A stretch of 64,000 bases of DNA from Flectonema sp. DT1601 (taxonomy: Eukaryota; Euglenozoa; Diplonemea; Diplonemida; Diplonemidae): positions 80,001 through 144,000 of the forward strand of contig OZ025780.1 in assembly GCA_964019425.1 (NCBI GenBank), given 5' to 3'. Within the stretch, counting starts at the first letter, position 1. The number at the start of each line of letters is the position of its first letter. Positions 1 to 64,000 of this stretch are shown in pieces. A program made the translations under genes and the position numbers. The notes beneath the pieces are model-generated. The model was given only the letters and a program-made list of their open reading frames with translations, did not search any database and was not told the DNA's origin.

Positions 1-203
1 TCGCGGAACATGCGCTCTTGCAGTTCAAGTAACCCCTGAACGTACTTCCTCATCATAACTTGCGTGCGATATTCCATCAACGCTTCTTGCGGCGTCGGTT
101 CCCGGAAACTCCTGTGCAGAACAGATCGTTTTGCTTCCGCCTCCGATAACCAGATTATCGGGGTAGCAATAAGCGACAACACGGCCATTGCAACAATCAT
201 CAT
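1..203 (-). CDS. N-terminal part of a secreted or membrane protein (runs off the window)
   Basis: An open minus-strand frame starts at the double ATG at 203/200 and is still open at base 1. The first 20 or so residues are hydrophobic (MMIVAMAVLSLIATPIIWLS) and are followed by a charged, helix-prone stretch with many Glu, Arg, Gln and Met (around EALMEYRTQVMMRKY). This looks like a signal peptide or N-terminal anchor followed by a helical region. No family is recognised from 67 residues. The orientation matches all other host genes in the window. The start is chosen because upstream sequence is AT-rich with no coding look. Confidence is moderate since the 3' part is missing. Confidence 0.45.
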   Translation of the reverse strand, partial: MMIVAMAVLSLIATPIIWLSEAEAKRSVLHRSFREPTPQEALMEYRTQVMMRKYVQGLLELQERMFR

Positions 204-1559
204 CCTTGAGCGATGTTTTGTTTTACGATGACACTGAAAAAAGGGAACTTAAACTTAAAAAGAGAGACACACATTTCTAGTATTGTTAAGTACTTAATCA
301 AGTTCAAGTCGAGTTCACACACTACGGTAATCAGGGAAGACACACCACTAACGTGAGAATTGACTAAACAGGTGACGGCAAATAAATCAAAACAATTCAA
401 TAAATTATTTTCCTCTTCTCAAACATTCCCACCAAACAACACAATTCAACTTCACCACAAATCACAGCACGAAGAACAAAAAATTCAGAAAAATCAAGGA
501 AGGCAAACGAAATAATAGTTCCACACACACATTCGACATTCGCACCTCCGAAACACGCAACACACACAAACCATAGCAGGAACTCAAATACGAAACACGA
601 ACACTCAAACCACACATATGAACACACAACACACTAACCAACATACTACTCAAACTACACATGAACACACAAAACACACACAAAGGGTAATAAGAACTCG
701 TCAGAGTTTCAACACACAACACACAACCCACACTCACGCACAAACACACAAGGAGGTTAAACGCTCACTTCATCATTAGTTCTGCTCCTGTATTTAAGAA
801 TATGAAATATATACAAAAGTTACAAAAGCAAACACCCTCTCATGTCACCATCACCGTAAAGCCCTCTCAACGATCCCTCCTTCCATCACACGGCAAGTGG
901 TACCATTTTCCACTTAACTTACTCTCCCCCCCCCACTTCCTCTCCACCACATCACTTGTGACATGTCCTTCCTGATAACAAAAAGAAGAAAGAATGATTG
1001 CAAACAAACTAACAGAACAAACAACAAATTAATAACCTAAAGTCAGCGGCAAAACCTTTCCCCCCCCCCGACCCCGACACGCAAGGCGTATTTGTTTGTG
1101 CGTTCAGGGGAATCACCACACGGAAGGAATGCCATTCGCTAGACTTTAAAAGAAAGGTACGAAATCAACGAAAAGAAAGTGTTTATAAAAATTATTTAAA
1201 AAAAAGAAAATAAAGAAATGTTGCGTCGGGAAGGTCATTTGGGAAATTGAAAATGTGAAAGTGAACTGATTACACCACATTCGTATCGGACCACGAACCC
1301 TCCTCACTTGCGGCAAACACAAAGGCGGACCTGATTACTTCCGGCAGCAGTTCACAACTGAGGCTGCGAACAGTGTGCTCGGTGACCAATGAGACATACG
1401 TTGATATCATTATAAAAAAAGCTACATGTTTACCCGATGCAGCATACAAATATGCATTGGGACATAAGACAATTTTATGTTTTGTTTCTTTGAGATCGAT
1501 ACCACATTAATTACCCGTCGTACACCATAACGCTACCAAAGAAATCCTTACCTAATTGA
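204..1559. other. Intergenic stretch, AC-rich and C-tract sequence
   Basis: No convincing gene. Bases 400-760 are strongly AC-rich on the plus strand (many ACACAC and CACAAA runs), so the long minus-strand frames there are rich in Cys, Val and Leu and look like compositional artefacts. C runs occur near 926 and 1061. Confidence 0.6.
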
Positions 1560-2315
1560 CTAATTGCCACTACAGCTAGAAACAGATGGGTACCCAGGAA
1601 TATCTTTGGGTGTGTCGTCATTCGGGATTGGATTACGATAGTCAGGCACATGAGTTGCGTCTTCGTAATCTTGTGGGATAACGAGGGTATCGATTAGGAC
1701 ACAATGAGCTAGGTGAGCATGAAGTACCCTGCGGTGAGGCTTCGATGGTATTTTGACTGTCCTTCCATGACGACCTCCTCCCCCAATCACCATCCATCTT
1801 GTTAGGTCAGAGTCAGTCATGTGACGGAATGTCATACGAAACTTGTCAAACTGGCCACGACAGCTGGTTCCATCACCTTCAGTCCCACACAACAGAATCC
1901 AGTTTGAATGGTCATCTGGGCTATAGAAAACTGTTGACGCTTCTTCGCAGTCAGCCTTGTTCTTAAGAAGATGGGCAATCGAAACTGGGTTTGGATTCTT
2001 GTTTGCATCACCTGACATTCCACAAACAACGCATGTGTCACCTAAAGTCTTTCGGATTGCCTTCTTTTGGTTAGTTGGTGAGGTAAGTTGGTCACTACCT
2101 GTGAACGTTGGTACGAAGAACTTCGTTTTGAATTGGGTACGAAGGGTCCACTCCGTAATTCGCCTGGCATCTGCAAGTGAGACACCCTGTGGTGTTGTTG
2201 CTGTTATTTGAAATTCACACTCAACTACAACAGAGTTCGGCGTCCAATAAAGGTCTGATGATGATGGATTTTGTATCGGAGTCGTCATCTGACAGCAACA
2301 CAACAAAGGTAACAA
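1560..2315 (-). CDS. HNH-type nuclease-like protein
   Basis: A 251-residue frame. The central part has the layout of an HNH (His-Asn-His, zinc-supported) domain: CVVCG near residue 96, then SIAHLL with the putative first catalytic His near residue 113, DDHSNWILLC with the Asn near 138, and a later Cys followed by GQFDKFRM. This most resembles the HNH_2 kind found in many fungal and protist proteins of unknown role. N- and C-terminal parts are not recognised. A second ATG at 2288 (MTTPIQ) avoids an odd Cys-rich start and may be the true one. The single exon ends in a stop at 1560. DNA cleavage is inferred from the motif only; the last His of the classical motif is not clear. Confidence 0.6.
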   Translation of the reverse strand: MLPLLCCCQMTTPIQNPSSSDLYWTPNSVVVECEFQITATTPQGVSLADARRITEWTLRTQFKTKFFVPTFTGSDQLTSPTNQKKAIRKTLGDTCVVCGMSGDANKNPNPVSIAHLLKNKADCEEASTVFYSPDDHSNWILLCGTEGDGTSCRGQFDKFRMTFRHMTDSDLTRWMVIGGGGRHGRTVKIPSKPHRRVLHAHLAHCVLIDTLVIPQDYEDATHVPDYRNPIPNDDTPKDIPGYPSVSSCSGN

Positions 2316-2339
2316 AGTGGGGGGACTTGGATAAATAAA

Positions 2340-2555
2340 TCAAGGGTTAACACGCAACGGAAATTGGAGTTTCTCTATAGGATTGTTTTTTGCAGGGCAA
2401 AATGCAAAATGATAATCAAATGATTCCAAAGGATATTTCCTGGCAATGTCATTCCACGTTTCATAACTTGGAGTGTGTTGAATGATATCATATCCTGTAT
2501 ACTCTGTATCTTTTCCGATAAATAAGATATAGTGACTGTATGATGATCTACGTGT
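2340..2555 (-). CDS. Probable terminal exon of an unrecognised gene
   Basis: The minus strand reads about 70 codons without a stop, from around an AG at 2553 down to TGA at 2340. The peptide includes YSHYILFIGKDTEYTGYDII and then ETWNDIARKYPLESFDYHF, and ends in FPLRVNP. Composition looks coding and it lies just downstream of the anchored coiled-coil exon (2750-3130), so it may be its last exon. However, the phases of the nearest GT donor and AG acceptors do not fit each other, so a further exon or an unusual intron would be needed. No family recognised. Confidence 0.4.
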   Translation of the reverse strand, partial: TRRSSYSHYILFIGKDTEYTGYDIIQHTPSYETWNDIARKYPLESFDYHFAFCPAKNNPIEKLQFPLRVNP

Positions 2556-2593
2556 AATTATAACGAATGGAAAGTGGTGAATGTGTGTGTATT

Positions 2594-2730
2594 TTTAACG
2601 GGCAGGCAATGGCGGTTCACTTTGTCACATCACCTTTCCGAGCCCTCCTACCCCTTTTCCCCGTTTGCTCTTTTTTCAAAAAAAAGTGTCAAAAAACCGG
2701 TTTTTACCCCCGTCCGCAATGGGTTAAAAA
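2594..2730. repeat. TTAA-bounded MITE-like insertion within a putative intron
   Basis: On the minus strand TTAA is followed by CCCATTGCGGACGGGGG, a start that resembles piggyBac-type MITE ends, and another TTAA sits about 130 bp away. The two inner ends are not clear inverted copies. Assignment rests on resemblance only. Confidence 0.25.
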
Positions 2731-2749
2731 AAAAAAGCAAAAAGCATAC

Positions 2750-3130
2750 CCCATTGCCAATTGCAGTCAAATTCGCCGGCAATTGATCCTCAACTTGTGC
2801 TTTCTCATTCTCAGCTTTGGCGACATTAGTATTCAGCTGATCCGCAGTGTACATCTTCTTGTCTTCAGAGATATCACCTTCTGAGATCACATCAACCTGC
2901 TTTCCCTGCCATTTCTCGATCTTCTCCTCTAATTCCTTCCTCCGCTTCTCTGTATCATAAGCTTTCTCTGTTAACTGGAAGTGTTTGATTAGTTGTTCAT
3001 CCATACTTGGAGAGCTACGGTCTATGCTGAACGGGGGTGTTAGTTTGACGATGTAGGAAAAAGTAATAAACATTACTACAATACTAAGATAGGTAAGAAG
3101 GTTAAAGTGAAGAAATGAAAGAAGCTTCAC
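2750..3130 (-). CDS. Membrane-anchored coiled-coil protein (first exon)
   Basis: The frame starts at 3130 with a hydrophobic N-terminal helix (residues about 5-29, LTYLSIVVMFITFSYIVKL), then a charged helical region rich in Lys, Glu and Gln (EKRRKELEEKIEKWQGKQV) that should form a coiled coil. A GTATGC donor follows codon 127 at 2749. Beyond it the frame runs into T-rich and MITE-like sequence and loses coding character, so I end the exon there. The likely continuation is the exon at 2340-2555, although phase is unresolved. It would be a type II or signal-anchored membrane protein. No family recognised. Confidence 0.5.
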
Positions 3131-4056
3131 TTTAGATCGAGATGAATGAGGGGTAACTTGATACCATGATTATGCAGTCGCTTGTGCTTGCTGTTGCTGA
3201 TTTTCGTTTAGTACTGATCCGGGAAATGAAAAATTAAATTTATTATCAACCATCATAGTATCCTATCACTCATCGGGGTCTGTTCCGAAGTCATGATTAC
3301 TTTATTTATTAAGGGAGCATGAAAAGGACAATAAGAGCCAATAGAAGTAACATGATTTATAATTTCGAAACAATAGTTTTCTTCGAATGTCTCTGCGGTC
3401 ACCTTCCGCGGTGGCACAGTCTCGCTTACACCTGAACAATAGTCCAATTTAGACCTTCTTTTTTTAGCTCATGAATAGCGATGTGGGGATCGAGACGAAA
3501 AAGAAATGAACATTGGATCCATCGGAAGCATTCATTCTCGAAATTCCTGATCAACCGCACTGCCCAATAAGGGGATCATTTAGTATATCAGAAACAGTGA
3601 CATCATCTCCCAGTATAAAGTCAACAATGATGCCTTTGTTGTACCTAACCTTTGAATTGATTGTAGTGATCGGGTGACGCTATTTTTGAACAACTCATGT
3701 TAGTTACTTTCGACGTGCCAAACCAAATTCGTCTTTCAATATTATTATCAAACTCTCATCCTGTAAAAAAGAGAATTAAAAAAGATGACACAACTACTTC
3801 ACTAAATTTAATAAAAAAAAAAATTAAAATTGTAACAGCAAAAAAAAACGACCTGTAATAAGTACACGCACGCAATGGGGATGGGCATTCTACTCTTCAG
3901 ATGTGTTCGTAATTTAACTGCTGAAGTCAACTAATGACATCAGCAGTACTTTTCTATCTTATAAACAATTTATTTTGTTTACCATAAAAACCGACTAACT
4001 TGACTGAGAGATTAATTCACATGCGCCGTAAAACATTTCTATTAGAAAAGTCAGTA

Positions 4057-4100
<44 letters not shown>

Positions 4101-5065
4101 TTCCCATAACCTCAGAATAACGGGACCAGGGAAAATAAATTTAAGAATGAGAAAAAAAGAAAAAAAAACATCACCGCCAACCTTCTTTAATTGTGTGCAA
4201 AACCTGTGTTGGATATTTACGGAGCTTGGCAGCAGATTACAAACAGCAAGCAGCTCATAATTAAATATAACAATTCGAATTGTCTAAATTAAAGAACAGC
4301 AGCGGTAAGTTGAATCCACCAAAAGATTGAAAAGATCCGTTTCTGGAGACAAAACCTGCCTTGTCAAAATGTTGTTATTTATTTTGTGATTAGATTCACA
4401 CCTTAATTTGAAGTGAGGAATCACTTCCAACTAAAAGAAGTGTTTTACACGCTCATCGTATGTTCTTACAAAACAAAAGGGGATGGGGGAAGGGGTCTAT
4501 CTTCATAACCTTCCCTCACAAAAACTTATTTGCGGGGACTTTTCGGTCACTAAGACGGTGTGTAACCCAATCACTCTCTCAGTTATTCTCCAAATTAGAG
4601 GACACGTGTGCGTTCGGTAGGGTATACGGGAAAAACATAAATAATCATAATTACCACTCACAACACATAATTGTCTTTTCTTTAGTAACCTTGAACAGAA
4701 TTATTATTTCAAATCGAAGAATTCATTTTGCAAAAGAAGAAACGAAAGAACAAATATTTTTTTACGACCAATTTTTTCAATATTCATTTTATTCCTCACA
4801 ACACGTTGTTAGTTGCGCAGAGAAATAATAATAAAACAGGAGAACTGTTTCAACATCAAGTAGATGACCAACACAACAGACTTACTGCGCAGATATTTTG
4901 TATCTCACAAGCGACGAGCAGCATCCTTTTATAAAACACTCTCGTCTTTCATTCATCGTTGAGTGTAATCATCTCAGCTAACTCTCGTCATCTAATCTGA
5001 TGAAGGAATCGAGACTGGTGTCTGTTGTTAGGGAGCTGCAGTCTTCTAACCGCAACCAACACTTC
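3131..5065. other. Intergenic stretch with poly(A) tract
   Basis: No gene that I can defend. A short minus-strand piece near 3545-3650 reads RYNKGIIVDFILGDDVTVSD before a stop and could be an exon or gene remnant. A run of about 39 A lies at 4058-4096. Open frames on the plus strand here have no coding character. Confidence 0.5.
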
Positions 5066-7620
5066 TTAAGAATCGAGAAATAATAAATTATCGACATCCT
5101 TGGCATCCAACAGCTTTCGAAGGAGTGAAGTGATGTCAGCTGTTTTGTTTGTTTTGTGGGTTCCTTCTTTTTGAATGTTGACAGTTGGTGTCGAGTCAAA
5201 ATGAATAAAATAAAATAAAATAAAATAAAAAAGGAAAACATACCTGATTTCCCAACACAGTAGTCAGCCTTGGTAGCTGACGTCGGCTCACCGACGATGA
5301 CAGTTTTGACTACTTCAACAGATTGTTTACCAGGTGATGATGGTTTCTTAGTCTCCGTAGCTGACAAGTCGTGAAGTTCGTAATCTGCCGATCCGATGCA
5401 GAAGATCGAATGAGCAGGAAATCGAGTAGCAATCCCTCGACAGGCTGAAGCCTTACTTAGATTACGAGGTCTGACTTCAAGAGAGCCGCTGTGCATAAGA
5501 ATTGATATTGGATATTTATCAGCCACCTGATGAAGGACTTGAAGAAGATCTTTAACTAACCAGCGAGCGAATCCCTGATCTGCCTTTCTGTACAACCAAC
5601 TGAGAGAGACGTCAGTTTCAAAGACGGAAGTGCCCGGCGTTCTCTCACAGAAATCATCAAATAATGTTTTGACGGGTTCTTTCCAACCCAAATCGATACT
5701 TTCATCGGATGCTTCCCAATTGTCTTTATTTGGTCTCTTTGTGAACTGACCATGTTGACTACATATTCCAATCTTTTTTAAAATTGACGAATCGATTGAT
5801 TCGAATTCATTCTTATCCCTTCCGGTGACAATATAAATATTGTTCTTTGGATCGTCTGCTAAGTCGTTGATAATTGGAAGTAAGAATTGAATCATAGCAC
5901 TACCTCCGGTTACTTTCTTGTGACCATCAAGACCTTCCTGGTCGAGGAATATTAATCTACTTTGAGATGACTCGTAGAGTCTCATTAACTCTGACAACAC
6001 AGTCGGGTCTTTCAAATTACGACGTCCGAATCTATCATTGTCATCTCTTATGACTTCGTGAATACAAGTTCTAGCCCATCTGGCAACTGTATTCTGACGA
6101 ACATATTTTATATTGTAATCGTGATTCCTCTTCTTATCATCTTCTGGCATCAGTAATGCTTTTTCAATCGCATCTGACATGCTGTTTTTGTCGTACGGGT
6201 TAACGATAACGGATCCTCCAAGACAGCTGGCTGCACCAGCAAATTCTGATAAAATGAGAGGAGCGTGTTTCTGTTGTGTTGCCAATGCTGATTCGTGTGC
6301 GATGAGGTTCATTCCATCTCTGGTTGGAGTGATCATAACAACGTCAGCAAGACGATCTAATGCGAGGCAGTTTATAATCGAAGTTTGTGACTTTATGTGA
6401 ATGTGAATTGGTTGCCATCCAAGTGTTCCATGGCTGCCATTTATCCGACCAACAAGTTCTTCAACTCTTTCAACTAACAACAATCTCTCTTCGTGAACAA
6501 CTTGATTTTGAGTGTTGTTATTATTTGAAGAATGTTCTTGTTGTTGATCTCTAAGAAATGATTCATTGTCGATAACACTTTGAATTAGAATTACTTTTTC
6601 AATCCACTCGGGGTGTTGAGATAGGAAGTGATCGAATGCTAATAACTTTTCAACAATTCCCTGATATTTATCAAATCGATTACACCTTCCGACAATTATT
6701 TTCGTCCCAAATCCATTAGTCGCAACAATACTACGACGCCATGACTCAGCCTGATCAGCTACTAACGGATCTCTGAGTCTTTCATCAATCAAATCGACTG
6801 TTAGACCAGTCGGGTCGACATGAACTCGTGTGACCTTCCCACTCGGATCTATCACAGATGTGGGACCGTATTCCCAATCAAGAAGAATACTAATACTTCG
6901 TAGGAAGTATCTGCAGTAGTTATAAGTTTGGAATCCAATCACGTCTGCTTTACAAAGACCGATTAATATACTTTCTCTTATTGGAATCTGTCTGAACAAT
7001 TCAGAAGAAGGAAACGTACAGTGCATGAAAAATCCAATTTTCGCAACAGGCAACCTCTGTCGAATATAAGCTGGCAGACACATTAGGTGGTAGTCGTGAA
7101 TCCAAATTACATCACCAGGTCGGTATAACGTCGCAACAGATTCGGCAATAAAAGCCATTATCTTTTTATATGTCAACCAAAGGTGTTCAATTCCTTGAAA
7201 TCGACGAGAGTTTGCGAGAGAATAGTTCATCGTTGGCCACAAAACTCCCTTACAAAATCTGTGATAGAAATCTTCAGCCTGAGTATCAGTCAAGTATATG
7301 GGGTAACAGTGATGATTAATCATTAAGTCTGATGTCAGAGCGTCTTGTTCTTCAACAGGAATGTCCTGACCAACCCAACCAATTGATAAATACTCAATCT
7401 CTTCTTCTAATTGGAGAGCACGGAGAGCATCTCCCACAACATTTCCTTCTTTTCTCGTTATCTTCCATTTCCCTCCTTCTTCCTTCTCCAGTGAAACCGG
7501 TAAATGCATTGTCACTACCAACAGTCTTGCTGCTGGTGCTTTGCTGTTCAACATCGACAACAACTTGTCAGATGATCCATTTGAGTAACCGCTACCTGAA
7601 TGGCTGTCTAATACTTTCAT
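5066..7620 (-). CDS. TPS: Trehalose-6-phosphate synthase-like protein with C-terminal TPP-like domain
   Basis: Two exons: 5244-7620 and 5066-5139, joined across a 104-nt GTATGT...CAG intron; the product is about 816 residues. After the intron the frame reads DITSLLRKLLDAKDVDNLL and then a stop, a typical TPS C-terminus. Residues about 30-500 are a GT20 trehalose-phosphate synthase domain (IWIHDYHL near 172, TPTRDGMNL near 431) and about 530-790 is a trehalose-phosphatase-like domain. The enzyme family makes trehalose 6-phosphate from UDP-glucose and glucose 6-phosphate in the cytosol. Key motifs are altered: the usual SNRLP reads TMHLP (37-41), RLDYxKG reads RFDKYQG (315-321, catalytic Lys replaced by Gln), and phosphatase motif DxDGT reads DQEGL (559-563). 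This may therefore be a regulatory, class II-like TPS. The ATG follows a pyrimidine tract ending in CAG. Confidence 0.9.
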
Positions 7621-7901
7621 AGTTGTGAAGGGGGGGAAAGGGAAGCCCCTGAAAATGAAAATAAAATAATAATCAATCACCTGCTGCTCACACTCATACA
7701 AAGGTTGTCTCTGGCTCTGACTTTGACCATCTTTGACCTCTCTGGGGGGAAATATACAGTTGTGACCTCAACTACTTAAGAGAGTGGTGGGAAGTATACT
7801 TCTCCCTAATCAGATATTCTACAAAATAATATTTTATTAATTAGTTAGCTTCTGTGTACTCACACAAGAAGGGTCTCTGAACCCTTCAGACTGCTGGTGA
7901 T

Positions 7902-9176
7902 TCAGAACGGAATCCTCCCCTCTTTAGTTGGTAATCTAACTAAGAAATAAATAGCTGCCAACCACAGGACTGAGTAGCTCATGGCAAACATTGCTAACGT
8001 CAGGTACCTCGCAGATGGGAAGAGGAGGTAGCAGACTATCGAAATTAAAAAAAGATAAATCCCATCAAGAAGCGGGAATAGAGCCCATCGTGGGATGTTA
8101 GCGAGAAGACCTCTGCAATAACGGCAGGAACAGTTGGTGCAAGAACAGTCAAAGTACCGAACACAATTCATACAAGTACATCCCTGACATGAACAAACAG
8201 AATTAATTGATTGAACGACAACAGAGTCGTATGAGGATCGACCTGGTCTTCTGTTTCTTGTGAATTCTTGTTTTGACATAAATCCTTTACTGCAGACATG
8301 ATCTCGTTTGTGACAACCTCCTCGTCGACAACCATCAAGACAGGTTTGACAATCCCTTTCATAATTATGAGTTATAATATCACATTTATGTGAATGATGT
8401 AAATGACCGCACACTTCACAAATATTCGGATCAGCACCAACTTCATAATAAGTATGAAGAGGTGTCAGAATTGGGTTACTCGTTAGTTTCCAAGACAAAC
8501 TAATAACAGTCACTGCTATGGATATGTACCAAGACATTAACATTAGTTTTATTAACCAGCTGAATGATTTCTCAACACAACTTTTCGATTCTATCGAACA
8601 GTAAGAAGTAATTGAACAGCAACTACAACCTCCACAACACTGCTCGGAATTTTCACAACCTTCGCAGCAGTTCGATTCCGCGTGACAGCACATCGCAGAT
8701 GAATCTCCCCCGCTAATAGAAGGGCAGCAAAAAGGAAAGTTTTCAGGACAGTTGGAAGTAAGTGAAAACGAAGCCGGTTGCGATCTTTTATTTGTTTGTT
8801 CAGCGCAACAAGTTGTTCCGGCAGCAGTACACAGTCCACCACAGCAGGAAGGACAGCAATCATTTCCGCAGCATTGCTGAGTGCAGCTGGTTGGGGAGCT
8901 CTCTCCTGAAGAAGCTTCACAACGATAAGAATCATCAATACAGTTTCTAACACATTGTTTATTAACTTCACAACACACTGCATTGTTTGCTGAATCACCG
9001 CAGCATTTCGGTCGTTCTTCAGAACAGCAATACTCCAACAGCTCTCCTCCTGGGGAGAAGCAACATTCTTCATCAGCAGCGCAATAACCTCCCTGTTCGT
9101 CTCCACATCGCAGAGCTGAGCTCGTTGCTGACAGAGACAACAGAAATGATAAAAACAACAACGAAATGACGGCCAT
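7902..9176 (-). CDS. Granulin-like, cysteine-rich membrane protein
   Basis: About 424 residues from the ATG at 9176 (MAVISLLFLSFLLSLSATSS), which gives a clear signal peptide; the upstream codons lack this. The outer part (about 25-195) is dense in Cys with repeated CC pairs (EECC, YCC, KCC, VCC, QCC) like granulin/epithelin modules. Then comes a membrane helix (LIKLMLMSWYISIAVTVISL), an inner second Cys-rich region with CxxC and His (CEVCGHLHHSHKC, CQTC, CSCQGCTCMNC) that may bind metal, and two more hydrophobic helices near the C-terminus. Three or more TM segments are likely. It resembles no named family to me; a surface receptor or sensor is possible. No introns seen. Confidence 0.65.
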   Translation of the reverse strand: MAVISLLFLSFLLSLSATSSALRCGDEQGGYCAADEECCFSPGGELLEYCCSEERPKCCGDSANNAVCCEVNKQCVRNCIDDSYRCEASSGESSPTSCTQQCCGNDCCPSCCGGLCTAAGTTCCAEQTNKRSQPASFSLTSNCPENFPFCCPSISGGDSSAMCCHAESNCCEGCENSEQCCGGCSCCSITSYCSIESKSCVEKSFSWLIKLMLMSWYISIAVTVISLSWKLTSNPILTPLHTYYEVGADPNICEVCGHLHHSHKCDIITHNYERDCQTCLDGCRRGGCHKRDHVCSKGFMSKQEFTRNRRPGRSSYDSVVVQSINSVCSCQGCTCMNCVRYFDCSCTNCSCRYCRGLLANIPRWALFPLLDGIYLFLISIVCYLLFPSARYLTLAMFAMSYSVLWLAAIYFLVRLPTKEGRIPF

Positions 9177-9471
9177 CAGATTGTTACATTTCGGGGGGTA
9201 GACTCTCTGTGGGGTGACTTGATAACTTTGATTAAATATAAAGCAACTTGGGGGGCAATTAATTCGAACAAAACGAAAGTAACCCACCTCAAGGACCAGC
9301 TCTCAGTTAACCTCTATAATCCTGAGAAGAAAAGAAGGTACTTCCTCTCACCACCTGCTAGTGTTTTGAAGGACATCTAAGGCAAGAGTACTTAACTAAA
9401 ACAAATAAAAAGATACAACAAATAACTAAAGTACAACTCACATCACAGATAGTAATGTCTCTCTCTCTCTC

Positions 9472-11349
9472 TCAATCGTATTCATGAAGGACGTAGTGAC
9501 CCTGCGGGAAGTAGACGTCTGCTCCGTTTCTGCCAGCAGCCTGAATGGCATTTTGAACTGCGCGACTGTCGTCTGTGAGTCCGTCTCCTGCCGCGCCAAA
9601 GTGACGGACGTTGGCGAGTCTGTTGCGAACCTTGTAGGGTGCTACTGGTTTTGGTTTTGGTTTTTTTTTTACAATTTTCGTGTCAAGAGATTGATCAGCT
9701 GTACGCGATATCCTCACAGAGGAGGTCACTTTCTGTAGTTGAGCTGCGAGGACGGGCGTGATGGTGACCAGGGGAGCGCCTCCTTTCACCATCGCCATAT
9801 TCTCAGTCAGTAATCTCAACATTTTTTCAACATCCACTAGCAGTCTGTTATACCGAAGGGTGACATCTGGAGTGCCTGTTGCCCGCAACAGAATCTTCTT
9901 TTCCGCTGTTACGGTGTCGAGTTCAGATCGGATTCCCTTCAGCAAAGATTTCAACGATCTAATTTCTTCCTCATATTTTAACAACTCTCCCCCATCGATG
10001 ATAGAATTGAATGAACTGTTTTGTAATAATTTCTTTTTCGTACCTTTTTCACCTCCCGTCTTTACTCTAACACAAGCCTTTGTGATTCCGATGGCCTTCT
10101 TCCATCTGCATCGAGCGTCTAATTTAGAAACTCGTTCCTGCAGTTCTTCCGGAAGGAGATCAGCTGCTCGAACATCTTCGAGTTTATAAATCTCATTTGA
10201 CACGTAGAACTCATACATGTCTTCTAGGCGTTGTTTTGTTTCCCTTAATTGATCTGCAAAATTGTTGGGTTCCTTAACTGGGGAGTTTGTCAGGTTTTCA
10301 GATCCTTGACTCGGATTCGAACTTGCACACCATTCTGTTCTCGGGATTTCTTTAGATGTGGTGGCGGTTTGATTTTTTAATAAGTTCAGTTCATCAGTTA
10401 GAGCATCGACTTGAGACTTGAGACTCACCTCAACATCACTGGGGGAGGTCTGCGCAGGAGACGAACAAACTTCTCCCGCGGTAGAGGTCCGCACTCGAGA
10501 CGGAGACACTTCGCGAAGAACGAATTTCCATCTTTGCCAAGCAACGAATTGCGACAACGCATCAGCCGCATCAGCAGCTTCCATTGTTCCCATTTGAAGT
10601 TGTCTTGCGATGTTTATTGTTTTATTACGACATCTGTCAACTAAGTTATTCGACTGAAGTAATTCCTCAGACAGCTGATCTACTTTCTGATGAAGACTCT
10701 CGTGATCTAATCTTTCTTGTGTTCGCTGATGTTCTTCCTGTTCGTTGTTCGGCAAGCTTTTGACCAAACATTTGAGTCCCCAAATTGGATCATCTGACAG
10801 ATGATGAGAATCAGAAGGATTGCTACCTCTCCTGGTCAAAGTGTTGTATTTAAAACACGCGGCAATCACAGAAGAGATCGACAACCCAACTGTTAGTTTT
10901 GGAAGTGTTTTAACGAAATCTTCCCTTGAGATGAATCCCTCAGGACTGGATGGTATTTCTCTAATAAGTTTTAATCGTAGCGATCGAGGAAACTCATCGT
11001 GCATTGGAATCTGTGAACAGATGTTACGGAATTCTGATATTGAGAGTTGCCCAGAACAACATTGAGAGTAAAGATCTGAGGCGATGTTCTCTTTAAAAGA
11101 GATCACAAAGTCTTCCTCACTCACATTACTGTGTTCCGCAAGTGACTGAAGTAGTTGTGGAACTTGTTCTCTATCAAGACCACCTGTCTCATCGTCGTCT
11201 ATTTCATTAAAAAGAACCTCAATTTCATTAGCTGTCAGTTCTGTTGATTTCCCTCCCAATTTGGATACGAACAACGAAACATCATCGAGAGAGGCGACAT
11301 CTGAATTGTGAAGAATCAAATAATCGATAATGTCATTAAATGTATTCAT
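9472..11349 (-). CDS. EF-hand and coiled-coil protein ending in a truncated pectate-lyase-3-like cap
   Basis: About 625 residues from the ATG at 11349 (MNTFNDIIDYL), which directly follows a T-rich tract ending in CAG. An EF-hand loop (IDDDETGGLDREQ) lies near residue 40; residues about 190-560 are helical with heptad-like charged stretches. The last 50 residues (NVRHFGAAGDGLTDDSRAV, then VYFPQGHYVL) match the N-terminal signature of the Pectate_lyase_3 beta-helix family, but the protein stops there, without any beta-helix. The same FGAxGDGxTDD motif appears fused to other scaffolds in protists, and may serve as a small domain by itself. A calcium-responsive structural or flagellar role is a guess. 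Confidence 0.65.
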   Translation of the reverse strand: MNTFNDIIDYLILHNSDVASLDDVSLFVSKLGGKSTELTANEIEVLFNEIDDDETGGLDREQVPQLLQSLAEHSNVSEEDFVISFKENIASDLYSQCCSGQLSISEFRNICSQIPMHDEFPRSLRLKLIREIPSSPEGFISREDFVKTLPKLTVGLSISSVIAACFKYNTLTRRGSNPSDSHHLSDDPIWGLKCLVKSLPNNEQEEHQRTQERLDHESLHQKVDQLSEELLQSNNLVDRCRNKTINIARQLQMGTMEAADAADALSQFVAWQRWKFVLREVSPSRVRTSTAGEVCSSPAQTSPSDVEVSLKSQVDALTDELNLLKNQTATTSKEIPRTEWCASSNPSQGSENLTNSPVKEPNNFADQLRETKQRLEDMYEFYVSNEIYKLEDVRAADLLPEELQERVSKLDARCRWKKAIGITKACVRVKTGGEKGTKKKLLQNSSFNSIIDGGELLKYEEEIRSLKSLLKGIRSELDTVTAEKKILLRATGTPDVTLRYNRLLVDVEKMLRLLTENMAMVKGGAPLVTITPVLAAQLQKVTSSVRISRTADQSLDTKIVKKKPKPKPVAPYKVRNRLANVRHFGAAGDGLTDDSRAVQNAIQAAGRNGADVYFPQGHYVLHEYD

Positions 11350-11382
11350 CTGCGACTGTAGAAGAAGAAATAAAATAATCAA

Positions 11383-11815
11383 AAAAAAAAAATCAGACTC
11401 TCGATCAGATTATAAATTCCCATCAATATCTTGTTCCCTCAGCAGTTCAGTGACTGTGTTTAAAGGAAGGAAATAAAAACACGACCAACGACCAACACAC
11501 TCAATCCCTACTAAATGATATTGTTTGTGCAACGCGCGAGGGGGTTGTTTTTTTTTTTTTTTTTTTCTTACACGGAATCAAGCACAATAGAACAAGTGAA
11601 AAAAAAAAAATAATAATAATAAGGCTGACCCTAAAAAGGTGTGTGTGCCCAGACACTGTATCGGATGTGATTTATTGTGACATTCTTTTTTTTTTTTTTT
11701 TCTTACGATGCTCGTTAGTCGCAAAAAAAAAAAAAAAAAAAAAGAAAGAAACGCACAAATAAATTTGAAGGGAAAAAAAAAAAATGGGAATCGGGATTTG
11801 GATATCTTTCCCCTC
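11383..11815. other. Intergenic spacer with homopolymer tracts
   Basis: Several runs of 15-22 T or A (around 11547, 11690, 11724, 11776). No coding look; it should hold the 5' region of the EF-hand gene and the downstream end of the next gene pair. Confidence 0.55.
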
Positions 11816-13111
11816 TCAGCAGTACTCAGCAATCAACTTCTTAGCGATGTCACTGCGGTAGAAGGCTCCTTCAAATTTGATTTTTGCGGCCTGTTCGTAG
11901 GCAAGTGCAGTGGCTTCTTTGAGAGATTTTCCCAACCCAACAGCTGCGATAACTCTTCCTCCGGATGTCACGGTTTTGCCAGAATCAGATTTTGTACCGG
12001 CGTGAAAAATAAGACAATCGGAAGAACTGTGTGCGTCAATCTCCATGACTCTTCCCTTTGGGTATGACCCAGGATATCCTTCTGACACTAACATGACAGT
12101 AGTCGCATGTTTGTTTTCATGAACAAGTTCACATTCATTCAACGTCGCTGGTTTCAAGGCGCGCAACAATGGGTACAAATCAGACTTGATAAGAGGCATA
12201 ACGACTTCGGTTTCTGGGTCTCCCATTCTGCAGTTGAACTCGACGACAAAAGGAGAGCCCTTGACATTCATGAGTCCGACATATAAGAAACCAGTGTACC
12301 CTAAATTATCCGACACCAGTCCTGCAACGGTTGGCTTCACGACGTTGTTTTCAACTGCCTGAAGGAAGTCAGAACCTTCACCGAATGGACAAGGAGACAC
12401 TGCACCCATTCCACCAGTGTTCAGACCATTGTCATCATCACCTGCTCTCTTGAAATCACAGCTGGTCGGTAAGATTTTATAGTTACCTGCGGAGTCAATC
12501 AGAACAAAAACTGACAACTCTTTTCCGTCTAAGAATTCTTCAATGACGACGTTGGCAGAGGCAGATCCGAACTGCCCCGCAAGCATCTCGTCAAGTGATT
12601 TCTTTGCCTCTTCTAAGTCGTCAATAATCAAAACACCTTTACCTGCTGCAAGACCATCAGCTTTTAGTACGAATGGCGGCTGAAGTTCGCTGAGAAATTT
12701 CTTTCCATCCTCAGCTGTGGATGTGGTTACCGAAAGATGTCTCGCTGTTGGGACGCTGTGTTTTTCCATAAAAACTTTACTGAAAGCCTTCGATCCTTCT
12801 AATTGAGCTCCTGCTTTCTTTGGTCCGATGATGTGGATGTGTTCAGTTTGTTTATCAGACTCAAAGTCATCATGAATCCCTGAGCATAATGGATCTTCTG
12901 GTCCAACAACAAGTGTTTCTACTTTATTAGCCAGACAGAATGACTTCAACTTATCGAAATCCTTCACTCCGATATCAACATTCTCACCAACTGCTGAGGT
13001 ACCAGCGTTACCTGGTGCGAAGTATACCTTCGACACTTCTTTACTCTGAGCAATCTTCCATCCGAGAGCGTGTTCTCTACCACCTCCTCCGACAACTAAT
13101 ACAACAGCCAT
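11816..13111 (-). CDS. purD: Phosphoribosylamine-glycine ligase (GAR synthetase), monofunctional
   Basis: Intronless, 431 residues from ATG at 13111 (MAVVLVVGGGGREHALGWK), close to bacterial PurD length (about 430). It joins glycine to 5-phosphoribosylamine using ATP, the second step of de novo purine synthesis, in the cytosol. Visible signatures are the N-terminal GGGGREHAL nucleotide-binding loop, FVLKADGLAAGKGV (ATP-grasp), GGMGAVSPCPF, and FNCRMGDPETEVVMP, the family signature. The start is chosen over a GTG two codons earlier. It follows a CACCACAG acceptor-like site 9 nt upstream. In animals this domain is part of trifunctional GART, in yeast of a bifunctional Ade5,7; here it stands alone. 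Presence of this step argues against a purine-auxotrophic parasite. Confidence 0.96.
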   Translation of the reverse strand: MAVVLVVGGGGREHALGWKIAQSKEVSKVYFAPGNAGTSAVGENVDIGVKDFDKLKSFCLANKVETLVVGPEDPLCSGIHDDFESDKQTEHIHIIGPKKAGAQLEGSKAFSKVFMEKHSVPTARHLSVTTSTAEDGKKFLSELQPPFVLKADGLAAGKGVLIIDDLEEAKKSLDEMLAGQFGSASANVVIEEFLDGKELSVFVLIDSAGNYKILPTSCDFKRAGDDDNGLNTGGMGAVSPCPFGEGSDFLQAVENNVVKPTVAGLVSDNLGYTGFLYVGLMNVKGSPFVVEFNCRMGDPETEVVMPLIKSDLYPLLRALKPATLNECELVHENKHATTVMLVSEGYPGSYPKGRVMEIDAHSSSDCLIFHAGTKSDSGKTVTSGGRVIAAVGLGKSLKEATALAYEQAAKIKFEGAFYRSDIAKKLIAEYC

Positions 13112-13930
13112 GTTCACCTACTGTGGTGGTAGTGATGGAATTAATATTATTTCACACACTCACAAAAAAAAAAAAAAAAAAAAAAGTTAATTGTCTCGAG
13201 AATACTGGTCTGTTTAATGATGAAAGAGGGAATTGAACCTGATGAATAAAATAATGATTAAGCGGCAGCGACTAACAACAGGAGTATCTGACGAAACTCA
13301 ATATCATGTACCAGTTCTAAAGCATCTGACAGGGATGCTGTTGATTTCCTTTTTTTTTTTTTTTTTTTTTTAAATTTTAAACTCCTTTCCGAATTCAGAC
13401 AGATGCCTTTATAGTTGTGTCACAGAATGCAATCAGATGTACGACGACAACCTGCAGTGCAGTCTTCACAATACCGGAAGATGGAGTGGTGGTGGCCGGG
13501 GGGTTCTTCGCTCGTTTTTTTTTTTTCTTTTTTCACCCTTAGAAACAAGGGAGAAAGAAAAAAAAGACAAACAAAACGATAATCTAAATAACCTAATTCA
13601 ACAAGAGTCAGGACACTACTGGGGGCTAGGGGAATGCTAGCGATGAACACCAAATGTAGTTCTACAACAAGAACTACTACAAGGCAACACAATAATAAAA
13701 AGAATCAGCTTACGAAGAATACAAATCAAACTAGCCAACAGAAAGATAGAACCGAAACAAGACTCTCATCACGTCGTTAGTAACGATCATCGAATGTAAG
13801 TAAAGACAACTCGCCGTACGAACAGCTCAAGAGGCTTCTTTTCGTGTAATAAACGTTCTTTGCTGAATTTTTTTTTTTTTTTTACCCTTCTACATCCAAA
13901 CACCTGTCTGTGACTACCAATTCCGTCAGT
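13112..13930. other. Intergenic spacer
   Basis: T/A runs near 13162, 13350, 13516 and 13867. A 90-residue minus-strand frame at 13420-13692 is largely low-complexity and I do not accept it as a gene. Confidence 0.5.
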
Positions 13931-14645
13931 CTATTGATCCTTAGTGTTGTCAGTTTCTAAGTAGATTGCACTTCCGAATGCGGCGTACAGCTGGGCCTTC
14001 AGGTCTGACATTCCCTTGCGGACTTCCTCCTGTTTTTGGGGAAGTTTATTTTTATTATTTCATTCTGTTTTTATAGCAGCGAGGAACTGGAAACATACCT
14101 TCTCGTCCTGAAGAGTCTGAATCTGTTCTTCGGTAGCTTCCTTCACTTTCTCTAAGTACTCCTGCACTTCATCGAAATCCATTTTAATAAAAGATTCTCC
14201 CATCGCGAATTTGATATCGTCAGCTACGAAGATTTCAGTCTCAGCGTCACTAATGTGTTCCTGAATTTGAGTTGGTTGGTTTTGAATTTACTTCTTCACT
14301 ACGAACATGAAGACTGAGGAATGCTATTTATAAATAAAAGATAATTCCTGTTCAGTGATATCGAGGGATTCAGAGAGTTGAAGCAGCTGCTGATCTCTTT
14401 ACGAACTCCCAGGAGTATAATGTAACGGATGGAGGCGATCAAAAATAAAGTTTTGAGGATTCGAAATCGACAACAAAAATAGAAGGAATTCGAAATATAA
14501 AAAAACATACCACTCTCTGTTTTAATATGGCTAAGTCGTCATCAACTTCACATTCTCTTTTGTGGAGTCTGTGAAATCTGCAAATCTTTTTCTGATCTTC
14601 CCACGTGACTGTGATATTGGAAGGCTCGTTTTCTTTAGATGCCAT
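13931..14645 (-). CDS. PFDN4: Prefoldin subunit 4
   Basis: Four exons by my reading: 14511-14645, 14348-14389, 14099-14260, 13931-14029, giving 145 residues (family about 130-140). Prefoldin is the cytosolic hexamer that hands unfolded actin and tubulin to the CCT chaperonin. The N-terminus reads NITVTWEDQKKICRFHRL, matching the beta-subunit start VTxEDQQKIxxF; the middle reads FVADDIKFAMGESFIKMDFD, the hairpin region; the end reads MSDLKAQLYAAFGSAIYLE, matching the LKxxLYAKFGxxINLE end. Coiled-coil arms flank the hairpin. Introns 1 and 3 are GTATG...AG. Intron 2 (14261-14347) has no GT-AG ends and is flanked by a CAGGAA direct repeat, yet must be removed to avoid a stop. Confidence 0.85.
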
Positions 14646-15453
14646 TTGAGTGTTGTTGTTGATGTCCTTCAGAAGTAGTGTGTTAGTTAACATCATTAAT
14701 TTTAGTATAGAAAAGTGCGAATAAAAAAGTAGGGGTTAAGCAAAAGAAAAGGTATTCATTTCCACAGTTTCCTAACATCAAAAGGGTAATAGAAGGGAAT
14801 ACGTAGTTTCACGAGCCTTAATCTTATACTACTTGTCCCTCTTTAGTCCTTCATCAGTAAGTTCTAAGGGACTTAGTAGGTAGTTAAATACGAAATGTAA
14901 TTGATGTTTATATTTATATATCAGATCACATCACGCAGGCAAGAAACACAAAAAGTTATAAAATGTCGAAAACTGGCCAATCAAAAAAAAAAAAAAAAAA
15001 AAAAAACAGCGAGCTGTGTAAATGAGACGAAGATTACTCGCACCAGTGTGAGTAAAAAAGTAAAAAGTGAAGTTTGCCAATTTTTTTTTTCTTTGTGCAA
15101 ACACAAGTAAAGTAAAGAACTACTTTCTTAAAGAACTCGCCCACCATTGTGAGTTCTTGCAAACGAGAGGGAGAAAGAGAAAAGAGAGAAACAAAAATTG
15201 AATCAAAACAACGAAGTCCTCGTAATTTACAAACAGGTGGCAAACAATAATAATAAATAAAAGAAAACCGCGTTCGTCTTCACCTTCCTTGCCGTGAAGA
15301 GATGTGTACCAGCAGGGGAATAAGATTAAAAGAAAAAGGAAAATAATAAATAAACAAAAGGGAACGATAAACGACAGTAACTAATAATAAAAGTAACCCA
15401 ACCAATCTGAGCTATTCTTTCTTGTGATGATTTCAGTTTATGAAATCAGAAGT
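14646..15453. other. Intergenic spacer
   Basis: AT-rich, with A runs near 14983 and T runs near 15080. No convincing coding sequence on either strand. Confidence 0.5.
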
Positions 15454-16176
15454 TCAGCAGCTTACAAGTGGCGCAAGAATTGCTTGCTTCATACAAACAA
15501 CAGGCAGACGTCTTGAGTACTGTCGAAGGGATTTCAAAGGACCAGGTGAGTCTTTGAAAAATAACTTCGAATCAGACAGAGAATCTGACGATACTTTATA
15601 AGGTCGGATGTGATGCACTCCTCGAAGACGTTTTGTTGGAGGCTTCCCAGGAGGGGGATGAGGGGGATGAGGAATACCTTCGACTGTCGGTAGTTTTAAG
15701 TCACCACCACTACCACCACTTCCCACGCTACCCATGCTACCGAGTAAGAAGTTAGCTCTTGATCGTTGAGTCTCGACGATGTTATTTATATTTTTATCAT
15801 CAGTCTGGTGGTGATGATGAACAACGTCAGGTAAACGAACTGTTTTTTGTATCGAAACAGATGAATTTGATTTCAGACCTGACATCTTACAACGTTCCCA
15901 AATAGGAAGTCCACTCCTCTCAACCTCTTCAGCCATCACTTTCATAATTGGTGTTTTATTTGATGGTTTTAATAATTCCTTTTGAACAACTCGCCTTCTA
16001 TAATTTGGTTTCTGTTGTCGTTGTTGTTGTTGTTGTTGTTTTTTCGCAGCTGATTTCTTTAATTCTGAATAATCCCAACAAGGTCCTCCAAAAACTTCCA
16101 ATTCATTTCTAATTATTTGAAGGGAAGGCGTGTCGTCAGTTGCACTCATCAGTAATCGATCCAACGGAGTCATCAT
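15454..16176 (-). CDS. Unrecognised protein with polyglutamine and His tracts
   Basis: About 240 residues from the ATG at 16176 (MMTPLDRLLMSATDDTPSL), which lies 12 nt after a TTATCAACAG acceptor-like site; the longer frame upstream reads through that site and is likely noncoding. Contains a Gln run near residue 47, an HHHH stretch near 122, Gly/Ser repeats near 150 and Pro-His repeats near 170. The rest is basic and probably disordered. The start MTPLDRLLMSA resembles no family I can name. A regulatory or scaffold role is only a guess. Confidence 0.55.
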   Translation of the reverse strand: MMTPLDRLLMSATDDTPSLQIIRNELEVFGGPCWDYSELKKSAAKKQQQQQQRQQKPNYRRRVVQKELLKPSNKTPIMKVMAEEVERSGLPIWERCKMSGLKSNSSVSIQKTVRLPDVVHHHHQTDDKNINNIVETQRSRANFLLGSMGSVGSGGSGGDLKLPTVEGIPHPPHPPPGKPPTKRLRGVHHIRPYKVSSDSLSDSKLFFKDSPGPLKSLRQYSRRLPVVCMKQAILAPLVSC

Positions 16177-17289
16177 CCCCAACCCGCCCTGTTGATAATA
16201 AAAAGTAAATATTGTCGTCGATAAACAGCTCTCATTCTCTCTTCGATATACAACCCCCTTCATAACTTTATCAAAAGTAGCCGAAAAACAACTTTCTGCT
16301 ACGACAGGTAAACTGGCTGATTAGAACTTGTAACCAACACAAGTGTCAATATTTAAAAAAAAAAGATTCATGACTCGTATTTTATGAAATCCGTTTTTTT
16401 TTTTTTTTTTTTTTTAATTTTTTTTTTTTTTTCAATCTGAGAGAAAAAATGCAATTTTCTTGCCATTGGGAGAACAGCGACTCATTTACGGAGGTACTGA
16501 AGAAGAAAGAAAACCACAACTAAGAACTTACATAAAGAAAAGTGGCCAATTAAGTTTGCCTCTCTCTCTCTCTTGTAAGAGACCCTTCACAATATCAATT
16601 ATTGAACACTCGCTATGTCGATAATTAGTTTTTCCACGAAGCTGAATAAACAGTTGGAGGGCAGCATTAGTATTTACGTGTGCTGATCGACGTCGTTCTG
16701 GAAACAGAAGCGAAGTTCTTCATAAAAGCTGAGAGATGTTTACTAATTTAAAAATAATAATAAAAATTAAAAAAATATTTTGGAGAACTCGTCATCGGAG
16801 GTTCTGAAGACCTTCGTCGGAACTACTACAGCAAGCAGACCCGCCCAAACGCCACAGGGCGTTGGCAATCATCATCAGGCAGACTCCAAGACAGCAACTT
16901 TCTCGAAAAAAATTAAAGATCTACAACTTTCTCTCCATTCCGAGGGGACTGGGGACTCAAGGGAAACATCACAAAGAAAAAGGGCGGAGGGAAGATATCG
17001 ATATGAGGACATTTTTTTTTTTTTTTTTTAAATTTTTTTTTTTTTTTTTTGATACTTGTCGACGAGATGCTTTTTTCTAATAAAATTAATTTACGGAGGA
17101 AAACAAGAATACCCTCCTCTTTCTATAACAACTTCTGTAAACACAACGAGGAGGTTAGAAATGACTACCTGTTGAATACAGCTCAGCTCTGAAGAATCAA
17201 AAACTGTCAGTCAAGCAGCGTACGAACAGTTGTGATTCCGACCACGTCAATGACGTCTGAAGAACAGAAACAGCAGCTGGTGTGTTTTC
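16177..17289. other. Intergenic spacer with paired T tracts
   Basis: Two doublets of long T runs broken by TAAATT (near 16394-16433 and 17012-17050). A plus-strand 83-residue frame at 16780 has no recognisable features and is not accepted. Confidence 0.5.
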
Positions 17290-18150
17290 CTATTGGACTT
17301 TTATTCCTTTTTCTTTCATTAATTTCTCAGACGTGGCGTATCTCTCATCGATCAGTTCTTCGATATCTGGACGAGCAGACATCCACTCGACATTAATAAG
17401 AGGATTCTTAATTAGAGTGTAGAGGTCTTTCGCTAATTTTTTATATCCTTTTGAACTGAAATGACGTCCAGTGAAAGAGAACAGTTCCTGGCGTTTAAAC
17501 GTCTCGAGATCGACTCCCAAAAGGATGTTTGGATTGCCTTCAGATTCGATTGATTTTTTGAGTTCGGTGTTTCTCTCAGTAATGACCCATCCTTTACGAG
17601 CTTTACCAACTTCAAGAAAACCTTTCGTAGGCATCGTACATATGAATACTCTCTTTCCACGACTTGCGAGTTGCTTAGCAATAGTCATGCAATTCTTCGC
17701 AGTGAGTTCTGAGTCACAGCCAGGGTCGTTTGCTCCAACAATCAGAACTACAACACTGCAGTCTTTGTGAGGACCATTCTCAAATACAGAAGAGAATAAA
17801 TTACCACGAACAGACCAAGGTAAGAATGATGGTTTTCCTGATGTTGGTAACCAGTCTGAAGAAGTAGATTTGAGATGACCAGACCCACTGCAGATCCATT
17901 TAAATCTGACGTGACGACCCTCTTGAATCTCACTCGCTAAGTACTTTGGAACACCTGCAGTCTGAGAACATATAATCCAGTCACCGTATCCGACGGCATT
18001 GTCATCTCCGACGATTAGAATCTTCTTTCTGAACTTTCCAGTTCTGGTGAAAGTATCCGACCACAGCCATCCATTTGATAAAACCCACACAGTGTGGAGG
18101 AAGTTTCTTAACATCATGTAGTAGTCATTTAGAGTCTTAAGGAATGACAT
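17290..18150 (-). CDS. SGNH/GDSL hydrolase-like protein with altered nucleophile
   Basis: Intronless, 286 residues. The fold signatures of the SGNH esterase family are visible in order: block I ILIVGDDNAVGYGD near 44-57, block III VVLIVGANDPG near 134-144, and a block V-like GRHFSSKGYKKLA near 228-240 with His230. In active members block I is GDSxxxG with Ser as nucleophile; here the Ser is Asp (GDD, 48-50). The block V Asp is also not in its usual place. It may be an inactive or repurposed member. An N-terminal hydrophobic segment (NFLHTVWVLSNGWLW) could be an anchor. The ATG follows TTTTCAG by about 45 nt. Confidence 0.7.
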   Translation of the reverse strand: MSFLKTLNDYYMMLRNFLHTVWVLSNGWLWSDTFTRTGKFRKKILIVGDDNAVGYGDWIICSQTAGVPKYLASEIQEGRHVRFKWICSGSGHLKSTSSDWLPTSGKPSFLPWSVRGNLFSSVFENGPHKDCSVVVLIVGANDPGCDSELTAKNCMTIAKQLASRGKRVFICTMPTKGFLEVGKARKGWVITERNTELKKSIESEGNPNILLGVDLETFKRQELFSFTGRHFSSKGYKKLAKDLYTLIKNPLINVEWMSARPDIEELIDERYATSEKLMKEKGIKVQ

Positions 18151-18877
18151 GTTGTTGTTGTTGTTTTGTTTTGTTTTTGATAAATATGAGGACCTGAAAA
18201 TTCATAAAAAAATAAAATAAACTCCTCCACCCAATCCACCCAAGGCACAACGTGTGATGATCTGACTCTGATTCTGAGTTGGACTATTGGTGGTGATTCT
18301 GATTGAAAAAGATGAAAAATAATAAAAATAAAATTAAAAAAAAATTTGGAAAAGCAAAGACAACAACATCTGTTATCAAACTGTTATGGCTGCACAAATA
18401 TGATTCCCAAACAGATTGCTGTACTCTCTGCTAGCCACTGATGTCTTTAGGTCGGGCAAATTCTTTTTTTTTTTTTTTTCAATCTTTTTTTTTGTTTTTT
18501 GTACCTCACAAAACCCATTGTTCGCTACAATGAGAGTCGTGGCAGCGTAACTAACCTATTCCTTTTATTAGGATTTTCGTACCGGTGTTGCGACCAACAA
18601 ATAAAAATGTTGAGTAGAAAAAAATAAAGTAAAGTTGGTTTCATTTTTTTTTTTTTTTTTTTTAAATATTTTCTTATTTTCTAACACTTGAGAGAAGTCT
18701 AAGAATTCCTATAAAACAAAAAAAGAGAGGTCGTCTGAGTCCCTCAACGTGGTGGTATTATATTTAAAAAAAAAATAAATAAAAAAAAATTAATTTTACT
18801 TCTCGATCAGAACCAAAGAGAGAATAGCAACTGGTTCTTCGGAATTAGATGCCTCAAACAGTAGTGATCTGACCTCC
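18151..18877. other. Intergenic spacer
   Basis: AT-rich with T runs near 18462 and 18644. No gene seen. Confidence 0.5.
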
Positions 18878-19321
18878 CTAAATTGGGTATCTGATTGCTC
18901 TCCTTTTATTACTGCCGTCTAGACTGTTGTAGTTATGAATTGATAGTGCTGTTCCAATAATAACAAATAGAAGTACGCCAGCGACAATCATTTTGACGGT
19001 TCCGTCTGCGGTGTCGGATTCTTTTGCTTCAGTTTCAACTTTTCGATCTTTCAAATATTTCTGCAAAGCTCCCGTTTTATTTAAAATCGAAACGATTTCA
19101 TTCAATTCCACATCAGGACTTCCGATTTGAATGCTTTCCTTCTTTGACCGTTCTGGGACGAGTTCCCATGCGGCAGTTATTATTTTAAATTTCTCATCTT
19201 GATCTCGACCACTCTGAGTCGCTATTTTTTGCTGTTTTTTCATCGCTTTTTCAGCAGTTGTCTTCGCGAAAGTCGTCTTGTCTTTCTTCACCATGTTCTC
19301 AACTCTTTTTGTCATCGACAT
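18878..19321 (-). CDS. Tail-anchored membrane protein, family unknown
   Basis: 147 residues from the ATG at 19321 (MSMTKRVENMVKKDKTTFAK). The N-terminal half is basic and helical; a single hydrophobic helix near the end (VKMIVAGVLLFVIIGTALSI) is followed by a short polar, basic tail. This is the layout of a tail-anchored protein of ER or mitochondrial outer membrane. An ATG 15 codons upstream lies before a TTGGCAG acceptor-like site, so I prefer the inner start. No family recognised; a SNARE-like heptad pattern is not obvious. Confidence 0.6.
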   Translation of the reverse strand: MSMTKRVENMVKKDKTTFAKTTAEKAMKKQQKIATQSGRDQDEKFKIITAAWELVPERSKKESIQIGSPDVELNEIVSILNKTGALQKYLKDRKVETEAKESDTADGTVKMIVAGVLLFVIIGTALSIHNYNSLDGSNKRRAIRYPI

Positions 19322-19976
19322 CCTGTCGCTACTTTTCCATCGTATCTGCCAATATCGTACTTTCATATTTCATGTGAAGGAGGTTCTGTTGGCAAAATTA
19401 AATCATTTTCAGGTCATAAACCGCACCAACACTGTTTATACAAATCAAAAAAAAACAAACATGACAAGGAATTGAACTGAAAACACAATGGATTAATTCA
19501 CACCACAATTTCTCAAAAAAAAAAAAAAAAAAAAAAAATACTTTCACAAAAAAGTTAATAAGAGCAGTGATCCCAATTGCGGCAGAAGTCTATTTTTTTA
19601 TTTATTTATTGCCATGGATTCTATGAAAGAATTTTTCTCGTGGCGCCCGGAAGAATTACAGGCGAATAAAAAGTCTCGGGTGTTCTGCCTCCAGAATTCG
19701 TCGTGAATTTGGAGCTGTTTTTTTTTTTGAGTAAAATCCAACAAAGGATTATTCCTCACACGATTTCTATTAAATTTGGAGGTGCTGCTTATCAAAATAA
19801 TTCAAAAAAAAAAAAAAAAAAAAAGAGGAAGAGGAAGAGGAAGAGGAAGAGGAAGAGGAAACAAAAGTGAAATAAATGATCCCAACAATACTATCGGAGG
19901 AGTAGTTTTGATTTTTTTTTTTTTTTTTTTTGATTTTTTTTTTTTTCCCCCCTTCCTTCCTCTGATGTACTTCTAT
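19322..19976. other. Intergenic spacer with GAAGAG microsatellite
   Basis: A run of 20 A near 19804 is followed by about seven GAGGAA hexamers at 19823-19861, then T runs near 19914-19946. No gene accepted. Confidence 0.55.
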
Positions 19977-21293
19977 TTATTTACCAACAACCAAGCTCTC
20001 CTTATAAAGATGATTTACTGTTTTAACAATCGAATCAGTCCAGTGAGCAGTCTTATAAGGGAGTCCATGTTTCTGACAGTAATTCAAAATGTGTTTCGAA
20101 GCAGCTCTGAAATGCTGTCGAGGCATAGTTGGGAATAAGTGATGTTCAATATGAAGGTTAAGACCTCCGTGAAACCAATCTAACCAAACAGGATTAGTAA
20201 TATTTAATGTGGTGATGATCATTACTCTCGGCCAGGAAGTGTTGTGGAATTCTTCTTCTTTATGAAAGAAGGGAGTTGAATAATGAGATACCAACAATTG
20301 AATACTTAGAACTCCCTGACCAAGTGACGCATATAAATAAAACCATCCTCTATCACTCCATGTCGGAAGTATCAACAGTAACCCAGCGAGGTATCCCCAG
20401 TGAACAGCAAAGGCAGCCCATTCATACAAACGTCTTTCTTCTCTAAAGCAGTCGATTGCTATACCAATTCTCCCAAATAAGACAGTTATTGGGAACCAAA
20501 TGATGTGTTGTATCCCAATTAGGAGTCGTTGAATCCAGGTGTCAAAAAACGGATACAATTTTCTATTTTGTGCCCAAATATCTTCACGCATCTGTGGATC
20601 AGACCAATTACCAGGAATATCACAAACATTAGTAAAAGCATGATGTAAGAAGTGTTCATTCTTCCACCAATGTCCTCCAATTCCAATACCAGAAGTACCA
20701 AATAAGACTCCAAGCCAACGATCAAAATTACGTCTGTGAGTCAACTGTGAGTGCATGAAGTCGTGCATAAAGAATCCACATTGCTGCCAAAAAGCAGCCA
20801 AAGCTACTGCAGACCAGAGTAAGTATAGTCGTCGCTGTTCAGCATCAGCAGCAGCAGCAACTTTTAACAGAACTATCGTTAGAATTAATAAACAGAAAGT
20901 GAACATGAATTTCACGGCATACCAGGAAGTAGTTGCCTCAAACAATCCTTCCTTCTTCATTGTTATTAATAATTCTTTATAGTCAGTAGCAGCTGGGTCG
21001 CGGTCAGTAACGTCGTTGTATTTTCCGACTACTTTCCTTCCTTTTAATACATCGTTTGTATGGAATGCTCTGATTTGAATGGATACGTCTCTTCCAATAC
21101 ATCTTCTTAAGATTTCTTCACCTCCAGGATGATGAGGTATAAATGATGTGACGTCGTACAGGTTACCATCGTATCCAACAACATCTCGTCCTTTGAGTTC
21201 TGGATATTTATCATAATTAATATTCAAACAAGTCGTGTATTCGGTTTTTTCAGTGAAATCAGACTTCTCATCGACTGCGAATTTCCCATCCAT
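19977..21293 (-). CDS. Cytochrome b5-fused fatty acid or sphingolipid desaturase
   Basis: Intronless, 438 residues. The N-terminus is a cytochrome b5 domain with the haem-binding HPGG at 55-58 and a second His near 78 (RAFHTND). The C-terminal part is a membrane desaturase with three His boxes: HDFMH 177-181, HFLHH 214-218 and HIEHH 381-385 (in LHIEHHLFPTMPR). Four or so hydrophobic spans surround them. This is the front-end desaturase layout (delta-4, -5, -6 acyl or delta-8 sphingoid); the b5 domain delivers electrons for inserting a double bond toward the carboxyl end of an acyl chain in the ER. The third box normally begins with Gln; here it is His. Substrate cannot be told from sequence. 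Confidence 0.92.
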   Translation of the reverse strand: MDGKFAVDEKSDFTEKTEYTTCLNINYDKYPELKGRDVVGYDGNLYDVTSFIPHHPGGEEILRRCIGRDVSIQIRAFHTNDVLKGRKVVGKYNDVTDRDPAATDYKELLITMKKEGLFEATTSWYAVKFMFTFCLLILTIVLLKVAAAADAEQRRLYLLWSAVALAAFWQQCGFFMHDFMHSQLTHRRNFDRWLGVLFGTSGIGIGGHWWKNEHFLHHAFTNVCDIPGNWSDPQMREDIWAQNRKLYPFFDTWIQRLLIGIQHIIWFPITVLFGRIGIAIDCFREERRLYEWAAFAVHWGYLAGLLLILPTWSDRGWFYLYASLGQGVLSIQLLVSHYSTPFFHKEEEFHNTSWPRVMIITTLNITNPVWLDWFHGGLNLHIEHHLFPTMPRQHFRAASKHILNYCQKHGLPYKTAHWTDSIVKTVNHLYKESLVVGK

Positions 21294-21943
21294 TTTTTTT
21301 TTTTTTTTTTCGGATTTTTCTTTTTTTTTTTTTTTTCTAAAAATAACTACTAACTACAGCAATATAAATAAACAGAAACAACCCATTCCTCTTCACAGTC
21401 TCTACATCACGACCTCTATAACCTGAAGTGAATAGGATGGGTGTAAGGAGATCACAATGGATGGTAAAAGACTAAACTAAAAAAGGTTATTTTGTTACTT
21501 GCAATCAACAAATAAATTACAAGTTGTCGGCCATCACAATCTTAAGTGGGAAATGGGGACATAAAAGCGTGATGAACACACACTTCCTTTATTGGTTTAT
21601 TTATTTTTTTTTCATTATTTTTTTTTTTTCCATCCTTTGTCAAACATATAAAAAGAAAAAAAATACTTTCCAAGAAGTTGTTTTGTTCTTTTTTTTTTTT
21701 TTTTTTTTCGTACCGACGTAGTCTGGGAGAAGAAAACTATTCAGATCGAAAGCCGTTATTACTTATGCTCTCTCATGAGTTATTTTCCTCCTCCCCCCCG
21801 TGCGACAGGATTCTGCCTGCTCAACGAAATATAATCCTATCCACCTATTTTGCAACAAGAGATTTTCCACAAAGAGAGTACTGAAGTGTGAGCAAGTAAT
21901 CGTTTGTGATGGGTGTCCCTCATAACAAGTATTTCTAATAACG
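21294..21943. other. Intergenic spacer
   Basis: T-rich tracts near 21294, 21322, 21604 and 21689; nothing coding. It separates the desaturase start from the end of TMEM39. Confidence 0.5.
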
Positions 21944-23523
21944 CTATAAGTGTGGTGCTGTGAGCCTGCCGAGGATTAAATTAATATTTTTATTATTCCT
22001 CGTTGTTCGTTTTGCCTGTTGGGTTGGTTTTTTAAGATTTCACCTCCTCCCCATCCCCCCTCCTCCAGGTATCAACTTGCCCCTCGTGTTAAAAAAAATA
22101 AATACACACCTGTAGCGACACAAATAAAAATATATAGTTAAAGACGAGCATTATGCTAACCGTTATCCATGCCACCTGTTTGTTGTTTTATATTTACAAA
22201 ATACTTAAAAAGCTGATGATGATGTTGTAAAAAGTTAAAACATACAGCCTGGATTGCCACCATCAGTAGCAGTAAAGAAACAACCAACTGGGTGATTGAC
22301 AAAGCCGCTTGTGTTTTGAATGGAGAAGAGAATAGAGTCCTGTGATTGTTGTGTTTATTTATTTTAATTTAGAATTAATAAATAATAACAAATCATACCA
22401 AGAAATCAGATTATTGAAGTCACCCGGAACACCACAATTAGTAAATCCTTTCCCTTTGTAGATGGTAGCAGTCGCTAGTAGTTTGTCATCAACTTTTATT
22501 GAAGTTGTTTCAGAACATTTTGACGGAACCAAATCAGGGTGGAATCTAACAAGTGACCCACATCGGTATGAAGTCCCTGGTCTCCAAATCTGAACACTTT
22601 CTGAAATGTCTTCTTCGACATATTGCCAAGTTCCGTATGTTTGAGCGTGAGAGACGTACTCTAAGAAGCTGTTACTTACCTTCCTCACGCATATCAATAA
22701 AGTTGTATTAAGAAACACAACTATTGTGAGGAGACGTGTCCTGACTGGTGGCCAATACAAATTTTCACTAGTCACGAACAACACTGGAAACACACTAGTG
22801 TAGTACATGTTAAGAAGACCGGCATACAATACTCCCCTCCAAAGTGAATCAAATGTCTTTCTTGAAAGAGGAAGTGATATTATTTTAATCGAATTCTTAT
22901 CATCAAAGGCATCCGAGAATTTTATTATCTTCTCCGGAGGAACATAAGCAAGACGAGAACTACACGCGACGTATAACACAAATGGAAGTACCAAGGCGAT
23001 AATTTTAACTTCTTGATATCTTTCACCCAATACGACTGTGCAATAAAGTGAGATGCAGAGCGTTATGACGACACCAACACCACCAAACACAATTAATAAC
23101 AATCCAGGTTGGTTATGAATTGGTATTAGAGATTGATTTCTTGAAACAACTTGCGATGAACCAGAAGTGGATTGGTTTTGTGTTTTATCCGATAAAGACT
23201 CCCTCAGTGATTGGATCCAACTTTGATATCCTTCTTGACAGAGTTTCCAAAGAAGTCTTCGAAAGAGAGCAACCAACGAGAAAGTAAAAACGTGATAATC
23301 CACGTCCAGGATATTACTTCTGTAAATACAATAGTTCTGAATAACTAAGTGAATCAACGAATAAATAAATAATAAAAACTCAAATGGAACATCCATCCCG
23401 TCATTCACATGAAGTCCACACAAGGATGCTATTTTTATATATTTAATTACGGTATCGTCTTCGGGTTTAGCATTCGTGTAACTTATTGGTGGTTTTCTGT
23501 TTTTTAATCCATTCGACTGTTGC

Positions 23524-23554
<31 letters not shown>

Positions 23555-23690
23555 GCTGTTGTTGTTGGTTCTTTTTCTCAGTTAATTTCGATCCATCAAC
23601 TCCGCTATTCTTAACTGAATGATTACCACCATGTTGGTGTTTATCTTTTTGTTTTCCTTTTGAAGATCCAGATCCGGATTTTCCTTTCAT
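21944..23690 (-). CDS. TMEM39: TMEM39-like multi-pass ER membrane protein
   Basis: Four exons (22399-23690, 22246-22339, 22110-22175, 21944-22015), all GT-AG, give about 507 residues. TMEM39 proteins are ER membrane proteins linked to secretion of collagen, ER stress and autophagy in animals. Family hallmarks seen: a first TM near a conserved VDYHVFTFSLVALFRRLLWK (TMEM39 has IDYHLxxFxxxxLxRRLVW), several further TM spans, YGTWQYVEE followed by GSLVRFHPD, and the last exons reading WITVSIMLVFNYIFLF and LILGRL near the stop. The N-terminus is a Lys/Gly/His-rich region with a run of about 18 Gln encoded by GTT/TTG-type repeats in the DNA, unlike animal homologues. The first exon alone stops inside an intron, so exon joining matters. 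Confidence 0.75.
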
Positions 23691-24199
23691 TTATATAACT
23701 GAAGTGTGATAATTAATAAATAACTTTTTTTTTTTTTTAGAAACAAACAAGAGGGTTTTAATAGAGAAAAACAATGAAATACTTGTAATGAATGGGATGT
23801 AATTTAACGTTTTTTTGTTTTTTTGTTTTTTCGATAAGATAAATAATTTTGAAAATGCAAGTCGGACACAAAACAAGGGAGCGGAAGCAGAGCACAGTGG
23901 AGAGTTTGCGAAATCAAAAAATTATTTTTATCCATACTTGTACCCCTTTAAAGGGGGCAAAATAAAGGGGAAATTAAAGGGCTTTTAATGCCCTTTAATT
24001 TCCGTAATTCCAAAATAAAGGGGAAATAAAGGGCTTTTAATCCAAATAAAGGGCTTTTTTTCCTTTTTTTCCAAAATAAAGGGGAAATAAAGGGGAAATA
24101 AGCGGAATAAAGGGGGAATAAAGGGGGGTGGGAAAGCCCCTTTATTTCCGCTTTATTTATTAAATCCCAAGGCACCCACCACGCTGCGTCATCCTAAGT

Positions 24200-25190
24200 C
24201 GGAAAGGAAATTACTCGAAAGTCGGGGCAGTTCGAACGTCAGCATTCACATCAGCAAGCAACCAGTCCTGAGTACTTAAAGAACCCAACCATTACGTGTA
24301 TCAGTCACAGTCACACTTAGTATAGCGTTAGTACAGAGGACACGGATCTGCTATGCAGGGAAGTGACTTGAACTCGTTCAACTAATTAATGTGTGTAGAT
24401 ATAAGCGCCGCGAATTGACGGGTCTGAAGTTATGCTTTCCGAAGAGAGCAACCACCCACGCGAGTGTTATTTTGACGCTATAACCTGTGACTTTCAACAC
24501 GTAACAACCAGGGATAATTCTCAGTAAGGCCGCCGTCACCGTGAAGCTGCTACGAATATAACCCAACAAACTAGCAATTCCTCCAACCTTTTTCGTCAGT
24601 CGGGATTGTTACACGCCGGAAAAGGAAACTACTCGAAAGTCGGGGCAGTTCGAACGTCAGCATTCACATTAGCAAACAACCAGTCTTGAGAACCCAACCA
24701 TTACGTGAATCAGCCACAGTTAACCTGCAACTTTCAACATGTAACAACCAGGGATAATTCTCAATAAGGCCGCCGTCACCGTGAAGCTGCTACGAATAAC
24801 AGTTCGAACGTCAGCATTCACATTAGCAAGCAACCAGTCTTGAGAACCCAATCATTACGTAACATGTAACAACCAGGGATAATTCTCAATAAGGCCGCCG
24901 TCACCGTGAAGCTGCTACGAATAACAGTTCGAACGTCAGCATTCACATTAGCAAGCAACCAGTCTTGAGAACCCAATCATTACGTAACATGTAACAACCA
25001 GGGATAATTCTCAATAAGGCCGCCGTCACCGTGAAGCTGCTACGAATAACAGTTCGAACGTCAGCATCCACATTAGCAAGCAACCAGTCTTGAGAACCCA
25101 ATCATTACGTAACATGTAACAACCAGGGATAATTCTCAATAAGGCCGCCGTCACCGTGAAGCTGCTACGAACATAACCCAACAAACTAGC
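24200..25190. repeat. 125-bp tandem satellite
   Basis: The word GGCCGCCGTCACCGTGAAGC recurs at 24528, 24768, 24893, 25018 and 25143; the last four are spaced exactly 125 bp. Units also share CAGTTCGAACGTCAGCATTC. A diverged single copy lies at 54943-55052. Function unknown. Confidence 0.85.
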
Positions 25191-26640
25191 AATTCCACTC
25201 ACTTCGAACGCACTCAGCCAGAGAGCTTGCCAACAGAACAGAACGCAAGGTTACTTTCGGGTCCAATCTTCGCCGTGAGCCTGGTGTCTTGTGCTGGGCT
25301 GGGTTTCCAGAGGGCCTCACCATGCACACAAACTCCTGGATGGGACGATCGAGGGAATCAACCAAGCCGAGAACTGAACCGGAAGGATAGGCTTACAAGA
25401 CTAACCTGAAGTAAACTTCAGAGCTTCGCTTTCCAGCATGCCGAAACAGAGCCATGGAAGGGGATTACACAACAACCTCATTAAACCCACTGGCCACCCC
25501 GTGCATAGTCGCCGCCAATGGTTATTACTATCCAAAGCGCTAACACGAGGCACCACACATTCGTAAGAAGGGAGTCCTACCGGAACGGACCACGCATCTG
25601 ATTCTACTGGTTAAAGCAACTCCGAAAGAATGTATTCTCCATGATTTCAGACATGTAACTTTTGGATATCATGCTCCTGTCTAATTGTTCCCACATAAGC
25701 TTTTGTCTTGAGAGATTGAAAATAAAGTTTGTAGTAATAGCCGAAGAGAGGAGAAAGTTTTTATTTTAAAATTGCGAGAAAAAATGATGTCAAGTCAAAT
25801 TGACCAGGTATTTCTCTGACAATCTTGACTGTCAGCGGCAGCGTAGTAAATGACTGCAGATAAATAAATACCACGTGAACATAGTTGAGCACCACTTGCT
25901 TATGTAACCGCAACAGTTTTTTATAAAACCCATGAGTATTTAATTAATAATTATATTGTCTTGAAAACTTGAAGGGGGTTAACTGTTGGATTTTATACGT
26001 AAAATACAAGACGAACGCCTGCTTTGGACACGCTGGTTTGTTCACAGTAACTTCGGTGGTCTACCCACCAATTGATACTCACTGACAGATTTAATTATCA
26101 TCCATTGCAATCTTCAGAATGCAAAAGCACTTGAAGTTACGATTCCTCTCAGCTGCATACACATCTCTTTTTTCCGTGTTGTCATTCAGTGCAGTACGGA
26201 ATCGAGTTATTCAACTGTGAATTAATCACCAAGACGAACACCAGGAAGGGGGGCGTTTGAGTTTGATTTGTAAAATACAACTATATCATCATAACGATAT
26301 TTAACATCATAAGGAAACCGCTAGCTACCATGCTGGTAACTGACCAACTCAGTCAACTCACTAATCTTTGGCCACCGTTCCGACTTTCTTTCCTTTCACA
26401 CCGACAGTCCTCTAACGGACTAATCACGTATCGAAAAAAAACAGCGAAGGTCGAGCAACTTAATACCTCGTGCCGAAATTCTTGTGAGGAACTCAAGAAT
26501 TTTTGCTGAAAAAAAAATTTCCAAAAAAAAAATTCCTCACAATAATAATTCCTTACCAGATCACCAAAGGAAACCCCCAGTAAAAAATTTTCCTTGATCA
26601 GGAATTATTTTTGTGGGAGAAGAATCTTGTGAAATAACGA
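25191..26640. other. Unassigned interior of the TIR element
   Basis: No coding sequence seen. Composition is less AT-rich than the intergenic spacers, with little homopolymer until about 26430, which may mark it as part of an old mobile element. Confidence 0.45.
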
Positions 26641-26649
26641 TTTTTGAGG

Positions 26650-26889
26650 ATTTTTTTTTTTTTTTGAGTGTTTCACTACTGTGTTTCTCCTTCTTTTTGT
26701 TACTACTATAATTGCTTAGGCGCTGCCCTTACTGGGTGGCCGTTCACTTTTTCGAGACAATGGGGGATGCGACACGGAAACTGATTGCGCTGTGAGGCGC
26801 GGTGCGTACAGCGGGGTTCGAACCGAGGCCGATTGGGTGCGGGGGCACCACCCCATCCACTGCACTATGACGCCCCCGAGGAGAAATTC
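26650..26889 (-). mobile_element. tRNA-derived SINE
   Basis: Read on the minus strand, a sequence with pol III promoter boxes starts after the LINE poly(A): A box-like TAGTGCAGTGGATG, then CTCGGTTCGAACCCCG, a perfect B box (GGTTCGAACC), then about 150 bp of unrelated body, ending in a run of 14 A (T on plus at 26651). This head-body-tail layout is that of a SINE mobilised by LINE machinery. The tRNA part no longer folds fully. Confidence 0.6.
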
Positions 26890-27369
26890 CTTTTTTTTTT
26901 TTTTTTTTTTTGGTTACACTCGTCTGTGCTTCCAGACTCTTTGTTTTTGTTCTTTTCACTTCTTTGTTTTGTCTTTCTTTTATACTTTCTTTTGGTTTAA
27001 GTCTGACAAATTGGAAAACACGGGAAACATAGGTAGGCTCCGCCTGAGGACGTAAGAAGAGCGGCAACGGAAAAATAGATGGTCACGCGTCCTTGAAATT
27101 GGACACATGAAGCTAATTCGGTTACCATTCCTACCATCGATAAGGAAAAACAAAGAATCGAGCATATAACTAGAGCGGTGGTCAAAGACCACTTGAACAG
27201 CCCGAAGGCCTGCCCTCAAGAGAAATTTATAAGGAGAATAGGAGAAGAAGGAGAAAGGAGTATTGGAAGGGACACTGAGACAACACCGAAGGTGATGTGC
27301 AGTTACCCAACCAGGAGATGATTGATAATGATGAAAATACTAAATATTGATAAAACACTTAAATGGCGA

Positions 27370-30300
27370 CTACGTGTCACCTACACAATTCCAAAGTCTC
27401 AGGTTGGATGCTTGTTCCATCCACCTGATCAACATCGCTACTGAAGGAAGCCAGCTGGTGGCAAAGATTGAGCCAAGACTGGCAGGAATGCCGTTGATGA
27501 GGATTAGATCACTTGATCGGTCCCATTTGCCTGTCGATGTAGAAAAGCCAAGGATTTCATATCTGGCTGCATCGAGTTTCTGTGATGGACAGCCTACGAG
27601 TAGGTGGAGTTGGTTGGATGGAGCGCTATGGCAGAATGGACATATGATGGCTTTCCGCCAGTTTTGCATCAGTGGATGACACCCCGTTCTAAAATTCGCA
27701 ATTCTGATTTCATCGCTCCTTTTCATGTCGGGAGGATATTTTATCGCGGCACCTTTGACGGTGTTTTTATAGCAAGTGTAACCAATTCTGTTCCAAATGT
27801 CCTTCGTGATCCCCCTCCTCACTCGGGATTTGTGATAGAAGAAGGATCCTCGGATTGGGATTTGAGGGAGGTATCTGTTGTGAGCCGATTTCTTAGCAAG
27901 TTCATCAACTTCGTCGTGTGCTTCTATCCCCATGTGAGAAGGGATGAATTGAAGATGTACTTTCATACCGCAGTTCCGTAGGTTCTCGAGGATGCCGAGG
28001 GATCTGGTGTTTCTCTGTTTACACCTGCCACCCTTCAACTCGTCCAACAATGATTTTGAGTCGGTATAGATTCTGACTGACTTAGTTAGCCCGTCTTTCT
28101 GTACCTTCCAGTTTAAGTAGTTTGCCGCATTTTTCAAGGCATGTTGCTCAGTTCTGTAGCTGCAATCCGCACGCACTAATCTGGTCGCATGAGCACGTTT
28201 CTTTCCGTCTCGTGACCTAGCAATGAGAGCCGCGCCTGACGCATTCGAAGAGTATGAACCGTCACAGTTGATCACCATGTCCACCGGAGGAAGTGTCGCG
28301 TTGTAGGTAAGGAATTTCTCCCTGTCCACTGCGGGATCAGGGGATTTTGTAAAACCGCAGCTGTTGCTGATTTGAACATTGTCCGAAGCAATCCAAGGTT
28401 TGATAGAGTCAGGTTGAACGATCCCCACACTTTCTAGTTGACCTTCAGAACGGGGAATGAGGCCACCCCAGAAGCTTCGAGGCGATGCGAGTGAGTTGGT
28501 GTCCGGCACCCAGGTCATGGCTTTGTACCTGAAATAGGCAATTTTAGTCTGCTTTTCGATTTGTCTTTTAAACGGTAAGATGTCGGCTTCCCAAAGGAGC
28601 AACTCCCTCGGAGTACATCTGCTGCATCCTGTTACGAGTCTCGCTATTTTTCTCATCTCGAAGTCGATAGCATCCGTTTTATGCTGGTTGAGCAACCAAC
28701 CAAAGCTGTCCAGTGCATAGGAAATCCTCGCTGTCACGTACAAGTTTTTAACCATCTTTAGGGTCTTGTAGTCCAATTCATATGGCTGGAGGCACTGCAG
28801 AAGGGAGATCCCTTTCTTCAGTTCGTCGTGTATTTTCTCTAACTGTTTATCAAACCTGAGCCTGTTATCAATGTAAACACCCAGATATTTCACTGAGTCC
28901 GTGATCGGCAGTAGGAAGGCAATTTTAATTTTCGCTTTGACATTCATCTCGTCGTGGATGTTCAACATCAGTAAGTCTTCTAATTCTTGTTGAGTCCTGA
29001 TGGGTTTCCCCTCTACTTCGAGGATCGTTTCACCACTCAGTAAAGTGGGCCTTGTCGTCGTCGTGTTGATCACGCTGTCTAGATCAAAATAGTCAATATC
29101 TAACGAACGTACTTCCAGTGATTTTGAGAATAAGAGTTCGCGGTCGCTAGTATCAGTCAGGGTTACTTCTTTCGATTGAATATCCATTTTCAGAGCGCAA
29201 GTCTTGGAGACTGAAAGTGCCATGTCATTATCACGGCACCACTTGTCAACGATGTCAAGTATTCGTTGAGCGTTTGAGATTGCTTCGTCCATGGACGAGC
29301 CAAATACTGCACAAGCGGTGTCGTCTGCATACAGTGCGGTCAAAGTCGTTTCCTTCTCTTGTGAGAGAATCTTACACAGATCGTCAACATATATTAAATA
29401 GAGTAGTGGGCCTAAGATTGATCCTTGAGGCACTCCTTTTGACAGCGTACGAAACTTACTGAAATGTCCATTTGCATCAACCCTGACCTTCCTATTGGTT
29501 AGAAAGTCCGTTATCCATCGAACGATGAAGGTTGGGATGCCCATTCTTTGTAGTTTTGAAAGTAAAATTCGATGGTTAATCCTATCGAAGGCTGCTGTGA
29601 AATCGAATGACAAGAAGACTGACCTCCTCCCCTTCGTGTGGTTGTTTACCATGGCGTCCACCAGAATTGTGATTTGTTCGCAGGTATTTCTGCCCCGTCT
29701 GAAGCCAGCTTGAATCGGACTGAGTGCTGAGTTTTCGGTAAGCCAATGCATGAGCCTGTCATACACCAACCTCTCAGCCAGTTTGCCAACAACCGAAGTG
29801 AGTGTGATTGGTCTGTAGCTTTTAATATCGTTCCGCGGTTTGCCCGACTTGAACATCGGTTTGATTAACCCCTGTTTCCAAAGATATGGAACATTGGAGG
29901 ATCTCCACGAAGAATTGATCACCTTTAATAAACAGTCAACTGCCTTCTGAGATAAGTTCTTAAGCATTTCGTTGTGAATACCGTCAGGGCCTGCTGCTTT
30001 GCGAGGCTTCAGGTTTTTAATTGCTGCTGATATCTCGGTATCTGTGAAGTCACAACAGATGTCCAATTCCAAGTCTTCTTTCTTCAATGAAGGGGCTTCG
30101 AGTTTAGCAGCATCCCCATCGGCCACAAAGAGGTCCAGAAATGCTGCAGGTAAATCGTTCTCAGATATATTTGATACGCTGATGTCCTTACCAGCGTCCT
30201 GTTGGAGTTCTTTAATCTTCTTGAAGGCGAAGTTAAAGTTGTTCCCCTTCTTCAGTTGGTCTTTCAGGTGACTGCCTTTTGATTTTAGAGATTCCGGTGA

Positions 30301-31287
30301 AGAGATCTTCCACTTACGTCGGCGCTTGCCCTTAAATAAGATTCTCCTCCGCACGTTCCTCGCAGCTACTTCATGTATTATGTTATTTAATAATCCAACA
30401 TTACCAGTGGCATCATCCGAGAACTTAGCCCTATCAATTCTTCTATCAAGTTGCTGTCTGAAAGCACTCCAGTTTGTAGATTTGAAATCCCAGACAGTTC
30501 GTTTCCTTGCTCCAACTGTTGCTTGAGAGAGGTGAGCCATTGTGTCGAAGATAGCGAGTAGAGGTCGATGATCCGAGTTATGTTTACTGTCTTCATTTAT
30601 GATTGAAAATTCTTCTAATACAATTGATCCTTTAAAGAATATAACGTCAGGTGAGGTACCACCGCCAGGAATGTCGTGTTTGGGCCGAGTTATTTGACCA
30701 GGTCTGTTTGCTACGAGAACGTCATTGCGATCCGCCCAATTAAATAATTCTTTACCAGATTTGGTTGTCCTGGTAGACCAGACGAGGTTGTGTGCGTTGA
30801 AGTCGCCCGCAATAATAGACTTCGTTGTGATCGGAAGATCATCTTCTCTAATGATACACCCAGGGGGAGCGTAAACGTTAATAACATTGACACCACCAAC
30901 ATTCAGCATCATAGCTTCGATACCGCTTGTTCTCGAAAACAATTCTTCATCACTGATTCCTTGTGAGAAGCATCTCTTTGCCATTATTATAATGCCACCA
31001 CCTTTTGTATTTCTGTCCTTCCTATATGTATAATAGCCAGGGTGCGAAATGTGTTCCTTCGACCAGGTTTCCTGTAAGCACAGTACATCCGGCGAGTAGT
31101 GAGAAAGGAGTCTTTGAATATAAGACCCCTTCTGACTTATCGATCTACAGTTCCAGCTCAACACTGAGAGTAACGAATTTTCAGGTCCAGGGTTGCGTTC
31201 AACGTCGCCTGCCAGCAGTAATAAACTTCGGGTCAGTTCTTTTTCAGTTTGAGAGATAGTCGGTGCTGTTACAGTAGTCGGCTTCAC
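27370..31287 (-). CDS. LINE ORF2: 2A-like peptide, AP endonuclease, reverse transcriptase, RNase H, CCHC
   Basis: 1305 residues as written; the frame is in fact open from 31350, directly after the ORF1 stop. GDVERNPGP at residues 27-35 (31183-31209) is a perfect 2A StopGo motif, where ribosomes skip the Gly-Pro bond. Then: exonuclease-endonuclease-phosphatase fold about 40-246 (WNCRS, LQETW, GDFNAHNLVW, NSDHRP); reverse transcriptase about 420-880 with FDFTAAFD near 561 and YADD at 653-656; RNase H about 1005-1135 (NCDGS, TEQH, YTDS, DEVDELA); CPFCH...H...C near 1216-1233. No ATG exists in this frame before codon 102, inside the endonuclease, so normal initiation cannot give an intact enzyme. 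An 80-residue insert with a PDZ-like pattern lies near 725-792. Confidence 0.93.
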   Translation of the reverse strand: MKPTTVTAPTISQTEKELTRSLLLLAGDVERNPGPENSLLSVLSWNCRSISQKGSYIQRLLSHYSPDVLCLQETWSKEHISHPGYYTYRKDRNTKGGGIIIMAKRCFSQGISDEELFSRTSGIEAMMLNVGGVNVINVYAPPGCIIREDDLPITTKSIIAGDFNAHNLVWSTRTTKSGKELFNWADRNDVLVANRPGQITRPKHDIPGGGTSPDVIFFKGSIVLEEFSIINEDSKHNSDHRPLLAIFDTMAHLSQATVGARKRTVWDFKSTNWSAFRQQLDRRIDRAKFSDDATGNVGLLNNIIHEVAARNVRRRILFKGKRRRKWKISSPESLKSKGSHLKDQLKKGNNFNFAFKKIKELQQDAGKDISVSNISENDLPAAFLDLFVADGDAAKLEAPSLKKEDLELDICCDFTDTEISAAIKNLKPRKAAGPDGIHNEMLKNLSQKAVDCLLKVINSSWRSSNVPYLWKQGLIKPMFKSGKPRNDIKSYRPITLTSVVGKLAERLVYDRLMHWLTENSALSPIQAGFRRGRNTCEQITILVDAMVNNHTKGRRSVFLSFDFTAAFDRINHRILLSKLQRMGIPTFIVRWITDFLTNRKVRVDANGHFSKFRTLSKGVPQGSILGPLLYLIYVDDLCKILSQEKETTLTALYADDTACAVFGSSMDEAISNAQRILDIVDKWCRDNDMALSVSKTCALKMDIQSKEVTLTDTSDRELLFSKSLEVRSLDIDYFDLDSVINTTTTRPTLLSGETILEVEGKPIRTQQELEDLLMLNIHDEMNVKAKIKIAFLLPITDSVKYLGVYIDNRLRFDKQLEKIHDELKKGISLLQCLQPYELDYKTLKMVKNLYVTARISYALDSFGWLLNQHKTDAIDFEMRKIARLVTGCSRCTPRELLLWEADILPFKRQIEKQTKIAYFRYKAMTWVPDTNSLASPRSFWGGLIPRSEGQLESVGIVQPDSIKPWIASDNVQISNSCGFTKSPDPAVDREKFLTYNATLPPVDMVINCDGSYSSNASGAALIARSRDGKKRAHATRLVRADCSYRTEQHALKNAANYLNWKVQKDGLTKSVRIYTDSKSLLDELKGGRCKQRNTRSLGILENLRNCGMKVHLQFIPSHMGIEAHDEVDELAKKSAHNRYLPQIPIRGSFFYHKSRVRRGITKDIWNRIGYTCYKNTVKGAAIKYPPDMKRSDEIRIANFRTGCHPLMQNWRKAIICPFCHSAPSNQLHLLVGCPSQKLDAARYEILGFSTSTGKWDRSSDLILINGIPASLGSIFATSWLPSVAMLIRWMEQASNLRLWNCVGDT
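31183..31209 (-). other. 2A-like StopGo site
   Basis: Codes GDVERNPGP, matching the consensus D(V/I)ExNPGP, preceded by the hydrophobic LLLLA stretch that 2A activity needs. In trypanosome L1Tc and ingi elements such a motif also precedes the endonuclease. Confidence 0.88.
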
Positions 31288-31350
31288 CAGAACTTTACTA
31301 TGATGTGCGTCATTTTTAGAATTTGAAGTTGACGGTGTTCGTTTGTCAAG

Positions 31351-32529
31351 TCAGTTTGAATTATCCATTTCCACATCAGTCGTTTCAGTAGTATCGGTTG
31401 GTTCTTCAGCACAGTGTCGCTTCAGATCACCAGATATAACTGGACCCTTGCCCGGGTTGAAGGTCGGCCCCAATTTGACCGGCTTTTCTCTTTTAGTTTC
31501 CATGTTGATTACAAGGTACGCATCTTTACCCATGTCGACGAAGCTTGGTGATGGAACCGATTCAGAGATTGCAATTAACGTTTTGTTGCCTCCCTTATGA
31601 AAACTAGCCACAATTGTGTGACTCCACTTGTATGCGTGCAACAGGTGATCGCTGATCTGTTGCGTCGTGAACTTCTTAATAGCCAGTGATTTAATTATAA
31701 AACGCTGACCAGTCGGCAGTGCGGGTTTCAGAGAATCCCCGAGTGATTCTCTCACTTTTTGAGTAAACCCGGGTTGAACTTTCAGCCCAAAGCACTCTCG
31801 GAACTTCGTGATGTAGAAGCTACCTTTGATTGCTGAAAGAACTGAAAGTTTGCCCAGCACCGCTTTGAAGCCCAAGTCCTTAACGAACTGAACTGTGTTC
31901 CAAGAGTCTTGGCCATTAGACCAAGATGGGTTTCTGATGAATAGATCTCTCTTCTCACTGGAGGTGTCGCTGTTGTTGTATTCCAGAATTTCAGAAATTC
32001 TGAAGTTTGGCACACGGATCGCCATAGATGTGTGCATATCGCATTTTTTAAATCCGAAGGGCGATGTCTTCAGCTCCCACTTTTTAATTAATTCTCTCAC
32101 CTTAGTGGTGAGAGTGCTCTCTGCTGATTTACTCCAGTCTTGTACGAATAGAACTGGGTCTGGCTGTGGTGGCTCGATGGCGTCTTCTCTTGCGGCAGTG
32201 AAATCTTTGCCACAAATCGGGGTGACAAATACCCTACGAATGACGCAGGTTCCGCACTTCTTCACGACTGGAAGTGCGACTGGGACTGTTGTTTTAAACA
32301 GTTTAGACTTTGAGATGGCAGTCCAGTCGCCCTTCGTTCGTGTTTGCTTCAGTGCTTCATAATCAGCCTTTGAGCTGATGAGCACGAGTCCGTCCGCGTT
32401 GTTTTTGGAGGCATCGATTGCTTCTGAGAATTTAAGCGTAGGTGTTGCTTTAGCCCACGCTGCGTGAATGTACCACTCTGGCAGAGTGGTACATTCACGA
32501 GAAATTCCTTGCAAGGATAATTCCCGCAA
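31351..32529 (-). CDS. LINE ORF1 (gag-like, unrecognised)
   Basis: About 392 codons ending in TGA at 31351-31353. The protein is basic and soluble-looking, without CCHC knuckles or RRM that I can see; a Cys cluster CGTCVIRRVFVTPICGKDF lies near residue 92. The C-terminus is acidic (EETTDVEMDNSN-like). There is no ATG near the 5' end: the frame opens after a TAA at 32560 and the first ATG codon is far downstream, so this copy is either 5' truncated or starts at a non-AUG codon. The first 20 codons overlap a perfect hairpin (32463-32499). The same frame continues through TGA into ORF2. Confidence 0.7.
   Translation of the reverse strand: MRELSLQGISRECTTLPEWYIHAAWAKATPTLKFSEAIDASKNNADGLVLISSKADYEALKQTRTKGDWTAISKSKLFKTTVPVALPVVKKCGTCVIRRVFVTPICGKDFTAAREDAIEPPQPDPVLFVQDWSKSAESTLTTKVRELIKKWELKTSPFGFKKCDMHTSMAIRVPNFRISEILEYNNSDTSSEKRDLFIRNPSWSNGQDSWNTVQFVKDLGFKAVLGKLSVLSAIKGSFYITKFRECFGLKVQPGFTQKVRESLGDSLKPALPTGQRFIIKSLAIKKFTTQQISDHLLHAYKWSHTIVASFHKGGNKTLIAISESVPSPSFVDMGKDAYLVINMETKREKPVKLGPTFNPGKGPVISGDLKRHCAEEPTDTTETTDVEMDNSN
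32463..32499. repeat. Perfect 17-bp inverted repeat with 3-nt loop
   Basis: CGTGAATGTACCACTCT, GGC, then the exact reverse complement. It sits at the 5' edge of LINE ORF1. Could be a fold-back made when reverse transcription ended, or an RNA hairpin. Confidence 0.9.
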
Positions 32530-32565
32530 TAAGAATATAGGAAAAAAAAAAAAAACTTTTTAAGT

Positions 32566-32650
32566 GACGCTGGTTGTCCACTGGTATGATTGTGGATTTG
32601 CATTCGCTAGGCTGCAGGTTCGAGTCCTGGTGGAGGATTTTTTTTTTAAT
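32566..32650 (+). repeat. tRNA-like sequence followed by T run
   Basis: Plus strand has TGGTTGTCCACTGGTATGAT (A box-like, D-arm-like) and GCAGGTTCGAGTCCTGG (perfect B box, T-arm), then a T9 pol III-type terminator. The acceptor strands do not pair and the anticodon stem is poor, so it is a tRNA relic or SINE head, not a tRNA gene. Confidence 0.5.
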
Positions 32651-32839
32651 TAAAAACCATTAAAAGCCCTTTATTTTTATTTTTCCAAATTAAAGGGGAA
32701 TTAAATCCCCTTTAATTCCCCTTTATTTCATTAAATTGGAAAATAAAGGGGAATTAATTAAAAGCCCTTTAATATTAAAAGCCCTTTATTTCCGCTTTAA
32801 TTTTTAATTCCCCTTTAAAGGGGTACAAGTATGTTTATC

Positions 32840-32995
32840 TCAAAAAAAAAAAAAAAAATAGAAAAAATAAAACTAAATAAAAAAAGAAAGTCACAACGTA
32901 GTCTTTAGTACAATAAACATCATCATTTATGAGAGATTATTTACTGATAAATAGATAAAGTGATTCACGATACCCCAAAAACAACTAAAGTAGAG
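32840..32995. other. Short intergenic spacer
   Basis: AT-rich, no feature other than an A run right after the target duplication. Confidence 0.4.
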
Positions 32996-34219
32996 TTATA
33001 ATAAAGATTTTATTGCAAGAGATAGTTTCTGAACCGCAATTCGTAAATGCGTTGGCTGATACCTCACAAAACATATTCTGAAACTTCTTTTTGTTTCAGG
33101 TGTTGGAGTTGCGAAGAACGACTCTCCATCAGCAAACAGAACCTGCTGCGACACTTCCATAAGCTGACATGTTGTGATTGGATTTGGTAGAGTACACCAA
33201 ATGAAGTACCCTCCCTGAGGATTTGAAAATTTCACTCCGAGGGGTTCTAACTCTTTTGTTAATGATTGATGTAAAGCTTCAGCTCTTGTTTTGTATGTTG
33301 CGATTAGATTTTTTAAATAAATTTGAAATACACCTCTCTCAATACAATCGGCCACTATCAGTGCAGTAAAGTTACTCAAAGCACCTCCCGATAGGATGAC
33401 ACCCGCTTGGTGAAGTCGATTGATATTCGAAGGACTGGTGTGAATCCATCCAACTCGTAGACCAGGTGACAGTATTTTAGTAAATGACGACACAGATATT
33501 GTGAAGTTGCTGTCAAATGATCCGAATGACTTTCGTTTGACAGAATCCCAAGTGAGTTGATGATAAACTTCATCAGCGATAATTAACACTTCTTGTTCAG
33601 TACAAAACTTAACTAACGACTCTCTTCTGGTGTTCGGCATACTTCTTCCAGTTGGGTTTTGATGAGTTGGAATTATATAAAGAAATGACGGCTTTCCGAA
33701 TTGTTTTATTTTCAATTCCAAATCAGAAATCAACATCCCACCCTCATCACATTCGATTCCAATAATATCAAAGCCGTGAGTTTTAATAACTTTATGAGCC
33801 AAGTAGTACGTTGGATTCTCAACAAACACAATTAGATTACTTTTATCCTTGAACTGAGTACAACACAAATCAAGAGCTTGTGACGCCCCTCCAGTCACCA
33901 TTAGGTTGGATTCAGGTGTTGAGTGTTGGTATGCATTTGTTAAGTGCAACGATAATTGTTTTAAAAAACGATCATCCCCAAGGTCTTCACCATAATTCAA
34001 AGCAGTAATCGTTCCCTGACCAGGTTTTAACATTCTGTTGGTCGCTTCTAAGATCATATCATTCGGCAACTCTTCGTCTAAAGGCCAACCCAATCCGAGA
34101 TCGTAATTATCATTTTTTGATTCATTCTCAGCATTGCTGTCGGTACTCCAACCTTCCCACTGTTCGGTAGCATTCATGATGTGTTGTTTTTGATCATAAG
34201 CATCGACAGAGTCTTCCAT
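32996..34219 (-). CDS. PLP-dependent fold type I aminotransferase (2-aminoadipate/aromatic type)
   Basis: Intronless, 407 residues. Class I/II aminotransferase hallmarks: TGGASQALDL near 109 for cofactor phosphate binding, PTHQNPTGRSM with Asn188, ADEVYHQL with Asp215-216, and SSFTKILSPGLRVGW with the Schiff-base Lys248 and phosphate-binding Arg. The pattern SFTKxLxPGLRxGW is typical of the ARO8/LysN-like subgroup, which moves amino groups of 2-aminoadipate, aromatic or branched amino acids. The N-terminal 40 residues are acidic and probably disordered. No targeting peptide is clear. The ATG follows TAACTTCAG by about 16 nt. Substrate is not determinable. Confidence 0.9.
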   Translation of the reverse strand: MEDSVDAYDQKQHIMNATEQWEGWSTDSNAENESKNDNYDLGLGWPLDEELPNDMILEATNRMLKPGQGTITALNYGEDLGDDRFLKQLSLHLTNAYQHSTPESNLMVTGGASQALDLCCTQFKDKSNLIVFVENPTYYLAHKVIKTHGFDIIGIECDEGGMLISDLELKIKQFGKPSFLYIIPTHQNPTGRSMPNTRRESLVKFCTEQEVLIIADEVYHQLTWDSVKRKSFGSFDSNFTISVSSFTKILSPGLRVGWIHTSPSNINRLHQAGVILSGGALSNFTALIVADCIERGVFQIYLKNLIATYKTRAEALHQSLTKELEPLGVKFSNPQGGYFIWCTLPNPITTCQLMEVSQQVLFADGESFFATPTPETKRSFRICFVRYQPTHLRIAVQKLSLAIKSLL

Positions 34220-34763
34220 CTTTGATTAGTGTAGTCTGAAGTTAGTGCCCTCCTGTTCAACCTGTTGATTTGTTTAAGAAAATTCATTTTTGAACGACAC
34301 AACACCCAACACACGAACCTTACTTTGACACGAAAAGGAAACGACAAAAAAAAAAAAAAAAAAAAAAAAAAAAGCCCAGTCTTAGACTGCGCAATGTGAA
34401 CTAAAAAATTCAGCAAAAAAGAAAAAAGAAAAACATTCTTAAAAAAAAGGGGAAGTTGATGCGGCTACGGCTTTGATTCAGCTGCGGTACTTCAGTTAAT
34501 CGTTTCCCTCAATCGCAAGTTCTCATATCGGTCAACAACCAACAATCAGAGAAGGTGCAAAATACTTGGGGAGTCTTTCAACAAAGGATTCCACAGAACG
34601 AAAAGAAAAAAAACGAGTGAAAAAGAAGAAAGAAAAGAAAAAGAAAAAAAGGGGAAAGGATAGTGCTGAGTGTATCCTGATCTACTCGTTGGACTATAAT
34701 TCAAGTCGCGGCATTCGCGCACTCAGGTTTGCAGATTTCATCCAGAGAAAGACTACTCACATT

Positions 34764-35743
34764 CTAGTTAGCAAAGTCATCATCGTCATCCGGAAGTGCG
34801 ATGGCAGCCGCAGCCTTGGCCTGCTCTTCCATCTCAGCGACCTTCTCAGCGGAGAGGATGACAACTGGCTCCTGTTATTTTATTGAATTGGATTGGTGAA
34901 AAAACAAACGGAAAGAACAACGAGAAACTAAAACAGTAAAAAACAACATACCACCAAAGAGGCTTCCGCAGTAAACGCGAGGTTGCTGTCATTCGCCAAC
35001 TTCTTCGCCAACCACAAGAACGGCTTCTCGAAGTTGTAGTTCGACTTGGCGGAGATGTCGTAGTACTGAAGAGACTTCTTTCTGTGGAAGGTGATCTGTC
35101 TTGCCTTCACAGTTCTCTCCATAACGTCTACCTTGTTACCTACGAGAACAAGAGGAATGTTGTCGCACACTCTGACAACGTCTCTGTGCCAGTTTGGAAC
35201 GTTCTTGTAGGTCTGACGGGAGGTAACGTCAAACATTATAATTCCACAAGTTCCCTGAATGTAGTATCCGTCACTGTGGGTGTTTTGTTTTGAAATAAAA
35301 TATGAAATGAGAAGACGCGAGACATCATTCAGACTACGAAATGATAAAAACATTTCCAACTGAATAAGAAAGTTTTTAAATAACAACATGTGATTTCATT
35401 ACTTCGATCAGAACCACACATAAAATAATTATAAGAAATAATCATACCGAAGACCTCCGTACTTCTCCTGTCCGGCGGTGTCCCAAACGTTGAAACAAAT
35501 AACACCGTGAGTGGTCTGGAACTTAAGTGGGTGGACCTGTTTTGTGTGTTTAGTTATTGCTCGCCTTAGAATACGATGTTTGACTGCTGTACAAAAGAAA
35601 TGATAAATACAAACCTCAACACCAACAGTTGGGATGTACTTCTTCTCAAATTCTCCGCTCTGATGACGCTTTACGAATGTGGTCTTACCTGTACCACCGT
35701 CTCCAACGAGTACGAGTTTGAAGGTGTGCATTGGAGCAGACAT
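34764..35743 (-). CDS. RAN: Ran GTPase, copy A
   Basis: Four exons (35615-35743, 35448-35536, 34952-35273, 34764-34871), all GT-AG, give 215 residues. Ran is the nuclear transport and spindle GTPase. Visible: P-loop [10 protein letters not shown], effector region [16 protein letters not shown], switch [41 protein letters not shown], and the acidic tail after [17 protein letters not shown] ending in DDDDDFAN rather than the DEDDDL end of animals. Conserved Gln of WDTAGQEK is kept. It is duplicated in tandem at 36363. The ATG follows TTATTCAG by about 17 nt. Confidence 0.95.
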
Positions 35744-36362
35744 AGTTTCCAATATGACCTGAATAAGGGTTTGAGAAAATTAAATTAAAATAATGTTCAG
35801 AAGATAATAATCTTTTGATCTGACTGATGTTCTTCTGTAGATCTAGTTGAGAGAGGAAATGAAAAATAATAAAATTATTTAATCGAAGTTATCAACAGAT
35901 AAATACACCGATGTTTACTTTGACACGAAAAAGAAACAAAGGGAAGGGGGGGAAACGGGAGAAAGAAAAATAAAACACTTTTAAAAAAAAAAAAGGCGGG
36001 GGGGGAGTTGATGCAACTTTGGTTTTTGATTTCTATTTTTATTTTTTTCCTCGCCGCAGTTCTTTTGTTTTTTTTTCATTTCCCTCAGCTACACTTTTCG
36101 TTTTCTTTTTTTCTAATTCTCATATCGGTCAACAACCAACAATCAGAGAAGGTGCAAAATACTTGGGGAGTCTTTCAACAAAGGATTCCACAGAACGAAA
36201 AGAAAAAAAACGAGTGAAAAAGAAGAAAGAAAAGAAGAAAAAAAAAAAGGGGGAAAGGATAGTGCTGAGTGTATCCTGATCTACTCGTTGGACTATAATT
36301 CAAGTCGCGGCATTCGCGCACTCAGGTTTGCAGATTTCATCCAGAGAAAGACTACTCACATT

Positions 36363-37342
36363 CTAGTTAGCAAAGTCATCATCGTCATCTGGAAGTGCGA
36401 TGGCAGCCGCAGCCTTGGCCTGCTCTTCCATCTCAGCGACCTTCTCAGCGGAGAGGATGACAACTGGCTCCTGTTATTTTATTGAATTGGATTGGTGAAA
36501 AAACAAACGGAAAGAACAACGAGAAACTAAAACAGTAAAAAACAACATACCACCAAAGAGGCTTCCGCAGTAAACGCGAGGTTGCTGTCATTCGCCAACT
36601 TCTTCGCCAACCACAAGAACGGCTTCTCGAAGTTGTAGTTCGACTTGGCGGAGATGTCGTAGTACTGAAGAGACTTCTTTCTGTGGAAGGTGATCTGTCT
36701 TGCCTTCACAGTTCTCTCCATAACGTCTACCTTGTTACCTACGAGAACAAGAGGAATGTTGTCGCACACTCTGACAACGTCTCTGTGCCAGTTTGGAACG
36801 TTCTTGTAGGTCTGACGGGAGGTAACGTCAAACATTATAATTCCACAAGTTCCCTGAATGTAGTATCCGTCACTGTGGGTGTTTTGTTTATATTCGTTCA
36901 TCAGACTTGTTCAGCTACAAGACTTGTTCAGCTACAAGACTTGTTCAGCTACAAGACTTGTTCAGCTACAAGACTTGTTCAGCTACAAGACTAACTTCCT
37001 ATTCTAAGGAGGGAAATAATAAAATAATTATAAGAAATAATCATACCGAAGACCTCCGTACTTCTCCTGTCCGGCGGTGTCCCAAACGTTGAAACAAATA
37101 ACACCGTGAGTGGTCTGGAACTTAAGTGGGTGGACCTGTTTTGTGTGTTTAGTTATTGCTCGCCTTAGAATACGATGTTTGACTGCTGTACAAAAGAAAT
37201 GATAAATACAAACCTCAACACCAACAGTTGGGATGTACTTCTTCTCAAATTCTCCGCTCTGATGACGCTTTACGAATGTGGTCTTACCTGTACCACCGTC
37301 TCCAACGAGTACGAGTTTGAAGGTGTGCATTGGAGCAGACAT
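36363..37342 (-). CDS. RAN: Ran GTPase, copy B
   Basis: Four exons (37214-37342, 37047-37135, 36551-36872, 36363-36470), each exactly 1599 bp from its counterpart in copy A. By eye the coding parts differ at one synonymous site (Pro CCG/CCA in the last exon), so both encode the same 215-residue protein. Introns 1 and 3 match copy A; intron 2 shares only its ends, with its middle replaced by a 17-bp repeat array, and still is 174 nt long. The region upstream of the ATG also differs, so the two copies could be expressed differently. Confidence 0.94.
36904..36988. repeat. Five copies of a 17-bp repeat in intron 2 of Ran copy B
   Basis: Unit GACTTGTTCAGCTACAA repeated five times without visible change. 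Absent from copy A. Confidence 0.95.
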
Positions 37343-38795
37343 ATTTAATTAACTGGCCACTGATGTTAAAATAATTAAAGAGGCCGACTAGTCGCAATTT
37401 TGATTAAGAACTCAAGTGATGGTAAGCAAATCAACTTCCTCTAATTCATATCATTGTAAAGAGTAGATTATGATTAAGAATGAAAATAATAGAATATAAC
37501 ATAAACAATAAACAACTATTCATAGCAACCCAACCCTTGCGGGAGTTCTCATGGCGGAGGGGAAATTTTTTAAAAAAACAAATACTTTGGAAAAAGAAAA
37601 TAGTCAAAAGTAAAAACATCAGATTGTTTTTTTTTTTTTTTTTTTTTTTGTTTAAAGTGCAGTGTATTTTGAGTCGCCCGAGTCATGGAGATTTTCTCCC
37701 CACATATGATGTGCCCTGAAAGACGTAGCTGACACACAGGCTGACAAGATTACAGAGGTCAGAATAGATCGACAGTTAATAAGATTTACAGGCACACGTT
37801 GGCTTTATTTGTCAGAGGTAAGTCATCCTGACTTGACAACCGAGATAGTGCTGTCACCATATCGTTCATAGCAGGTGGTGTCTTCAGGAACTTCAAATTA
37901 GATAATATTCGTCAGCTTCAACTGATGTCAGGAGTACAACAGTTACACTGAGTACCCCTCACACTGCTGAGAGTATCACCCGTCTGGTTACACTGAGTAC
38001 CCCTCACACTGCTGAGAGTATCACCCGTCTGACAGGAGGGAGAGAGTTGTGATGTTTAACATCTGCTCGAACAGCAACAGATTCTTCTTTTTTTTTTTTT
38101 TTTTTTTAAAAAGGCCAAAAATCCCCATAAAACCAGAATAATAAAACACATTCCTTGTTATGATCTCCGAATAGAACCAGTTCATTCCGAAGAGTAGTAT
38201 CACAACACACAAGTCTCTACTTGTTGACTGCGATCAGAGAGGCCGACTAAGGGACATTTAAGTGTGTTGTGAGTAGTGTTGTGTGGCGGTGGTGGTGGTG
38301 GTGAATATTTACTAATATTTTTTTTAACTTTTTTTTTTTTTTTTTTTTTTTCCCCGAAAGGAATATAACATAACTCACCATAACAAAACAAAGAAGAGAA
38401 AAGGAAAGGGGGGGGGGAAAAAAAGGGGGGAAATACGCGAAAAGTGAATAAAAAACAATCTGCCTGACATATAATTATAAATTGGTAATAATTTTCATTT
38501 TTTTTTTTTACAAAAGTGTATACAAAAAATAAAGCATTTTCTTTTTTTTTTACACGACTAATGCTATGAAAGTATCGGATATTTTCACTGGTAGAAATGA
38601 CACCATAAAATGGAACTCGAATGTCAAAAATAAAAAATGTTTTTTTGACAATGGACACGCAATTAATAAAAAGGTCTTCTGATTGAGAAAACCTTACCAC
38701 TCTGTACATGTTGTTGATCACAAACAGCAATACCAGAATCACTTAGTCTGTCACTGAACTGAACTGAGTAGCTTCTGACGAGTGAATACGAACAG
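37343..38795. other. Intergenic spacer with a 45-bp duplicate
   Basis: No gene accepted. Two exact 45-bp direct repeats lie at 37942-37986 and 37987-38031. T runs near 37628, 38090 and 38335, and a G/A-rich stretch near 38400. Minus-strand frames here are low-complexity. Confidence 0.5.
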
Positions 38796-39326
38796 CTAGT
38801 TAGTCGACATCATGTTAATAAATTCCATGTAGTGGATCTTACCTGTTTTTAGTTATTTAGAATAGGATGGGATCATCTCAGATAATAATAACAACAACAA
38901 CAAACCTGTATTCTCAGGATCAACTGTAGCCAGTAGCTCTGCGGCTTCGTCAGGACTCAGTTTTTCCGATCCGTAAGTAGTGAGTGCATGCTCTAGTACT
39001 TCAGTACTGACGTAACCAGGAGGAACATTGTCAGTCTCGAATACTTTAAAGGCAGCCTTTAGTTGTTCTGGAGTATAGTCTGCCTGAACACGACGAGACA
39101 TGACTGTTACGAATTCGTTGAAATCGATGTCACCACTTCCATCTGAATCAACTTCTCTCATCATCGCGTCTAACTCCTCATCAGTTGGTTTCAATCGAAG
39201 AGTTTCCATTAGTTTTCTTAATTCATCTTTTGAAATACTACCTCCGTGATCCTCATCAACGAGATCAAATATTTCTTTAAACTCAGCCAGCTCTTCTTCA
39301 GTTAGGTGATGTTGAATGCTTGCCAT
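38796..39326 (-). CDS. Calmodulin/troponin C-like EF-hand protein
   Basis: Two exons (38906-39326 and 38796-38842, GTTTG...CAG) give 155 residues. After the intron the frame reads KIHYMEFINMMSTN and stops, completing the fourth EF-hand. Loops: EF1 DEDHGGSISKDE near 24, EF2 DSDGSGDIDFNE near 60 (canonical), EF3 ETDNVPPGYVSTE (degenerate, Pro-Pro, unlikely to bind calcium), EF4 DPENTGKIHYME. The long linker and the N-terminal TEEELAEFKEIFDLVD match the calmodulin superfamily. It is a calcium sensor, with target unknown; it is not conserved enough to be calmodulin itself. Confidence 0.88.
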
Positions 39327-40291
39327 GTTCTTTTATTAGATCTCAGGAATGTGGTCACAACTCCTATTCAATTTTAAAAATAATAAATAAAATAAATAAT
39401 AATAAATATAATAAATAATAAAGTGGTACAGCACCATCAACCATTGATGAGACACTTAAAAATAGCAAACACACTTGAGATGGGATGGGATGGGAGGGGG
39501 GGACTCCCCCGTGAATCCTTGAGGGGAAGATGACTACTCACAATAAAGCAGTCCATGTTTCCCTTTTTTTTTTCCCCTCTTTTTTTTTTTGTTCCTCTTC
39601 CCCCGTCCATATAGCCCTTTTAGATTCTTTACAACGCATCAATTCGTGGTAGTTTTGGGGATGGGGATAGAGAGAAGAATTTTGAAGCTTTTGAAGGGGC
39701 AAAGAAAAAAAGCACCGCCACAGCAGACTTTTTTTTTGTTGTCTAACACGCTGTATTAGAAAAGCCTCCCATAAAGAATTATATAATAAAAGGCCTGGTT
39801 TAATGTGTTGTACAGAAGGTGCCGATTAACATTTTTTTTTTTTTTTTTCAAATGTTTTATTGAGGACTGGGGGAAGAAGAAAAAAAAACAAAAAAAAAAA
39901 CCCCAAAACACGTTGCAAAGTGTTAACGGGTTTTACATTATACAGTTTTTTTTTTTTTTAAATATTTTGCTGCCTTTCAGTAATTACATTGGAAACAAAC
40001 ACTAGATGTACATAAAATTTGTTTTGTGAAAACCGTATTAAAAAAATAGTTCAACGACAATTGATAGAAAGTAATTAAATTCTAATCCTGTCCACACTGA
40101 CATCGGAAAAGGTACCACCGCAGTCAACGTATTCGTCAGCCTCCCTCGGTTAGTCGGTTGGTAGAAAATGAGAACCAATGTCTACAGCCTACCAATTCAA
40201 GTGAACCTCGCGAGGAAAACGAGGATCGGGAAGGGAAAGGGGGCGGAGGGTACATCAGAGTAAGAACGTATCGTAAATAACAAAAAGGGTT
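39327..40291. other. Intergenic spacer
   Basis: Contains mixed T, A and G tracts (39480-39600, 39830-39960). No gene seen. Confidence 0.5.
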
Positions 40292-41085
40292 CTATGCGTG
40301 AGTCGCACGGCTCTCTTTTTCAATCTCGCGACGACGGTCTTGTTTGATCTGTTGTTTTTATTTTATATATTTCTAAGTTTTCATAATCGATTAGCTTCCC
40401 TCGCTTCTTAAAAAAGAAATAATAATATCAAAAAAAAAAAAAAAAAAAAAAAACAACAAACCGTCTCCTGCTCCCAATAACCTGACTGACCAGGCGTGGC
40501 AGTTTCGAAAAAGTACGAGTTTGGAGTATCAATCGCAGCGATGACTGGCTCCATATCGTGAATTCGTTCCTTAATTCGAATATATTCCTGTTCGTAACGC
40601 TTCTTACGAATGGCTGCAGACTCAATTTCATCTGGGTACATTGGACCGTAAAGTTCTATTTCACGAGAGTTCTCATCGAGTCCGTACATACGAGCATCAA
40701 CAACAGCACATCTGCCACCAAATGCCATTAACGCACAACAAAACGGCATCATCATTTTCATGAACCAATGTTTTGTTTGTGAATATCTCCAAGTCTCAGA
40801 GTAGTAGTACCTCATACGAAGTTGAAATGTCACCATTCCAATTAATCCACCGACTACTGGCATACCAAAGTCATACCATCTAAAATATTGAACGTAATTA
40901 TAAAGTGTTAACTTGTAAGCATCAGCACAAAGAGGCCAGAACTGACATGGATGAGCATGACACATCGGATTCCTTAATCGCTTTATCATCTTTTCATCTC
41001 TTTCCTTAACTCGAAAGTTAAGACGCTCCAATTCCGTTAGAAGCTCTTGATTACTCATCGCTGAGAGACTTCCCAATGCCGACAT
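40292..41085 (-). CDS. Two-TM protein, possibly of the mitochondrial inner membrane
   Basis: Two exons (40462-41085 and 40292-40348, GTTTG...CAG) give 226 residues ending IKQDRRREIEKESRATHA. The N-terminal part is charged and helical (ELLTELERLNFRVKERDEKM), then a Cys/His-bearing stretch (NPMCHAHPCQFWPLC), a TM helix (GMPVVGGLIGMVTF), a basic loop and a second TM (MPFCCALMAFGGRCAV), then a charged C-terminal helix. The paired cysteines (CHAHPC, WPLC) resemble small respiratory-complex subunits, but I recognise no family. First-exon frame runs into a T run without the splice. Confidence 0.6.
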
Positions 41086-41735
41086 GTTGAAGACGGACTC
41101 CCTGACAATCCCTGAAGGGGGTACTTGACTGTGAAGGGGGGTAACTTGATACTAATATTAAATGAAAAGCAACTTTGAAACTGAATAGGGTTCGGCCAAA
41201 CCTGGTTGCAATACGAGAAGATTAACAATTGGTATCCCATATGCGCTATCGAATATGGGGATTCGGGTAGAAGTTGAGCGCCCCATGTCCGACTGTAGGG
41301 GGGTAGCTATTTAAGAATACCCATTACGATATTAAGATCAACTTATTTAAATATTTAGTAATTTATGAAACAGTTGACCAAAAGGTAATGTTAGTTTGGA
41401 TCAATGTTTTGACTTGCCTCCGTCCATCTCTCTCTCTCTTTTCTGTGTTGTCATTCACGGGAATCGAGTTACTCAAAAATACTTTAAAAACAGTCGTGAG
41501 TCTTGGGAAACTAAAACCAAACACAATGTAATACAGTAGAGTATTACTAAAATTTAAAAAAAATAGAAAAAGAGGGGACTTAATTTCCAAAGATCGCCAG
41601 ACTTCTATTTAATCAGCTCCTTCAACACTTTACTCTCTGAGACTCGATACTATCAGAGAAGGATAGCTGATGTTACTTTGTTTACATTTAGTAATAAGAA
41701 ATAGAAAACAACTGAAAATGAAAACACAGAAGCAG
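41086..41735. other. Intergenic spacer
   Basis: AT-rich, with short CT repeats near 41427. No gene seen; it leads into the 42-bp minisatellite. Confidence 0.45.
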
Positions 41736-42827
41736 ATGAAGACCAACACCACAACAGATAGTAGTGCAGCAACTGTTATGAAGACCAACACCACAACAGA
41801 TAGTAGTGCAGCAACTGTTATGAAGACCAACATCACAACAGATAGTAGTGCAGCAACTGTTATGAAGACCAACATCACAACAGATAGTAGTGCAGCAACT
41901 GTTATGAAGACCAACATCACAACAGATAGTAGTGCAGCAACTGTTATGAAGACCAACACCACAACAGATAGTAGTGCAGCAACTGTTATGAAGACCAACA
42001 TCACAACAGATAGTAGTGCAGCAACTGTTATGAAGACCAACACCACAACAGATAGTAGTGCAGCAACTGTTATGAAGACCAACACCACAACAGATAGTAG
42101 TGCAGCAACTGTTATGAAGACCAACACCACAACAGATAGTAGTGCAGCAACTGTTATGAAGACCAACATCACAACAGATAGTAGTGCAGCAACTGTTATG
42201 AAGACCAACACCACAACAGATAGTAGTGCAGCAACTGTTATGAAGACCAACATCACAACAGATAGTAGTGCAGCAACTGTTATGAAGACCAACACCACAA
42301 CAGATAGTAGTGCAGCAACTGTTATGAAGACCAACACCACAACAGATAGTAGTGCAGCAACTGTTATGAAGACCAACACCACAACAGATAGTAGTGCAGC
42401 AACTGTTATGAAGACCAACACCACAACAGATAGTAGTGCAGCAACTGTTATGAAGACCAACACCACAACAGATAGTAGTGCAGCAACTGTTATGAAGACC
42501 AACATCACAACAGATAGTAGTGCAGCAACTGTTATGAAGACCAACACCACAACAGATAGTAGTGCAGCAACTGTTATGAAGACCAACACCACAACAGATA
42601 GTAGTGCAGCAACTGTTATGAAGACCAACATCACAACAGATAGTAGTGCAGCAACTGTTATGAAGACCAACACCACAACAGATAGTAGTGCAGCAACTGT
42701 TATGAAGACCAACATCACAACAGATAGTAGTGCAGCAACTGTTATGAAGACCAACATCACAACAGATAGTAGTGCAGCAACTGTTATGAAGACCAACATC
42801 ACAACAGATAGTAGTGCAGCAACTGTT
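41736..42827. repeat. 26-copy 42-bp minisatellite, open on both strands
   Basis: Unit of 42 bp starting ATGAAGACCAACAYCACAAC. Because 42 is divisible by three, frames stay open: plus strand reads MKTN(T/I)TTDSSAATV 26 times, minus strand reads ITVAALLSVV(M/V)LVF. The units differ essentially at one position (C/T). The minus frame, in the direction of the neighbouring genes, would be a very hydrophobic 400-residue repeat; the plus frame would be polar. Neither has a known family or obvious flanking coding sequence, so I classify it as a repeat. Confidence 0.95.
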
Positions 42828-42915
42828 TGTTGCTGTCTTACGGAAGCTACCACTCCGAAGAGGTCACATCGTTCATTTTATTAAAAACACGAAACAGATT
42901 ATAAGTAGAATCGAC

Positions 42916-43401
42916 CTACTTCTTAGTAGACGATGATGTTATCGAAGGACCAAATGACATTTCATTCTCATTCTCATCTGGAAGAGGAAACGATAAAATC
43001 AATTCTTTAAAAGCGCTAAAGTCTGTTAATGAAAACAGAAGATCCCACATATCACCACAGAGAGTGTCTGGGTCTTGTTCATGAACTTGTCGTAGGAAGT
43101 CAGAGAGATTGATGTTATTGACCTCAAGTTCAGAAGTGACGTGTTCTTCCATCAGTTCAGCAAAGTTTGTGTGTATTTCGGTGTAGTGAATCTTATTCTC
43201 TTCACTGTCGTCAAACTCAGGTCTGTATTTCATAAAAAACGCATCCTGAACTTCTCTAAATCGATTACTCATCACAATCTCTTCTAATATTCCAACAGCT
43301 CTGTCGAACTCACTCACCTCACCACCCTCAGCGAATATCTCTTCATCGTCTTCATCTTTTATTGGAGTGTTGTCCTCGTTAACTTCTACATTCGTTTTCA
43401 T
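42916..43401 (-). CDS. ARL2BP: ARL2-binding protein (BART domain)
   Basis: Intronless, 161 residues, near the 163 of the animal protein. The BART domain covers about 28-135: FDRAVGILEEIVMSNRFREV, then FMKYRPEFDDSEENKIHYTE, then a helix with WDLLFSLTDFSAFKELIL. It binds GTP-loaded ARL2/ARL3 and in animals serves mitochondria and cilia. The N- and C-termini are acidic or Ser-rich tails. CFAP36 shares the BART fold but is longer, so ARL2BP is preferred. The ATG follows AAATCAG by 9 nt. Fits with a flagellated cell. Confidence 0.85.
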   Translation of the reverse strand: MKTNVEVNEDNTPIKDEDDEEIFAEGGEVSEFDRAVGILEEIVMSNRFREVQDAFFMKYRPEFDDSEENKIHYTEIHTNFAELMEEHVTSELEVNNINLSDFLRQVHEQDPDTLCGDMWDLLFSLTDFSAFKELILSFPLPDENENEMSFGPSITSSSTKK

Positions 43402-43827
43402 ATTTTACTTCTGATTTAATAATACATTTATAAAACAATCAACTACCACACCGAAGGTAATAAAACAATTAGGAGACACCGTTCCTATAATGTGCAGAAG
43501 ATCACAAAGTGATGTTAAAATGTGGGGATTCAGTTAGGATGTGAAATAAACAATTAATTAAACCATAACAAAAAAAAAAAAAAGTAGGGGAAAAAAAATC
43601 GGTAAGTTTTTTTTTTTTCTTTTTTTTTTTGTTATAAGATATTCTTCAAAAAAAAGAATCGTAACAGCGATGAGTTGTATTATTAAATAGAAGAAAGAAA
43701 AGAAGAAAAAAAAAGATAGTTTACTATCATTCAGTCAACAGTGTAAGTACAATTAAAAAATAAGAACAGACCAGAAGGAATAAGAGTAGTTCAAAACTAC
43801 CAGAAATTGGATATCAAATATAAGAAG
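43402..43827. other. Intergenic spacer
   Basis: A/T tracts near 43570-43632; no gene. Confidence 0.45.
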
Positions 43828-44658
43828 TCACATGAAAGACTGTTCCTGACCAATACCAGTGCTGGTGATGTCATCATCTTCGTCATCAATATACTCGCTG
43901 TGACCAGTGAGGTGATATACAATTGAAGTAAATATTTTTAATGAAATTGGTTCCTCGCTACTCAAACCTCTACCGAGTTGAGACAGAGCAGAAGTGATGT
44001 CGTCGGGAGAAGATCGAAGTCCAAGTCGGTGAAGAGCAGTCGAGAGAAGAGACAACGGAAGTGATTCCGAATGAATATCTTCGCTAATTGTTGTTTGAAA
44101 TATAGGACGGAGAGTATCAACGTGATAACGACCTTGAATCTTGAAAGTCATTCGAGTGAGGCATTCGAGAAAGTCCACATCTCCGCTGTTCTCCATATCA
44201 ACTTCAGCAAACATTTCACAAAGAATCTTTTCAGGTATCGGATATGCGATGAGGTCGATAATATCACCCAAATCTGTTCTAGTCACTCGACCATTGAGGA
44301 CTCTTGACCTGCTTAACTGTTGGTAGGCAACTCTAACATCGGATATGAATTCAGACATGTCAGTGTTGTTGATACTGAAGGTACTGCTTTCACTTTTAAT
44401 TGACTCGTCTCTTTCTAAAGAGACGATTGCTCCCATTTGTCTGTCAACTTCATTCTTCTCCACTTCAGAGATTCCTTCTCCTCCAATAAAGTTTTCCAAT
44501 CGTTTTGTTTTTTCTTGAATTCGCATTTCCTTCAATAGTTTAACAATCACTTCAACTGGATTGTCTGGTTTTTGAGAAAGCAACTCTCTCGTTAGAATTT
44601 CAAGAGTTCTCGCAACGTCGTGTTGAGTCAGGTACTCAACATTACTCGGAGGTATCAT
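43828..44658 (-). CDS. RIIa/DPY30-type docking domain plus EF-hand protein
   Basis: Intronless, 276 residues. Residues about 8-46 (YLTQHDVARTLEILTRELLSQKP, then NPVEVIVKLLKEM) match the RIIa/DPY30 dimerisation-docking pattern seen in flagellar proteins and N-termini of adenylate kinases. An EF-hand loop DMENSGDVDFLE lies near 177, and a weaker calmodulin-like second half follows. Such proteins sit at radial spokes or axonemal docking sites through amphipathic helices of anchoring proteins. The C-terminal tail is acidic (YIDDEDDDI). A flagellar calcium-responsive role is inference from domain types. No introns seen. Confidence 0.7.
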   Translation of the reverse strand: MIPPSNVEYLTQHDVARTLEILTRELLSQKPDNPVEVIVKLLKEMRIQEKTKRLENFIGGEGISEVEKNEVDRQMGAIVSLERDESIKSESSTFSINNTDMSEFISDVRVAYQQLSRSRVLNGRVTRTDLGDIIDLIAYPIPEKILCEMFAEVDMENSGDVDFLECLTRMTFKIQGRYHVDTLRPIFQTTISEDIHSESLPLSLLSTALHRLGLRSSPDDITSALSQLGRGLSSEEPISLKIFTSIVYHLTGHSEYIDDEDDDITSTGIGQEQSFM

Positions 44659-45686
44659 TATAAATGAAATCTGGTGAATGAATGAAGTTAATATTTCTTC
44701 TTTTTATTTAAATCATTCTCTTTATCGTTCTTTTCGTAAAGAGCTACCCTGCGAGGGTTCAAAATATCATTTCAGAAATCAAACAAAACTCACATTACCC
44801 CAACAGAAGTATACCTTACGAGGAATATTAATTCTCCCCCGGCGGGCGACAAGAAACTACTAGCGCTATTCGTTTTTTTAGTTTTTTTTTTCCCTCCTCC
44901 GTTTTTTTTTTTTGTTTTTGCACATAAAAAAAATGAATGTCAAGACAGCATACGCAAACCCTTGCTCAGCTTTCTTAGCCTAAGTTAGTTTGTAGTCCAG
45001 CACTAACAAAAACAAAGTGTGAAAATTATTTAGTTAGGTGCCGGTTCTATTTTTTTATTGTTTTTTTTTTCCTTTCTCTCTGACATGTGAACCCCTTGCT
45101 CAGCGTCAAGGATTCTAATCACGATGTCATATTCTGGGAAGGGAAACTCAAAAACAAGAAAGGAGATAATTCCCCCTCACAATAACACATTTTATGTTTC
45201 TCTCTTGCGCACTTCAAAGGCAATCAGATTCGGAGTGAAAAAATCGTCAAAAAAAATGAGTCACTGTGTGCCTTATATCAATAAATACTTGTGGGCGAAA
45301 TTCAATTAAAAGAAGCTTTCTTTTTTCCCCACTAAAAGAATTTTATTTTCCCTGCAAATACACGTTGAACGGGAAAATAAGAAGAAAAAGGGGGACAATA
45401 AAGAGAAGGGGGGGGGAAAAAAGTAATATTTGTAACAGAAAGAAAAAATAAAAACAGCAACAAACAGCAGCAAACGTACCAAAACCAATCAAAACAAAAA
45501 TATCAATTTTTACAACTCCCCCTTTTTTTTTTTTGGAAACAGATTCCCTCAAAGTCTTTGAGTATTCGATTTTAAATAATTCAAACGATTTGGTAGACTT
45601 AATCAGGTGATAGTCTGATCACATCTAATAAAGATTTCATAACTGTGTTGTTGAACAGATGTCGTAAATAAGTTTTTTTTGTTATC
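44659..45686. other. Intergenic spacer
   Basis: Mixed T and A tracts, no gene accepted. Short frames on both strands overlap homopolymers. Confidence 0.5.
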
Positions 45687-47732
45687 TCATCGATCTTGTT
45701 TGTCTTCAGTATCAGAATCCTCACCCTCACGTAAGTTAGTCATAATATTTCCCCATCCGTCCTGTGTGGTTAGTGTTTGTTATTTGTGAAGTACAATTGA
45801 GATATGAAACAAAACTAATAAATACCTTCCAGCGACTCCTATCAGCAGTTGAAGGTGCTTCTTCCGGGTAACCCGAAAACACTAAAACATCTTTTTGCTC
45901 AGAACTGCTCGCCATGGTAGACCTCGGCTGGGGAATCTCGCAATCGATTGGAATTATGTTCTTTGCTGGGGTTGGATCGGTCGACTTAACTTCCGTCGTT
46001 GGCTTCTTTTTCTTCTTGCGAGGTGCTGGTGCAGAACCAACTGTGACAGGAGTCGTGTCTCTTACTATCAGCTGTGGTGTATTTGTTTTGTTTTCGATGA
46101 AGTTGACAAGAAAATTGAAAACTGAAAAAGGAAAATTTTTCTCAAAATCCTTGAGAACTTTGCGGTTCCAGTTTAATACCAGCGCGCTGAAGACTAACTT
46201 ATAGCTCAGCGTTCATTATCAATTATTTAACAACACAACACAACATAATAACATACAAGTTCGGTAGGTGTTTCGTGTTCAGGAGGAGGTACCTTCGATC
46301 GGTCGGTATCTTTTACTTGTGGAGGAGTTGGATCGCATGGGACAGAGACAACAGGAACTTTTGCATTTATTAACCAGGGGAACTGTAATAGCTCAACAGC
46401 ATTTGGTCTCTTTTTATAATCATGTTCCATCATAGATCTCACACACTCCAGTGAGACTCTGGGAAGGGCAACAGCCCACGTGGGGAATCTGATTGGGTTT
46501 TGTTTTGTAGATGTCAGGCGGGATTTATACAGGCTTTCCTATCGATAAGAAAAATAAATAGAACCGCTTTCTAAATTCCATAAATTTCATTCATTGTTTT
46601 ACTACAGTTTTTTTAATTAATTAATAGTTCTTAACGTCCATTGGAGTCGAATCAGAACGTAGTAAGTGTTTGCTTACCTAACAATGATGATAATTAATTG
46701 AATAAAAAAATAGAAAATAGAAATGTAAAAAAAAACTTTAAAAAAAGAATCAGAGAAGTTGGTAATCATTATAACAACCAGACTGTGAGAAAGACTTTTT
46801 TAAATAAATAAAAACAATAATTAATAAGCATACTGAATTCCATTCATCATTCGTTTTCGGATCTCTTGAAGGCGAACATTCCGATCTTGACAAGTTTCAG
46901 TAGGAAGTGGAGCGTATGGAAGTCTACCCAAAAGCATTGCATATGTAACGACACCAGCTCCGTAAATATCTACTTTCGGAAGCTCGCCTTTTGAAGTTTG
47001 CCAAACACGCTTTCCTTTTAACGAGCTGTCAATCATTCCGTTGATAGCTTCGAGTGCTGCGTACTGCTCAGTAAATGAAAATGGAGTTACGAGAACACCT
47101 GGACTGTCTGCTTTAAGAAGACCATCTCCAGCTCGTGGAGGAAACACATTACGAGGTGCTGATGCTTTACCGACTGATTTGGAAGCTCCGAAATCGATTA
47201 ATTTAATAGCGAGAGTCTGTGGTTGTATTAATATGTTTTCAGGTTTAACATCTCTGTGGACAATGCGATTGCTGTGGAGGTACGCGAGAGCTTCCAAAAG
47301 TTGTCGGAGAATGATAGCAGCGTCAGGCGGGTCAACAACTTGTTTTGTTCGAATGAATTCGAATAAAGTACCTGGACAAAGAGTTGTAATTGCGTACAGT
47401 GATTCTGGAGTGTGTAATGCTTTTAGTAGTGATAAACACGCGTGGTGTTTTACAACTTTCATTACAGCAATCTCCACCAGATGTTGTTTTAATATTTTTG
47501 GATTTTCAAGTTTCTTTTTTGACATTTCCTTGACAGCGACCATCTCACCAGTTTTTCTGTCTCGCATTCTTCTAACTACCCCGTAGCTTCCCTTTCCAAT
47601 AAATCCCTCATCGGGTTTTCCGTCTTCATCAACATCACCGGCCTTACCAACTAACTCATACTCGTTATTGATGTTGGAGATCGCTCCGGCAATTTTATTT
47701 AACTTTTCAGAAACATCATCAGGTTTCAACAT
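45687..47732 (-). CDS. Divergent serine/threonine protein kinase
   Basis: Four exons (46834-47732, 46257-46533, 45826-46071, 45687-45761) give about 498 residues. Kinase signatures: glycine loop GKGSYGVVRR near 46, catalytic Lys68 in VAVKEMSKKK, HRDVKPENIL near 159, DFG near 180. The segment after DFG is long (carries PRAGDGLLKADSPG) and the APE motif is not standard (FTEQYAALEAI). Exon 2 supplies helix-I residues MEHDYKKRPNAVELLQFPWL, the usual kinase domain end. The C-terminal tail is basic then Ser/Pro-rich (KKKKKPTTEVKST; GYPEEAPSTADRSRWK). Intron 1 acceptor is my choice (AAAG) to keep frame; others would stop. Family within the kinome is not clear. Confidence 0.8.
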
Positions 47733-48174
47733 CAAAGAGCGGTAATCTCAGCTCACCTCACCTGATTACTGTCTGTAATGATATGAATTAAGTGATGAAT
47801 AATAATATGTGGGAATGACTTACTTTAAAATAGTTTTCATTAATTCACAATCATTTTTTTTTTTTTTTTTTTTTAAACTGGAAAAAACAAAAACAAAAAA
47901 CAAAACTGATATTTCGATTAAGGGCCATACACATCTCACTTGGTGGATGATGTCAGAGAATTGATATTTTTCCCCGGACTATGCGGAGCTCGGGTGTTGT
48001 TTCTTTCTCTTCGCTGCTTTTTTTTTTTTTTTTTTTTTTTAAATTTCCATTAAATATTTTTGTTTTCGCTTTATGAAAGAATCGAGCATCACTCAGCAGA
48101 GGAGTGGCACAGGGGAGCACGTAGTTTTTTTTTTTTTTCTTCTTTCCTTCTTCCAAAAAGAGAACATGGGTGCA

Positions 48175-48212
<38 letters not shown>

Positions 48213-49202
48213 TGAAACCCTGCAGACATCATTACTGTCATAAGTAAGAATCTGGAGGAAAAAAAATCTCAGATGAAAAATGCTATAGGTTAATAATTTT
48301 ATTCTTTTTACTTCTTTTTTTATTTTTATTTTCAGTCCTCCCCCCCCCCCCCAAAAAAAAAAAAAAAAAACGATAAATAATCCTGCAAGTACAGTGACCC
48401 TACGCAAAGCGTATCGACAGGATTCACGAAAAGAGAGTCACTCCTCAGGGGATAGCCAGACAATACAAGACTAACCCAGAACGATGTGCTCTTCATTTCG
48501 AAGTCCAATGTGATGGACAATTATTCAAGGATGCAATGCCTTATATAAATATTGAGGAGGGAACGGATCTGAGATAATGCGAGTTAACAACTCACGCAGC
48601 CGGTTCAAAAAAAAGACCAGTATTAGAGTGACAAAAGGAAAAGGATGTAGTGCAAAAAAATAAAAAGGAGAAAGACGGGAGGGGGGGAAAAAAAAACGAG
48701 CGAGCGGGTTTTTGAAGCGATTTATTTTTTTTTTTTTTTTTCCCTCTTTCAAGATGCGAAGAGTAGAAGGGGCTTGGGGAAGAGTGTAGCTTTTTTTTTT
48801 TCTTTCAGTTTCGTCTCTCGGGAGTCGTAAGCGACTCGCATTTTTATTTGTTTTTTTTTTTTTTGTTTTTTTTCTTTTTAAGGCTCTCTTAGCAACTTGA
48901 CTTTTATAACTATTCTTACTAACCAATATCATTATTAAAAAAATAAAAAATAAAATAAAATTTTAATTTTTCTTTATTTTCTAATATGGGAGTCAAACTG
49001 ACTCTTATTTTTGTCGGGGTTGAAAAAAAAAAGGTCAAGCGGACACCGCCTTCGATACGCAAAAAACCAATTTATTTGGCAACGAACCATCACAGAATAT
49101 AATATTATGAATGATGCGAAAACTTGCAAATCCTAAAGCAGTCGGCACCGATTCTCCCTTTTTTTTTCCTTTTTTTTTTTTTGGGAACTAAAAACCTTTC
49201 AG

Positions 49203-49255
<53 letters not shown>

Positions 49256-49389
49256 GGAAGGGAAACAATGGAAGAAGCCAACTTCACTAATCTTTTTTAA
49301 AGATCGTTGTGACAGGATATGCTTCCATCTAATAATTGTTCAAGTCTTCATAAATACCCTCCAGAGTGTGATAGACGTGCAAAGAAAAA
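47733..49389. other. Intergenic spacer rich in homopolymers
   Basis: Runs of A or T longer than 18 near 47854, 48020, 48178, 48350, 48727 and 49209 (about 43 A), and a C run near 48341. Reading frames here are simple-sequence artefacts. Confidence 0.6.
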
Positions 49390-51339
49390 CTAGTTCTTTA
49401 CACCCTGAGCTTCCTTGTGTATTCTCAAAGCATCTAATGCATCACGGACAGCGGCTTCAAGATTCGATAGTGGTCTGTTTTTTTCAGGTGTTTTTTTTTT
49501 TTTTTGTAAAAAAAAAATAAATACTATTGTTAAGTTCAGTATAAAAGACTACATACTCAAGAAGGTTTAACAGCTCTGCGATATCAGGACACCCGGAAGC
49601 AGAACCTGCGAGGAGCATTCCTGTGATCTTTCCCGCTCGCTGTTTTGTTATTTTTAAAAGTAAAAAATATTTTGAATCACACGGTTGGTTTATACATACG
49701 TCTTCTGGGTGGCCCATTTGCTTGATCTCGTGATAAATAATGGTACCGATGGCTTCACGTTGTTCCTGTTTGTTGGAATAGTTATAAATAATGATGTGAT
49801 GCACAGTTCTATTTATGTTCAAATTAAAATAAAACATACGCTGTCACTCTTAGATGACAAGTCTGCTAGCTGTCTGGCTATTTTACTTTGCTGAGAATTA
49901 TTTTTGTGAGCGAGGCCCGAGAATCCATTTGGACCCATGTGTGAGTTTCTCGCACCCTTTCCATGAACTGTTGGTGGAGCTACTCTGTTGAATGGCGCTG
50001 GCTTGCCCCAAACATCACCTTGGTAGCCACCTACTGGTCCTCCGAATTGTGGGTGAACTCCAAAAACTTGCTGTGGTGATGGCCCAGGTCCGAAGTTATC
50101 TTTCGTACTGTACTTTAAAGTGATTGACATCGATGATCCCTTCATTGGTTTTCCTCTCATAGCTGTGAGTGCCTTGTGAGCCATCGAAGGAGTGGCAAAA
50201 AAGACAATACCAGTGGCAGCATTGCTGGCTTCACGACGAATGTTAACCTGAGTAACGTCACCATGTTCTGCGAAGGCTGCCCGAATGGAGTTGTCGTCGA
50301 ATTTCGGATCAGGAATGCGGAAATATAATTTATTTTGATGAGATTTTCCACCAAAACCACCAGGATGATGTTGGTGGTGATGATGTGGCATGTGATGAGG
50401 GTGCATGCCAGGGTGTGGAGGAGGAGGCATTCCAACCATTGGCATACCAGGCGGCATCATGTAAGGTGACGGTGTCACGCTAGCACCAGTCCAGTACTGC
50501 GGTTGGTCAGCAGGGACACCAACTTCTTCGTCGAACATTTTTTTCAACTCCGAGTCTCTTTCTTTTCTTTTCATTGCTCTGGCAACATACAAGTCCTGAA
50601 AGTCAGTCAACCCTTCGATCGGCTTTCCGTTCATCTGATTAACGCATTCCTGCGCGTCATCCATACTTTGGTATGTAACAAACGCGAACTTTCTATCGTG
50701 TTCATCAATTTTAAGACAAACAGTAAGGACTGGTCCGTACAGTGAGAATGCCTCAACGAGTTGTCCCTCAGTTACCATGTCACCCAAATTCTTAACATAG
50801 ACGTTGTTAAAATTCGAGGAAACACTTTTTTTTGACTTAACAAACGGCTTCACAGCGATCGTGCTCCCGTTGAGGGACGTATTGTTATAACGTTGGAGAG
50901 CTAGTTTTGCTAAGTCATCAGATTCATATGCGACGTATCCATATCCGAGAGAGACACCAAAATCATCGGTTGCGACCTTACACGAATTGACTGCACCAAG
51001 AGCGCTGAAATGTGAATACAAGTCTCTGTTGGTGAAGTCTTGCGGTAAACCAGTTACATATAAATTACCTATTCCTAATTTCCTGGTTTTTGGATCCCTC
51101 ACAACCGGCATAATTCTCATCATCTTACCCTTCAAAGGGCTGTAATTCAATTTTTGAGTAGCAATTTTGCCCGCTCCAGGTTCAGCCATATTGACGTAGG
51201 CATACCCTAGTGAGACCTTAGTCTTTACATCTCTACAGACTGAGACAGAGCGAACGCGGCTAACTGCTCCGAATACTTGTTCTAAGTCTGCCTCAGTGAC
51301 ATCTAACCCTAGATCACCCACATAAAGCGAGTCAGACAT
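49390..51339 (-). CDS. PABPC: Cytoplasmic poly(A)-binding protein
   Basis: Four exons (49840-51339, 49700-49765, 49557-49639, 49390-49474), all GTATG...CAG, give 577 residues. Four RRMs: about 4-80 (SLYVGDLGLDVTEADL), 93-170 (NLYVTGLPQDF), 180-265 (NVYVKNLGD), 345-420 (KLYFRIPDPKF). The last exons form the MLLE domain (HEIKQMGHPEDRAGKITGML, LLNLLEPLSN), which binds PAM2 peptides. Unusually, the Met/Pro/His-rich linker (MPPPPHPGMHPHHMPHHHHQ) lies between RRM3 and RRM4 rather than only after RRM4. It binds mRNA tails and stimulates translation. The ATG follows TTACTTCAG by about 18 nt. Confidence 0.95.
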
Positions 51340-51550
51340 ATTAATGATGACCTGAAGTAATTGAATTAGTGAATGAAATTACAGCAACAACCATCTATCA
51401 ATAACAAAACAGAACAAAGTTACCAGATAGTTAACACTAGTGAAACATGCAGGCATCTAAATACTATTAAGGGTAAATTTTTTTCGTTGATAATCTCATG
51501 TGTCGTTCATTCAGATATTCCCTTCCCGTAAACAGATACATCTTTCACTT

Positions 51551-51802
51551 TTAGATTATTTCTATAATAATGCTCCTTTTAATCATTGCATCCCTTTTCA
51601 AATATTCATCTCCCTTCTTAGTTGCAGTCTTCCAGGTTTTAAGGATGGAGCCAATCATACGATTCGACGAACAGCGATACTCACCTTTGACGGCTCCAGA
51701 AGGAATCTCATTGGTCCATTCATGTGCGTCCTTAATTAGAAGACGATACCTTAAGAGCTCGTAACTGTCCGTTTCCGGCTTTAGTGACTTAATCGGTGGC
51801 AT
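51551..51802 (-). CDS. Small hypothetical protein
   Basis: 83 residues (MPPIKSLKPETDSYELLRYR...). The second half is basic. A GTGAGT donor after SGAVK could begin an intron, but no continuation was found and the whole frame looks plausible. Size and basic character fit a small mitochondrial protein, though no motif proves it. Confidence 0.35.
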   Translation of the reverse strand: MPPIKSLKPETDSYELLRYRLLIKDAHEWTNEIPSGAVKGEYRCSSNRMIGSILKTWKTATKKGDEYLKRDAMIKRSIIIEII

Positions 51803-51840
51803 ATCTCAACTATCTATCTCAACCGTCCCTGTCGCGTTTG

Positions 51841-52197
51841 TCAGATTCGCTGCCAACTGATGTCCGTCTCCCAGGATTCTGTTTGAACGCTTGCATCGGC
51901 GATCCTCCATGCTAGAAATTGCGTCGCTTTATCTTCCATTTCTACATGGAGTACCGGGTCTGATGGGAATTCCTCATTGCTTATCTTTCTAATTGCCTGC
52001 TTACCAGTTAGTGACAGTGTTGATGATGATGAGGAGAATGATGATGTCGATGATGATGATGATGATGATGATAATTCATCGAAACAGTCGAAAGGGTTGT
52101 AACAGACGGGGTCGCAGTAGTAGTAATAATAGAAAGGGACTCGTCCTCCAGTGTCAATGTTGCTGAAGTTAGTGCGAGTAGAGTCCCGGCATAACAT
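51841..52197 (-). CDS. Hypothetical protein with Ser tract
   Basis: About 118 residues, with YYYYYC, a run of Ser encoded by a GAT/CAT microsatellite on the DNA (52024-52073), then a more natural C-terminus (KQAIRKISNEEFPSDPVLHV...ESWETDISWQRI). An overlapping frame from 52271 (MDRLTPLTSITIEKP) may supply the true N-terminus through splicing. No family. Confidence 0.35.
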   Translation of the reverse strand: MLCRDSTRTNFSNIDTGGRVPFYYYYYCDPVCYNPFDCFDELSSSSSSSSTSSFSSSSSTLSLTGKQAIRKISNEEFPSDPVLHVEMEDKATQFLAWRIADASVQTESWETDISWQRI

Positions 52198-52271
52198 GCT
52201 CTTATAACTATCAACTTCTCCCTCCGTGGCTTCTCGATCGTGATAGACGTCAATGGTGTTAGTCTATCCAT

Positions 52272-53425
52272 CGGAGCTCCGCTAAGACTTCTTTCCGAGG
52301 AAATATCTCAGCACCCGTCTTACTGATAACCATCTAAGAAGTCTCTTCAAGTCTGCTTAATATGAAGGGTCTCTTACACCACTTGTCCATGTTCCGAGTC
52401 TGGAATATCACATAGGAGCATTGTCTGCTGATCCTTGTGCATTCACAGAACATGGCTTTGGTCCATTGCGTGGAGTACCTAAGTGGTGTTCCCAAATGTT
52501 GAGTTGGTCTAAAGCAATGTTTCCCCTTTCGCCAACTTCGGTTGTGTAAATGTTACAATCGAATCCATTGGCTATTATTTGCTTTTGAAGGTTGATGTAC
52601 CTGTCAGCTTCTTTGAAATCTCAAACCTGTCCTCATTAGGACAGGTCAGCTCCAGGATTACGGCTCGTTGGCATTGAGAGAATATAAAAATATATCCGAT
52701 CTTAAACTGGTTGCTACATGAGTGACCTCAGTTGGCATAGTCCAACTTCGATGTCACTTATTAACTCAGGTACAAATAATAAAAACAAAACACATACAGC
52801 TACAGGATACTCACATCAGTTGGACCGATATCGATGCTTCCGTTGTCTTCCCTGGCAATTGTTTTTCAAAAACACTCGTTATTTTTCATGTTCTGAAATA
52901 CTTTGCTAACATTACAACACAATTCAAACAGGTCTGTCATTGCTCTATTTCCGCATTCCGTTTTGCCATGGGACGATGGAAGTACTTCGATGGAGGCTCA
53001 GATCTCGGAAGTGCTGGTATCTCGTATGTGCGTTGGTATCTCTTGCGTGTTGGTATCTCTTGCGCATAAAAAAAAATATTGAGTTAACATGATCAGTTTT
53101 ATTTAAAATTAAAGACAGACCGGAACTATTTGAAAATAAAATGTAGATGGGAAACAGTGAAAATTAAAATGAATGATAAAATTAAATGAGATTTATGACA
53201 TAACAGACCAGATAGAGAGTAATAAAGGGAAAAGGAAAACGGGAAGGGTTCATTCACTTAGTTAAAGTTAAGACCGATTAGTCAGTTTAAGGTCTTGACT
53301 AGGACCAACAAAAAAAAAAATAAATTTATTTTATGCTTTTCTAATGTCCCAAAGTTGGTTTATTTTACTTTTTTTTTTCTACAAGGGAACAGTCCAAAGC
53401 ATAAGTCCGAACAGCCCTAAGGCCA
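52272..53425. other. Gene-free border of the repeat domain
   Basis: No coding sequence. A 300-bp module at about 53000-53250 (GTATCTC repeats followed by an AT-rich part) recurs at 63680-63990 in direct orientation, and partly, inverted, at 57020-57140. Confidence 0.55.
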
Positions 53426-54680
53426 GTGAACGCACTGATTGTTAGGTATTGTATCGATCGACTATGTCGATCACTTTCTATTTTCCGTCCTGGTCAAGAC
53501 GCTAAACTGATTGTTTTTTTTTCTTCAAAATTAATAAAAAAGAATATAAAAAAATACAAAAAAAAGAATAAACAATGTTATCATTGTTTTTTTTTATCGT
53601 TCGACTTTGTCGACTAATTTCTATTTTCCGTTTCTTTTCTTTAAAAAATAAATAAAAAGAATTTAAAATAAAAAAAAAGAATAAACAATGTTATCATTGT
53701 TTTTTTATCGATCGACTATGTCGATCACTTTCTATTTTCCGTCCTGGTCAAGACGCTAAACTGATTGTTTTTTTTTCAAAATTAATAAAAAAGAATATAA
53801 AAAAAATAAAAAAAAAAGAATAAACAATGTTATCATTGTTTTTTTTTTTATCGTTCGACTTTGTTGACTAATTTCTATTTTCCGTTTTTTTTCTTTTTAA
53901 AAAATAAATAAAAAGAATTTAAAAAAAAAAAAAGAATAAACAATGTTATCATTGTTTTTTTTATCGATCGACTATGTCGATTACTTTCTATTTTCCGTCC
54001 TGGTCAAGACGCCAAACTGATTGTTTTTTTTTTTCAAAATTAATAAAAAAGAATAGAATAAAAAAAAAAATAAAAAAATAGAATAAACAATGTTATCATT
54101 GGTTTTTTTTTTTTTATCGTTCGACTTTGTTGACTATTTTCTATTTTCCATTTTTTTCTTTAAAAAATAAATAAAAAGAATTTAAAATAAAAAAAAAAAA
54201 AGAATAAACAATATTATCATTGTTTTTTTTATCGATCGACTATGTCGATCACTTTCTATTTTCCGTCCTGGTCAAGACGCTAAACTGATTGTTTTTTTTT
54301 TTTCAAAATTAATAAAAAAGAATATAAAAAAAATACAAAAAAAAGAATAAACAATGTTATCATTGTTTTTTTTTATCGTTCGACTTTGTCGACTAATTTC
54401 TATTTTCCGTTTTTTTTCTTTAAAAAATAAATAAAAAGAATTTAAAATAAAAAAAAAGAATAAACAATGTTATCATTGTTTTCTTATCGATCGACTATGT
54501 CAATCACTTTCTATTTTCCGTCCTGGTCAAGACGCTAAACTGATTGTTTTTTTTTTCAAAATTAATAAAAAAGAATATTAAAAAAAATACAAAAAAAAAG
54601 AATAAACAATGTTATCATTGTTTTTTTATCGTTCGACTTTGTCGACTAATTTCTATTTTCCGTTTTTTTTTCTTTAACCC
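53426..54680 (+). repeat. Dimeric satellite array, forward orientation
   Basis: Five dimers of about 257 bp. Subunit A holds ATCGATCGACTATGTCGATC and CTGGTCAAGACGCTAAACTG; subunit B holds TCGTTCGACTTTGTCGAC. Both carry ACAATGTTATCATTG, a short near-palindrome, and long A/T runs. Confidence 0.9.
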
Positions 54681-54730
54681 TTTAAGCCCTGAAGGCCACT
54701 ATAGTGGCCTTTCGCGTTTTTTTTTTTTTG
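54676..54730. repeat. 20-bp perfect palindrome after TTAA
   Basis: TTAACCCTTTAAGCCCTG leads into AAGGCCACTATAGTGGCCTT, an exact palindrome, then a T run. It abuts the end of the satellite array. Resembles the ends of TTAA-specific elements, but no partner end was found. Confidence 0.6.
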
Positions 54731-54942
54731 ACAAAGGGGAAAAATGTACCTTGTGAGTACAAGGGTGGAGCCAGAGCTGCCAAAAAACGACAAATTTTAT
54801 GTGGGATCGTGCTGCAAAAATCACCAGCTTTTTCTGAGAAAAAGTTCTTTTTTTTTTTTCTGCACTGGGAACAGTCTTAGCCAGGTTGCCCATGACTATC
54901 CCATGTTTTCAGCCAAAAATTAAAATCCCTAAAACTATTTCC

Positions 54943-55052
54943 ATCGACTTTCAACACGTAATAACCAGGGATAATTCTCGGTAAGGCCGCCGTCACCGTG
55001 AAGCTGCTACGAATATAACCCAACAAACTAGCAATTCCTCCAACTTTTTTCA
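54943..55052. repeat. Solitary copy of the 125-bp satellite family
   Basis: Near-identical to 24482-24600, through GGCCGCCGTCACCGTGAAGC and AACCCAACAAACTAGCAATT. Confidence 0.85.
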
Positions 55053-55186
55053 TATGTGCACATAGTCAGCTACGCACTTGGAGATTTTCTTAATCTCTTT
55101 AAGCGAGAGTCCGTAGTAAAAGAGTAAAAGCCTAGAGAGAAAAACGTTTGTGGTTAGGAACCTGAACGTTTTTATATTATATTATC

Positions 55187-55456
55187 GATTTTATAACTTC
55201 ACATAGGTACTATGAACGATGAGAGATCCAGTGGGATCACTCAGGGTCTAGTAGAGACCACCAATGTTGTGCGTTGATAGGCAAGGTGACCAACCTTGAC
55301 ATTCTTTCTTTTCTCTCCTGTTGTGACAAACACAAAATACACACACAGCTTACAGTGTGTTCTTTGTGTATGTTTTCTTCAGGTGTGAGTAGTTTTTTTG
55401 TTCTTGCTCTTCAGGGAGGGCCTTAGCCAAAAGCTAACAGTCCAAATCTCACCTGG
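55187..55456 (+). repeat. 270-bp module, copy 1
   Basis: Matches 57391-57660 over 270 bp by eye, both starting GATTTTATAACTTCACATAG and ending CTCACCTGG. No reading frame. Confidence 0.9.
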
Positions 55457-55822
55457 AAATTCAACTCAGTCCTTGTCAGTTTTGGCATCAAACCTGTAAT
55501 GGTTTAATCATTACAGGTTATTTACTGAAATATTTGTTCTAAAAGTTGCTAAGTATTTCTCACTTAGAAATTTTTTATTTTTTTATTTTCAGCTCAATTA
55601 GCTACAAAGTGTTACTACTAAGTGTTTCTCACTTAGATTTTTTTTTTGCTTTTCAGCTCCTTAAAAGCTGCTAAGTATTTCTGCTAAGTGTTTCTCACTT
55701 AGAATTTTATTTTTATGTTCGTTTTCTATCCCTTCTCCTATCCCTTTTGTTCAAAAAAAGCGGGAGGAAATTCTCTAATTCACGCTAAGATGCACTCTGA
55801 ACTTTGATTTTTTGATCTGAGT
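55367..55822 (+). repeat. 456-bp module, copy 1
   Basis: Matches 57887-58344 with few changes. It includes two or three copies of a short motif CTAAGTGTTTCTCACTTAGA, itself an inverted pair. Confidence 0.88.
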
Positions 55823-55899
55823 ACACTGACGCACAAGTATTTTGACACAGAAAGCCAGAAAAAAATTTTGACATGCTTGGCAGTCTTTCGAAAAAGAGA

Positions 55900-55960
55900 A
55901 AAAAGGGTGTCACGGGGTTCGAACCTGAGACCTCCAGGTCATGGTTCGGTGGTCAACAAT
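55900..55960 (-). repeat. tRNA 3'-half-like sequence
   Basis: On the minus strand a perfect B box (GGTTCGAACCCC) with a short anticodon-like arm (GACCTGGAGGTC). No D-arm or acceptor pairing; a SINE fragment is likely. Confidence 0.35.
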
Positions 55961-56483
55961 AACAAAAAACGATGGGCCACTCCTTGAGAGCTTCCGGAGC
56001 CTGCTGCAATCCCTGAAGCTGAAACTCATTTCAGTGGACGATGCATCCCAGATCTACAAGGAGCTGATTAGCCCGCAGAATGCACCGAGAGGGATTCGAG
56101 GAGGGAGAGTGCGTTCTTGCTAACCTGTTAATAGGCCGGTCTTCACGGTGCCTTGTGAGAAAAAAAAGAAGTTTACTGGTGGCAAGTAAACTGATATCCC
56201 AGAGACGCATTTGATCGGGCGAACCGGGGAAAAGTCAAATAAGATGCAATTCGACCCTCGCTGATGGCAGGGGTGTGTCAAAGTGAGCTCGGCATTATAT
56301 TAAATCTAATTAAAAAAGCGCCCTACGCGCCCTCCAGCGCCCTATTTTGGCCCTATTTTGGCCCTACAATGGCCCTATTTTGGCCCTACAAATTTTTGTG
56401 GCTGATTTTCACCAGGCGCCCTCCAAATTTGGAGGGCACTTCCATCATAATATCAAGTTTATTTAGTGTTTCAGATTAGAACT

Positions 56484-56516
<33 letters not shown>

Positions 56517-56757
56517 TTTACTTAATTGCGTGGTTTCCTGCTAGTATACCGGACAAGGTGGAAGCAAAGTGTTTCTAGATCTCCTGATCTAGTATGCCCT
56601 GTGCTGATACTAACAAAATAATCCCCCGGGATTAGGTTCTTCCTACTGCCGCAGTATTGGGGACCCTCAGAAGAGCCACCCGGTACTCTTTGAGTGTCTA
56701 CCTAACCGATACTCGGTGGTCTGATGGACTTGCTAACTAACTAACTAACTAACTAAC

Positions 56758-56869
56758 TATTTTTCTTTGTTCCCACCTTATGATTTTCTTGAAGAAAGAA
56801 AATAGAAGTCATAATGGTGCTTCCCTCTGGAAGGGTTGTAAGCCATGGTGTCCAACTAAATTAAAGGAC
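56758..56869 (+). repeat. 112-bp module, copy 1
   Basis: Matches 58430-58541, around GGAAGGGTTGTAAGCCATGG. Preceded by an ACTA tetranucleotide run (56733-56759). Confidence 0.85.
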
Positions 56870-57390
56870 AAGTCTGGGATAATCCCTGCCAGAGGGGCGA
56901 GTATTCTACCATGGTTGAAATACTCTGGCAACTGATCTTCAATTTTATGTTGTTTGTTAGCTGCTGGTGTATCTTGATCATGTGTTGATACTTGCATATG
57001 TTTATTTGTAATCTTCTATTACAATTCTCTTTCTGTTCTGGTCTGTTACTTCATTTGTCTTTTTTAACTTCAGTTATATCCATTTTACTTTTTATTGTTT
57101 CCCATCTACCTTTTATTTTCTATTAGTTCTGGTCAGAAACTCCTGGGCAGCAAGAAGGAAAGCAGTTAAGTACTTCTGGGTGTTTGGCATCACCCCCCAT
57201 AGTGAGCAAGTACAACAGGTAGCATTGGTAGTCTGTTGATCCTGAGTGATCCCAGCTACAGTTTTGTTTTTCTTTCTTTTTTTTAGAACAAGATCAGGAC
57301 ATCCAAGCACTGCTGGATAGTTGCTGAATGCAGGGCCTGCCTGTGATTATAATAACAGGCTAAGTCATTTGTAGTTCATAGTTTACCTTT

Positions 57391-57660
57391 GATTTTATAA
57401 CTTCACATAGGTACTATGAACGATGAGAGATCCAGTGGGATCACTCAGGGTCTAGTAGAGACCACCAATGTTGTGCGTTGATAGGCAAGGTGACCAACCT
57501 TGACATTCTTTCTTTTCTCTCCTGTTGTGACAAACACAAAATACACACACAGCTTACAGTGTGTTCTTTGTGTATGTTTTCTTCAGGTGTGAGTAGTTTT
57601 TTTGTTCTTGCTCTTCAGGGAGGGCCTTAGCCAAAAGCTAACAGTCCAAATCTCACCTGG
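57391..57660 (+). repeat. 270-bp module, copy 2
   Basis: Second copy of 55187-55456. Confidence 0.9.
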
Positions 57661-57886
57661 TAACTTAACCCTGAAGCATCGTAGGCTACCAGTTTCCTTC
57701 GAGAATCCGCAGATGGTGCAGGGCTAAACCGAGATGAGGAAGATAACACCCGCACACGGATGTTGAGATAACGTTTGTATGATGTTCATCCGGCTTGACG
57801 AGATTAGCAAAGACAAATACTCACGGATAGGTTGGGTTGTTCGTCAGGTCCTGATAGTTTTCTCAGCCTCTGGAAGTTTTACTGAG

Positions 57887-58344
57887 TGTATGTTTTCTTC
57901 AGGTGTGAGTAGTTTTTTTGTTCTTGCTCTTCAGGGAGGGCCTTAGCCAAAAGCTAACAGTCCAAATCTCACCTGGAAATTCAACTCAGTCCTTGTCAGT
58001 TTTGGCATCAAACCTGTAATGGTTTAATCATTACAGGTTATTTACTGAAATATTTGTTCTAAAAGTTGCTAAGTATTTCTCACTTAGAAATTTTTTATTT
58101 TTTTATTTTCAGCTTAATTAGCTACAAATTGTTTCTACTAAGTGTTTCTCACTTAGATTTTTTTTTTTGCTTTTCAGCTCCTTAAAAGCTGCTAAGTGTT
58201 TCTGCTAAGTGTTTCTCACTTAGAATTTTATTGTTATGTTCGTTTTCTATCCCCTCTTCTATCCCTTTTGTTCAAAAAAAGCGATGAGAAATTTCTCTCA
58301 TTCATGCTAAGATGCACTCTGAACTTTGATTTTTTGATCTGAGT
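57887..58344 (+). repeat. 456-bp module, copy 2
   Basis: Second copy of 55367-55822, with a few substitutions (for example CTTCTATC for CTCCTATC-type changes). Confidence 0.88.
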
Positions 58345-58429
58345 GTGAGGGAATGACCTGTTAGTGCATTGGGCATAAGCTGGGCTGCAGTTTAGATGTC
58401 TTAGGTGTTAATAGGGGGTTCCTCTTAGC

Positions 58430-58541
58430 ATTTTTCTTTGTTACCACCTTGTGATTTTCTTGAAGAAAAAAAATAGAAGTCATAATGGTGCTTCCCTCTG
58501 GAAGGGTTGTAAGCCATGGTGTCCAACTAAATTAAAGGGGA
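58430..58541 (+). repeat. 112-bp module, copy 2
   Basis: Second copy of 56758-56869. Confidence 0.85.
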
Positions 58542-58865
58542 ATTTCGATAAAGTGGGAAGTAACGGACTGGGAGCTTTTGGCTCCTGCCCTATTCCCGAT
58601 GTAAACTTTCTTTTTATTTTTATTTTTTTTTTTTAACAGGCCCAAAGGGCGACAATGATGGTTGCTGACCAAGGAATAATATTCAAATGAATTTTCGTTT
58701 CAAAGAAACGAACAGAATTGAGAGAGAGGCAGAGAAAAAAAAAAGGGCAAACTAGTGTTTACTACACAAATAGTTTCAGAACTAACCATTCATTACAAAA
58801 TCCAAAATGGCTGGGGGACCCAAAAACTGTATATGGGATGCATCGAGACCCGCACCTGTCTTTAA

Positions 58866-58945
58866 GAGCGGATGTGGTTCAGCGGAGGGAGCACTGACTT
58901 TGGATACCCGACGCCCAGGCTCAATCCCGACCAACGTCATTTTTT
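58866..58945 (+). repeat. tRNA-like head inside the left end of the 1.5 kb element
   Basis: GGATGTGGTTCAGCGGAGGG (A box/D-arm-like), CACTGACTTTGGATACCC (anticodon-arm-like, TTG), GGCTCAATCCC (B box-like), then T9. Stems do not pair well. Confidence 0.4.
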
Positions 58946-58999
58946 TTTTCACCGGATTTTTTCACCCAGAATAGGTATTAAGCTGGGGTATAGTGCAAG

Positions 59000-60140
59000 G
59001 GGGGGGCTTGCGTTCCGCCAAGAACTTGGCGGAACGCAAGCCCCCCCCCCAACCCCCCCCAAGGGGGGGGAGCCACTAATAAAAGCCAACCTCTCCCGTA
59101 CAAAGTCCAACCTCAAAAAACAAATTTGCTACTAATGGATATTAAGCTGGGAAGAGTGCAAGGGGGGGCTTGCGTTCCGCCAAGTTCTTGGCGGAACGCA
59201 AGCCCCCCCCCCAACCCCCCCCAAGGGGGGGTTGTATGTTCGATTTTGTAAAAATTACAACTGTGTTGTATCATAAAAACATAAAGATAATTTAACATTA
59301 GTTTTAAATACAGTGACTAAGGGTGATGCGCAACTTAGCATATTAAAGTAACTATAGGTTTCGAGAGTAATCCATATACCTCTTACCTCTATTCTCTCTC
59401 ATCAGTATGGTGTAGAAGTAAGTCAGTCAAATGTTGAGACTGAGTCATTCCAGTTTGCAGGACTGGAATGTAGTTACTTTGTGTTTCATGTTCATAAATA
59501 AAAAAAACATATTTTTTGCTGTTACTAGTTCGTAGCTCACTACTAGTGGAGCACTTTTCTACAATACATGTAGAAAGTGTTTTTAATTATCAAAGTCTGA
59601 TAATTGTTCCTTAGCATCAGGGATATCTGGAGTTGAAGATCTCTGTGAAATACTCATATCATCTGAAGAATCATGTTCATCTTGTTTGCTTCTTTTCTTT
59701 CGAGTATTTCTTCTGAGCATCGGTCTCATTGGACTCTGCGAGTTGAGTCTTTTTACCAATTTCAGTTTCTTCTTTTCCTTTCCCTTTGCTAATTTCTGTT
59801 TTTGTACTTCTTTAAGTTTCATTTTCTGTGCCAACTTATGTTCAGTACACTCATTTTTAAGCCTTTTCCGGTTGCTCAGGTATTTTTTGATTCTCACAAT
59901 TCGCATTGGACTCTGTGAGTTCAGTCTCTTGTTACCGCTTCTCTCTGGTTCATCAGCGACCGTTTGTGTTCCAAGGGGGGGGAGCCACTAATAAAAGCCA
60001 ACCTCCCCTGTACAAAGTCCAACCTGAAAAAACAAGTTTGCTACTAATGGATGTTAAGCTGGGGAAGAGTGCAAGGGGGGGGCTTGCGTCCGCCAAATTC
60101 TTGGCGGGACGCAAGCCCCCCCCCCAACCCCCCCCAAGGG
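59000..60140. repeat. Three long G/C hairpins (inverted-repeat units)
   Basis: At about 59003-59052, 59160-59213 and 60074-60124 a G-run plus CTTGCGTTCCGCCAAG meets its reverse complement across a 2-nt centre. The centre is AA in the first copy and TT in the second. Each is followed by C-run, AA, C-run, AA, G-run, a second small hairpin. Confidence 0.9.
59583..59906 (-). CDS. Lysine-rich ORF inside the 1.5 kb element
   Basis: 107 residues, very basic, with two copies of KRLNSQSPMR (one just before the ATG, in a frame open to about 59980) and an acidic, Ser-rich C-terminus (HDSSDDMSISQRSSTPDI). Looks like a nuclear, DNA- or RNA-binding tail, possibly a remnant of a larger protein encoded by an autonomous relative. 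No family recognised. Confidence 0.4.
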   Translation of the reverse strand: MRIVRIKKYLSNRKRLKNECTEHKLAQKMKLKEVQKQKLAKGKEKKKLKLVKRLNSQSPMRPMLRRNTRKKRSKQDEHDSSDDMSISQRSSTPDIPDAKEQLSDFDN

Positions 60141-60299
60141 GGGGGAGCCACTAATAAAAGCCAACCTCCCCGTACAAAGTCCAACCTGAAAAAAAAATCA
60201 GGAAAAAAAAAAAATGCCCTCACCCAGGATCGAACTGGACGGTTTACAGCCATTTTGGATTTTGTAATGAATGGTTAGTTCTGAAACTATTTGTGTAGG

Positions 60300-60545
60300 A
60301 AAGACCCCTTTACCCAAAAAAAAAAAAAAAAAAAGAAAGAATAGAAAAAAAAAAATATGAAGAGGAAATAATCAAACATGAAAAAAAAAAAAAAACAAAA
60401 TATAAATAAAAAACGTTGTATGAAAAAGGAAAAAAAGAAAAAAAAAAGACCAGAAAAGGAAAGAGAAAATGAAAAGGTATAATATTATTGTGGGGATATG
60501 AGGATAGCAGGGAGATGCTCTTTTTTTTTTTTTTTTTTTTTTTTT
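60300..60545. other. A-rich spacer
   Basis: Long A-rich stretches with a T run near 60522; no feature. Confidence 0.4.
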
Positions 60546-60659
60546 ATTTATTATTTAAAAAAAGGAAACAATCAGTTTAGCGTCTCGATCAGGACGGAAA
60601 ATAGAAATTAATCGACATAGTCGATCGATAGAAAAAAAACAATGATAACATTGTTTATT

Positions 60660-60693
<34 letters not shown>

Positions 60694-60947
60694 CTTTTAA
60701 TTATTTTAAAGAAAAAACAATCAGTTTAGCGTCTTGACCAGGACGGAAAATAGAAAGTAATCGACATAGTCGATCGATAAAAAAAAAACAATGATAACAT
60801 TGTTTATTCCTTTTTTTTTTTTTTTTTTTTTATTCTTTTCATTTATTTTTAAAGAAAAAACAATCAGTTTAGCGTCCTGACCAGGACGGAAAATTGAAAG
60901 TGATCGACATAGTCGATCGATAAAAAAACAATGATAACATTGATTAA

Positions 60948-60980
<33 letters not shown>

Positions 60981-61769
60981 TTTTAATTATTTTTTAAAGA
61001 AAAAACAATCAGTTTAGCGTCTTGACCAGGACGGAAAATAGAAAGTGATCGACATAGTCGATCGATAAAAAACAATGATAACATTGTTTATTCTTTTTTT
61101 TTTTTTTTTTTTTTTTTTTAATCCTTTTTATTATTTTAAAGAAAAAACAATCAGTTTAGCGTCTTGACCAGGACGGAAAATAGAAAGTGATCGACATAGT
61201 CGATCGATAAAAAAACAATGATAACATTGTTTATTCTTTTTTTTTTTTTTTTTTTTTAAATTCTTTTTATTTATTTTTAAAGAAAAAAAAACGGAAAATA
61301 AAAATCAGTCGACAAAGTCGAACGATAAAAAAAAAACAATGATAACATTGTTTATTCTTTTTGTTTTTGTTTTTTTTTATATTCTTTTTTATTAATTTTG
61401 AAAAAAAAACAATCAGTTTAGCGTCTTGACCAGGACGGAAAATAGAAAGTAATCGACATAGTCGATCGATGAAAAAAAAACAATGATAACATTGTTTATT
61501 CTTTTTTTTTTTTTTTTTTTTTTAATTCTTTTTATTTATTTTTTAAAAAGAAAAAAAAACGGAAAATAGAAATTAGTCAACAAAGTCGAACAATAAAAAA
61601 AAAAAAACAATGATAACATTGTTTATTCTTTTTTTTTTATTTTTTTTTTATATTCTTTTTTATTAATTTTCAAAAAAAAACAATCAGTTTAGCGTCTTGA
61701 CCAGGACGGAAAATAGAAAGTGATCGACATAGTCGATCGATAAAAAAAAACAATGATAACATTGTTTAT

Positions 61770-61802
<33 letters not shown>

Positions 61803-63420
61803 CCTTTTTATTATTTTTAAAGAAAAAACAATCAGTTTAGCGTCTTGACCAGGACGAAAAATAGAAAGTGATCGACATAGTCGATCGATAAAAAAACAAT
61901 GATAACATTGTTTATTCTTTTTTTTTTTTTTTTTTTTCTAAATCCTTCTTATTATTTTTTAAAGAAAAAACAATCAGTTTAGCGTCTTGACCAGGACGGA
62001 AAATAGAAAGTAATCGACATAGTCGATCGATAAAATAAAAACAATGATAACATTGTTTATTCCTTTTTTCTTTTTTTTTTTATTCTTTTTATTTATTTTT
62101 AAAGAAAAAACAATCAGTTTAGCGTCCTGACCAGGACGAAAATTAGAAAGTGATCGACATAGTCGATCGATAAAAAAACAATGATAACATTGTTTATTCT
62201 TTTTTTTTTGTTTTTTTTTTTTTTATTCTTTTTATTTATTTTTTAAAGAAAAAACAATCAGTTTAGCGTCTTGACCAGGACGGAAAATAGAAATTAGTCG
62301 ACAAAGTCGATCGATAACAAAACAATGATAACATTGTTTATTCTTTTTTTTTTTTTTTTTTTTTTTATTCTTTTTATTTATTTTTTAAAGAAAAAACAAT
62401 CAGTTTAGCGTCCTGACCAGGACGGAAAATAGAAAGTAATCGACATAGTCGATCGATAAAAAAAACAATGATAACATTGTTTAATCTTTTTTTTTTTTTT
62501 TTTTTTTATTCTTTTTATTTATTTAGAAAAAACAATCAGTTTAGCGTCTTGACCAGGACGGAAAATAGAAATTAGTCGACAAAGTCGATCGATAAAAAAA
62601 CAATGATAACATTGTTTATTCTTTTTTTTTTTTTTTTTTTTTAAATTCTTTTTATTTATTTTTTAAGAAAAAAAAGAAAATAGAAATTAGTCGACAAAGT
62701 CGAACGATAAAAAAACAATGATAACATTGTTTATTCTTTTTTTTATTTTTTTTTTTTATATTCTTTTTTATTAATTTTGAAAAAAAAAAACAATCAGTTT
62801 AGCGTCTTGACCAGGACGGAAAATAGAAAGTAATCGACATAGTCGATCGATAAAAAAACAATGATAACATTGTTTATTCTTTTTTTTTTTTTTTTTTTTT
62901 TTTAAATTCTTTTTATTTATTTTTTAAGAAAAAAAAACGGAAAATAGAAATTAGTCGACAAAGTCGAACGATAAAAAAACAATGATAACATTGTTTATTC
63001 TTTTTTTTATTTTTTTTTTTTTATATTCTTTTTTATTAATTTTGAAAAAAAAAAAACAATCAGTTTAGCGTCTTGACCAGGACGGAAAATAGAAAGTAAT
63101 CGACATAGTCGATCGATAAAAAAACAATGATAACATTGTTTATTCTTTTTTTTTTTTTTTTTTTTTTAAATTCTTTTTATTCATTTTTTAAGAAAAAAAA
63201 ACGGAAAATAGAAATTAGTCGACAAAGTCGAACGATAAAAAAACAATGATAACATTGTTTATTCTTTTTTTTATTTTTTTTTTTTTATATTCTTTTTTAT
63301 TAATTTTGGGAAAAAAAAAAACAATCAGTTTAGCGTCTTGACCAGGACAGAAAATAGAAAGTAATCGACATAGTCGATCGATAAAAATACAATGATAACA
63401 TTGTTTAATCTTTTATAATT
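60546..63420 (-). repeat. Satellite array, inverted relative to 53.4-54.7 kb
   Basis: About 21 units of roughly 140 bp. Most are type A (AATCAGTTTAGCGTCTTGAC; ATCGACATAGTCGATCGAT), some type B (GTCGACAAAGTCGAACG), and a few A/B hybrids near 62290 and 62560. Each ends in ACAATGATAACATTG and a T run of 15-28. Confidence 0.92.
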
Positions 63421-63659
63421 TTTTATTTTTTTTTTTGTTTTAAAAAAAAAAAAAAAAACAAGCGGAATTGATCATAATGGGTGGTAGGGGTTGTTATAAC
63501 TTCGTTTGAAAATTCTTCTTTTTTGATTTCTTTTTTTTTTTCTTTTTACAGGAGTTAAGATCACTGTCAGGAGACAACACATTAACAAGAGCAGCAAGCA
63601 GAGTTGACACTATCAATTCAAATTTGAAATACCGGGAATTAATTTACAAGGAGGTATCT

Positions 63660-63760
63660 CAAGTGACTTGGTATCTCTAGCGTGTCGGTATCTCTGGAGT
63701 GCTGGTATCTCGTATGTGCGTTGGTATCTCATGAGTGATGGTATCTCTTGTGCATTAGAG
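63660..63760 (+). repeat. GGTATCTC minisatellite
   Basis: Five GGTATCTC words spaced about 20 bp in 63670-63750; a shorter version with three words lies at 53028-53065. Both are followed by the same AT-rich 200 bp. Confidence 0.8.
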
Positions 63761-64000
63761 AAACGAAAAAGAATGTCATGACCATGACGGAAGAATTGAG
63801 GAATTGAGTTAACATGTTCAATTTAACTTATTTAAACTTTTTTTTTTTTTTAACAGACCGTAACTATTTGAAAATAAAATGTAGATGGGAAACAGTGAAA
63901 AGTAAAATGGATGATAAAATTAAATGAGAAATATGACATAACAGACCAGATAGAGAGTATTAAAAGGAAATTGAAAAGGAAAAGAGAAACTAGGTTAACA

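Follow-up and report, generated by a model that had tools for sequence, protein, structure and literature searches.

A conserved UGA stop and a 2A motif between in-frame ORF1 and ORF2 suggest readthrough and ribosome skipping in LINEs of a diplonemid

The ORF1-ORF2 junction of the window copy

It has long been asked how a LINE keeps ORF2 protein scarce when both of its genes are carried on one RNA. In the 64,000-nucleotide stretch of Flectonema sp. DT1601 DNA analysed here (the window), the ORF1 of a LINE on the minus strand, on which all features of the element given below lie, stops with TGA at 31351-31353, followed by CTTGAC. The ORF2 frame, the same as that of ORF1, is open from 31350 to a TAG at 27370-27372 (1326 codons, without any further TGA), and no ATG occurs in it before residue 123 counted from the TGA, which is codon 102 when counted from a GTG at 31287. 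The peptide GDVERNPGP begins at residue 48 after the TGA. Its core, DVERNPG/P (31183..31206), has RSLLLLAG directly upstream, conforms to the D[V/I]ExNPGP pattern with a tract of about 25 aa that defines a 2A (StopGo) motif, and is of the same type in six other groups of elements. The 48 codons from the TGA to the 2A aspartate (31207..31350) are open and free of in-frame ATG, and they include a CTG (31288-31290) with a purine at -3 and G at +4. Skipping is predicted between the glycine codon at 31186-31188 and the proline codon at 31183-31185, and the ORF2 enzyme thus released would span 27373..31185 with proline as its first residue. The first-pass annotation had described this arrangement (the ORF1 TGA, the same-frame ORF2, GDVERNPGP and no ATG until ORF2 codon 102), and the letters confirmed all of it except one length: the TGA is separated from the GTG at 31287 by 21 codons rather than 22.

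The element is an insertion of a family that we call group A (26893..32498), 5'-truncated inside ORF1 and ending in a poly-A tail. It is flanked by a 12-bp target site duplication, AAGGAATTTCTC, with its 5' copy at 32499..32510 and its 3' copy at 26881..26892; the duplication, the 3' poly-A and the truncation inside ORF1 together mark a target-primed insertion. The truncated 5' end, at 32498, carries a perfect 17+1+17-nt palindrome (32464..32498), detected as a BLAST self-hit, which we read as a snap-back of the cDNA. The window ORF1 (31354..32481) comprises the last 376 of 474 codons and is identical over these 376 aa to a full-length ORF1 protein, P0121 (474 aa, M at start); it lacks the first 98 aa of P0121, and with them its own start codon. 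Within the single ORF2, an AP-type endonuclease domain (30559..31161; PF03372 and PF14529, together residues 64-264) and a reverse transcriptase domain (29164..29832; PF00078, residues 507-729, E 3.3e-36) scored above the cut-off, identifying the element as an APE-type (EN-RT) LINE. An approximate RNase H-like region (27886..28275) was placed by alignment to the PF00075 match of the EukProt relatives P0003 and P0004; in the window ORF2 protein, Pfam detected no RNase H domain. The predicted fold of the RT segment was of modest confidence (pLDDT 63.5) and that of ORF1 of low confidence (pLDDT 54.8), with nothing found for ORF1 in the PDB at E<=0.001. Rfam and ARAGORN scans of the window found nothing.

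By base composition alone, an open stretch of 21 codons is expected with P 0.26 and one of 47 codons with P 0.05. Since 21 open codons are unremarkable and the window copy is truncated inside ORF1, this single copy proves little, and the expression layout must be decided from the other copies in the genome.

Conservation of the junction across seven groups

A D[V/I]ExNPGP-type pattern had 137 coded matches in the genome, against 0 for the reversed control pattern, and we read 55 of these 137 2A places as distinct loci. Seven related groups (A, B, C and D1-D4) have the same layout, ORF1-UGA-C-[17-48 open codons]-DVExNPGP-ORF2, all in one frame, with spacers of 17, 18, 20, 28 or 48 codons between stop and 2A. 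Among the matches listed, the junction TGA was present in 127/127 counted junction-crossing copies and was the sole stop within the matched stretch in 126 of them. By group, the TGA was found in 24/24 copies of A (the same 24 loci read letter by letter, all with TGA-C), 39/39 of B and 7/7 of C among the matches listed, and at least 27/27 of D1 and D2 together, 15/15 of D3 and 15/15 of D4. These counts are lower bounds, since only the best candidates were scored, and in unread copies the TGA position was inferred from the match.

Matches that did not cover the junction were left out, and duplicate loci were dropped before counting (L031, L032, L037, L046, L048, L055 and L058). Copies decayed by extra stops or low identity were set aside from the counts of A (C18:472497, C81:475119, C42:716429), D1/D2 (C25:154343, C70:650676, C57:17250) and D4 (C6:442191, C5:13895, C5:14331); in every one of these the matched stretch still contains one TGA or more. 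Some copies that are not whole were kept: C65:701401 (L022), in which another TGA stands 7 codons ahead of the 2A aspartate, the fragments C7:20101 and C6:419914 in the B/C count, and a C63 copy with a TAA further on in the D1/D2 count.

In the loci read, TGA-C occurred in 53/55, the other two (L039 and L040) being decayed. A conserved stop with an open frame behind it, the signature of programmed UGA readthrough, is thus seen both in these loci and in the 127/127 counted copies. None of the near-intact loci read has a sense codon in place of the TGA or a frame change from ORF1 to ORF2, either of which had been named in advance as evidence against a leaky stop; the frame is broken in the decayed L040. 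An ATG for ORF2, the third such observation, turned up in part: 49/53 TGA-C loci have no ATG from stop to 2A, and of the four that do, three (L020, L023 and L056, 3/24 group-A loci, an older sublineage) carry it 26 codons before the 2A aspartate with TGA-C retained, and L047 carries it only 3 codons away.

Proteins point the same way. Four separate ORF1 proteins were found in a protein search, ORF1 homologues at 47-53% identity terminate at the same alignment place, and no fused ORF1-ORF2 protein was present among 2519 candidates. Searches with the pattern gave no match in a viral contig set; in a genome contig set 14 stretches fit a pattern, and none of them encodes a relative.

Groups A-D are related and do not represent seven independent origins. 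As for an Ingi/Vingi-like affiliation, the RT tree, in a set with nearly no named reference elements, groups the window element with 2A-bearing P0006-P0009 (96/96); in these nearest ORF2 neighbours, the 2A lies at a distance of 5-68 residues from the called start of the protein. Group C combines an A/B-type ORF1 with a D-type ORF2, and group D3 a D-type ORF1 with a different ORF2, so that the UGA-2A cassette appears to have outlasted two ORF swaps. A further related group, E, has no NPGP at the sole junction read, where an AUGA overlap places ORF2 in another frame; the ORF offset in this group is not a multiple of three at 11/11 places. UGA-C is also found in group E, as well as in one of the seven window ORFs ending in TGA, there with the CTT of group A; therefore, UGA-C alone is not diagnostic.

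Selection was evident on ORF2, in a comparison that excluded A versus L021 because of an indel, and on the spacer of group D. The D spacers differ by 7-12.5 synonymous versus 0-2.5 nonsynonymous changes over 16 codons (six pairs) and are protein-conserved almost from the stop onward, the 2A tract itself making up most of their length. Purifying selection was also clear between the B1 and B1b spacers (9 synonymous versus 2 nonsynonymous) and weaker between B1 and B2. The A and A2 spacers differ by 0 synonymous and 7 nonsynonymous changes, and those of A and L021 by 3 and 5, respectively (dN/dS 0.59), showing no clear purifying selection in the A spacer, which looks unconstrained upstream of the CTG. 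Across the groups, the selection that a read-through spacer was predicted to show is thus mixed: clear in the D pairs and in B1 versus B1b, weaker in B1 versus B2 and not seen between A and A2.

Possible routes to ORF2 translation

The model that best accounts for these observations, and very probably the correct one, is that the ORF2 dose depends on how often the UGA is read through, and that StopGo then sets the enzyme free. In full-length copies, ORF1 would be translated from its own start, and most ribosomes would halt at the UGA, which the following C would render leaky, to yield the ORF1 protein. A minority would decode the UGA as sense and continue into the codons that form or contain the 2A tract, where skipping at the Gly-Pro bond of NPG/P would release ORF1 with a short tail. 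ORF2 would then be made as a separate endonuclease/RT protein beginning with proline. Readthrough would thereby give a low ORF2:ORF1 ratio, and the 2A would avert an ORF1-ORF2 fusion protein. One unit of this kind with a leaky TGA had been proposed in the first-pass annotation, and the retention of the TGA across seven groups supports it, with both readthrough and skipping as steps predicted from sequence.

The stop contexts fit readthrough to differing degrees. Groups B and C have UGA-CUAG and D4 has UGA-CGG; CUA and CGG behind UGA are type II readthrough signals (excerpts of PMC11166343), and UGA-CUAG has been assayed in reporters (excerpts of PMC4132726). Groups A and D1 (UGA-CUU), D2 (UGA-CAU) and D3 (UGA-CCG) are outside the strongest known contexts, the other UGA-CNN contexts being described as "ostensibly less leaky" in the available part of PMC11166343. 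Of ten representatives, only D4 stood out for RNA structure, with a strong predicted hairpin downstream of the stop (z -4.3 over 80 nt, weaker at z -2.0 over 163 nt); none was predicted behind the group-A stop (z +0.7), and the same held for eight of the remaining nine representatives.

The alternative that survives best, though an unlikely one, is that ORF1 terminates normally and a non-AUG codon of the spacer serves as the ORF2 start, through reinitiation or leaky initiation, the shared frame being coincidental. In group A the candidate is the CTG, 28 codons before the 2A aspartate: A and A2 both carry it with the purine at -3 and G at +4, P0004 starts at an ATG near the same place (24 codons before NVEVNPGP), the three A copies with an ATG have it at a neighbouring codon, and the spacer before the CTG is the seemingly unconstrained part. 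Against this, no candidate codon is common across the groups, and in C, D3 and D4 none of the codons scanned (CTG, GTG, TTG, ACG and ATH) is found at a distance of over 5 codons ahead of the 2A aspartate. The 2A tract is about 25 aa long (excerpts of PMC11512398), so near-cognate codons within 5 codons of the aspartate are too close to precede it. The five spacer lengths, all in frame, the persistence of TGA-C and the protein conservation of the D spacer almost from the stop also argue against it.

Initiation at a spacer ATG that the window copy has lost is less likely still. The ATGs of L020, L023, L056 and P0004 would suit this route, but most TGA-C loci have none, that of L047 lies only 3 codons from the 2A aspartate, and many near-identical copies that lack the ATG keep an open ORF2. 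A UGA read as sense in the nuclear code, or removed by splicing or editing so that ORF1-2A-ORF2 is one ordinary ORF, would explain the in-frame junction of the counted copies but is strongly disfavoured: TGA is a real stop in this genome, where it terminates host genes of the window (GARS, an RRM protein and an EF-hand/pectate-lyase-like ORF), ORF2 contains no other TGA, and EukProt P0124 (ORF1) and P0003 (ORF2), which share a Trinity gene name and likely come from one species, are listed as separate ORFs. A recent null mutation of one copy or lineage, which the first-pass annotation had offered as the alternative and with which the window copy taken alone is compatible, was rejected, as the TGA is present in 24/24 group-A loci and in the counted copies of six other groups, ORF1 homologues end alike and no fused protein was found.

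Comparison with known systems

The seven-group layout is an alternative answer, readable from sequence, to the question of low ORF2 output. Under the readthrough model, the 2A would gain a clear job in LINEs, separating the two proteins of one readthrough unit, and LINE dose would be tied to host termination efficiency. Relatives with the readthrough layout plus 2A and the AUGA relative, group E, provide a natural comparison within one genome. In the literature searched, to which most subscription journals and the main 2A-LINE papers were outside reach, we found no report pairing UGA readthrough with 2A in a LINE, and in elements of this kind the pairing appears novel.

In 2A-bearing APE-type non-LTR retrotransposons, as here, the EN-RT enzyme is preceded by a DVExNPGP 2A tract. 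Heras (2006) and Odon (2013) are said to have reported such tracts in L1Tc and ingi of trypanosomes and in the Rex1, Crack, L2, CR1 and Ingi clades of animals, and Odon (2013) reportedly linked 2A to elements with one ORF. The present elements differ in keeping a full ORF1 in the same frame, with UGA-C between it and the 2A stretch. Zorro3 has reportedly been regarded as a possible readthrough LINE. We dismissed it as a precedent, because its ORF2 requires its first ATG (excerpts of PMC1965478).

For LINEs, termination-reinitiation is the answer given to low ORF2 output in the available part of a review (PMC5972666), as in the stop-start overlap of silkworm SART1 and in mammalian L1; the AUGA of group E resembles this coupling, whereas groups A-D lack an overlapping start codon, keep ORF2 in the frame of ORF1 and carry 2A. 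Type II UGA signals of plant viruses, OPRL1, MDH1 and others include the UGA-CUAG of groups B and C and the UGA-CGG of D4, the latter with its predicted downstream hairpin (excerpts of PMC11166343 and PMC4132726), in contrast to the other UGA-CNN contexts of A, D1, D2 and D3.

Taken together, the groups probably share a portable two-step cassette in which UGA-C readthrough leads directly into StopGo. Common to several LINE lineages of one eukaryote and kept through the exchange of flanking genes, it would replace the ORF2 start codon, set the ORF1:ORF2 ratio and free the enzyme. Among non-LTR elements it would correspond to the gag-pol readthrough of retroviruses, with the 2A taking the role of the protease that frees Pol in Moloney MLV. 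In that gammaretrovirus, Gag and the enzyme ORF likewise share one frame with one stop, and the enzyme is made by readthrough, which we infer here; MLV uses UAG and a pseudoknot (excerpts of PMC5009743), whereas these non-LTR elements have UGA-C and a 2A tract.

The junction in the window copy

The LINE insertion, a copy of element group A, occupies 32498 to 26893 on the minus strand; it carries a poly-A tail and is flanked by a target site duplication of 12 bp, and its ORF1 ends with a TGA at 31351-31353 on the same strand. Behind this stop the frame stays open for 1326 codons up to a TAG and contains the endonuclease and RT domains; the earliest in-frame ATG is residue 123 past the TGA, and the 2A motif GDVERNPGP begins at residue 48. 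The TGA, the shared frame, the late ATG and the 2A motif recorded in the first-pass annotation were all borne out, with a codon count off by one, but the missing ORF1 start of this copy had been overlooked. It is revealed by P0121, a full ORF1 of 474 aa with 18 cluster members: the window's last 376 ORF1 codons are identical to it, and P0121 carries 98 extra N-terminal residues, M first.

Where the LINE is truncated on its 5' side, there is a perfect 17+1+17-nt palindrome (32464-32498) with the short palindrome CTCTGCCAGAG as its core, which we interpret as the product of cDNA snap-back priming at insertion. Behind the RT core, an insertion at 28969-29037 contains a PDZ-like stretch, SGETILEVEGKPIRTQQELEDLL; PDZ_6 matches were sub-threshold for both the window piece (E 0.16) and P0004, a EukProt relative (E 0.21). 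The LINE is flanked on both sides by tRNA-like stretches with a B-box-like GGTTCGA, found by eye (approximately 26810-26880 and 32576-32640), which are possibly SINEs and at which ARAGORN called no tRNA. Elsewhere in the window, two long tandem arrays (53449-54677 and 60515-63461) are related and in opposite orientation, the latter being AT-rich (GC approximately 0.25). An 84-bp tandem array at 41736-42827, with units approximately 99% alike, has open frames of approximately 400 codons on both strands, and a duplication (34520-35747 and 36117-37346, 94% identical) includes what we take, from reading the sequence, to be a Ran-like GTPase fragment.

The junction across genomic copies

Judged from the window copy alone, the common frame of ORF1 and ORF2 could be due to chance, since the open-frame probability from the local base composition is 0.26 for 21 codons and 0.05 for 47. 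The copy search covered the whole 89.5-Mb genome. Among the best 36 of 951 candidates, which were scored in the first search, at least 20 were full-length copies with 99-100% identity to the window element; 19 of 20 had no inside stop, and the ORF2 frame was 1326 codons in all 20, indicating that the stop is at the same place. The pattern GAYGTNGARNNNAAYCCNGGNCC occurred at 137 genomic places, and the reversed control pattern at none.

The junction was read at 55 distinct loci (A, 24; B, 14; C, 2; D1, 4; D2, 2; D3, 5; D4, 3; plus L039), with 7 duplicates left out. The stop was TGA followed by C in 53 of them, and both exceptions are decayed: L039 has TAG and an ORF2 broken after 106 codons, and the frame of L040 is broken. 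The bases after the TGA are CTTGAC in group A (CTCGAC at one locus), CTAGAT in B, CTAGAA in C, CTTGAC or CTTGAT in D1, CATGAT in D2, CCGGCG in D3 and CGGCAC in D4. The spacer, from the TGA to the aspartate of the 2A core DVExNPG/P, is in frame in 53/53 TGA-C loci and measures 48 codons in A, 28 in B, 17 in C, 18 in D1 and D2, and 20 in D3 and D4. It contains an ATG in 4 of the 53, namely L020, L023 and L056 (26 codons ahead of the aspartate) and L047 (3 codons ahead).

For a wider count, the genome was searched with short junction-spanning stretches in which TGA was read as W, and stops were counted inside each match. The count is a lower bound, as scoring was confined to the best candidates; decayed rows were left out, and the place of the TGA in unread copies was taken from the match. 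TGA was present in 127 of 127 counted junction-crossing copies (at least 127), and in 126 of these it was the sole stop within the match. They comprise at least 24 copies of A (a single TGA in 23, two TGAs in one), 39 of B, 7 of C, 27 of D1 and D2 together, 15 of D3 and 15 of D4. This retention supports the ORF1-2A-ORF2 unit with a leaky TGA proposed in the first-pass annotation, the readthrough itself being predicted, and the UGA-then-2A arrangement extends to seven element groups.

Selection, apparent module exchange and the proposed route to ORF2

ORF2 is under purifying selection: the fraction of sites that differ between D1 and D2 (400 codons) is 0.53 for synonymous and 0.05 for nonsynonymous sites, and the values are 0.22 and 0.04, respectively, between the subgroups B1 and B2. 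The D spacer is conserved as protein (7-12.5 synonymous versus 0-2.5 nonsynonymous differences over 16 codons in the six D1-D4 pairs), which, as judged from these codon differences, shows that it is translated; by itself this selection is silent on the route by which ribosomes reach it, because the D spacer is largely 2A tract. The B1 and B1b spacers have 9 synonymous and 2 nonsynonymous differences, and those of B1 and B2 have 5.8 and 9.2 (dN/dS 0.45). By the corresponding values for A and A2 (0 and 7) and for A and L021 (3 and 5; dN/dS 0.59), the A spacer shows no constraint of the D type.

A/B-type and D-type ORF1s showed no similarity by direct BLASTP (best E 0.66; the D1 part was 481 aa). 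The ORF1 of group C is A/B-type (31% to the ORF1 protein P0124, E ~1e-52), whereas its ORF2, over the compared stretch, is 67% identical to D1 and 69-70% to D4 versus 48% to A and 43% to B. The D3 ORF1 is 62% identical to that of D1, the D4 ORF1 is 35% identical to that of D3, and within the first 507 ORF2 residues D3 matches D1 over the first 58 only, the 2A core included. In the group C loci L061 and L062, as in L033 of group D3, ORF1 and ORF2 of unlike origin meet at the UGA-C/2A junction, and the simplest reading is that at least two ORF exchanges took place around a conserved junction. In an RT tree of 119 rows (11 labelled), the family groups with the relatives P0006-P0009 (support 96/96), all of them 2A-bearing; P0007 and P0008, as gene-called, begin 22 and 25 residues ahead of the 2A aspartate. 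P0002 and P0005 are without 2A as called, and the matching loci B2 (L029) and D4 carry it just upstream. Among further EN-RT proteins, P0009, P0014, P0025, P0041, P0047 and P0082 have a 2A core at a distance of 58-245 residues from where the protein is called to begin.

The 2A tract is given as approximately 25 aa in PMC11512398, and the distance from the stop to the skip site (spacer plus DVExNPG) is 24 residues in group C, 25 in each of D1 and D2, and 27 in D3 and D4, so that almost nothing beyond one 2A tract lies behind the stop in these groups. CTG, GTG, TTG, ACG and ATH were found nowhere more than 5 codons before the aspartate in C, D3 and D4 (AAG and AGG were outside the scan), so that an internal start at one of these codons would not fit ahead of the 2A tract there. 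In group A taken by itself, which has a well-placed CTG, ORF2 may start at a non-AUG codon in the spacer.

Regarding readthrough, published work states that C after UGA generally favours it (PMC12233894), that type II contexts combine UGA with CUA or CGG, often with a downstream stem-loop (PMC11166343), and that in mammalian reporters UGA-CUA alone yielded 1.5% and the OPRL1 context approximately 31% (PMC4132726). Group D4 joins UGA-CGG with a strong predicted hairpin (L052:1446-1525; z -4.3 in an 80-nt window, beating 200/200 dinucleotide shuffles), which is weaker in a 163-nt window (z -2.0; 9/200 shuffles equal). No hairpin behind the stop was predicted in any of the nine other representatives, A among them, against mononucleotide shuffles. 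Several points speak against the readthrough reading: the stop contexts of A, D1, D2 and D3 are other than the strongest ones, purifying selection is not seen in the A spacer, P0004 and three copies of group A have an ATG, and the element groups are related to one another. None of these explains the choice of TGA as the stop, the shared frame and the near-absence of a start codon in the loci read.

A relative apparently without 2A and known systems

The related group E has 43-52% identity to D3 in ORF1 and 42-44% in ORF2 over the matched parts, the ORF2 match beginning behind the 2A. At each of the 11 places where both of its ORFs were matched, ORF2 is out of frame with ORF1; dividing the offset by three leaves 2 at ten of them and 1 at the remaining one, a partial pair. 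At L063, the sole group E junction read (291 bases), ORF1 ends with ..KSQ-TGA, an ATG overlapping this stop (AUGA, CAATGACTC) opens the ORF2 frame, and NPGP is absent from the 291-base stretch. This relative, which apparently has no 2A, uses a stop-start overlap. Its stop is likewise UGA-C, and UGA-C alone is therefore not usable as proof.

We found no description, in the literature searched, of UGA readthrough combined with 2A as a route to a LINE ORF2. The parts are already known, as 2A LINEs, UGA readthrough and readthrough gag-pol, and the stop-start overlap of group E resembles the one described for SART1 in PMC5972666.
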